Part shown: one piece after another, positions 1-40,031 of the stretch
Layout: each line of letters opens with the position of its first letter
Numbering within the stretch: position 1 is the first letter of the stretch
Assembly: GCA_024276705.1 (NCBI GenBank)
Contig: JAJRWS010000095.1
Location: forward strand, 1-40,031
Direction: 5' to 3'
Length of the DNA: 40,031 nucleotides
Source of the DNA: Planctomycetota bacterium
GTDB taxonomy: Bacteria > Planctomycetota > Planctomycetia > Pirellulales > Lacipirellulaceae
Notes under the pieces: model-generated
Database searches by the model: none
What the model was told of the DNA's origin: nothing
Seen by the model: only the letters and a program-made list of their open reading frames with translations
Made by a program: the position numbers and the translations under genes

Positions 1-92
1 CCGATCCCGAGCGGTACGCCGATGAAAAACTCGATGTGAAGCTGAAGGACTATCTCGACCTTTCACGGTTCGACAAGCTGGCCCGCAAATAG
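1..92 (+). CDS. 3' end of an unidentified gene (partial)
   Basis: An open frame enters from the left edge (first full codon at base 3) and ends at a TAG at 90-92, giving about 29 visible residues ending in DYLDLSRFDKLARK. The charged composition looks like a cytosolic protein, but too little is visible to assign a family. The gene converges on the channel gene that ends at 130, with a G-rich spacer of about 37 bp between them. Confidence 0.5.
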   Translation, partial: DPERYADEKLDVKLKDYLDLSRFDKLARK

Positions 93-129
93 AGAAGAGG
101 GTGGGGGGTGGGGAGCCAAGGTACCCGGA

Positions 130-1053
130 TCAGAGTTTGCCACCGCAATATTTGCAGTGCAGCGCATCGCGGTCGTGGCCTTCGGCCAGGCAGTGAGGGC
201 AGACCTGGGTGGTGATCGAGTGGGTCGGTTTCGAGCCAACCAACTCGGCCGAAACGAAACCGGTTGGCACGATGATCAAGCTGTAACCGAGCAGGATCAG
301 CAGAGCCGAGAGCAGTTTTCCGGCTGCCGTTTGCGGTACCACATCGCCGTACCCGACCGTGCTCATCGTCACGATGGCCCAATAGACGGACTGCGGGATG
401 GAGGTGAACTGCGACTTCTGGTTGTGTGCTTGGCCTGGCGTTTGCCCTTCTGTTTGCGGCAGTTTCCGTTCGCGGCCCTCGATCTCGTACATGGCCGTGC
501 CGGCGATCGTCACGGCGATCAGCACGGTCGAGAAAAAGACGACGATCTTGGCTCGTGCTTCCCAGATGGCTTGGCGCAGCGAGGCGGCTTCGGTCAGGAA
601 ATGGGCCAGTTTGAAGACGCGGAACACGCGTAACAGACGCAGCGACCGGAGTACAGCAAACGACTGCGCGCCGCCGATCACCGCGCTCAGGTAGGTGGGA
701 ACGACCGACAACAGGTCGACGATCCCCAGAAAACTCAGCACGTACTTTCGAGGCTGCTCGACCGACAGGATGCGGAGCACATACTCCACGGTGAAAAGCA
801 AGGTAAAAAACCATTCGGTGCCGCGCAGCAATCGATGATAGCGTCGGTCGAACGACTCGACCGTACTCAGGCCGACCGCCAGGACGCTCAGCAGGATCGC
901 CAACAGCAGCACCACATCAAACAGTTTCCCTGCGGGCGTGTCGGCTTCGAAGATGACTTCATGCAACTTTGCACGCCACGCCTTCGGTTGCACGGATCGG
1001 GGCTGGGTGGGGGACATTCTCTTGGCGCGATGGGGGTGTTGGGCCGGGTTCAT
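130..1053 (-). CDS. Voltage-gated-type potassium channel with C-terminal zinc ribbon
   Basis: Predicted 307-residue inner-membrane ion channel. Hydrophobic segments S1-S3 cover about residues 45-125. An arginine-rich S4 lies near 135-149 (LRSLRLLRVFRVFKL), S5 near 168-187, and the pore carries the K+ selectivity filter TVGYGD at 232-237, followed by S6 at about 247-270. The tail holds two CxxC pairs (C285/C288 and C300/C303), a rubredoxin-like zinc ribbon, which suggests a cytosolic metal- or redox-sensing appendage. The open frame extends upstream to 1257, but that extension is polar and unlike a channel N-terminus, so the ATG at 1053 is preferred; ATG 1017, after AAGAGA, is an alternative. 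The fold and selectivity follow from the filter; the gating stimulus is unknown. Confidence 0.88.
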   Translation of the reverse strand: MNPAQHPHRAKRMSPTQPRSVQPKAWRAKLHEVIFEADTPAGKLFDVVLLLAILLSVLAVGLSTVESFDRRYHRLLRGTEWFFTLLFTVEYVLRILSVEQPRKYVLSFLGIVDLLSVVPTYLSAVIGGAQSFAVLRSLRLLRVFRVFKLAHFLTEAASLRQAIWEARAKIVVFFSTVLIAVTIAGTAMYEIEGRERKLPQTEGQTPGQAHNQKSQFTSIPQSVYWAIVTMSTVGYGDVVPQTAAGKLLSALLILLGYSLIIVPTGFVSAELVGSKPTHSITTQVCPHCLAEGHDRDALHCKYCGGKL

Positions 1054-1335
1054 CGAATCGTTGTATCGTACCTGCGCACTCCGTTGCCAGGCAACTTCAT
1101 TTTGGCCTCGGATTTGCACAATGGTTGCAGTGGCTACAGCCCGCATGACCGTCGGTGCGGCAGGCATGGCATGGAAATCGCCTGAAAGTTGAGCGGATGA
1201 CCGGAGGCTGGCACCGTGACAAGCGGGCAAAAATGTAGCAATTGGGGACGGATGCACCCTGCAAAATTTGCACAGGGAGAAGTGGCATGGAGGCTTCTTG
1301 AGTCGGTAAACCAGTGAAGAGGAGGTTCAGGTACG

Positions 1336-1911
1336 ATGAAGAAGCTCATGGGAATCGGTTTGATGTTGATCGTCGTGGCAGGCATGGCGGTTGGCGAAGC
1401 AATGGCACGTGGCGGTGGTGGACGAGGCGGTGGTGGTCGAGGAGGAGGTGGTCAGCAAGGGATGCGAAATCGTTCCGGGATGAATCGTTCCGGAACGAAT
1501 CGTTCCGGGACGGGCACCTATGGCGTTGGCAGTCAAAATACGGCCACGCAGCAACAGAGGATGCAGTATCGGTATCGGCGGATGCAATCGGGCTCAAACA
1601 GCTCAAGTGGCATGATGCAACAACGCTTGCGAGACGGTTCGGGGCTCGGGCAATACGGATATCAAGGCCAGGGGCAAAGAATGCAGAGGCAAAGAATGCA
1701 GGGGCAAGGAAATCGGGGGCAAGGAATGCAGCGTCGCCAGGGAGGTGGTCAGGCAGGCAGGGGAAGTCAGAATGGGACGCAACAACGGCAGCGTCTCCAG
1801 GACGGCTCCTGTGGCGGGCAAATGGGCCGTGGCGAGTCGGACGATTCCATGCCAATGTGGATGTTTCAGAATCGCCAGGGACGATCCGGGTGGGATCCAG
1901 TGGGTCGTTAA
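1336..1911 (+). CDS. Secreted Gly/Gln/Met/Arg-rich low-complexity protein
   Basis: 191 residues. The start is supported by a GAGGAGG ribosome-binding site at about 1319-1325 and by a clean signal peptide (MKKLMGIGLMLIVVAGMAVG) with a likely cut near ALA-type residues at 24-26. The mature part is low complexity: GGGGR blocks at about 27-40, then NRSGM/NRSGT/NRSGT repeats from a 15-bp DNA repeat at about 1470-1516, then QGQ/MQRQRMQGQG repeats. No catalytic domain is visible. Such proteins in planctomycetes are often envelope-associated; the methionine and glutamine richness could hint at metal or surface binding, but that is speculation. A hairpin terminator follows at 1946. Confidence 0.75.
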   Translation: MKKLMGIGLMLIVVAGMAVGEAMARGGGGRGGGGRGGGGQQGMRNRSGMNRSGTNRSGTGTYGVGSQNTATQQQRMQYRYRRMQSGSNSSSGMMQQRLRDGSGLGQYGYQGQGQRMQRQRMQGQGNRGQGMQRRQGGGQAGRGSQNGTQQRQRLQDGSCGGQMGRGESDDSMPMWMFQNRQGRSGWDPVGR

Positions 1912-1945
1912 GGCATGGCTCAATAATAACTTGTCGATTTCTCAT

Positions 1946-1980
1946 GTAGCCGATCATGGCTGGAATCCGTGATCGGCTAC
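1946..1980 (+). terminator. Hairpin terminator after the Gly-rich gene
   Basis: A perfect 11-bp stem (GTAGCCGATCA / TGATCGGCTAC) with a 13-nt loop lies 35 bp downstream of the stop at 1911. No strong T-run follows, so it may act with Rho or as an mRNA 3'-end stabiliser. Confidence 0.6.
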
Positions 1981-2114
1981 TGCTATTTGCGTCCAGCCCG
2001 ATCGTTCTGATACAATCCTTCCATCGGCAGCCGAGTCGTTTTGCGTGGTGCGTAAGGCCAGCCAATCGATTGCACCGGATTCACATGGGTCTCACGAAGG
2101 GAAAGGAACTTTCG

Positions 2115-5100
2115 ATGACAGGCAACAGGTTGCGCGAACGGGATGGGCTACCGATGAATGGTCTACTCGCCATGGTGTTGGTGGCGCTCTCGATGTTGTT
2201 CGGGTTTTCGGCCCAGGCGGGAGAGCAGGCCGATGAACTACTGCGGCGACTTGCATTGGATCGGGGCCTTTGTGTCATCCTGAACGGGGCTGGCCAAGAC
2301 GGGGCCGGTGAAGAGAGTGCGGGTGAAGAGGGTGCTGGTCAAGACGGTGCCAATCAAGGAGATGCAAGCTACGAACTGGCGTTGGAAGTGGCTCAGCGCA
2401 GCGAGCTGTTGGTTTATGTCCAAGTGGCTGACGCCACCATGGCCCGGCGGGCTCGCGTGGCCGCAGCCGCGGTGGGGCTCGGCGGGGACCGTTTTTACGT
2501 GGCGGTGGGTCCGCTCGAACAACTTCATTTGGCCAGCAACCTGGCGGACGTGGTGGTGGTGTTGGGTAAGACGGCCGGACAAGTTGCCGAGGCCGAGGTA
2601 TTGCGGATCCTGCGCCCTCGGGGTAAGGCGTGGTTGGATCTTTCTGGATTGGGATCGCCTGGATTGGCGGACTACTCTGGCATCGATCCCTGGCGGCAAC
2701 TGACCAAGCCGGTCCCCGCGGGCACAGACGATTGGACCCATCCGTACCATGGACCGGACAACAACCCAGTTTCCCGCGATCAGCTTATCCAGGCGCCCTA
2801 CCTGACTCAATTTCTCGCCAATCCGCGTTATGGGCCGGCGCCGCAGGCAACCGTGGCCGCTGCCGGGCGGGTGTTCAAGGCCTTCGGTCACGTCGCCTGG
2901 CACCAGCGCGAGGAACCGCTCCTTGATACGCTGGTTGCCTACAGCGGTTACAACGGCACGGAGCTCTGGCGACGAAAATTGCCGGAGGGGCTCATGCTGC
3001 ACCGGAGTACCTTCATCGCCACCGAGGAGACGCTCTACCTGGGCGACGATCGGTCGTGCAAGCTCATCGATACCGAGACCGGTCAGATGACCGGCCAGAT
3101 TCAGCCACCGGTCGATCTGGCAGGAGGCACCTTCTGGAAATGGATGGGAATGGAGGATGGCGTGCTCTTTGCCCTGACCGGCGGGCAGGAGAACCGCGAT
3201 CAGGAGATGAAGTGGCGGCGGCGCGGACATGGCTGGCCCTGGAATGAAATCTCCAAAGGATATAACGAGCCGGTCGATCCGTGGGGGTTTGGACAAAATA
3301 TCTTGGCCATCGATCCCAAGACCCAAAAGGTTCTTTGGCACTACCACGAAGACGAGCCGATCGATGGGCGGACGGTCTGCATGCGAGCTGGCCGCCTGTT
3401 CGCCTTTCGGTTCGGCCGCTTTCTAACTTGTCTCGACACGACGGATGGGAGCGTCGTGTGGCGTAAAACGCCCGCGAATGCGCCCAAACTATTCGAGGCC
3501 CTGGGCAACTACCAGGAGCGGCAAGGCTGGCAGACGAACTGGCGGACGATTGCTTACCTGAAATGTAGCGACCAGGCGCTCTATTTCGCGGGGCCCCAAT
3601 TGGAGCGGACGGTGGCCGTTTCGACCGCCGATGGGAGCCTGCTCTGGACCGATCCGTACGACAATTATCAGTTGATTCTCCACCCCAAGGGCCTGTACGG
3701 GATCAGCGGTTCGTGGGGCATTAATGTCAGTAAAAAATTCGATCCGCTCACCGGCCAGGTGCTGGCGGAATTGCCGGTGGGGCGCCGGGCTTGCACTCGG
3801 CCCAATGCCACCGCTGGCAGCATCCTATTTCGGGCCATGGGCGGTTCGATCCGATTCGACCTGGATGATGAACGTCCCCGCTGGGTTTCACCGATGCGGC
3901 CATCCTGCCACGATGGAGTGACCGTGGCCAACGGGCTGCTCTACTGGTGGCCCTACGTCTGCGACTGTCAGCTTTCGTTGTATGGAGTGACCTGCGTGGG
4001 CTCCGCGGGCGACTTCGATTTTACTCCCAAAGACGATTTTTCGGCTCGACTTCAGGCGGACCGTGAGCTGGTGCGGCAGGTGGCGGATTTGTCGGCCACT
4101 CCGGCCGACTGGCCCACGTTTCGGGCCAACAATCGGGCGACCGCCACGACCGCGGCGCGGGTGCCCGCCCATGCCCACTTGCAATGGACCGCCAGTTTGG
4201 TTGGGGGCGGCCTGGATGGTGGCACTCGGGTTCGGCCGACCGCCCCGGTGGCGGTGGGCGACCTGGTCCTGCTGGCTGGTTCCGACGGCGTGGTTCGCGC
4301 TTTGGATGCGGCCACCGGGAAGCGGAGATGGCAGGTTTCCACCGGAGCGGAGATCCGTTTTCCGCCCACCGTATGGAAAGGCCGGGCGCTGGTCGGCTCG
4401 GGCGATGGCTGGGTCTACGCATTCGAAGCCCACAGTGGCAGGGAGGCGTGGCGTTTTCGGGCGGCGCCGGCCGAGCGGTTGATCCCCGTCTACGGGCGGC
4501 TCCAATCGACCTGGCCCGCAGCCAGTGGCGTGCGGGTGGGCGAGGATGGTGTCGCGTACGTCGCGGCGGGGCTCGCCAATTACGACGGCACCTACGTTTA
4601 CGCGCTCGACGCGGCCAGTGGTCAGGTCCGCTGGTGCAACGACACTTCGGGCCATCTCGATGCCAAGGCCAATACGGGAGTCAGTGTCCAGGGGCATCTC
4701 TTGATCGCTGGCGACCGGCTCTATCTGGCGGGTGGCAATGCGGTGTCGCCCGGCATTTACGATTTGCAAGATGGTCGCTGCCTGAACGATCCGGCCCCAT
4801 TGGCTGAATGCCAGTCGACCAGTCCCCGGGGCTGGGAGTTGAGTCTGGTCGGCGATCGGGTGGTTGCCTTCGGGCGGCCCCTCTACGCGCGTCCCGAGAA
4901 CCCGGTGTACGACCGCACCGTCAAGAAGAAGATCCTCCATGCCCGCAGCGGCTCGCAGGATGTCGTCTGGCTCGACAACCGCCGGCTGATGGGTTTTGCG
5001 CCGCTCGATTCGCAGGTCCTGTCACGATGTGTCAGCGATGAAAAAATTCCCAAACATATCACTCAGACTTGGGGTGAATTCGAAGTCGACCAGAAGCCAT

Positions 5101-5324
5101 TGTGGCGGCACGAGGTTCCCGGTAGTGAGGCACTCGCCGTGGGAGCCAACGCGGTGGTCGTAGCCGACCATGAGCGGGTGACGGCCTATGCGCTGGCGGG
5201 AGGTGGGCAGCTCTGGTCGGTCGACTTGCCCGCCGCCCCGGTGCCCTGGGGAATGGCCATCAACCGCCATGGCCAGACGCTGGTCACGCTGGTCGATGGC
5301 CGGGTTGTCTGTCTGGGCGAGTAG
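2115..5324 (+). CDS. Exported PQQ-type beta-propeller protein with degenerate methyltransferase-like N-terminus
   Basis: About 1069 residues from ATG 2115, which has AAAGGAA 6-13 bp upstream; the frame is open back to 1956. A hydrophobic signal segment near residues 15-36 (MNGLLAMVLVALSMLFGFSA) precedes mature sequence starting AGEQADELL. Residues 45-180 look like a class I methyltransferase fold (…ADVVVVLG…AEVLRILRPRGKAWL), but the loop where the glycine-rich SAM motif should be is a Gly/Glu/Gln/Asp repeat (residues 58-84). The rest contains many BamB/PQQ-dehydrogenase-like propeller blades: 'GxxxWR/LWR' strands, 'ALDAATGKRRWQVSTG' near 4300 and 'ALDAASGQVRW' near 4606. Planctomycete proteins joining a methyltransferase-like head to PQQ propeller repeats are a recognised type; substrate and cofactor use are unknown. 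Confidence 0.82.
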   Translation: MTGNRLRERDGLPMNGLLAMVLVALSMLFGFSAQAGEQADELLRRLALDRGLCVILNGAGQDGAGEESAGEEGAGQDGANQGDASYELALEVAQRSELLVYVQVADATMARRARVAAAAVGLGGDRFYVAVGPLEQLHLASNLADVVVVLGKTAGQVAEAEVLRILRPRGKAWLDLSGLGSPGLADYSGIDPWRQLTKPVPAGTDDWTHPYHGPDNNPVSRDQLIQAPYLTQFLANPRYGPAPQATVAAAGRVFKAFGHVAWHQREEPLLDTLVAYSGYNGTELWRRKLPEGLMLHRSTFIATEETLYLGDDRSCKLIDTETGQMTGQIQPPVDLAGGTFWKWMGMEDGVLFALTGGQENRDQEMKWRRRGHGWPWNEISKGYNEPVDPWGFGQNILAIDPKTQKVLWHYHEDEPIDGRTVCMRAGRLFAFRFGRFLTCLDTTDGSVVWRKTPANAPKLFEALGNYQERQGWQTNWRTIAYLKCSDQALYFAGPQLERTVAVSTADGSLLWTDPYDNYQLILHPKGLYGISGSWGINVSKKFDPLTGQVLAELPVGRRACTRPNATAGSILFRAMGGSIRFDLDDERPRWVSPMRPSCHDGVTVANGLLYWWPYVCDCQLSLYGVTCVGSAGDFDFTPKDDFSARLQADRELVRQVADLSATPADWPTFRANNRATATTAARVPAHAHLQWTASLVGGGLDGGTRVRPTAPVAVGDLVLLAGSDGVVRALDAATGKRRWQVSTGAEIRFPPTVWKGRALVGSGDGWVYAFEAHSGREAWRFRAAPAERLIPVYGRLQSTWPAASGVRVGEDGVAYVAAGLANYDGTYVYALDAASGQVRWCNDTSGHLDAKANTGVSVQGHLLIAGDRLYLAGGNAVSPGIYDLQDGRCLNDPAPLAECQSTSPRGWELSLVGDRVVAFGRPLYARPENPVYDRTVKKKILHARSGSQDVVWLDNRRLMGFAPLDSQVLSRCVSDEKIPKHITQTWGEFEVDQKPLWRHEVPGSEALAVGANAVVVADHERVTAYALAGGGQLWSVDLPAAPVPWGMAINRHGQTLVTLVDGRVVCLGE

Positions 5325-5326
5325 GG

Positions 5327-5409
5327 CATGGAACAGTTACCATGGAACAGTTACCATGGAACAGTTACCATGGAACGGGGGAACATGAAACGGGGGAACA
5401 TGAAACGGG
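5327..5409 (+). repeat. Tandem 14-bp and 15-bp repeats, each carrying an ATG
   Basis: Three full copies and one partial copy of CATGGAACAGTTAC (14-bp period, from 5327) run into two copies of AACATGAAACGGGGG (15-bp period, 5382-5409). They place six ATG codons in 75 bp between the stop of the propeller gene (5324) and the acetyltransferase domain. The 14-bp period does not preserve frame, which argues that at least this part is untranslated leader. Confidence 0.85.
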
Positions 5410-5912
5410 ACGACCATAAACGGGTCACCGGGGATCTGGAAATTTGCGACATGGATTTCGCCAATCCGGCTCATTGCGCGGGGCTGGTACGCGTGCTCGA
5501 CTCGTACGCTTCCGGTCCGGTGGGTGGTGGCAAGCCCTTGAGTGCCGAAGTGCGGCAGCGGTTGGTTCCCGCCTTGCGAGAACTTCCATCCGCCCGGATC
5601 GTGCTGGCATTTCGCGGCGATCAGCCGGTCGGTCTGGCGATTTGCTTCCTGGCATTTTCCACCTTCCACGCCCGCCCGCTGCTGAATATCCATGACCTGG
5701 CCGTGGTGCCGGAACATCGGGGCCAGGGAGTCGGCCGGGCGTTGCTGGAGGCGGTCGAAACGCGGGCCCGGCAGGGTGGTTGCGTCAAGCTTACGCTGGA
5801 GGTTCAGGAGAGCAATCGACGGGCGTGGGACTTCTATCTCGACTTTGGTTTCGCCGATTTCGAAATTGCCGGCCCGACGCCGACCCGTTTCCTGAGCAAG
5901 CCGCTGGCGTGA
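5400..5912 (+). CDS. GNAT-family N-acetyltransferase
   Basis: About 170 residues from ATG 5400; in-frame ATGs also exist at 5328, 5370 and 5385, all within the leader repeats, so the exact start is uncertain. The domain begins at GDLEICDMDFANPAHC. The acetyl-CoA-binding motif A is clear (VVPEHRGQGVGRALLEA, after the beta-strand LLNIHDLAV), followed by motif B (KLTLEVQESNRRAWDFYLDF), ending in GFADF. This is the usual length and layout of a single-domain GNAT enzyme that transfers acetyl from acetyl-CoA to an amine. The substrate cannot be told. It follows the propeller gene closely and may be co-transcribed. The convergent reductase gene ends at 5926. Confidence 0.85.
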   Translation: MKRDDHKRVTGDLEICDMDFANPAHCAGLVRVLDSYASGPVGGGKPLSAEVRQRLVPALRELPSARIVLAFRGDQPVGLAICFLAFSTFHARPLLNIHDLAVVPEHRGQGVGRALLEAVETRARQGGCVKLTLEVQESNRRAWDFYLDFGFADFEIAGPTPTRFLSKPLA

Positions 5913-5925
5913 CACGGTTTCTACC

Positions 5926-6969
5926 TCATGCGACCGGCCGTACGAGGATGCGGCCCCAGGTCTGGCCAGCCAGCATGGCCTGGACTTTGTCGAGTACTTC
6001 GGGCAAAGCGACTTTTTGAGCCAACGCTTGCAGGCCGTCCGGTTTCCAGTCGCCAGCCAGATGTTGCCAGATTTGCAGTCGCGACGCGGGCGGGCATTGG
6101 GCCGAATCGATGCCGGAGAGAGTGACGCCACGGAGGATGAAAGGATAAACGGTCAGCGGCAACTGGTCGCCGGCAACCAGGCCACAGGCGGTCACGCAGC
6201 CCCGATGTTGCGTCGCTCGTAGCAGCGTGGCCAGGGTGTTCCCCCCTACGGTGTCGACCGCCCCGGCCCAGCGGGCCGGTAGTAGTGTTTTGCCGCTGGT
6301 GTCGTGGACCGCGTCGCGGTCGAGAATTCGGGCTGCGCCCAGTTCTTCCAGCAGGGTAGCTCGCTCCGGCTTGCCGGTGACCGCGGTGACCTGGTAGCCC
6401 AGTTTGGCCAGGATGGCAACCGCCAGGCAGCCGACACCACCGGTCGCGCCGGTGACCACCACATCGCCATGGTCGGGCGTGACGCCATGCTGCCGCAGGC
6501 GGTGGACCGATTGGGCGGCCGTGAAACCGGCCGTTCCGTAGAGCATGGCCGTTTCGGCCGTCAGCCCCGCGGGTATCGGTACGACCCATGCGGCCGGTAC
6601 GCGGACCTGGGCGGACCAGCCCCCCCAACGTCCGGAGCCCAGGTCGTAGCCGGTCACCAGGACCGATTGTCCGGCGGTGAATTGGGGACTTTCGCTTGCC
6701 AGGACCGTGCCCGCACAGTCGATGCCCGGCACGTGCGGCAACTTGCGGACCACTCCCGGATGGGCCTGGCAGGCCAGGGCATCCTTGTAGTTGAGCGACG
6801 ACCACTCGGTGGCGATCAATACCTCACCGGGGGGCAAATCGCCGGTGTGGATCGATTCCACCGCGCAAGTCGCTTGGGTGCGACGGTCCGTTTGCTCGTC
6901 ACGCCGTACCATCATGCAGGGGAATGGTTCGGCCGAAGCTGGTTTGGCGGTTGGCTGGGCAAGGGGCAT
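5926..6969 (-). CDS. acuI: Zinc-free MDR oxidoreductase, acrylyl-CoA reductase (YhdH/AcuI) family
   Basis: 347 residues. It has the medium-chain dehydrogenase/reductase layout: a GroES-like N-terminal half with EWSSLNYKDALAC and PHVPGIDCAGTV, the family stretch WGGWSAQVRVPAAWVVPIP, then a Rossmann half with the NADP-binding VVVTGATGGVGCLAVAI and later WAGAVDTVGG. The structural and catalytic zinc cysteines of alcohol dehydrogenases are absent, as expected for YhdH/AcuI quinone-reductase-like enzymes, which reduce acryloyl-CoA to propionyl-CoA with NADPH. The N-terminus is about 15 residues longer than usual; ATG at 6915 (MMVRRDE) is an alternative start. It lies 15 bp downstream of the pterin dehydratase gene and is probably co-transcribed. 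The physiological substrate is inferred from family only. Confidence 0.85.
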   Translation of the reverse strand: MPLAQPTAKPASAEPFPCMMVRRDEQTDRRTQATCAVESIHTGDLPPGEVLIATEWSSLNYKDALACQAHPGVVRKLPHVPGIDCAGTVLASESPQFTAGQSVLVTGYDLGSGRWGGWSAQVRVPAAWVVPIPAGLTAETAMLYGTAGFTAAQSVHRLRQHGVTPDHGDVVVTGATGGVGCLAVAILAKLGYQVTAVTGKPERATLLEELGAARILDRDAVHDTSGKTLLPARWAGAVDTVGGNTLATLLRATQHRGCVTACGLVAGDQLPLTVYPFILRGVTLSGIDSAQCPPASRLQIWQHLAGDWKPDGLQALAQKVALPEVLDKVQAMLAGQTWGRILVRPVA

Positions 6970-6984
6970 GATGGGAGGTTCCCC

Positions 6985-7347
6985 TCAGGTCTGCAGGGCA
7001 ATGGGTAGCTGGTCGATTTTCGCGGCCAGGATGAAATCGTTTTCCGACAGTCCGCCAATCGCATGAGTCCACAGTTCGACCGAAACGTTACGATAACTCT
7101 CCAGATGCAAATCGGGATGGTGGCCGTCTGCTTCGGCGACTTCGGCGCACCGGTTGAAAAAATCGATGGCTGCCATAAAATGCTTGGCACGCCACTGCTT
7201 GCGTATCCGTTGGCCCGCATGGGTCAAAGCCCAGCCCTCCAGTTGCTCCAGTTGTGTCTTGGCCTGCTCCAAGGAACAGGGCTCGACTCCGCCCTCGCAA
7301 GGGAGACACTTTTTTTGGATAAGTTCGCGGACGGTTTGGATTGACAT
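6985..7347 (-). CDS. phhB: Pterin-4a-carbinolamine dehydratase
   Basis: 120 residues. The start ATG at 7347 has an AGAGGA ribosome-binding site 5-6 bp upstream, and the open frame beyond it lacks family features. The family signature is intact: EADGHHPDL…YRNVSVELWTHAIGGLSENDFILAAKID, with the catalytic His-His pair and the downstream His and Asp. The N-terminal KCLPCEGGVEPCS is common in bacterial members. The enzyme dehydrates 4a-hydroxytetrahydrobiopterin, recycling cofactor for aromatic amino acid hydroxylases, and can also act as a transcriptional cofactor (DCoH). No aromatic hydroxylase is in the window. The reductase gene follows 15 bp downstream on the same strand. Confidence 0.92.
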   Translation of the reverse strand: MSIQTVRELIQKKCLPCEGGVEPCSLEQAKTQLEQLEGWALTHAGQRIRKQWRAKHFMAAIDFFNRCAEVAEADGHHPDLHLESYRNVSVELWTHAIGGLSENDFILAAKIDQLPIALQT

Positions 7348-7507
7348 GAAGTCCTCTTTCAGAATACGGGAATCACCATGCGAACGAGATCGCGACAAGC
7401 ATGATTTGCGCGTGCTCCGTGGAGCCTCCTGTCGCTCGGTTCGCTCCAACCGCTCTCATGACTTTACGCTTATCCGAGTCCCCGCGTCAAATGAGTTACG
7501 AGTGACC

Positions 7508-7759
7508 ATGCAGAAAAATCAATTTTCTCAACCGGGTCCATCCCAACCGAATGACGTCGACAAGCGGCTGAGCGTGCTTGAGGAGCGTTTGACCTTCATG
7601 GAGCACACCCTGGACGATCTGGGAGGAGTGCTCACCGCGACCCAGGCCCAGCTTGATCGTCTGGAAGGCAAAGCCGAAAAACTCCAGGCTCATCTCCAGC
7701 GACTCTCCGATCTGAGCCGGGGAGAAGATCTGCCCCATGAAAAACCACCGCATTACTAA
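7508..7759 (+). CDS. slyX: SlyX family small coiled-coil protein
   Basis: 83 residues from ATG 7508 (an in-frame GTG at 7502 is possible). Residues 18-65 form a heptad coiled coil (RLSVLEERLTFMEHTLDDL…), and the protein ends in the diagnostic SlyX C-terminus, EKPPHY. The Gln/Pro/Ser-rich first 17 residues are an unstructured extension beyond the usual length of about 72. SlyX is a conserved but poorly understood cytosolic protein. It sits 24 bp ahead of the aminopeptidase gene and is divergent from phhB. The ribosome-binding site is weak. Confidence 0.85.
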   Translation: MQKNQFSQPGPSQPNDVDKRLSVLEERLTFMEHTLDDLGGVLTATQAQLDRLEGKAEKLQAHLQRLSDLSRGEDLPHEKPPHY

Positions 7760-7783
7760 GAATACGACACCCGAGGTTCACCC

Positions 7784-10423
7784 ATGTGGACGGTCAAGAA
7801 AATTTTATTAACGGTTGTCTGCTGCGCGCTGGTCGCGTGGGCTACCAGTCCGGCCTGGGCGGAGCAGCAGACCGGTGTATGCCGTTACTGCCAGCAGACG
7901 GTGGGGCGAGTGGGCGCGTCCGCGGCTGAATCGGGGTCCCGCACGGTTCGCCACTATGCCCCAGACCGGCTAGCGGACATCCTGCATATCCGCTTGGAAG
8001 TCACTCCCGATTTCCAGCAACACACGGTCGCCGGGTCCGCCACGATTACGTTCGAACCGATCGCGAAGCCGCTGCGCGAATTGAAACTGGATGCGGTCGA
8101 TCTGCGGATTCACTCGGTTCGCTCCGCCTGGGCGATTGAAGATTCCACCAGCGGCAAAAACGATTTAACGATCCTCTTCCGCAAGCCGATCCCGCTGGGC
8201 ACCCAGGTGAAGGTCGCCATCGAGTACCAGGCCGAACCGGCCCGCGGGCTCTATTTTCGCACGCCCCGCAACGGTTACCCCAAAAAGGACATGCAGGTCT
8301 GGTCCCAGGGCGAGCCGTATGAGGCGAGGCACTGGTTTCCTTGCTTCGATTCTCCCAACGAACGGGCCAGTACCGAACTGATTTGCCATGTGCCACCCGC
8401 CATGACCGTCTTGTCCAACGGCCGTCGCCTGGCGGAAAGCGTCGATCTTCAGACCGGTCTAAAAATGGTGCACTGGCTGCAGGCCAAACCGCATGCCAGC
8501 TACCTGCTCTGTCTGGTGGCGGGGCACCTGAGCACGCTCGAAGGGCATTACCGGGATATCCCGCTCGGGTTCCACACCCAACCCTCGCTGGCCCGTTTCG
8601 CCGAGAGTTCCTTTCGCGACACGGGGCCCATCATGGAATTTTTCGAGCGGGAAATCGGCATCCCCTTTCCCTGGGACAAATATGACCAGGTCACGATTCT
8701 CGATTTCATGTGGGGGGGGATGGAAAACACGTCCCTGACGGCACTCACCGAGCGAACCCTCTTTGCCCCGGAGACCGAAAATATCCGGTCCACGCGCCGG
8801 CTGAATGCGCATGAGATGGCCCATCAATGGTTCGGTGATTATGTTACCTGCAAGGATTGGAGCCATTTGTGGCTCAATGAAGGTTTCGCCACCTATTACA
8901 CCCATTTGTACGAAGACCATCGGTTTGGCTCCGACGCCTTGCGGTATGGCCTGTTCTTGGACGCCCGCGATCGGGTCTTGTCGCAGGCTGCCGACACGCG
9001 ACCGATCGCCTATCGAGAGTATCAAAAACCGCAAGATCAATTCGACTTCCGCGCTTATCCCAAAGGGAGCTGGGTGCTGCATATGCTGCGCAGCCAGTTC
9101 GGCGAAGCCCTCTTTCGCCGCTGCATTCAAACCTACCTCCAGCGGCATGCGCTCGGGTTTGTCGAAACCGAGGATCTACGCACGGTCCTGGAGGAATTGA
9201 GTGGCCGGCCGTTGGATCGTTTTTTTGATCAGTGGGTCTACCACGGCGGCTTTCCGGAATTGACGGTCGCGAGCCGCTGGCTGGCCAAGGAGAAAATGGT
9301 TCGAGTAACCATCGAGCAGACCCAGAAAACGAATGAAAAGGTCTTGCGATTCCAATTCCCGGCCGCGATACGGCTGGTGGTGGATGGAGTCTCGCAAGAT
9401 CATCCGGTGGAAATACAGAAGAAGAAACAGGACTTTTATTTTGCCCTGGAAGCGAAACCGGAAGTGGTCCGTTTTGACCCCGAATACACCGTGCTCGCCA
9501 AGGTTAAGTTCAAAAAGCCCGATGCGATGCTGTTGGCCCAGCTCCAGCGACACGACGACCTGCTCGGCCGCCTGTTGGCAGCCGAGGCTTTGGGACAGCG
9601 GAAAACCAAGGCTGCGGTCAAGGCACTGCAGGCCGCGCTCACGGGCGATCCGTTCTACGGGGTTCGTAACGAGGCGGCTGCCGCCTTGCGGACCCTTGGC
9701 ACCGAGCAGGCGCTAGTTGCCCTGGAGGAGGGCCTTGAACAGAACGATGCCCGCGTGCGGCTGGCCGTGGTGGAGGCAATCGGAACATTTTACTCCGATC
9801 GTGCCCGGGACTTGCTCGTTCGCATTACCCAGACGGAAAAAAACCCGGCCATCGTCGGTGCGACCCTGCGGGCGTTGGGCAAGTATCAGGGGCAGGCAAT
9901 CGACCAGATCTTTCGCGACTTCCTGCGGAGCGATTCCTTCCGCAACGAAATGGCCGTTGCGGCGGTGGATGCCATCGCCGGCGGCCGGTCGGCCGAATTC
10001 GTGGACGATTTGACCGAGCTGCTCGACAAGCGTGAAGACGACTTGACCTCCCAGGGCATCGGCCAGACTTTCCACGCCCTGGCGGCCATTGCCCGCGGTC
10101 GGCCCGAGGCGGCCGCGGTCCGCAACCGGCTTCTCACCTACCTGCAGCATCCGCGGCAGCAGGTCCGGATGGCGGCGGCCCGCGCGTTGGGACAACTGGG
10201 CGACGCAGGAGCCCGGGCGGCCCTGACCGGGCTGGCCGACTCAAAACGGCCGGATCGCCTGGCCGAGGCGGCCCGCGACGCGCTCAAAACACTCAACCAG
10301 CGTCAGCCCGATGCGTCTGAAGCGCTCGGCCAACTTCGAGAGCAACTCCAAAGCTTGCGCGAAGACCAGCGGAAATTGCGGGAAGAGCTGGAGCGGCTGA
10401 AATCGAAGGAGAAGGCCCAATGA
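7784..10423 (+). CDS. Secreted M1-family metallo-aminopeptidase with HEAT repeats and coiled-coil tail
   Basis: 879 residues. A signal peptide (residues 1-26, ending SPAWA) is followed by CRYC and the M1 N-terminal beta domain. The substrate-binding GGMEN sits at 311-315, the zinc site HEMAH at 343-347 with the third ligand E366 (LNEGFATY), and the catalytic-type tyrosine at Y425 in YPKG. It is therefore predicted active, removing N-terminal residues from peptides outside the cytoplasm. After about residue 575 come HEAT-like repeats (e.g. LLAAEALGQRKTKAAVKALQ, AAAALRTLGTEQALVALEE), and the last 35 residues form a charged coiled coil (LREQLQSLREDQRKLREELE). A GAGGT ribosome-binding site precedes the start. 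Its stop overlaps the DUF2784 start by 4 bp (ATGA). Confidence 0.93.
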   Translation: MWTVKKILLTVVCCALVAWATSPAWAEQQTGVCRYCQQTVGRVGASAAESGSRTVRHYAPDRLADILHIRLEVTPDFQQHTVAGSATITFEPIAKPLRELKLDAVDLRIHSVRSAWAIEDSTSGKNDLTILFRKPIPLGTQVKVAIEYQAEPARGLYFRTPRNGYPKKDMQVWSQGEPYEARHWFPCFDSPNERASTELICHVPPAMTVLSNGRRLAESVDLQTGLKMVHWLQAKPHASYLLCLVAGHLSTLEGHYRDIPLGFHTQPSLARFAESSFRDTGPIMEFFEREIGIPFPWDKYDQVTILDFMWGGMENTSLTALTERTLFAPETENIRSTRRLNAHEMAHQWFGDYVTCKDWSHLWLNEGFATYYTHLYEDHRFGSDALRYGLFLDARDRVLSQAADTRPIAYREYQKPQDQFDFRAYPKGSWVLHMLRSQFGEALFRRCIQTYLQRHALGFVETEDLRTVLEELSGRPLDRFFDQWVYHGGFPELTVASRWLAKEKMVRVTIEQTQKTNEKVLRFQFPAAIRLVVDGVSQDHPVEIQKKKQDFYFALEAKPEVVRFDPEYTVLAKVKFKKPDAMLLAQLQRHDDLLGRLLAAEALGQRKTKAAVKALQAALTGDPFYGVRNEAAAALRTLGTEQALVALEEGLEQNDARVRLAVVEAIGTFYSDRARDLLVRITQTEKNPAIVGATLRALGKYQGQAIDQIFRDFLRSDSFRNEMAVAAVDAIAGGRSAEFVDDLTELLDKREDDLTSQGIGQTFHALAAIARGRPEAAAVRNRLLTYLQHPRQQVRMAAARALGQLGDAGARAALTGLADSKRPDRLAEAARDALKTLNQRQPDASEALGQLREQLQSLREDQRKLREELERLKSKEKAQ

Positions 10424-10824
10424 ATGCTGCTTTTTGGGCTGATGTGGTCGTTGGCGTGCATGTGGCGTATGTCGCGTTTGTCGTGCTGGTGGTGCCGGTG
10501 GTCCTGGTGGGCGGATTGCTGGGCGCGGAGTGGATCCGCAATAGCTGGTTTCGCAATATTCATCTGGCGATGATTGCGGTGGTGGTCGTGCAGTCGGTGT
10601 GCGGCGTGACCTGCCCCTTGACCGTGTGGGAGAACCGCTTGCGGGCCCAGGCCGGCATGCAGGGATACGAGCGGTCTTTTATCGGCCATTGGTTGCACGA
10701 CTTGTTGTTTTTCGACGTTTCGCCCGGCACGTTCGCCATCATCTACACGGTCTTTGGCCTGCTGGTGGTGGGATTGTACCTGGCGTTCCCGCCCCGCTGG
10801 CTCAGCCGCCGCAAGCCGGAATGA
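10420..10824 (+). CDS. DUF2784 family integral membrane protein
   Basis: 134 residues with four hydrophobic segments (about 6-35, 44-66, 86-98 and 104-124). The features match the DUF2784 family: an N-terminal membrane span starting WADVVVGVHVAYVAFVV, the central CGVTCPLTVWEN, and HWLHDLLFFD. The function is unknown. Its start codon overlaps the aminopeptidase stop (ATGA at 10420-10423), so translational coupling is likely. Confidence 0.88.
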   Translation: MNAAFWADVVVGVHVAYVAFVVLVVPVVLVGGLLGAEWIRNSWFRNIHLAMIAVVVVQSVCGVTCPLTVWENRLRAQAGMQGYERSFIGHWLHDLLFFDVSPGTFAIIYTVFGLLVVGLYLAFPPRWLSRRKPE

Positions 10825-10885
10825 AGCATTCCCTTCCCGGTGGAATCCATCGATGAGCAGGAATTCAACGCTTGCGAGTAGTAAA

Positions 10886-10958
10886 AAATCCAAAGCTACG
10901 GCTACGCCGCAGCACTCCATATTATGGAGTGCGACAGCGCAGCTGTCGCTTTGGATTT
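10886..10958. repeat. Imperfect 73-bp palindrome
   Basis: The outer arms AAATCCAAAGC / GCTTTGGATTT and the inner arms GCACTCCATA / TATGGAGTGC pair exactly; the middle is partly paired and GC-rich. It would fold into one long hairpin. A left-arm-only relative sits at 13455-13490, directly downstream of the DUF1501 gene. It may act as a terminator or be a small mobile palindrome. Confidence 0.75.
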
Positions 10959-11065
10959 ACGCATAAGTTAGCCCACCGAAAACAGCCTGATCCGTAACGG
11001 AGTCCTTCAGTGCAGGGTGACCGTTCGGAGGGGAGAGGTTCGGTGCTAAGTTCGTAGCATGTCCG

Positions 11066-11204
11066 AACGGATCGGTCGCGCCGTGGACGAGTCCCGGCCG
11101 GACCCCGCCGCCGGCCAGCCACATCGTGAAGCAACGCGGATGGTGGTCGCGGCCGTGTAGTTGTCGGCGGTCAGTTTGCCCTGGCTGTAGCAGGTTCGGC
11201 CGAA
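11066..11204 (-). pseudogene. Fragment of a DUF1501 gene (C-terminal region)
   Basis: 139 bp nearly identical to 13673-13809, inside the intact DUF1501 gene, with four substitutions and a 2-bp insertion (TG near 11156) that breaks the frame. It encodes [15 protein letters not shown] in one frame and [19 protein letters not shown] in another. Both ends stop abruptly, and it has no start codon. It is in the same orientation as the intact copy, about 2.6 kb away, so the two form a direct repeat around the accessory genes. Confidence 0.88.
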
Positions 11205-11224
11205 AATCCTTAGCGGCCGGTCGT

Positions 11225-12119
11225 CTAACTCGCCACCAGGAGCCCCAGTCCGAACTGGGCAAAGGCCAGATCGAGATCCTCGATGCCGACCACCCCGTCG
11301 CCGTCGAGATCCCCGTCGGCCCAGGTCGCGCCGGTCATGCCGAAGTTGTCGTTTTGGGATAAGGGCCCCATCCGCACCGATGCGGTTCCCCGTGATATCC
11401 AGATTCGGGAGCTTCGCATCGAGTACGATGATGCCATAGTCCTCGTTGTCGACAATGATGTTGTTGTCAATGACAGGGGAGAACGTGTTGGTTTGCGTGG
11501 TGGTGTTTTCAATCCAGATGCCCGCTCTGTTGGGGTTGCCGGGCGTGACGGAGCCTTGAATACCAAAAATCTGATTATCACGGATTTCGAATGGCGTAAG
11601 CGATCGATCGAAGAAGATGCCGCGTTCGTTGTCGACAAACACGTTGTTGACGATGTTCACGCCTTCCACGGATGAATCAGGGATGCCTCCACTATCGGTG
11701 ACACGAATCCCGTAGGTGAAGCCTTGGATGAAAAGATTGCTGATCTCGAAATCCTGGCCGATACCCTGCGAAAGATTGGGAGTTAGCAACAGTGCTTCTT
11801 CGGCACTGGACCCAATGCTTGGCTGTATGACGACATTGCCAAACTGACTGTGTATCTTGACAGGCACGGTCACTGAAATCGAAGAGCCTAAATTAAAAAC
11901 TGGTATACCCGAAGAGAACAGGCCAACATCGAAAGTGATTTCATCTTTAATGGTGGTGTTAAGATTTGAATCTCTTATCGCTGTCCTGAGCGTTCCAGGA
12001 GCAAAAGTATCACTTACGCTGTCCACAACCAACGGCGCCAGCATTCGGCGATCTTCAAGCGATTCATAACAAAGCTGACGATTGTTGTTCCTCGAGTGTC
12101 GTAACATCATCATCACCAT
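11225..12119 (-). pseudogene. LEPR-motif beta-helix surface protein with dockerin-like C-terminus, frameshifted
   Basis: The N-terminus holds YESLEDRRMLAP, a variant of the LEPRxLL motif of large planctomycete surface proteins, followed by GTLRTAIRDSN, a segment typical of secreted beta-helix proteins. Asn-rich right-handed beta-helix rungs follow (NIVNNVFVDNERGIFF, IDNNIIVDNEDYGIIV). The first frame then runs into arginine-rich nonsense, while the next frame supplies a dockerin/EF-hand-like end ([20 protein letters not shown]) and stops at 11225. The two frames meet at an A4 run (11352-11355 on the minus strand). Removing one A gives a smooth [10 protein letters not shown] join. The protein would be about 297 residues, short for this class. 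It is AT-richer than its neighbours. Either a real pseudogene or a single-base sequencing error. Confidence 0.75.
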
Positions 12120-12183
12120 TTCTGCAAAAATAGCAGTCTAATACGGTCCGGAGGTTTGACTAAATTGATATTGCGTCACTCTA

Positions 12184-12193
12184 GGGGGGGGGG
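12184..12193. repeat. G10 homopolymer tract
   Basis: Ten consecutive G residues lie about 70 bp upstream of the PEP-CTERM gene start at 12264, in the divergent spacer between it and the LEPR gene. Tracts of this length are prone to slippage and could modulate promoter spacing. Confidence 0.9.
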
Positions 12194-12263
12194 CGTATAC
12201 TTCGTCAAGTAGGCAGAATAAAAAAGATTCGCAAATTTATCTTACCCTTGAGGAGCGAGTGAA

Positions 12264-12935
12264 ATGTGTATTTCGAAATTCGCCGTCGCGTTAGGAATGG
12301 CAATTTTTTCTTCAGGTCATGTATATGCGGAAGTTATCTACCAGAGTGGATCATTCGGAGAAACTGGTATCTCTTGGCAAGCACTTCTTGACGAGATAGT
12401 GTTCAGTACGGGCGTCGAATCGAATGTGTTTTCTGGTGTTCGGTTTGAAATAGAAAAGCCGATTCTGGTGACAAAAATTGGAGGCCATTTTATTGGACAT
12501 CCTCTTAATCCGTCGAATGGATTTTTCGGGGCCCTAATTCAACTTGAAAATAAAACGGATTTTCCAGATTCTGGTAATCTTTCTACAGCCGATGTTCTGG
12601 GCGTTACAACTATAACATTCCCTGAAACTTCTGGTGTCGTGTTTGGTGATCTTACAGCAATGCTAGATCCGGGCTGGTATGCTATGGTATTCGGTAGCGG
12701 CCTCTTCGGGACTTCAGCAGTCGGATCAGCGATACGTAATGGCATAGACGATGGATTGCAGTCATACATTGCTTGGCAACCTGGAGTCGGGTGGTTTGAA
12801 ATGAGTTCATCTTTTGTGAACCACTATTTTGTTGTTGAAGGACACATCATCCCTGAACCGTCGACAATCTCACTCCTGGGAACTTGCGGAATTGTGCTGC
12901 TTCTGAAACATCGAAGGATGATTCGGGAGCAATGA
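12264..12935 (+). CDS. PEP-CTERM sorted exported protein
   Basis: 223 residues, with GAGGAG 8-13 bp upstream of the ATG. The signal peptide is residues 1-22 (…SSGHVYA). A beta-rich body follows (GVRFEIEKPILVTKIGGHF…) that resembles the 'choice-of-anchor' domains of exosortase substrates. The C-terminus is a canonical PEP-CTERM signal: PEPSTISLLGTCGIVLLL, then KHRRM. Exosortase would anchor or process it at the cell surface; no exosortase is in the window. Base composition is clearly more AT-rich than the flanking genes, suggesting recent acquisition. No enzymatic motif is visible. Confidence 0.85.
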   Translation: MCISKFAVALGMAIFSSGHVYAEVIYQSGSFGETGISWQALLDEIVFSTGVESNVFSGVRFEIEKPILVTKIGGHFIGHPLNPSNGFFGALIQLENKTDFPDSGNLSTADVLGVTTITFPETSGVVFGDLTAMLDPGWYAMVFGSGLFGTSAVGSAIRNGIDDGLQSYIAWQPGVGWFEMSSSFVNHYFVVEGHIIPEPSTISLLGTCGIVLLLKHRRMIREQ

Positions 12936-13454
12936 TTCGGACCAGTAGTGGAATCGTTTTGGGGTAAGCCACGGAGCGGAAACGGACGGTGTTAAAATAA
13001 CAGCTCCGTAGGAGCGTCAGCGATTAGCCCCGGGCGAGGGTAGGCGAGTTCAACGAGCCTGACCGCTGATGCGGGGTTAGGTGGCAATAACCATTGTCGG
13101 CCGAGCGGGTTGTGATGAGTGCGATCGGCGGATGGCCGAGGCCGAAATGAGCCGCGGCAAGCCTCGGTTACCATAAACTCGGGAAACCAGGGGCCGCGGC
13201 CACGCCCGCATATCGGTACCCCGGTCATCTCGGCCGATGGCTTGGGGATGGGTCAACCCCGGGCTGTATGAAAACTCGCCGGAAGCTCGTTTCCGTTCTT
13301 AAATACGCAAAGATGCCCCCACCGTCGCCAAGCCCGAAGCCGGTGCCGAGTGTTTTGTTAAAGAACACCGTCAACGACTCGTGCGCGCGATTCCCCCTTG
13401 CATGATCACCGATCCTAGGTGTACCTCTTGCCCCACAGATTACGACGAGGATCC
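12936..13454. other. Gene-free spacer, possibly decayed sequence
   Basis: About 520 bp without a convincing gene. A 78-codon minus-strand frame at 12992-13228 has a composition unlike a protein. A short stem (GCTCC GTA GGAGC) occurs at about 13004-13016. The stretch lies between the AT-rich PEP-CTERM gene and the DUF1501 region and may hold the decayed remains of an inserted element, but nothing in it is recognisable. Confidence 0.4.
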
Positions 13455-13490
13455 AAATCCAAAGCTGCGGCTGCGCCGTAGCACTCCAAA
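13455..13490. repeat. Half copy of the 10886 palindrome
   Basis: AAATCCAAAGCTGCGGCTGC and the following 13 bases, ending in GCACTCCA, match the left arm of the palindrome at 10886 with few changes; the right arm is missing. It lies 20 bp beyond the stop of the DUF1501 gene. Confidence 0.75.
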
Positions 13491-13509
13491 TTTTTGCCCA
13501 ATCCGCTTC

Positions 13510-14970
13510 TCACGCGAGCAGGTCGTGGACCACGTTGCCGAACACGTCGGTCAAGCGGTAGCGGCGGCCTTGGAATTTGTAGGTCAATTTTTCATGATCG
13601 ATGCCCAGCAGGTGGAGCATCGTTGCGTGCAGGTCGTGCACGTGGACCGGATTTTCGGTCAGGTTGTAGCCAAACGGATCGGTCGCGCCGTGGACGAGCC
13701 CCGGCCGGACACCGCCGCCGGCCAGCCACATCGTGAAGCAGCGCGGATGGTGGTCGCGACCGTAGTTGTCGGCGGTCAGTTTGCCCTGGCTGTAGCAGGT
13801 TCGGCCGAATTCGCCACCCCAGACCACCAGCGTTTCGTCCAGCATGCCGCGTTGCTGGAGATCTTGGATCAGGGCCGCCGCGGGCTGGTCGGTTTCCCGG
13901 CACTGGGTCGCGATGCCGGCGGGCAGGTTGCCATGCTGGTCCCAGCCGCGGTGAAAGAGTTGAATGAAACGCACATCCTGTTCCGCCAGGCGGCGGGCCA
14001 GCAGGCAGTTGGCGGCGAATGTACCCGGATTGCGGGCATCGGGCCCATAGAGGTCGAAGATGTGATCCGGTTCGTTCGTCAAGTCGGTTACCGCGGGCAC
14101 GGAGCTTTGCATCCGAAAGGCCATCTCGTATTGGGCGATGCGGGCCTCCACGGATGGGTCGAGGGAGCGTTGATACTCGAGTTGGTGCAACTGGCCCAGG
14201 CGATCGAGCATTTTACGCCGGGCCGTGGCGGAGATGCCGGCCGGGTTATTCAGGTAAAGGACCGGGTCCCGGCCGGCGCGAAATTCGACCCCCTGATGGC
14301 CCGAGGCGAGGAAGCCGCTGCCCCAGAGCCGCGCGTAGAGGGGTTGGCCACCCTTGTTCTTGGTCAGGAGCACGCAGAAATCGGGCAAGTTCTTGTTGGC
14401 CGAACCGAGGCCATAGCTCAGCCACGAGCCGATCGAGGGTCGACCGGCGATTTGCGAACCGGTTTGAAAAAAGGTGATCGCCGGATCGTGGTTGATCGCT
14501 TCGGTATGCATCGAGCGGAGGACGCATAACTGGTCGACCACCTTGGCCGTATGCGGCAACAGTTCGCTGACCCACGTTCCAGCGCGGCCATGCTGGCGGA
14601 ACTTGAAGGTCGACCCGGCCAGCGGCAGGCTGGCCTGGTTGGCCGACATGCCGGTCAGCCGCTGGCCCTGGCGAACCGAGTCAGGCAGCTGCTCGCCCTG
14701 TTTTTCGCTCAGCATCGGCTTGTAATCCCACAGATCGATCTGCGAGGGACCGCCACTCATGAACAGGTAGATGACCCGTTTCGCCCGCGGAGGGAGGTGG
14801 AATCCAGACAGAACTCCTGCCGGCGATCCGGCTGGGCCGCCAGCTTGCGCTGGGTAGGTACCCAGCATATGGGCCAGCGCCGCGGTCCCCAGACCGGTGC
14901 TTGCCCGAGAGAAAAAGTGGCGCCGCGTCAGTTGTGTGGTCGAGCCTGAGAATTTGAAGGATTGGTTCAT
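13510..14970 (-). CDS. DUF1501 family protein, Tat-exported
   Basis: 486 residues. The N-terminus carries a twin-arginine signal ([10 protein letters not shown], Arg pair at 16-17) with a hydrophobic stretch ending PAQAG. The body shows the alkaline-phosphatase/sulfatase-like features of DUF1501: [63 protein letters not shown] and [17 protein letters not shown]. Length is normal. In planctomycetes it is almost always paired with a PSCyt/DUF1553 gene, as here (15243-18485, same strand, upstream). The pair's biochemical role is not established. A related fragment sits at 11066. The start has no strong ribosome-binding site and lies beside a duplicated 41-bp leader. Confidence 0.93.
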
Positions 14971-14982
14971 GGTGGTTACACA

Positions 14983-15115
14983 TCCGGGCTTGATGTCATA
15001 CGGGCCTTGTAGGGCTACCGGGCCAGACCCGCCTGCTTGCGCTCTGCGTCTATTGTGATTTGTACCTTGCTAGTCCGGGCTTGATGTCATACGGGGCTTG
15101 TAGGGGCTACCGGGC
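14983..15115. repeat. 41/42-bp direct repeat pair upstream of the DUF1501 gene
   Basis: TCCGGGCTTGATGTCATACG… occurs at 14983-15023 and again at 15074-15115 with two small length differences. Copy 1 ends 12 bp from the DUF1501 start codon, so both copies lie in its leader or promoter. The 50 bp between them is not repeated. Confidence 0.85.
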
Positions 15116-15118
15116 GAA

Positions 15119-15194
15119 GGGGTCAGGTCTAAGTTTTCGGCTTGCGCGTCTGTCGGTTAGGAGACCAGGTTGGCCGAAAATTAGACCAGACCCC
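15119..15194. mobile_element. 76-bp terminal-inverted-repeat element, copy 1 (MITE/REP-like)
   Basis: Arms GGGGTCAGGTCTAAGTTTTC… and …GAAAATTAGACCAGACCCC pair over about 22 bp with one mismatch and one bulge around a 31-nt centre. A second copy of exactly the same length lies at 24497. The arms resemble dispersed GGGGTCAGGTCTA/TAGACCTGACCCC repeats seen in many bacterial genomes and often linked to REP-associated (RAYT) transposases. No such transposase is in the window. Confidence 0.8.
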
Positions 15195-15242
15195 GCCCAC
15201 TTTCGCTCTACGTCGTTTCGCTCTCCGCTCTCCGCTCTCCGC

Positions 15243-18200
15243 TCACTTTGTTGCCGCTTCTTCGTAGTTTAATACCATGGCCGCGACTACGGTCAGGGCG
15301 GCCAGATCTGTTGGGTCGATTTTGTTATCGGGCCGGTGATCGCCGATGGCCAGGAAGGGCTCGACGCTCTTTGGTTGATCTTGAAACAGTTGCCGCTGCT
15401 CGTGGAAGGTTGCTGCCAGAAGCTGCTGTTCTTCACCGGTGGGCTGGCGGCTGGTGAGTGCGCGAAAGATCGTGGCGACTTGGGTTGCCAGCGTTTGTTC
15501 GCTCTTGGTCAGCGCCCGCGCGGCCAGGCCTCGGGCCGCTTCGGTGTATTGCGGGTCGTTCAATAACACCAGGGCTTGCAGGGGCGTCGAAGTAGACTGG
15601 CGGCGAACAAGGCAGACGTCCCGTTTGGCCGCGTCGAGCGTGAGCATGGCCGGAGGGGGTGAAGTTCGTTTCCAATAGGTGTACAGGCTGCGGCGATGGC
15701 TGCCCTCGTCCGGATCGCGCTGGTAGGTGGCGGTCCCCTTTTCTTTCCAGAGCCCCGGCGGTTGATACGGTTTCACCGGTGGTCCGCCCTGCTTTTCCAC
15801 CAGCAGGCCGCTTGCCAGCAACGCGCCGTCCCGGAGCATTTCGGCGGTCAGACGCCCATGGGGGCCACGGGACAACAGGCGGTTTTCCGGATCGCGAGCC
15901 CGTTGTTCCGGCTTGCAGTCGGCCCGTTGGCGATAGGTGGCGGAGAGGACAATCCGCCGGATCAGCCCTTTGACGTCCCAGCCGGAATCGAGCAGCGAGC
16001 GGGCCAGCCAATCGAGCAACTCGGGGTGGGTAGGTATCTCTCCCTGGCTGCCAAAATCGTCGGGCGTCGCAACCAGGCCCCGGCCCAGCAGCATTTGCCA
16101 GTAACGGTTGACCGCAACGCGGGCGGTAAGTGGATGATCCGGATGGGTGAGCCAGCGGGCCAGGCCGAGACGATTGGGCGGATAGTCATCCGGCATGGGA
16201 GGGAGACTGGCGGGCGTGCCACGCTTGACTCGCACGCCGGGTGCGTCGTAGGCGCCGCGCTGGAGCAGGAACGTTGGCCGGGGCTGGGGCAGTTCGCCCA
16301 TCACCATCAATTCGGCAATCGAATCGACCAGATCGCCATGTTGCCGGCGCAGTTTCCGTACCGCTTCGAGTGCCGCCCGATAGGCCCGATTGTGCTGGTG
16401 CAGGTAGGTCCTGCGCAAAGCGTCGCGCTGCGAGTCGGTCCATGCTGCGGCGAGGGTGGTCGGGCGTGCGGTTAGGGCGACCCCATCGTGCAGCAGCTGG
16501 ACTTCGAGACGGGTCAGTTGGCGATCAAACACCTTCAGCTCGTCGACCAGGCCATTCTGGAAACCTCGATCCCGGAATCGCTGGCCGAGCGTCAACTGCT
16601 TGACACTGCCGTCAGGGTAGCCGATGGTTCTGGTCAGATGGTCGCGGACCACCGCGCAAGGTTGCCGCACGCCATCCAGGTAGATGGCCAGGCCCGCGGC
16701 GTGGCTGGAGCCATCGTAGGTGACGACCGCCTGGACCCAGCGGCCGATCGGCAACGGGGATTCGGTGCGGATGCGCAGGGCGTTGCCCGGCCAGAAGTGG
16801 ATCAGCGAGGCACTGAGATGGCCCTGCTCGATGAGCAACTGGTAACCCCGGCTGCCGGCGTCGGTCCAGGCCCGCGATCGGTGCCAGACGACGGCCCGCT
16901 CCTTCAGGTCAGGTGTTTGCAGCCAGAGACTGATGGTGAACGGATCGTGCCGAGTGAATTGGCCACCCACCGGCGTGGTGAAATTATTTTCACCGCTGAG
17001 CTTGAGACCCTGGCCGAACTTGCCCGGCACTTGCAGAGGCTGGTCGGCGACCTGGCCCGGCTTTTGCGGATCGATTCGATTGGCCACTTTTCCAGCGTCG
17101 ATCGTTTCCATCGCGTAGTGGCCCAGGAGCCCCACGCTAGGTTCGGAGGGCGGGCCTGACGGTCGAGGAGAATCCCCTTGCGCCAGCCATGCTTCCCAGG
17201 CCGGTTGCTGGGCGCTGGCGATCTGTTCCAGTCGAGCTTCCTGCGACTGGATCCGTGAGGCCAGCGCATCGATCCGTCGCTGTTGGTCCGGGCTGGCCAG
17301 CAGCAGCGCGGGAGTTGGGGTCGCCTTGGTGAAGTGCGAATAAAGACCGCTTTCATCGATGCTGTTGAAGTAGGCGAACAGTTGGTAATACTCCTGCTGC
17401 GTGATTGGATCGTACTTGTGGTCGTGGCAGCGGGCGCAACCCAGGGTCAAGCCGAGAAAAGCGGTGCCGAAGGTGTTCGTTCGATCCATGCTGTATTCGC
17501 TGCGGAATTCTTCTTCGATGCTTCCCCCCTCGTTGGTCTGTCGGTGCAGGCGGTTGAACGCGGTGGCCAGCGTTTGCTGGCGAGTGCTGCCCGGCAGCAG
17601 GTCGCCAGCCAGTTGCCAGGTGACGAACCGATCGTAAGGCAAGTTCTGGTTGAAGGCTTCAACCACCCAGTCGCGCCATGGCCAGACAGGCCGGTAGACG
17701 TCGGCCTGGTAGCCATAGGTGTCGGCATAGCGGGCCAGATCGAGCCACTCGACGGCCAGCCGTTCGCCATAGCGGGGAGAGGCAAGCAGACGATCGACCA
17801 GATGCGGGTAAGCTTCCCGGGAATCGTCCGCCAGGAAAGCGTCGATTTCTGCCAGGGTCGGAGGCAGGCCGGTCAGGTCGTAGCTTAGCCGGCGGATCAG
17901 TTTTTCCCGGCTTGCCTCGGCAGCGGGCGAAAGCCCCTCCTGTTCGAGCCGGGCCAGAATGAACCGATCGATGTCACCGCGTGCCCAAGTCGTGTTGGCC
18001 GTTCGGGGGGCGGCTTGCCGGCCAACGGGTTGCAAGGACCAGTGCGAACTCCAGGCAGCACCCTGCTCGATCCATTGACGGATCAGGCCGATTTCCTGAG
18101 CTGTGAGCGCCATGTTGGAGTCGGCCGGAGGCATGCGCAAATCTTCGTCGGTGGAGGCGATGCGCAGGTAGAGTTCGCTTTTCAAGGGCTCCTCCGGCGT

Positions 18201-18485
18201 GAGGACTGGGTTGTCCGCGCCGGACTCCGGCGGCGCCTGCATGCCTGCCCGCGTATCGAGGCGCAGCCCGGCCTGGCGATTGTCGCCGTCAGGGCCATGG
18301 CACGTGTAGCAGCGATCCGAAAGGAGCGGCCGGATGTGCAGATCGAACTGTACGGTATCGGGAAGTTTAGCCGTGGCCGGCTGCGCACACGCCGGCTCCA
18401 ACCCACCTGGTAGACCAAACCCGACAAGTAGACCGATGAAGATGAAAAGCGCGCAGGCCGTGGCAAGAGGAGCGTGGTGAATCAT
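15243..18485 (-). CDS. Planctomycete cytochrome protein: PSCyt1 - DUF1549 - LamG - DUF1553
   Basis: 1080 residues. A signal peptide (about 1-34, ending ACA) is followed by a PSCyt1 haem-c site, CYTCH at 59-63, with DNRQAGLRLDTR and LRMPPADSNMALTAQEI, typical of planctomycete cytochrome C. DUF1549 follows at about 165-370 (RLSYDLTGLPPT, YGERLAVEWLDLARYADT). A LamG/concanavalin-like insert lies at about 455-640 (HYAMETIDAGKVANRI…, QLTLGQRFRDRGFQNG). DUF1553 lies at about 775-1040 (NRLGLARWLTHPDHPLTARV, QRADCKPEQRARDPENRLLS, STPLQALVLLNDP). The domain order is the standard one for this family. It is predicted to act outside the cytoplasm with its DUF1501 partner downstream, perhaps in polysaccharide-related redox chemistry. 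Confidence 0.95.
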   Translation of the reverse strand: MIHHAPLATACALFIFIGLLVGFGLPGGLEPACAQPATAKLPDTVQFDLHIRPLLSDRCYTCHGPDGDNRQAGLRLDTRAGMQAPPESGADNPVLTPEEPLKSELYLRIASTDEDLRMPPADSNMALTAQEIGLIRQWIEQGAAWSSHWSLQPVGRQAAPRTANTTWARGDIDRFILARLEQEGLSPAAEASREKLIRRLSYDLTGLPPTLAEIDAFLADDSREAYPHLVDRLLASPRYGERLAVEWLDLARYADTYGYQADVYRPVWPWRDWVVEAFNQNLPYDRFVTWQLAGDLLPGSTRQQTLATAFNRLHRQTNEGGSIEEEFRSEYSMDRTNTFGTAFLGLTLGCARCHDHKYDPITQQEYYQLFAYFNSIDESGLYSHFTKATPTPALLLASPDQQRRIDALASRIQSQEARLEQIASAQQPAWEAWLAQGDSPRPSGPPSEPSVGLLGHYAMETIDAGKVANRIDPQKPGQVADQPLQVPGKFGQGLKLSGENNFTTPVGGQFTRHDPFTISLWLQTPDLKERAVVWHRSRAWTDAGSRGYQLLIEQGHLSASLIHFWPGNALRIRTESPLPIGRWVQAVVTYDGSSHAAGLAIYLDGVRQPCAVVRDHLTRTIGYPDGSVKQLTLGQRFRDRGFQNGLVDELKVFDRQLTRLEVQLLHDGVALTARPTTLAAAWTDSQRDALRRTYLHQHNRAYRAALEAVRKLRRQHGDLVDSIAELMVMGELPQPRPTFLLQRGAYDAPGVRVKRGTPASLPPMPDDYPPNRLGLARWLTHPDHPLTARVAVNRYWQMLLGRGLVATPDDFGSQGEIPTHPELLDWLARSLLDSGWDVKGLIRRIVLSATYRQRADCKPEQRARDPENRLLSRGPHGRLTAEMLRDGALLASGLLVEKQGGPPVKPYQPPGLWKEKGTATYQRDPDEGSHRRSLYTYWKRTSPPPAMLTLDAAKRDVCLVRRQSTSTPLQALVLLNDPQYTEAARGLAARALTKSEQTLATQVATIFRALTSRQPTGEEQQLLAATFHEQRQLFQDQPKSVEPFLAIGDHRPDNKIDPTDLAALTVVAAMVLNYEEAATK

Positions 18486-18620
18486 GCTCCTATCTTACCA
18501 CAGATCAGCGAATGCCGGGCCAGCTTCCGGGCGGCAGAAAAAAACTCCATGGAGACATAGAAGTCGTGATATCGCCAACTAGTCTGAACCTAGACATAGC
18601 CAGCCTTTTACCCTTCCGTT

Positions 18621-20342
18621 CTAGAATCCGGCTCCCTTCGACTGGGCGGCCATCGCCGCGATGCCGATGGCTCGGAGGACACCCTCTTCGGCTTCCAGTC
18701 GGTAACGCAGGCCGCCGTCGATCGGCTGCAGGACCAGACGTAAGTGGTCGCGGCCACTACTTTCGCCTTCCAGCGCGCTGGCGATCATCTCCATTTGGGC
18801 CTTGTCTTTCTCCTTGGCAAAAGCACTGGCCATGGTCATGATTTGACCCAACGAAATGGTCATTTCCACTGGGGCGATCGCTTTGCCAGGGTTGGCCTTG
18901 GAGACATCGATCACCTGCTTGACGGCATCGAGGCAGTTTTTCCCCAGGGCCACGTAGACCGACTGGACACCGATCCCAATGGCCACCTCGAGCGTTTCAC
19001 CAAACAATTGTCGCGGTTGGGCCTGGTCGGCGGGGACCGGCAGACGCATGGTGTGAAACTGGACATCCTCGTGGCTGTCGTCGTTCCATTGGATGCCTGG
19101 AAACTTCGGTTCGTCCTTGGCCAACTCGACCAATTTTTTCAATCCGCTTTCGACCTTGGCGGGGTTACTGACAAATCCGCCGGCAACCAGGGTGAGCGAA
19201 TCGGGGGTCAAGTTCAGCACGGCTCCCCCATCCATCATGCCGGCCTCAACCGTTTCTTTCAGAGCGTCGAGGAAATCTCCGATGGCTGATTTGACGGCGT
19301 CGCGGACTTCGTCGGTGGGCAAGTCCTTATGGTCGTCGATCGATTGCATTACCTGCTTGCGAATCGCCCCGAACATTTGGTTGAACTGGGCCGATTCCTC
19401 CTTGGTGATCTTGGAAGCAGTCGAAAGCATCATGGCTGCGTCAGGCTGGAAAAAACCGGCGTAATTGGTCTTAGCGTCGCCGTAGCCGTCAATCTGCTCC
19501 GCCAGGTCCGACCCTTCGATCGCGGTAAAGGCCAGGTCGAACAGGGCCCGCTCGCCGTTGCCATCGAGCTGAACGCCCACCGTGAGTCGGTCGATTTCCT
19601 GGATCATTCGGGTGACTTGTTGCAATTGCGCTTCCGCCACGCTTTTCCGGAGAGCATACGCCTGATCGTCTTCTTCGGGGAGCTGCTTCAGGCCGGATTC
19701 CATGCTTTGCGAGAGTTGGCCGATGGCCAACTGGCGAAGATTCTCGGGTACATTCTGTACCATGACCTGAACGCCGATGTCGTACTGCTTGGCCAGGGTG
19801 GCAAAGTAGGCGCCCGGATCGTCGGGCAGATTCTGCAGCGATTGTGGCATGGGCGAGAGAAAGGCCCAAGGGCCTTGAGAGCGCAGATAGAGCTGGGTGC
19901 CTCCCATCGAGACGGTTCGCGTGCCATCGCCTTGGTCTTCCGTCGTCACCCCAAACGGTTCGAGTACTTCGAGCAGTGCATTGGTGTCGGTGACCGGGAT
20001 ACACAGGGCTCCCTGGAATTCCGCCCCGTTCGAGAGCACAATCGCTCCCAAGGGTCGTGTTTTGTCCAGGCCGGCCAGCCCTTTGTTCTGAGTGAACATC
20101 TGGAGCATCATCTCCAGTTGTTGGGCTGCTTGCGGCTGACCCGCCATACTCCCTACGAAATTGACATCCTTGAGAATTTCGTCGTAACCACTGAGGGTGA
20201 CGATCGCCAACGGCTTCATGGCGCCTGCCGACTGGGCAGCCACCGTGGTGACCTCACAGCAGGCGCTGATAGCAGCCAGCCAAACGGCTGCCTGGACAAA
20301 CAGGTGGTTGAGAGAAAATTTCACGTTCGATGCTCCTGTCAT
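18621..20342 (-). CDS. Exported protein of unknown function
   Basis: 573 residues from ATG 20342; the frame also allows a TTG start at 20366. A signal peptide (about 1-36, VWLAAISACCEVTTVAAQSA) is followed by soluble mixed alpha/beta sequence with repeated motifs such as PLAIVTLSGYDEILKDV, PLGAIVLSNG, LTVGVQLDG and LTLVAGGFVSNPAKVESGLK. No catalytic signature, membrane span or sorting tail is recognisable. The overall pattern (short beta-strands on a 'DKTRPLG' theme) recalls a conserved planctomycete hypothetical family often annotated only as 'hypothetical protein'. It lies between the cytochrome gene and infA with spacers over 130 bp, so it is probably its own transcript. Confidence 0.75.
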   Translation of the reverse strand: MTGASNVKFSLNHLFVQAAVWLAAISACCEVTTVAAQSAGAMKPLAIVTLSGYDEILKDVNFVGSMAGQPQAAQQLEMMLQMFTQNKGLAGLDKTRPLGAIVLSNGAEFQGALCIPVTDTNALLEVLEPFGVTTEDQGDGTRTVSMGGTQLYLRSQGPWAFLSPMPQSLQNLPDDPGAYFATLAKQYDIGVQVMVQNVPENLRQLAIGQLSQSMESGLKQLPEEDDQAYALRKSVAEAQLQQVTRMIQEIDRLTVGVQLDGNGERALFDLAFTAIEGSDLAEQIDGYGDAKTNYAGFFQPDAAMMLSTASKITKEESAQFNQMFGAIRKQVMQSIDDHKDLPTDEVRDAVKSAIGDFLDALKETVEAGMMDGGAVLNLTPDSLTLVAGGFVSNPAKVESGLKKLVELAKDEPKFPGIQWNDDSHEDVQFHTMRLPVPADQAQPRQLFGETLEVAIGIGVQSVYVALGKNCLDAVKQVIDVSKANPGKAIAPVEMTISLGQIMTMASAFAKEKDKAQMEMIASALEGESSGRDHLRLVLQPIDGGLRYRLEAEEGVLRAIGIAAMAAQSKGAGF

Positions 20343-20545
20343 GAGTGGACTCGTAATTTGTCGCAATTGCCCTGAGTTTCAGACCTTCATTACCAGCAGC
20401 CGGGGATGCGGCAGCCCTCAGCATAGAATTTGACCAGACACTCGTGGGAGGTGCGTTGCGTTATGGGGAGATTGAGAAACGGAGGTTTCGTAGCTCCGCG
20501 CGTGGAGCCCCTTCATTCCATGAGGCGCTCTCTGTCGCGGACTGG

Positions 20546-20770
20546 TCAGCGCTCACGATAGGTGATACGGCCTTTGGTCAGATCGTAGGGTGAGAGTTCC
20601 ACACGTACTTTGTCGCCCGGCACTATGCGGATAAAATGCTTTCGCATCCGCCCGGCAACGTGCGCATTGACGATATGTCCACCGTCGATTTCCACGCGAA
20701 AGCGGGTATTTGCCAACGCCTGGGTTACGACCCCTTCAACTTCCAGGGCCTCTTCCTTTTGCTTCGTCAT
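20546..20770 (-). CDS. infA: Translation initiation factor IF-1
   Basis: 74 residues, start ATG 20770 with GGAG 6-9 bp upstream; the longer open frame to 20968 is not needed. The sequence is a complete S1/OB fold: [36 protein letters not shown] and [20 protein letters not shown], all conserved in IF-1. It binds the ribosomal A site during initiation with IF-2 and IF-3. It starts with MTKQKEEA rather than the usual MAKEE. It is isolated, not in a ribosomal protein operon in this window. Confidence 0.96.
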
Positions 20771-21114
20771 ACGGTCTCCAATATTGAGTACTGGCCTGAT
20801 AAAACCCCCGGATATATTAGCACCTCCCAGGGATCGATCCAAGCGCATCTGGCCACAATCGGGTTCCAGGGAGACGATTTTACCGGTTCTAGCTTGGCTT
20901 CGACATGGGTGGGAGTTGCATGGGATGAGGGAATGACCGGTCTCCGCGGTCGGGGGGGGTTGCTGCAAGGTGGTCCTAAAAATGGCGAATTTCTCCGGTG
21001 TTTTCCTCGGTTCAAGCGGTTTTCATGAGTTTTAGAGGAACTTTGGCATAGCCAATCTGGCCCCGTCCCGGTAAACAACGGCTATATTATAGTGTCGCTA
21101 GTCTTTGTTGTTTC

Positions 21115-21196
21115 ATCGGGATCGGGATCGGGATCGGGATCGCTATCGAAACGGAACGACAATTGGACGTTAGGACTTCGATCCCGATCCCGATCC
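21115..21196. repeat. Inverted pair of hexanucleotide arrays (ATCGGG / CGATCC)
   Basis: Four ATCGGG units followed by ATCGCT ATCGAA (21115-21150) face three CGATCC units preceded by TTCGAT (21177-21196). The two arrays are reverse complements, so the 82 bp can fold into one long hairpin with a 26-nt loop. It lies in the spacer upstream of the GTG-started gene at 21282 and downstream of the divergent infA promoter region. Confidence 0.85.
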
Positions 21197-21281
21197 GTAC
21201 GACGACGCTGCAAGAATAAGTTCGACAGAGGACCCATGCTCCGCTGGATAGGATTTCAGCAAAAAGATACAGGATTTTGTC

Positions 21282-23435
21282 GTGAGCACTTACACCAATC
21301 CACCTTCCTCGGGCCAGTCGCCAAGCCCGGACGACGAGGCGGTGCTGCGCGCCAAACAAGAGATCCAAGGCCTCGTTCAGGAGTTGGTGGAGCTTTCCAA
21401 GTCCGAGGTGGAACCGAACGAATTTTACGAGGCGTTGCTCAATAAATCAGTCTCCGCGCTGGCCGCCATTGGTGGCGTGGTCTGGATTCTGGATGAGCAG
21501 GGTGTGCCCGGCTTGCAGTTTCAGATCAACCTTCAGCAGACCGGATTGACCGAGAGCAAGACGTCTCAATTACAGCATGGTCGTTTACTGCAGCAGGTGA
21601 TCGCCAAGGGCGAACCCGCCTTGGTAGCTCCCCACTCGGGTTCCGGAGCAGGGTCGGAGTTGGCCGTTGAGCATCACCCCATCGATTTGGGGGATGCCGA
21701 AATTGCGGCCAATCCGACGAGTTACTTGCTGGTGCTGGCGCCCATCACCAGCGATCGGGGCGTGGAGGGATTGGTCGAGATATTTCAGCGGGATGGGGCA
21801 CGTCCCACCACGCAGCGGGGCTATCAACGTTTCCTGATGCAAATTTGCGAACTGGCCGGAGAATATGTCAAAAGCCGGCGGCTGCGTCACTACGCGACCA
21901 AGCAAAGCCTTTGGGAGCAGTTGGAGAGTTTTACCGCCCTGGTGCACCAGCGGCTCAATTCTCGCGAAACGGCTTATACCATCGCCAATGAAGGCCGCCG
22001 GTTGATTGGCTGCGATCGGGTGACGGTGGTGCTGCGCAAAGGGAGCAGTTACCAGGTGGAGGCGATCAGCGGTCAGGATACGTTTGACAAACGTTCCAAC
22101 GTTGTGCGGTTGCTACGGAATCTGGCCAGGACGGTTGCCAAAACGGGCGAGGATTTGTGGTTTGACGGCGACACTTCCGACCTGGCGCCTCAGGTTGAAA
22201 AAGCCGTGAATGCCTATGTCGACGAAGCGCATACCAAGCAGTTGGCGGTCTTGCCGTTGCAAGAAGCGAGTGACCCCGCGGAGGAACCGGAACAAGAGGA
22301 GGCAAAGAAGCATAAGGTCAATGTGCTCGGGGCATTGGTGATTGAACAATTGGTCGACGCGCGATCGCCGGATGGGATGATCCAGCGAGTCGATGTGGTG
22401 CGGCGGCATAGCAGCACTTCACTCACCAATGCCCAGGAACATGAGGGCCTGTTTTTATTACCTCTCTGGCGCATGCTCGGCAAAGCGAAATGGCTGGTCA
22501 CGGCCCGGACTTTGCCAAAAACGCTGGCGGTGGCCACGTTGATTGTCGGCGCCATCGCCGCCCTCTGCCTGGTACCGTACGATTTCACGGTTACCGCGGA
22601 AGGCAACCTGGTGCCCGAGTTGCGCCGCAACGTATTTGCCGGCATGGACGGATTGGTGGTCGAAGTGCCCGTGCATCATGGCAAGCATGTGGAGCAAGGT
22701 AGTCCACTGGCTCGGCTTCGGAGCATGGACCTGGAAGCGGAGATGATCCGCCTGCAGGGGGAATACGATAGAACCGGACGACAGATCGCCTCGATCCAGC
22801 GTCAGCGGATGCTCCTCGAATCGCGCCCGGCCCGCGATGCGGACCTGGATGAATTGACGGGCCAGTTGGCCCAATTGCGAGCGCAGCTCAAGAGCCTGAT
22901 GCTGCAACGGGATTTGCTGGAAAAGAAAACGAAGCGGCTTGAGATTACCAGTCCCATTTCCGGCAAGGTGGTAACCTGGAAAGTGAATGACATGATTCTC
23001 AACCGGCCTGTGCGCCGGGGGCAGCGGTTGATGGAAATCGCCGATCCGTCCAGCAATTGGGAATTGAAAATATACGTACCGGAATCCAAGATGGGCCACG
23101 TGGCACAATATTTTCGCCAGCAACAAGAGAAGGATCCCCAATACAAGTTGCGGGTGACCTTCATCCTGGCGACCCATCCGTCGGAACATCTCGATGGGGT
23201 TGTGGAAGAGATCGATCATAGCGCGCGGTTGCACGGGGAAGATGGCAACACGGTGCAGATGCGGGTTTCTTTCGACCAGACCGCGCTGACTCGGCTGGTC
23301 GCGAATCCGGCCGAAGAGTTGAAGGTCGGGGCGGATGCGAAGGCAAAAATCCACTGTGGCCGGCGGGCGATCGGCTATGTCTGGTTTCACGATTTGTTCG
23401 AGTTTGTGCAATCGCGTATTCTCTTTCGTTTTTAA
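21282..23435 (+). CDS. GAF-GAF-transmembrane-HlyD adaptor fusion protein
   Basis: 717 residues, GTG start at 21282. Residues 45-190 and about 205-390 look like two GAF-type sensor domains (LNKSVSALAAIGGVVWILDE; TAYTIANEGRRLIGCDRVTV). A single transmembrane segment at about 413-432 (TLAVATLIVGAIAALCLV) is followed by a periplasmic membrane-fusion domain: lipoyl-like half-motif AGMDGLVVEVPVHHGKHVEQ, a coiled-coil hairpin at about 485-555 (…QLAQLRAQLKSLMLQRDLLE), the second lipoyl half (LEITSPISGKVVTW), and a beta-barrel (…WELKIYVPESKMG). Predicted: a cytosolic sensor coupled to an envelope adaptor. It is the first of three same-strand genes; the next starts 11 bp later. Fusing GAF sensors directly to an adaptor is unusual. 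Confidence 0.85.
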   Translation: MSTYTNPPSSGQSPSPDDEAVLRAKQEIQGLVQELVELSKSEVEPNEFYEALLNKSVSALAAIGGVVWILDEQGVPGLQFQINLQQTGLTESKTSQLQHGRLLQQVIAKGEPALVAPHSGSGAGSELAVEHHPIDLGDAEIAANPTSYLLVLAPITSDRGVEGLVEIFQRDGARPTTQRGYQRFLMQICELAGEYVKSRRLRHYATKQSLWEQLESFTALVHQRLNSRETAYTIANEGRRLIGCDRVTVVLRKGSSYQVEAISGQDTFDKRSNVVRLLRNLARTVAKTGEDLWFDGDTSDLAPQVEKAVNAYVDEAHTKQLAVLPLQEASDPAEEPEQEEAKKHKVNVLGALVIEQLVDARSPDGMIQRVDVVRRHSSTSLTNAQEHEGLFLLPLWRMLGKAKWLVTARTLPKTLAVATLIVGAIAALCLVPYDFTVTAEGNLVPELRRNVFAGMDGLVVEVPVHHGKHVEQGSPLARLRSMDLEAEMIRLQGEYDRTGRQIASIQRQRMLLESRPARDADLDELTGQLAQLRAQLKSLMLQRDLLEKKTKRLEITSPISGKVVTWKVNDMILNRPVRRGQRLMEIADPSSNWELKIYVPESKMGHVAQYFRQQQEKDPQYKLRVTFILATHPSEHLDGVVEEIDHSARLHGEDGNTVQMRVSFDQTALTRLVANPAEELKVGADAKAKIHCGRRAIGYVWFHDLFEFVQSRILFRF

Positions 23436-23446
23436 TCTTCGGGAGC

Positions 23447-24388
23447 ATGATTGGAATGCCAGAGTACCCTACGAGCCGCGGTCAGGCATGGACCAGGACT
23501 GCGACAGGCAAGTTTGCACCGTGGCTTCTCATGCTGGCTGCAGTCTTGGGCCAGAGGGGCGGTGCTCGAGCCGACGACCCCGTGCTGGAACCGTGCGAGA
23601 TCAAGGCGCGGGAGGATATTCGTATCCCCGCCAAGGAAGCTGGGGTGCTGGTGAAACTGCCCTGGAAAGAAGGAGCCGTGGTCAAAAAGGGCGATCTGTT
23701 GGCGGCCATCAATGACCTGCAGTCGAAAGCGGCCCTGGAGATGGCTGAAATTGGTCTGCAGGCAGCGAAAGAACGAGCCAAGTCCGATATTGAGATTCGC
23801 TATGCACAAAAAGCGTCGAAGGTAGCCCTGGCCGATTGGGAGCAGGATATGGCTGCCAACCGGCGGACTCCTGGTGCGGTTTCCGAGGCCGATTTGCGGC
23901 GTAAAAAGTTGGACTACGAGCGGCTGGAATTGCAAATCGAGAAAGCCCAAAACGATGCGGTCCTGGCCAAGTACGACGTAAAATCAAAAGAAGCCGAAAT
24001 GAAAGCGGCCCAGTTGGCATTGGAGCGGCGTGAAATTATGGCGCCTTTCGACGGTGAGATTGTCGCCCTCTATCGCGACGAATCCGAGTGGCTGAGCCCT
24101 GGGGACCCCATCCTGCGGCTGGTTCGGTTCGACACGCTCTACGTGGAAGGTTTCATCGACTCCACCCAGTACGATCCGGAGCAAATCGATGGGCGCCCCG
24201 TCACCATTCAAGTGGTTCGCGCCCGCGGGCAAGATTCCACGGCGACCGGCAAAATTGTCTACGTCAGTCAACTGGTGCAAGGCGATCGTCGCTACCTCAT
24301 CCGGGCCGAGGTGCCCAACCGGCGGCAGGGCAAGCACTGGGCCATCCGGCCGGGACTGGAAACCTCGATGACCATCCATATGAAATAA
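23447..24388 (+). CDS. HlyD/RND-type periplasmic adaptor
   Basis: 313 residues; ATG 23447, with GGGAG just upstream (ATG 23456 also possible). A signal-peptide-like hydrophobic stretch (PWLLMLAAVLGQ) ends at ARADDP. The adaptor domains are clear: lipoyl half IPAKEAGVLVKLPWKEGAVV, a coiled-coil hairpin at about 75-170 (…ADLRRKKLDYERLELQIEKA), the returning half RREIMAPFDGEIVALY, and a barrel domain (LVRFDTLYVEGFID). Such proteins bridge an inner-membrane transporter and an outer-membrane channel. No RND pump, ABC ATPase or TolC-like gene lies in the window, so the partners are either encoded elsewhere or are the flanking genes. Confidence 0.88.
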   Translation: MIGMPEYPTSRGQAWTRTATGKFAPWLLMLAAVLGQRGGARADDPVLEPCEIKAREDIRIPAKEAGVLVKLPWKEGAVVKKGDLLAAINDLQSKAALEMAEIGLQAAKERAKSDIEIRYAQKASKVALADWEQDMAANRRTPGAVSEADLRRKKLDYERLELQIEKAQNDAVLAKYDVKSKEAEMKAAQLALERREIMAPFDGEIVALYRDESEWLSPGDPILRLVRFDTLYVEGFIDSTQYDPEQIDGRPVTIQVVRARGQDSTATGKIVYVSQLVQGDRRYLIRAEVPNRRQGKHWAIRPGLETSMTIHMK

Positions 24389-24496
24389 TTGAGAGTTGAG
24401 AGTCCAGCGAAGAATCACACCATGCTCAGTCCAGGACCTGATACCCTCCCACGCTCTTTGTCTCTTTGCACTTCGTACTCTCCTGTCCGTGCTGAA

Positions 24497-24572
24497 GGGG
24501 TCAGGTACAAGTTTTCGGCTTGCAGGCCAATCGGCTAAGATGCCCGGTTGGCCGAAAATCGTACCAGACCCC
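24497..24572. mobile_element. 76-bp terminal-inverted-repeat element, copy 2
   Basis: Same length and arm structure as the copy at 15119: GGGGTCAGGTACAAGTTTTC… pairs with …GAAAATCGTACCAGACCCC. The central 31 nt differ more. It ends 20 bp before the start codon at 24593, so it separates the adaptor and protease genes and may affect their joint expression. The compensating change (CTAAG/TTAG versus TACAAG/CGTA) keeps the stem paired. Confidence 0.8.
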
Positions 24573-24592
24573 GCCCTCCTGAACTCGCCCTT

Positions 24593-26845
24593 ATGTCTAC
24601 CCTGGCCGACAGCATTGTTTCCAGTTCCGCCCGTCGGCTGGCGATCCGCAAACGGCCCGACTTGCAGGGCCGCAAGCAACGTTATCAGGGCCGTGTTTAC
24701 TGGGTCGTCAAGGAACCGGTTGGCCTGCAGTATTTTCGTTTTGAGGAGGAGGAATACGCGATCCTGCAGATGCTCGATGGCCATGCGAGCCTGGAAGAGA
24801 TCGCCGAACGGTTTGAAGCGGAGTTTCCACCGCAAACCATTCGAGTCGAGGAATTGCAGAATTTTATCGGCATGTTGCACCGCAGTGGTCTGGTCCTTTC
24901 CGACACGGCGGGGCAGGGTGTCCAGTTAAAAAAGAAACGAGACGAGCGCCGCCGCAAGGAGTTGCTCGGCGCGATGGGCAACATCTTATCGTTTCGTTTC
25001 AAAGGGTTCGACCCGGAGCGGATTCTCAATGGGCTCTACCCGTATGTCCGCTGGTTTTTTACCATGCCGGCCCTGTTGATCTGTTGTTTGTTGGCCCTCA
25101 CGGCGCTGACCCTGGTGATGGTGCAGTTCCACGAATTTCAATCGCGATTGCCCTCCTTTCAGAATTTCTTTGCCGCCCAGAATTGGCTCCTGCTGGCGAC
25201 CGTGCTGGGCGTGACCAAGGTGGTGCACGAATTTGGCCATGGCCTTTCATGCAAGCATTTTGGCGGCGAGTGCCATGAGATGGGCGTCATGTTCCTGGTG
25301 CTGACACCCTGTCTTTACTGCAATGTGTCCGACTCCTGGATGCTGCCCAATCGGTGGCACCGGGCGGCCATCGGCGCGGCGGGCATGTACGTGGAAGTGG
25401 TCATCGCTTCGATCTGCACGTTTGTGTGGTGGTTCAGCGAACCTGGGTGGCTGAATTATATTTGCCTCAACGTGATGTTCGTCAGTTCGGTAAGCACGAT
25501 TCTGTTCAACGCCAACCCGTTGTTGCGCTACGACGGCTACTACATCCTCAGCGACATCTTGGAGATCCCCAATTTACGCCAGAAGGCCAGTTCGATTCTC
25601 AACCGCAAACTGGCCTGGTGGTGCCTGGGCTTGGAGGAGCAGGAAGATCCCTTCCTGCCCAAACGTCATCAGTTGCTCTTTGCGTTTTACACGGTAGCCT
25701 CTTTCTTCTACCGGTGGTTCATCCTATTGTCGATCTTATACTTCCTGAACAAAGTGTTCGAGCCGTATGGTCTGAAGGTGATCGGGCAAATGATCGCGCT
25801 CGCTTCACTGTACGGCCTGGTGGTCATGCCATTCTGGAAGGTGTACAAGTTTTTCCGGGTACCGGGGAGGTGGAGCAAAGTGAAACGCGTGCGCATGGTG
25901 ATGACTTTGTTGTTGTTAGGTGCCGTGGTGGGGGGCGTGCTATTCATCCCCTTGCCCTCCTCTGTGTGGTGTCTGTTTGTGCTGCAACCCCACAACGCGA
26001 CTTCGGTCTATGTCAAAGTCGAAGGCGTGCTGGAAGAGGTCCAAGTCAAAGAAAACGACACGGTCCAGCAGGGCGACTTGTTGGCAAGACTGTCCAATCT
26101 GGACCTGGAAATTGCCCAGGTCGAACTGGAAGGCCAGCGGGATTCCTATCGGACACAGTTAAACAGCCTCCAGCATAGCCGTTTTGGCGACACTCAAGCT
26201 GGAGTGGGTTCACAAATCATGGTTCTCCAGAAGCAACTGGAATCGGTCGAAGAGCAGCTACGGCAAAAACAGGACGACATGGAGCGACTGAAGCTGAAGG
26301 CACCCGTGGCGGGCAAGGTGATTGCGCCGCCTCAAGTGCGTGCTCCTGGTACCGATGCGCAAGTCGATTTGCCGACTTGGGCTGGCACGCCGCTCGATCC
26401 GGAAAACCTGGGCGCTACGTTGCTGCCGGAGGGGGCGGGCAGCCTGTTCTGCCAGATTGGCAATCCCAACGAGTGGGAAGCGGTATTGGTGATCGATCAG
26501 AACGACATCAATCTGGTGCAAGATGGGCAGGAAGTGCGGATGATGTTCGACGAGTCACCTTACCATGTCTATATCAGCCGGATTGCATCCAAAGCATCCG
26601 ATGCGATGCAATCGGTCCCGCCCCAATTGGCCAGCACTTCGGGCGGGCCGCTGCCCGCCCAGGCCGATCCCGATGGGGTCGTCCGGCCGCTCAGTACGTC
26701 GTATCAAGCCATCGTGCGACTGGATAACCAAACCGGCTTGCTCCGCAATGGGCTGATCGGCCAGGCGCGGGTAAAAACCGACCCACGCACCCTGGCCAGC
26801 CGGCTTTACCGTTACCTGAGCCGAACCTTCAATTTTGAATTGTAG
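24593..26845 (+). CDS. PqqD-like / site-2 protease (M50) / HlyD fusion membrane protein
   Basis: 750 residues from ATG 24593. Residues 15-110 resemble a PqqD-type winged-helix domain (GRVYWVVKEPVGLQYFRFEE, EYAILQMLDGHASLEEIAER), the fold used as a RiPP recognition element. A multi-span membrane region from about 145 carries the zinc-protease motif HEFGH at 212-216 and NPLLRYDGYY at 308-317, with D314 as the likely third ligand. After further spans to about 460 comes a HlyD-like adaptor (VYVKVEGVLEEVQVKENDTV, coiled coil at about 505-565, LKAPVAGKVIAPP). Related proteins are annotated as peptide zinc metalloproteases (YydH-like). Predicted: intramembrane processing of a peptide or export across the inner membrane. 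Third gene of the 21282-26845 set. Confidence 0.88.
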   Translation: MSTLADSIVSSSARRLAIRKRPDLQGRKQRYQGRVYWVVKEPVGLQYFRFEEEEYAILQMLDGHASLEEIAERFEAEFPPQTIRVEELQNFIGMLHRSGLVLSDTAGQGVQLKKKRDERRRKELLGAMGNILSFRFKGFDPERILNGLYPYVRWFFTMPALLICCLLALTALTLVMVQFHEFQSRLPSFQNFFAAQNWLLLATVLGVTKVVHEFGHGLSCKHFGGECHEMGVMFLVLTPCLYCNVSDSWMLPNRWHRAAIGAAGMYVEVVIASICTFVWWFSEPGWLNYICLNVMFVSSVSTILFNANPLLRYDGYYILSDILEIPNLRQKASSILNRKLAWWCLGLEEQEDPFLPKRHQLLFAFYTVASFFYRWFILLSILYFLNKVFEPYGLKVIGQMIALASLYGLVVMPFWKVYKFFRVPGRWSKVKRVRMVMTLLLLGAVVGGVLFIPLPSSVWCLFVLQPHNATSVYVKVEGVLEEVQVKENDTVQQGDLLARLSNLDLEIAQVELEGQRDSYRTQLNSLQHSRFGDTQAGVGSQIMVLQKQLESVEEQLRQKQDDMERLKLKAPVAGKVIAPPQVRAPGTDAQVDLPTWAGTPLDPENLGATLLPEGAGSLFCQIGNPNEWEAVLVIDQNDINLVQDGQEVRMMFDESPYHVYISRIASKASDAMQSVPPQLASTSGGPLPAQADPDGVVRPLSTSYQAIVRLDNQTGLLRNGLIGQARVKTDPRTLASRLYRYLSRTFNFEL

Positions 26846-27233
26846 CGAAGCATGGTACAATCGAGGCTGAAACTCCCATGGAGAGATGGGATCTCCAGCG
26901 AGGAGGTAAGGATCGGTCAATCAATAGCTGTCGTTTTTGGACGCAGAAATCACTTCTCTTGAGAGAATCAATAAATTTACTGATCGTACAGGTAAGAAAC
27001 ATGTTCTTCATAGTCCCACTGCATGAGTTCCAAATCGAACCTAACCCAATTCACCACAATACGTTAGCGGTACAGTGTTTCGACCGGAGCGCAAACTAAA
27101 AAAAGGTTTAGAACACTAATCCGCGCTAATCTGCGCTAATGAAGATCTAATAGGATTGGAAGATACTAAGGTGACGAATTGTCTCAAAAAAGCCTAACCC
27201 GGATTCGGTGTCCACTGCTTTGTCCTGGGCAGC
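26846..27233. other. 388-bp spacer with a small hairpin and a dispersed repeat
   Basis: No gene is convincing here; a 73-codon plus-strand frame at 26878-27099 lacks a ribosome-binding site and protein-like composition. A short stem (TCCCAT/ATGGGA at about 26875-26892) lies just after the protease gene and could mark its 3' end. The 37-bp repeat at 27101-27137 is listed separately. Confidence 0.5.
27101..27137 (+). repeat. 37-bp dispersed repeat, copy 1 ('ctaatctgcg' type)
   Basis: AAAAGGTTTAGAACACTAAT and the following 17 bases, ending CTAATCTGCGCT, match the reverse complement of 37797-37833 with two differences. The core belongs to the widespread 'aatctgcg(t)taatctgcg' family of short intergenic repeats found in several bacterial phyla. 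Confidence 0.8.
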
Positions 27234-28619
27234 ATGTTTGTCCTGCTTGCCGTAGCCGGCCCTGCGGCTGAGGCCCAAACGCGGCCCGCGGATTTCGGCA
27301 AACAGTGGGTGCGCAGTCATCCCTTCATGATTTCGGGTCTCAATCAGCGGGCGGTCCATCTGGACGTCGACGAATACCGGGCGGCGGGACTCAATACGTT
27401 GTCGGCCTGGTGGGATAGCACGGCGGCCCAAACAGCGATAGCCGCCGCGGGCGACTTGCCGTGGCACGCGCACGTGGAAACCCGATATGGTCTGGCAAGG
27501 GCGCTGAACAAGATCGATCAGATTGGCCAGTCGGCGGGCGGGACCGGCTGGTTGATCCAGGATGAGCCTCCGCTTGAGGAGTTGCCACGGGTTGCCGAGG
27601 CGATCGATTATGTCAAGCAAAACTATCCCGGCATGCTGGCCTACACGAATGTCGACAACTGGTCGAACTTCTATCTCGATCGGCTCATCGAGACCGTCGG
27701 GCCCGATTTGCTGATGTTCGATCGCTATCCCTTCACGGAGGATCGGCCGGTCAAGCTGACTCAATACTACGTGCCCCTGATGGCGATTCGTGCCAAGGCG
27801 TTGGTCCATGACATGCCCTACTGGACCTACATTCAGGCCTTCGAAGACAACAGTAGGCGCCTGCCGAGTGAATCGGAATTGCGCATGCAGGTCTTCACGA
27901 GTCTCACGGCCGGCTACACGGGTATCTCTTACTTCGGCTACCAATTTCGTCCGGACGAATTCACCGGCATGCACGATCCCGCGGGCCATCCCACCGCACT
28001 GTACGAAGATGCCGCCAGGCTTGGGCCGGAGATTGAGTCGCTTGGTCAGTCCTTGCGTTTTTTAACGAGTACCGATTTGCGCTACGTGCCAGGCAGGGCC
28101 GTCTACCCGGGGGGCGAATTGGATAATCGCACGCCGCGCGTATTGACGGCCTGGTCGGAACAGGCTGGCGGTGATCCGCATCTGGTGGCCGTGGGGATCG
28201 ACCATTCGGCACCGGACAGTCTTGGCCGGGAAAAGAACGGATTGATCGGTTTTTTCAGGGACGACCAGGATCAGGCCTATTTTATGATCACCAACGAAAC
28301 GCAGCGGATCGATGCGTCGGCCGCGGCGACCAGCCTGACATTTTTCATCGATTTTGACGACACGATCGACCAGTTGCTGATGCTCAACCGGTTGACCGGA
28401 TTGGCCGAAGTCGTGCCGCTGAAGGATCATCGACTGACGGTCATCTTGCCGGGCGGGACCGGCAACCTTTACAAATACGATACGGGCCCTTTTGCGGGGC
28501 TGCCGGTCCCCGAACCGACTGCTCTGGGTTTGCTGCTGCTGGCTGGTTGGGTGAGTTGCGGAGCAAGTCGACGTTCGGGTAGGTTGCAGGTAGCCGCTCA
28601 CGGCCGGAGGTCGTGTTAG
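27234..28619 (+). CDS. PEP-CTERM protein with TIM-barrel glycosidase-like domain
   Basis: 461 residues from ATG 27234. The signal peptide is unusually short (MFVLLAVAGPAAEAQ); the frame is open only 12 codons further upstream and lacks another start, so the true N-terminus may be lost or use a weak start. The body looks like a beta/alpha-barrel hydrolase-like protein: YRAAGLNTLSAWWDS, GGTGWLIQDEPPLEELPRVA, PDLLMFDRYPF, TSLTAGYTGISYFGYQF and a beta-rich C-terminal part (AYFMITNETQR). The end is a PEP-CTERM signal: PEPTALGLLLLAGWV, then RRSGR. Its plan resembles the gene at 30049 on the opposite strand. Likely surface-anchored and active on glycans; the catalytic residues are not certain. Confidence 0.8.
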   Translation: MFVLLAVAGPAAEAQTRPADFGKQWVRSHPFMISGLNQRAVHLDVDEYRAAGLNTLSAWWDSTAAQTAIAAAGDLPWHAHVETRYGLARALNKIDQIGQSAGGTGWLIQDEPPLEELPRVAEAIDYVKQNYPGMLAYTNVDNWSNFYLDRLIETVGPDLLMFDRYPFTEDRPVKLTQYYVPLMAIRAKALVHDMPYWTYIQAFEDNSRRLPSESELRMQVFTSLTAGYTGISYFGYQFRPDEFTGMHDPAGHPTALYEDAARLGPEIESLGQSLRFLTSTDLRYVPGRAVYPGGELDNRTPRVLTAWSEQAGGDPHLVAVGIDHSAPDSLGREKNGLIGFFRDDQDQAYFMITNETQRIDASAAATSLTFFIDFDDTIDQLLMLNRLTGLAEVVPLKDHRLTVILPGGTGNLYKYDTGPFAGLPVPEPTALGLLLLAGWVSCGASRRSGRLQVAAHGRRSC

Positions 28620-28624
28620 GCTAT

Positions 28625-29066
28625 TCTTAATCTTAATCTTAATCTTAATCCAATACGGCCTCAATCACCCGTATATCCATGTCACGCATCGCGGCTAGGA
28701 GAATTGGATCGAATTCCCGCCGACCAACAACCATAGCGAACAGCAGGTGCGTCACTGTGTGATCGACCGCCGCATTACTCAGGGGACTCGCAGCGAAGTG
28801 GGCCAGCGTTATCACGAACGGATGTGGACCGCAATTGCCTCTTGCGGTAAGCAGGGACGCAGCTTCTTCCACTTTCTTCACGAATCGGTCGCTGCCGAGC
28901 TCTCAGGCGGCGGGCCACCCCGGCTACTGCCGGAGTGAGCGGAATTCCGGATGCTCCACCCTGCATGGGTGATCCTAGTCGGTAGCCCTGGGACCTCCAT
29001 GGACAATGCGCGGTCGGGGATTAAGATTAAGATTAAGATTAAGAGTAAGATTAAGAGTAAGATTAA
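28625..29066. repeat. Inverted hexanucleotide arrays (TCTTAA / GATTAA) bounding a 370-bp segment
   Basis: Four TCTTAA units at 28625-28650 face eight GATTAA/GAGTAA units at 29019-29066 in reverse-complement orientation. The 368 bp enclosed has higher GC content and no recognisable gene; a 78-codon minus-strand frame (28645-28881) begins in it but ends in the array. The arrangement (array - segment - inverted array) looks like a small mobile or recombined unit, or the ends of a folded RNA. Confidence 0.75.
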
Positions 29067-29202
29067 GAACGGGAAATAACGGTCTTATGCCGTGAACGCT
29101 TACGGTTGCAGCCTACCAGGCGAGCCCGCTAGTATCGCCTGAAATTACTGATACGAAACGATTCATTGAACGGTATGGCGGCTAACCCAGGGAGGTGAAG
29201 CG

Positions 29203-30042
29203 ATGTTAAGAAGTAAGACCTCGATTGCAAGACAGATAGTTTTTTCCGCCAGGCGTGGCCAGGCAACCGGCGTGCTGACGCTTTGGTGTTTACTCTACGT
29301 TGGGATTTGCACCCTTCCTGGTGTGGCCGAGGCGGCAGCCCCGGCGGAAGATGGAGTGCATTTTCGCGTGCTTGTGTTTTCCCGCACGGTCGGGTTTCGG
29401 CATGATTCCATTCCCGCGGGCATTCAGGCAGCTCAAGAACTTGGCGACCAGCACCATTTTGGTGTCGACGCAACTGAGGATCCGGCCCTTTTTACCGCCG
29501 AGAACCTCAACAAGTACCAGGTCGTGGTCTTCATGAACACGACCGGCGACGTGCTCGATGACAAGCAGCAATACGCGTTTGAAAATTTCATCCGGCAAGG
29601 CCGCGGCTACGTCGGGGTCCACTCGGCTTCCGACACCGAATACGATTGGCCCTGGTACGGCAAGCTGGTGGGGGCCTATTTCGCCAGCCACCCCCGCATC
29701 CAGCAGGCCGAATTGGATGTACTCGACCATCGCCACCCAGCGACCTCATTTCTGCCCGACCGGTGGCAGCGGCGCGACGAATGGTACAACTTCCGGCAGG
29801 CTCCCTCGGGCGTGCAGGTGCTGCTCAAGTTGGACACCGACTCCTACCAGGGTTCGACCCTGGCCGGCAACCATCCGGCCGCCTGGTACCACGCTTACGA
29901 TGGGGGGCGGGCCTTTTACACGGCGGGTGGGCATACTATCGAGTCGTACTCCGAGCCCCGTTTTCGCCAGCATTTACTGGGTGGAATTACCTGGGCAGCC
30001 GGCTACCCGGTCGTGCCCCCGGCCAGTGTCAAGCAACCGTAG
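29203..30042 (+). CDS. ThuA-domain protein, exported
   Basis: 279 residues; GGGAGGTGA lies 6-14 bp before the ATG. The signal sequence spans about 1-44 (GVLTLWCLLYVGICTLPGVAEA), with a long basic n-region. The ThuA (trehalose utilisation, class I glutamine-amidotransferase-like) domain fills the rest: RVLVFSRTVGFRHDSIPAG, YQVVVFMNTTGDVLDD, FIRQGRGYVGVHSASDTEYD, HPAAWYHAYDGGRAFYTAGGH. Planctomycetes have many secreted ThuA proteins linked to sugar metabolism; the substrate is unknown. It converges on the next gene with only 6 bp between the stop codons. Confidence 0.92.
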   Translation: MLRSKTSIARQIVFSARRGQATGVLTLWCLLYVGICTLPGVAEAAAPAEDGVHFRVLVFSRTVGFRHDSIPAGIQAAQELGDQHHFGVDATEDPALFTAENLNKYQVVVFMNTTGDVLDDKQQYAFENFIRQGRGYVGVHSASDTEYDWPWYGKLVGAYFASHPRIQQAELDVLDHRHPATSFLPDRWQRRDEWYNFRQAPSGVQVLLKLDTDSYQGSTLAGNHPAAWYHAYDGGRAFYTAGGHTIESYSEPRFRQHLLGGITWAAGYPVVPPASVKQP

Positions 30043-30048
30043 GCTAAA

Positions 30049-31497
30049 CTAACGCTCGACGAGAACGACAGCCGCGGTGTGGCTTGGTATTTGCACGGCC
30101 AGGGCGCCATGTTCAACGTGTGGCGACGGCAGGTTGCAACCGGTCTGGTCGCCGACGATCGAGGCGGTCATCCCGTCGAGTTCGCCGAGTCCCTCGAGCC
30201 GTACGACCAGCCCTTCGGTATGTTCGTTAACAACCAGCAGGTAGTGCCGCTGGCCCACCTTTTTGGCCAGCACGCGCGGCGGCCGGTCGACCGAGCCCAT
30301 GGTCGGCTCGAACGCGGCTGTTACGGACAGCTTCGCGTCGCGCGCGGCCCAGACTTCGCCAAGTGTCGCCGCTTCCTCAACGACCTCTTTGAGTTCGTGC
30401 CAGAATTTGGGCGGCTTCTGAGCGTAGTTGACTCCCCAATAGAGAACGCCCCGTGCCCCGCGGACGATGGCGTCGTACAGCATGAAACGGGACTCTTGTT
30501 GTGTCGGGCGGCGGCCGGCCGCCGCCGGCAGGTCCTCATCTTTGCGAATGTCCTGCCAGCCGAATCCCTGCAAGACCATCCAGGCCGGCCGATTTCCGCG
30601 CAGATGCAGAAAACGCTCGGTGTAGTCGCCGACCGACGAAAGCTGCCGGTTCCGCAGGTCACTGTGCCCATTCGATTTGCCGAATGGTACCGGGTAGATG
30701 TCGCAGCCGACGATATCGGCCGCTTCGGCGTAGCGCTCGAGATCGGTGGTCGTGTTGCGTGGGGCATAGTTCATCCAGACGGGCCGCCCGTCGATTCGAT
30801 GCAAGGTTCGGTATCCGCGCAGAAGCTGCTCGCGCAACTGTTCGGCGGCGGCCGGAGCCCGGCTCATTTGGATATCCGGGTTCTGCTCGGGGGCACCCAA
30901 TAGCTGCCGAATTTTACGATCGAGGGCCTCGGCGGCCAACCAATCGGCCCGCGCCCGGGCCGCTGTTTTTTTATCCATCAAGGCGCGAATCGAGCTTGCA
31001 TCCTTCCCCGCCTTTTCGAGCTTGCGCACCCGTTCCGCCAGCAACGCCCGCCCGGCGGCAAGTTTCTGCAGCCTCAGGTACCAGGTGTTCCACAGCGCTT
31101 CGTCGGGAACCTCCCAGACGGCCAGGGCCGGATGGTCCAGGAGCGGTCGCACCAGATTCTCAAGTTGTTTCTGCCCCTCGTCGTTGGCCGGTGAAATTTT
31201 CGCCCCAAGTGGTATCCAGGCCAGCAGACCCTGGCCGGCAACCGCATCGAGGGCTGCCCGGTCCGCTCCACTCCGGACCAGGTTGAATCCTGCTTGATGC
31301 AATTCGGCCAGCCCCGCGGTCGTCTTGGGGTTCCAGTAGCTGCCCAGGACAAAGATCCGTTCTCCTGCGACCACCAACATTCCGTCGTCGTCCAGTTTAG
31401 GAGTCGGCACGGCACCGGTGGCTGCCGTGACCATGGAGCCGAGTTGCAAGACAGCAACGCCGAAGAGAAATACAAAAGGCCGCTGGGTTGCGCGCAT
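30049..31497 (-). CDS. Exported glycoside-hydrolase-like TIM-barrel protein
   Basis: 482 residues with a signal peptide (about 1-26, FVFLFGVAVLQLGSMVTA). The body begins LVVAGERIFVLGSYWNP and continues in a beta/alpha-barrel pattern typical of GH-A clan-like proteins: AGFNLVRSGADRAALDAVAG, HPALAVWEVPDEALW (an acid-base candidate in the 'PDE' segment), RPVWMNYAPRN, DIVGCDIYPVPFG, GNRPAWMVLQGFGWQDIR, ARGVLYWGVNYAQKPP. A charged helical insert lies at about 145-205. A beta-sandwich-like end follows (RHYLLVVNEHTEGLVVRLEG). The exact GH family is not recognisable by eye. It has no PEP-CTERM tail, unlike the gene at 27234. Confidence 0.8.
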   Translation of the reverse strand: MRATQRPFVFLFGVAVLQLGSMVTAATGAVPTPKLDDDGMLVVAGERIFVLGSYWNPKTTAGLAELHQAGFNLVRSGADRAALDAVAGQGLLAWIPLGAKISPANDEGQKQLENLVRPLLDHPALAVWEVPDEALWNTWYLRLQKLAAGRALLAERVRKLEKAGKDASSIRALMDKKTAARARADWLAAEALDRKIRQLLGAPEQNPDIQMSRAPAAAEQLREQLLRGYRTLHRIDGRPVWMNYAPRNTTTDLERYAEAADIVGCDIYPVPFGKSNGHSDLRNRQLSSVGDYTERFLHLRGNRPAWMVLQGFGWQDIRKDEDLPAAAGRRPTQQESRFMLYDAIVRGARGVLYWGVNYAQKPPKFWHELKEVVEEAATLGEVWAARDAKLSVTAAFEPTMGSVDRPPRVLAKKVGQRHYLLVVNEHTEGLVVRLEGLGELDGMTASIVGDQTGCNLPSPHVEHGALAVQIPSHTAAVVLVER

Positions 31498-31959
31498 CGA
31501 TAGGGTCCTGGGTAAAAGGCACGTTGCAATGGTAGTTTACCGTAATTGTGTGCGGCCCGCCTGTTCTCGCCCATGACGGGTTCACGGCTATGACGGACCT
31601 ATTCTATTTCAACCGCTTTCGTGACGGAATGGAAGGCTTGTTGTGTTCAGTCCAAGCGATCGTTTCAGCAGGAATTCGGTCGTTTCGGACGGAGCAATAA
31701 TTTCCGGTTTTTTGTTGACACTCTAGTTGGCGGTGAATAAACTGCACGGGCATTAGCGATATTAACGGTTGCGTGCGGGGCTACTTGCCAAGTGGCGTGT
31801 ACGCCGCGGTTGTCGGTGAAAGCCTGATTCTTTTCTGGTTAATTGGAGGGTTTTTCTGACCTGGTTGGTGGGCATGAGGCTTAATAGGGCACCGCCGCAT
31901 TGCCTGACAAGTGTATATTTAAAGTTAGACCTCCAGCATTTGAAGGAAGAGAGAATTTC
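31498..31959. promoter_or_regulatory. Gene-free leader of the polyprotein gene with a candidate sigma-70 promoter
   Basis: 462 bp without a gene. TTGACA at 31715-31720 and TAAACT at 31737-31742 (16-bp spacing) form a fair -35/-10 pair, about 218 bp upstream of the ATG at 31960, implying a long leader. The assignment is by consensus only, and planctomycete promoters are poorly characterised. Nothing else structured was recognised here. Confidence 0.3.
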
Positions 31960-34900
31960 ATGCAAAGTACAACCAATCGGCCAGGCTCCTTAAATCACAA
32001 GAGTTTTCTTGTCGTTGCCGTCGTGTGCGTTTGGGCGGGGCAAGCTCTCGCGGACACAACCGTGTGGAACTTCACCGGCGGTAATTTTACGCCCGAGGCG
32101 GGCGGTGTCGGCACCATGGAATTTTTCAATGGCGACGCGACCTTTGGCACCTTCGGCAACGGCAACATCGGCGGCGGCTCGACCGGTGTTCTCAACTTCA
32201 CGGCTGCCACCCCCACCCAGGGCCTGCAGGTCACGCATAACTCCCCGGCCAACGGGGGCGGGGCCTTGGTGAATCAGTACACCCTGATCATGGATGTCAA
32301 CTTTTCCTCGCTTGCGGGCTACACTGCTCTCTATCAGACCGACATGCTCAACGAAAGCGACGGGGACTGGTTCATCAACTCTTCCGGCGGAATCGGTATC
32401 GGCGGCGACTACCAGGGCGACCTTTTTCCGTCGACCTGGTACCGGCTTGGCCTGGTTGTCGATTCGACCAGTTCCGGCAACAGCTACCGGAAGTACATCG
32501 ATGGCGTGGAAGTGGGGGTGCAGGGGGTGGCCGATACGATCGACGACCGCTGGGCGATCGACTCGTTTTTCCTGCTGTTGACCGATGAGAATGATGAAAC
32601 CAACGCAGGGTCCCTCAGCAGCGTCCTGTTTACCGACCGGCCGCTCAATGCGATTGAAATGGGGGTTCGCGGCGGCCCGACCGCCGATGGCATTCCGGCC
32701 ACGATAACGCTGCCGGTCTTGGAGATTGTCATAGACCGTGACAATGGCCAGATTCAGTTAGAGAATAACACCGGATTCGGGCAGGATATCAAGGGTTATT
32801 CGATTCTTTCGGCCGACGGCGCCTTGATCGAGGAAAACGCCTCGTTCTTTGCCGACACCGACTCGAACTGGATCCAGTTCACGGCGCCCGGGGCGACCGG
32901 CGACCTGAGTGAAGGCCATCTGACCACCGGCTCGATTGCCAACACAGCCTCGATTGATTTGGGCAACGCCTGGCTCCCGTACTACCGGGAGAGTGCCGAT
33001 ATCACGTTTGAATATCTCGATGGGACGGGTGCCCTGGTGACCGGAGCCGTCTCGTTCACCGGCAATGGCGGCTCGGCGTTCGCCCTGGCTGACCTGAATT
33101 TCGATGGCAACCTCGATGGCCAGGACTGGCTGGCTTACAAGGAGGGTCTGGGAGTCGATTTGAGCGGCCTGTCAGCCGCCCGGTCCTATCGGCAAGGCGA
33201 TCTGACCGCCGATGGCGCGAATGACTACGACGATTTTCTCGCCTTCAAGACGGCCTACGATGCGGTTAATGGAGGTGGGGCTTTCGCCGCCATGTTGGCT
33301 GCCGTACCGGAGCCGACTTCGATCGTGCTGTTGGCCCTGGCTGGCCTGTTCACCTTCGGTAGGAACCGGGCGGGTTGCATGAGGCTGTTTCTGGTGGCGA
33401 GCGTCATGGTCTTGCTGGGAAGCTGGCTGCCGGCTGGCCAGTTGCGGGCCCAACTGCCGACCCCCAGCGGACTATGGGAATTCAACAACCCGGCTGATTT
33501 GACCCAGGCAGCCATCGGTAACGATCTGGTTCTGGCCGGAAACAATGGTCCTGGAGCCCACACGGCCATTGCCGGGATTGGGGGCAGCGACGGAGCTGTC
33601 TCGATCGGAGTGGGCAGTTACTACCAGGCGACTCCGGGCATCGCGGCCAATGGCGGCGCGGGGGCCAATTTTGTCAATGAGTTTACGTTGATATATGACT
33701 TGAAATACCCCGCGTCGAGCGTGGGAAATTGGCGTGCCTTGTTCGCCACCAACAACGATGTGAGTGCCGGCGATGCCGACTATTTCATCCATCCGTCGGA
33801 CGAAAGTTGGGGGGTTGGTGATTTAGGTTACACGGACAACGCGGGCACGGGCGAGTTCTTCAGCAGCCCCGATACCTGGTACCGGGTGGTCATGGCGGTC
33901 AATCTCGACGACGACCCGAACGAAGCTTATTTCAACCTGTACATCGATGGAGTACTGACCGGCCAGCACAACGTGGGCAGTCTGGGCCTCGATGGCCGTT
34001 TTTCGCTCTATGCCAGCTCCGATCCAAATCCGATCATGCTCTTCTCGGGCGACAACGATGGCGAGGATGCCCAAATGCATTACTCCAACATCGCTATTTG
34101 GGATCGCCCGTTGACGCCATTCGAGATTACCGCCTTGGGTGGTCCCGATCCGGACGGTATCGACTTGAATGTGCCGGTCCCCGGCATCACGTTGCAGGTC
34201 AACACGACCACCGGCAACGTGACGATGCTCAACAACCGGGGTATCGACCTGCCCGAGGCGATCAATTTCTACGAGATCCTCAGCCCGGCCGGCGCGCTCA
34301 ATGCCACCGGCTGGAACAGCCTCGACGATCAGGGAACCGATTCGCTGGGCTCGGCAGATGGCCAAAGTTGGGATGAAGGAGGTGGCTCCGACGCGAACCT
34401 GTTGACCGAGGCTTTCCTGTTAGGCACGTCCCAGTTTAACGATGGCCGCTCGATCGACCTTGGCACGGCTTTCGATCCTTCCCAGTTCGGGCAGGGCCAG
34501 GACGGCGACCTGGAATTCTATTTTGGGATGGCCGATTCCGAGCAGCGGCTTGCGGGCAGGGTCGAGTATGTCTCGGGCGGATTCCTGTCGGCCGACTTCA
34601 ACACCGACACGTTTGTCGACGGCCAGGACCTGGCGATCTGGAATGCCAGTTTTGGGGTTGATGCCGGGGGTGACGCGGATTCCGACGGCGACTCCGACGG
34701 TAACGATTTCCTGACCTGGCAACTTCAACATACAGGTTCTCCGCTCGCCACGCCCGACGCGGTTGGGGTGCCCGAACCGCGGGCTTTCGGCCTGTTGCTT
34801 CTGGGGCTGGCGGGTCTGATTTTGCTGGCGGGTCAACGCACGGTGCTCGCAGGTCAACGTACGTGTCTGGTCAGGCAGCGGCCGGGACGCTTCACGCGCG

Positions 34901-36075
34901 GGTGCTGGAGCCTGGGCATCATGCTTACCGCCGCTCTGGTTCTCGGTTGGTCGTCAGGAGTTTTGGCCAGCAGCACCAACGATCGCGAATACTGGCTTGG
35001 GGATGATGATGGTGTGTTGGCGGATGAGAGTGTCAGCTTGACCTTCGATAGCATGTTCACATTAACCGGCGAAGGAGGCGATCAACAGAATCTAACCCCC
35101 TCGGCCACCGCGCCGACTTATGTGGATGTCGGCCCATCGGGCCTGGCCCGGCCCGGAGCCCTTGCGAATGCGCTGGGGGTTGCGTTCGATGCGGACGGCC
35201 AGAACTACCTGGTAGGTGATCGACTGGGCGAACCGCATTCGTCGATCGCCTCGGGCGAGTCGGATTTTTTTGGCCCGCTGGACTATAGTGATATCGTCGA
35301 TCGGGGTTTTCAGCTCTGGGTCCGTCCAGGCAATGGGTCGGGTTTGCAAGATGTGGTCATGGACACCAACCAACACGGCCTGCGGATCAGCGAGGCTGGT
35401 ACCTGGGTCTTGCGTTACGATGGGGGCGATATCGACAGCGGGGTTGCCGCGACTCCCAATCAGTGGGCCCATGCGATGGTGGTGCGGCCCGCGGGCGGGA
35501 CTGGGGCGCGTCTTTATGTCGATGGTTTTGCAATTGCCGCCGATTCAGGCGATTATAACCATGGCGACAATTTCCAACTGGTCCTGGGGGCGAACACGGG
35601 TGCTGCTGATAGTGAGCTCGTGGGCACGGATAACTTCTTTACGGGTGTTCTCGACGATTTGGAGATGTTTGTCCTGGGCGTGAGCTTTTTCGATGGCATC
35701 GATTACGGAACGTTCGATCCGGCCGAGGACAACCCGATCATCGCGGCGGCATTGGAGGGCATTGACCCGGCTGATGTCAACATGGACGGCGTGGTCAATG
35801 CCCAGGATGTTGACGACTTCGTGGCCAGTTGGCTTGACGCGAAAACGGTCAATGGAATTTCCATGGGTGATTTAGCAACCCGGGCCAGCGGCGACTTGAA
35901 TCTGGATGGAAATATCAACTTGCTGGACTGGAGCATCTTGAATGCCGCCAACCCAGCGACCGGAGCCACGATTATGGCGGCCCTGCAAGGGGTTCCCGAA
36001 CCGGCCTCGCTGTGGCTGCTCGGCTCGAGTCTGGCCTGGTTGCTGATTCGGCGCAGAGCCGGCTCGGGACGGTAA
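31960..36075 (+). CDS. Tandem triple PEP-CTERM polyprotein (3 x signal peptide - LamG - dockerin-like - PEP-CTERM)
   Basis: 1371 residues in one unbroken frame; ATG 31960 has GGAAGAGAG 6-15 bp upstream. Module 1: signal peptide about 12-32, a LamG-type domain (WNFTGGNFTPEAG, YTALYQTDMLNESDGDWFI), Ca-binding dockerin-like repeats (ADLNFDGNLDGQDWLAY), then PEP at 450-452 with a membrane span and RNRAG. Module 2 begins with a signal-peptide-like segment (M474 to about 497, VASVMVLLGSWLPAG, cut at LRA-Q), LamG, repeats (SADFNTDTFVDGQDLAIW), PEP at 938-940, span and basic tail. Module 3 starts at about M988 (LTAALVLGWSSGVLA), LamG, repeats, PEP at 1346-1348 and RRRAGSGR. Each cassette alone would be a normal exosortase substrate. 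A terminator-like hairpin follows at 36101. Confidence 0.9.
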   Translation: MQSTTNRPGSLNHKSFLVVAVVCVWAGQALADTTVWNFTGGNFTPEAGGVGTMEFFNGDATFGTFGNGNIGGGSTGVLNFTAATPTQGLQVTHNSPANGGGALVNQYTLIMDVNFSSLAGYTALYQTDMLNESDGDWFINSSGGIGIGGDYQGDLFPSTWYRLGLVVDSTSSGNSYRKYIDGVEVGVQGVADTIDDRWAIDSFFLLLTDENDETNAGSLSSVLFTDRPLNAIEMGVRGGPTADGIPATITLPVLEIVIDRDNGQIQLENNTGFGQDIKGYSILSADGALIEENASFFADTDSNWIQFTAPGATGDLSEGHLTTGSIANTASIDLGNAWLPYYRESADITFEYLDGTGALVTGAVSFTGNGGSAFALADLNFDGNLDGQDWLAYKEGLGVDLSGLSAARSYRQGDLTADGANDYDDFLAFKTAYDAVNGGGAFAAMLAAVPEPTSIVLLALAGLFTFGRNRAGCMRLFLVASVMVLLGSWLPAGQLRAQLPTPSGLWEFNNPADLTQAAIGNDLVLAGNNGPGAHTAIAGIGGSDGAVSIGVGSYYQATPGIAANGGAGANFVNEFTLIYDLKYPASSVGNWRALFATNNDVSAGDADYFIHPSDESWGVGDLGYTDNAGTGEFFSSPDTWYRVVMAVNLDDDPNEAYFNLYIDGVLTGQHNVGSLGLDGRFSLYASSDPNPIMLFSGDNDGEDAQMHYSNIAIWDRPLTPFEITALGGPDPDGIDLNVPVPGITLQVNTTTGNVTMLNNRGIDLPEAINFYEILSPAGALNATGWNSLDDQGTDSLGSADGQSWDEGGGSDANLLTEAFLLGTSQFNDGRSIDLGTAFDPSQFGQGQDGDLEFYFGMADSEQRLAGRVEYVSGGFLSADFNTDTFVDGQDLAIWNASFGVDAGGDADSDGDSDGNDFLTWQLQHTGSPLATPDAVGVPEPRAFGLLLLGLAGLILLAGQRTVLAGQRTCLVRQRPGRFTRGCWSLGIMLTAALVLGWSSGVLASSTNDREYWLGDDDGVLADESVSLTFDSMFTLTGEGGDQQNLTPSATAPTYVDVGPSGLARPGALANALGVAFDADGQNYLVGDRLGEPHSSIASGESDFFGPLDYSDIVDRGFQLWVRPGNGSGLQDVVMDTNQHGLRISEAGTWVLRYDGGDIDSGVAATPNQWAHAMVVRPAGGTGARLYVDGFAIAADSGDYNHGDNFQLVLGANTGAADSELVGTDNFFTGVLDDLEMFVLGVSFFDGIDYGTFDPAEDNPIIAAALEGIDPADVNMDGVVNAQDVDDFVASWLDAKTVNGISMGDLATRASGDLNLDGNINLLDWSILNAANPATGATIMAALQGVPEPASLWLLGSSLAWLLIRRRAGSGR

Positions 36076-36100
36076 GTTCGCGCACCTGCAGCAACGTGTC

Positions 36101-36150
36101 CAGCAATAACACCGGCGGGCGCTCGACGAGCGCCCGTTCGGTGTTGCTGC
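36101..36150 (+). terminator. Strong GC-rich hairpin after the polyprotein gene
   Basis: CAGCAATAACACCGGCGGGC and following bases pair with GAGCGCCCGTTCGGTGTTGCTG, about 18 paired bases with one bulge and a three-base loop. It starts 26 bp after the stop at 36075. No T-run follows. Confidence 0.65.
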
Positions 36151-36317
36151 ATGAGTTCACAGGTGGTGGTTTGGTGCCGTTTCTCGTGCTTTGGAGGTCT
36201 ACAGGTCTTCGTGCTCTTACTCGTAAGCATAGCCCAATTACATCGTTTTCGATCATGACCGATAAGGCAAATTATCGTGTGGTTTTTTGGACCTTCCACG
36301 CCAACCGGCGCATAGGT

Positions 36318-36354
36318 CGAGTACGAGTACCGCTTTGCTGAGTACGAGTACGAG
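36318..36354. repeat. CGAGTA hexanucleotide repeats
   Basis: Two short runs of the hexamer CGAGTA (36318-36330 and 36340-36354) are in the same orientation, separated by 9 bp, with a single inverted unit (TACTCG) at about 36215. It lies in the spacer upstream of the truncated phosphodiesterase gene. It is a weaker version of the hexamer arrays at 21115 and 28625. Confidence 0.6.
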
Positions 36355-36431
36355 GATGGTAGCCGGACTGTTGCAACTAGCACACATCGTGCGAGCATCT
36401 TACAGACTGAAACGCTAAAGGAAATATTGGT

Positions 36432-37399
36432 ATGGGTATGAAAACGGGTCGGCTTCTTTGCACGGTCTTAAGTCTCTTTGTTTTGCTGGCCATGCCCGCA
36501 TGGGCCCAAACCAAATCGCTGGTCATCGGCATTGACGGATTGGGGTTCGGAGAACAAGGCTTTTCAGTTGCTTCAACTCCCTGGATGGATCGGTTAATCA
36601 CCGGCCAATGGCTGGCCGGGTATCATGGCGCCTATTCGGCCCAGGCCTTTGCCGGGGGAGTCCTGGGCACGCCGACCCAACAGACAACGGTCAGCGGCCC
36701 GGGCTGGAGTACGATCCTGACCGGCGTCTGGACCGACCGGCATGGAGTCACGGGCAATGGCAGTTCGTTTGCCAATGGGGACTTCGACAATAATCCGGCC
36801 TACCTGGGCACGCTCAAAGAGACCATCCCCACGCTGACGACGGCCAGCTACGTCAATTGGACTCCGAAAGAACAATTCCCTGGATCGTGGCAAGCCAGTT
36901 CGTGAACCAGGGAAACTTGCCTATTTTTCCCCAGGGTGTTTCCCATGCCGATGTCGCGCCAACGGTGCTGGACCATTTTGATATTCCACTGCCTGACCGT
37001 TACGCAGGCGTCTCCCATGCCGCCGGCGCCATCTCGATCAACCCGGACATCAATGGCGACGGCATTGTTTCAGGCGACGGTACCGGCGAGTATGCCAACG
37101 ACGATGTGGTGGCCTTTGTTTCCCTCTGGTTGCAGCCCAACACGATCGAAAATCCAAATCCGGCCGATTTGAATCTGGATGGGATCGCCAACCTGGCCGA
37201 CTGGGCCGTACTTAACCAGGAGTTGCCTTCGATGGGGGCAGCCGTTCTCCATGCCTTGCAAGGGGCCGCCGTGCCCGAACCGGCCTCGGCCCTACTGGCG
37301 GTCATCGCCTCCCTCGGCCTGCTTGCAAGCCGGACCCGCTCTCCATATTGCATCAAACCTCAATGGATAGTACGTCCGACCTGTGAACGGTTGGCATGA
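36432..37399 (+). pseudogene. PEP-CTERM type I phosphodiesterase/alkaline phosphatase-like gene, internally deleted
   Basis: The 5' frame (36432-36905) has a signal peptide (LCTVLSLFVLLAMPAWAQ) and the start of a phosphodiesterase/nucleotide pyrophosphatase domain: LVIGIDGLGFGEQG, STPWMDRLI, and the nucleophile region GPGWSTILTGVWTDRHGV. It then reads off into PKEQFPGSWQASS and stops. A second frame, open from about 36857, carries the late part of the same domain (RTIPWIVASQFVNQG, SHADVAPTVLDHFDIPLPDR), dockerin-like repeats and a PEP-CTERM end (PEPASALLAVIASLGLLAS). The two halves meet near 36866-36872 but in different frames, and the middle of the domain, with the usual metal-binding Asp/His residues, is missing. 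So this looks like a deletion with frameshift. A ribosome-binding site (AAAGGA) lies ahead of 36432. Confidence 0.85.
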
Positions 37400-37412
37400 G
37401 CGGCTACAACCT

Positions 37413-37580
37413 ATCTGCGTCAATCTGCGTTATCTGCGGGCTCCCTTTGAATAAGGACCCATGGGAGACGGCATGAGCAATGAGTACTTTCTTCAAGAAG
37501 AAACCTTGCATTTCCCCGGGCGTCTGCTTGGAGGTCACCAAGAAGAGAGAGGCCCGCAGATAACGCAGATTGACGCAGAT
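37413..37580. mobile_element. 168-bp unit with perfect 28-bp inverted terminal repeats
   Basis: ATCTGCGTCAATCTGCGTTA and the next 8 bases at 37413-37440 are the exact reverse complement of 37553-37580. The 112 bp between has no gene. The arms belong to the same 'aatctgcgt' family as the repeats at 27101 and 37797. It could be a MITE or a folded intergenic repeat. Confidence 0.8.
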
Positions 37581-37647
37581 GATTCGATTGGGAAGTGACC
37601 CATGTCGCATAAGTTCCCCGGCCATCATTTTCTCTTGTCGTTTGGAT

Positions 37648-37760
37648 ATGCCACGAACTTAGCACCGAACCTCCAGCCCGACCGGGTGGCTTCGGGAGAT
37701 TGCCCCCCCGAGGCTCCCACAGATCCGGACGTGCCCACATAAAGCATCCGGTTCCTCGAA
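37648..37760 (-). mobile_element. Probable group II intron relic (non-coding part)
   Basis: Read on the minus strand, GAGGAACCGGATGCTTTATG is followed by GGCACGTCCGGATCTGTGGG, AGCCTCGGGGGGGCAATCTC and a CGGGT-rich segment. This matches my recollection of the sequence that follows the reverse-transcriptase/maturase ORF in many bacterial group II introns (…GAGCCGGATG…CACGTCCGGATCTGTGGG…). No reverse transcriptase remains. The last 26 bp (37648-37673) recur inverted at 11035-11060. The assignment is from memory of the family, not a search. Confidence 0.4.
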
Positions 37761-37796
37761 AAGGGGCGATATTCGGATCTAATTCTGAATCGCATG

Positions 37797-37833
37797 AGCG
37801 CAGATTAGCGTGGATTAGTGTTCTCAACCTTTT
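37797..37833 (-). repeat. 37-bp dispersed repeat, copy 2
   Basis: Reverse complement of 27101-27137 with two differences (CCACGC for CCGCGC, TTGAG for TTTAG). It lies 59 bp beyond the 3' end of the phosphatase gene at 37892. Confidence 0.8.
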
Positions 37834-37891
37834 TATTTACGTCCCGGTCAAAACGCCTTGGGTGGTAGGTCATCCATTGCAGATTGTGGCA

Positions 37892-40031
37892 CTACAGTCG
37901 GGCAAAGAGCGTGTCGAGCAGTTCGGAATTGACCGACTCATATAGCGACTCGTTTGGTTCCGTCCGGCTATCCGTCGCATTTGAAACAGGCTCTCGATCC
38001 TGCCTGCCGCGCTCACTACGACGAATACGTTGTAACGATCCGAAGACCGGATGTATCGGCTTGAACGTGTGCGCGGCCGCCGGCCACACGTTTTGAAAAT
38101 CGACAAGACTCGAGTCAGAGAATCTTCTGGTAGTGGTCCTGGTGGTCACGGCCCACAATGCTTGCTTGGCCAGGAGAGGATCCGTGCTGGCCTTTTCCGT
38201 GCTGGCTAGATTTGAAAAAGCCGCATCGACCGCTGCCGTGGGACTCGGGCTCGAAGTGACCGACAGGGCCAGGGCGGAAGGTGTGGCCAGCTCTGCCGTT
38301 GCCAGTTCCGCCGCTGCCGCCAGTTCCGTGGCGGCCACGGTCTGGCCAAACTCACCTTGCCACAGCGTCAGGTCGGCGCCATCGACAACACCATCGCCGT
38401 TTGCATCCCCGGTCGCTGGGGTGCCGGGCCCGCCGAAGCCACGTTGCCAGGTCAGGAAATCGATGCCATCGGTGTCGCTGTCCGAATCAAAATCGGCCAC
38501 CAGCGGATGGGTGATGGTATGCGTGTCGAGAATGCCGATGTACGATCCGTCCGCATTGAAAGCGTGCAGGATCACTTCGAGCCGATTTCCTTCCACGCGT
38601 AGTTCCGTGTATTGGTTGACCAACCCACCCACGATTGGCCGTGGCGGGCCGAGTACGCCGGCCGAACTTTCGTCTCGGACACTGCCTGCCAGATCGTGCG
38701 CCCCGCCGACCGTCATGTGGTCCCATTCCCGCACGATCGGTTCGTTCGTATCGAGCCAACTGCCACCGCCGGTGATCAGATAGTTAACGCCGTTCAGTTC
38801 GCCCCGTTCATATTCGTGGGTGTGCCCGCTGACGATCAGATCGATGCCATACTGCTCGGCCAGGGGCACCAAATTGGCCCGCAAGGATGAACTGCCATCG
38901 ATCCAGCGTTCGCAGTAGGGAGGTACATGGATACCTAGTACGGTGAAGCGCGGATCGGGATGGGACTGCAGCACACCCTCCAGCCAGCCGTTGGTAATGT
39001 CATCCATGCTGTAATAATCGATGGCGATCAGCAGAACCCCCGCCTGCTCGAATGCATAGGAGCCGTAGCCCGATGTGTACGGCCCGCCCCGATCTTTGCT
39101 CGGCATATCGGCGAATTTTCGGATCATGCTGCTGGAACCCTGGTCGTGGTTGCCCCAGGCATTGAACCATGGGACCGATTGGCCCAAATGCTCGGCCACG
39201 CGATCGAGGTAGTAAACCTGAGTGTCCGAGTAGCTGGAGCCGCTTTCGGCCAGATCACCGGTCGTGAAGCCGAAGTCGACTCCTTGGGCCACCATGTGGT
39301 CGAACATGGCGGTCGTCGGGGCGTAGGGGTCGGCCGTCCAGGTGCCATGGTTGGTCCCCTGGCTGTCGCTCCACATGGCGAAGCTGAAATCGATTTCACG
39401 GGTTGTGAAGGTCGTGAACTGGCGGTCTCCGGTCAGCGGTTGGAGAGTGTCGTCGAGCAGTCGGAAATGATACCCGGTCTCTTCCGTCAAGCCGGTGATT
39501 TCCGCCTTGTAGATGTACGTCCCCTGCCCACTGGCGATGTTCGTGGAGACCATGCTGGTGCCATAAGATGTGTCGAGGCCATACTCCACGGAAATGGGGA
39601 CGTCGGCGCTCATTTCCCACATGACCACGATCCCTTCGGTGTTAGCATTCTGCAGATAAGGATTGGTGACAAAGGCCAGTTCGGTGGCCGAAATGCCGCC
39701 CAAGAATTTCGCCTGAACGTCGGTGAGGGCCCAGTCGTAAATGGCCAGTTTCGACACATCGATCGTGTTGTCCTCGCCATCTTGATCCGCAAAAATGAGC
39801 AAGGTCGAATCGAGCGAGAACCGGCCATCGATCGATTGGATCGTCCCCTCCAGAATCTGCTCGCCATTGAGATAGATGTCGTAGCGATTTCCATTGTCGA
39901 CGGCGAAGACGATCCGGTACCACTGGTTGGCAACAATCGCCTCGCTCGAATACCCGGTATCCATCACGCCGATGGTGTTGTTGCTTGTATTGACAAAAGC
40001 ATCCCCATCGTTGCTGTTGGTCGGGTCGGTC
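37892..40031 (-). CDS. LamG - purple acid phosphatase-like metallophosphoesterase - dockerin-like protein (5' partial)
   Basis: The frame is open to the right edge, so the N-terminus and signal peptide lie outside; 712 residues are visible. Residues 1-115 are the end of a LamG domain (YRIVFAVDNGNRYDIYLNGE). Residues 118-210 form a fibronectin-like purple acid phosphatase N-domain (NPYLQNANTEGIVVMWE). The metallophosphoesterase follows with its metal ligands in order: SDSQ (D222), GDLAE (about 258), GNHD (293-296), H368 in GIHVPPY, and GHTHEYER (402-409). Dockerin-like Ca-binding repeats come next (VADFDSDSDTDGIDFLTW, GDANGDGVVDGADLTLW), then an Ala/Thr-rich tail of about 150 residues without a PEP-CTERM signal. 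Predicted: a secreted phosphatase or phosphodiesterase. The LamG and dockerin parts resemble the polyprotein modules nearby. Confidence 0.92.
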   Translation of the reverse strand, partial: TDPTNSNDGDAFVNTSNNTIGVMDTGYSSEAIVANQWYRIVFAVDNGNRYDIYLNGEQILEGTIQSIDGRFSLDSTLLIFADQDGEDNTIDVSKLAIYDWALTDVQAKFLGGISATELAFVTNPYLQNANTEGIVVMWEMSADVPISVEYGLDTSYGTSMVSTNIASGQGTYIYKAEITGLTEETGYHFRLLDDTLQPLTGDRQFTTFTTREIDFSFAMWSDSQGTNHGTWTADPYAPTTAMFDHMVAQGVDFGFTTGDLAESGSSYSDTQVYYLDRVAEHLGQSVPWFNAWGNHDQGSSSMIRKFADMPSKDRGGPYTSGYGSYAFEQAGVLLIAIDYYSMDDITNGWLEGVLQSHPDPRFTVLGIHVPPYCERWIDGSSSLRANLVPLAEQYGIDLIVSGHTHEYERGELNGVNYLITGGGSWLDTNEPIVREWDHMTVGGAHDLAGSVRDESSAGVLGPPRPIVGGLVNQYTELRVEGNRLEVILHAFNADGSYIGILDTHTITHPLVADFDSDSDTDGIDFLTWQRGFGGPGTPATGDANGDGVVDGADLTLWQGEFGQTVAATELAAAAELATAELATPSALALSVTSSPSPTAAVDAAFSNLASTEKASTDPLLAKQALWAVTTRTTTRRFSDSSLVDFQNVWPAAAHTFKPIHPVFGSLQRIRRSERGRQDREPVSNATDSRTEPNESLYESVNSELLDTLFARL

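Follow-up and report, generated by a model that had tools for sequence, protein, structure and literature searches.

Three cassettes in one open frame

The window, meaning the whole 40,031-nucleotide stretch of DNA analysed here, holds on its forward strand a single open frame of 1371 amino acids (31960-36075), which runs from an ATG at 31960 to a stop codon ending at 36075 and encodes three serial PEP-CTERM cassettes. The frame is open already from 31888, and a TTG at 31900 provides an alternative start. At the N-terminus lies a predicted signal peptide (residues 1-31; 31960-32052) with a hydrophobic core and a predicted cut at ALA|D, assigned from hydrophobicity and inspection of the sequence without a dedicated predictor. 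The predicted exported part of cassette 1 (residues 32-449; 32053-33306) comprises a beta-rich domain, a conserved middle domain and dockerin/EF-hand-like repeats, as assigned from a structure model and a weak EF-hand_7 match (E 0.11). It is closed by the first internal PEP-CTERM (33301-33369), in which PEP at residues 450-452 is followed by a membrane span and a basic RNR, and then comes a putative internal signal peptide from M474 to A497 (33379-33450) whose predicted cut, LRA|Q (residues 495-498), falls between 497 and 498. The exported part of cassette 2 (residues 498-937; 33451-34770) is recognised by homology to the second cassettes of relatives, for example C491 at 48% identity, and leads into the second internal PEP-CTERM (34768-34839), with PEP at residues 938-940, a span and a basic loop containing a short LAGQRT repeat. 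A third putative signal peptide (residues ~975-1003; 34882-34968), assigned from hydrophobicity and sequence with a predicted cut at VLA|S (residues 1001-1004, between 1003 and 1004), precedes the exported part of cassette 3 (residues 1004-1345; 34969-35994), which was assigned from a structure model and Pfam, and the frame ends with the terminal PEP-CTERM (35992-36057; PEP at 1346-1348).

With PF07589, three stretches of the protein were recognised as PEP-CTERM (E 9.8e-9), and in a search of the genome two of the three copies, the first internal one and the terminal one, scored over the cut-off; TIGR02595 matched the protein at 35.1 bits against a cut-off of 16. Both junctions were also matched by a junction profile (A1, 63 rows, built from PEP-containing junctions), at 33289-33489 (E 2.1e-12) and at 34759-35013 (E 3.1e-10), each of the two being itself a row of that profile. 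An earlier note on this DNA had described three serial cassettes in one open frame, PEP motifs at residues 450, 938 and 1346, and internal signal-like segments with LRA-Q and VLA-S; the cassettes and segments are borne out, and the motif positions are exact, with VPEP beginning at residues 449, 937 and 1345. Only the third copy occupies the extreme C-terminal position, as 919 and 431 residues follow copies 1 and 2. A promoter scan, which was overall at chance level, gave one 10/12 site upstream of the frame at 31715-31743 and no site near the junctions. The adjoining gene at 36432-37399 is disrupted.

The same note had placed a LamG domain and dockerin-like repeats in every cassette. LamG holds for cassette 3, where PF13385 (Laminin_G_3, a concanavalin-A-like domain) matches at 35311-35670 with 47.4 bits against a cut-off of 27.6 (E 2.9e-12), but not for cassettes 1 and 2 of the window, in which the Pfam search returned no LamG match; in relatives, cassettes 1-2 bear Laminin_G_3 (7/22) or F5/8C. 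The dockerin-like repeats of cassette 3 (PF00404; 35770-35943) stay below the curated cut-off in the window (E 0.0034), whereas in relatives they reach 8.8e-12. Together, the LamG and dockerin-like modules point to a predicted role in carbohydrate or matrix binding. AlphaFold modelled cassette 3 with its junction at a mean pLDDT of 86.0, the junction appearing as a 25-residue helix (the PEP span) and then a shorter 14-residue helix (the signal peptide) ahead of the domain. A Foldseek search with this model returned diverse lectin-like jelly-roll folds, with 5hon as the best, and these matches to a predicted structure are compatible with Laminin_G_3. The model of cassettes 1 and 2 together (992 aa, 22 sequences) was poor, with a mean pLDDT of 60.8, so its fold matches were left unused as evidence; within it, residues ~250-440 of cassette 1 reached pLDDT values mostly of 81-97. 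At two related loci (L094 and L101), cassette 1 is phosphodiesterase-like and has a relative in the gene directly downstream in the window.

Internal junctions across the Lacipirellulaceae

Internal PEP-CTERM signals followed by a signal peptide, which the earlier note had proposed to look for in other proteins, turned up in dozens of ORFs, closed genomes included. A whole-protein search of 60 related genomes, with 60 regions then scanned for ORFs, revealed many single frames of ~1300-1500 aa that match two or three cassettes, several of them on closed single-contig genomes. These 60 regions contain 111 distinct in-frame internal junctions, in which PEP is followed by a membrane span, a basic loop and a second span, PEP at the internal site being partly a criterion of their selection. 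Exactly two internal junctions together with one terminal PEP are found in 44 ORFs, and other ORFs carry one, three or four junctions. Profile A1 matched all 44 of the 44 Lacipirellulaceae genomes searched (E <= 0.001), and among the matches listed, 14 of 15 genera have stop-free ones that cover the greater part of the junction. The closed genome G013 holds 38 junction matches in about 25 frames. That the architecture is an assembly or base-calling artefact of a metagenome-assembled genome could be suspected from the state of this assembly, which has 698 contigs and is 85% complete, and from the disruption of the neighbouring gene (36432-37399); closed single-contig genomes share the same architecture, as in the about 25 ORFs of G013, and assembly error was rejected as its source, its probability being practically negligible.

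Across the phylum, the search of 392 genomes returned mostly the terminal PEP-CTERM alone among the matches listed. Through-running in-frame junctions outside the family were rare among these listed matches (G143 and G225, and more weakly G421 and G389), and the rarity of full junctions in the phylum is an estimate that applies to the matches listed.

Sequence features of the junctions are consistent with a pair of sorting and export signals. PEP is present at all 64 of 64 terminal sites and at 111 of 119 internal sites among loosely defined candidates, and the residues flanking the internal motif resemble those of the terminal copies. The invariance of PEP in the junction alignment arises partly by construction, because its rows were chosen from PEP-containing junctions. 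A scan for hydrophobic pairs, made separately from the PEP criterion, found PEP ahead of 110 of 143 pairs; the pairs lacking it were mostly shifted duplicates or pairs within domains, and two real junctions (L062 and L072) carry PEH and PEG instead of PEP. After the second span, a strict AxA stands in 81 of the 111 junctions, compared with 43.3 +/- 4.6 in shuffles and 42 in a control taken after span 1, and at the N-termini of these ORFs 37 of 56 signal peptides have it. Measured from the last basic residue, AxA lies equally far along in internal and N-terminal signals (medians 12 and 13, p 0.24). Junction loops have a net charge of at least +2 in all 111 cases (median +4), and as they are always positive, the basic side is expected to be cytoplasmic and every cassette outside.

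Two spans joined by a basic cytoplasmic loop also have the look of a hairpin anchor, and an uncleaved form would give the same topology and the same charges. The main rival to a processed polyprotein is accordingly a membrane protein that stays uncleaved or partly cleaved, with the PEP span and the next span forming such a hairpin and the three domains remaining on one chain. We regard this as unlikely, though it is the alternative that deserves most weight: a plain anchor needs neither PEP nor AxA at signal-peptidase distance, yet both are kept, and the rates of evolution and the separate genes described below also speak against it.

Reading frame, selection and inheritance of the junctions

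With a median length of 71 codons, the junction segments lack stop codons in frame in 111 of 111 cases; when they are read in the remaining two forward frames, 8 and 31 of 111 are free of stops. A chance open frame was rejected on these counts. In ten homologous pairs, pN at the junction lies well below pS, with dN/dS of 0.22-0.46 where computable and of 0.09-0.22 outside the junction, values that are rough because dS is near saturation. Junction codons are under purifying selection, that is, they are selected as protein. At the same time pN is higher at the junction than in the rest of the protein in 10 of 10 pairs, so the domains change more slowly than the junctions, a difference expected for signals that are discarded and one that argues against a hairpin that is retained. 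Open frames and selection over the junctions together support the predicted translation of the cassettes as one chain.

A different route to separate products would be initiation at in-frame starts within the junctions, which would make the cassettes individually and leave the fused frame incidental. An ATG is present in 34 of 112 junctions and is combined with a Shine-Dalgarno-like sequence in 12 of 112, above the background of 2.5% per position, and M474 begins signal peptide 2 in the window. Against this, 78 of the 112 junctions have no ATG and 28 have none of ATG, GTG or TTG, the second junction of the window lacks an ATG ahead of a proper n-region, and stop-free frames with purifying selection suggest that the junctions are translated through. 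As a general explanation we therefore hold internal initiation to be improbable. The 12 junctions with ATG and a Shine-Dalgarno-like sequence indicate that some downstream cassettes could also start internally, and such predicted starts may add to cassette supply at some loci.

The earlier note had set fused against separate genes in relatives as a way of judging the polyprotein reading, and both states exist: fused orthologues are spread across genera, and separate tandem genes occur at three loci. In a tree of 66 third-type cassettes, 55 lie at the end of a fused ORF, 4 lie elsewhere in fused ORFs and 7 stand alone, the alone state requiring three changes, from which it follows that fusion and fission do occur. 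In one supported group, 8 genera contribute 12 fused genes, and many of the orthologous triples compared within it align end to end across both junctions at 41-75% identity; this distribution and alignment indicate that the triple is old in Lacipirellulaceae. At L237 (G012) the same cassettes are three separate tandem genes, at L235 (G015) two are fused and one is separate, and at L243 (G018) one is separate and two are fused. The separate cassettes at these loci each have their own signal peptide and PEP-CTERM, the split falls exactly at the junction, and the stand-alone cassette 1 of L243 shares 45% identity with the first cassette of a fused ORF.

The note's own alternative, a recent and functionally meaningless fusion in which tandem paralogues lost the stop codons between them, could draw on these separate versions in some relatives and on the three changes to the separate state among the 66 third cassettes. 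It is rejected because fused orthologues persist in several genera with 41-75% identity, and beyond the family the matches listed for the phylum sample include few full in-frame junctions; we consider a recent event of this kind very improbable. The architecture and conservation of the serial cassettes are firm. That the same cassettes exist as separate genes also speaks against an uncleaved hairpin, and since a stop codon or a protease cut at the junction yields the same proteins, this interchange is the best argument for processing of the fused chain.

A candidate surface polyprotein

We consider it likely, on the features of the encoded sequence and their comparison among relatives, that the ORF at 31960-36075 encodes a surface polyprotein, a single chain that signal peptidase and exosortase would cut at each junction. 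The earlier note had offered this reading, which gains comparative support from recurrence, inheritance across genera, selection on the junctions and interchange with tandem genes; from these we infer full-chain translation, both cleavages and surface anchoring. The serial PEP-CTERM gene thus probably encodes a true bacterial polyprotein, and its form is unlikely to stem from a sequencing error or an accidental fusion. In the mechanism that we propose, the whole chain would be synthesised and pass through the Sec translocon, with signal peptide 1 setting off export at cassette 1. Transfer would then be halted by the PEP-CTERM span, whose basic tail would remain in the cytoplasm, and the next hydrophobic segment, acting as an internal signal peptide, would restart export so that the cycle repeats. 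Signal peptidase I would cleave after AxA and exosortase at each PEP, and two short membrane hairpins would be discarded to leave three separate sorted surface proteins.

Bacterial polyproteins cut at an internal signal peptide have a precedent in FbcH, the cytochrome b/c1 precursor of Bradyrhizobium, which is cleaved there by signal peptidase; FbcH differs from the ORF described here in lacking a sorting tail and in giving two respiratory subunits through one cut. ArtA, a relative of exosortase, reportedly processes a Haloferax protein whose tripartite signal is not at the C terminus, according to work by Abdul Halim and colleagues from 2017. The likeness lies in an exosortase relative acting on an internal tripartite signal, although that case is archaeal and apparently has one internal signal and no chain of cassettes. 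Our literature search found no paper joining PEP-CTERM, exosortase and polyprotein. An internal MYXO-CTERM is described in MXAN_5598, for which an origin by gene fusion and processing were proposed (PMC11980579). This too is a sorting tag inside an ORF, but it is a single case served by myxosortase, whereas the present ORFs number in the dozens, are conserved between genera and have both signals in each cassette.

With the PEP-CTERM/exosortase system itself (PF07589/TIGR02595; PF09721) the ORF shares the motif, span and basic tail, a leading signal peptide and exosortase genes in the genome. The signal there normally lies near the extreme C-terminus and ends the protein, and the very few copies with long tails were suggested to be possibly non-functional (Haft et al. 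2006, PMC1569441); in the present ORF two of the three copies lie inside the chain, and after each comes another signal peptide with its own cassette. The serial genes of Lacipirellulaceae argue otherwise for long-tailed PEP-CTERMs. Although described as a C-terminal tag, PEP-CTERM serves here as internal punctuation, or has at any rate been retained in that position, and one family pairs it with an internal signal peptide in dozens of its genes. If the junctions are cleaved, these genes would be a large-scale use of a polyprotein strategy that is rare in bacteria, easily mistaken for genes of one giant protein, and each chain would report its own cuts, making exosortase cutting directly measurable. 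The arrangement also raises a topological question, namely how Sec would alternate stop-transfer and restart several times per secreted chain.

Extended to the family, the evidence tilts towards a model in which a large share of the surface proteins sorted by exosortase in Lacipirellulaceae arises from serial polyproteins with 2-5 units, processed by signal peptidase and exosortase. If this family-wide reading is true, partner surface modules would be supplied at a fixed 1:1:1 ratio. Exosortase (PF09721) was found in 58 of 60 genomes, with three matches in the genome of the window (best E 4e-57).

Composition and order of the cassettes

In the related regions L094 (genome G002) and L101 (G015), the first cassette of a three-cassette fused ORF is a phosphodiesterase-like protein such as that encoded at window 36432-37399, and the serial units of fused ORFs are therefore not restricted to LamG-like proteins. 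Because the cassette that usually stands third is found at the first or a middle position in L061, L091 and L242, cassettes are shuffled from one chain to another.

Longer chains and junctions beyond the class

L075 (G022) and L080 (closed genome G013) carry longer chains, in which the internal junctions number three and four. The small cassettes of L080 are repeated and near-alike to each other, which suggests that the chain lengthened via tandem duplication. Clear fused junctions are also present in genomes beyond the class (L229 in G143 and L230-L232 in G225), where the cassettes differ, and these may represent separate, independent origins.

The region 3' of the main ORF

The next gene after the main ORF (36432-37399, forward strand) encodes a type I phosphodiesterase-like PEP-CTERM protein split over two frames, with a PF01663 match in its first part. 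Since about 100 middle residues are absent and the frame is shifted relative to L101, this copy is either decayed or misassembled. A perfect 29-nt inverted repeat (37413-37441 and 37552-37580), with arms 110 nt apart, lies 3' of this disrupted gene. On the reverse strand, a calcineurin-like phosphoesterase gene (37892-39967) encodes an N-terminal domain of the purple-acid-phosphatase type together with a LamG-like piece.
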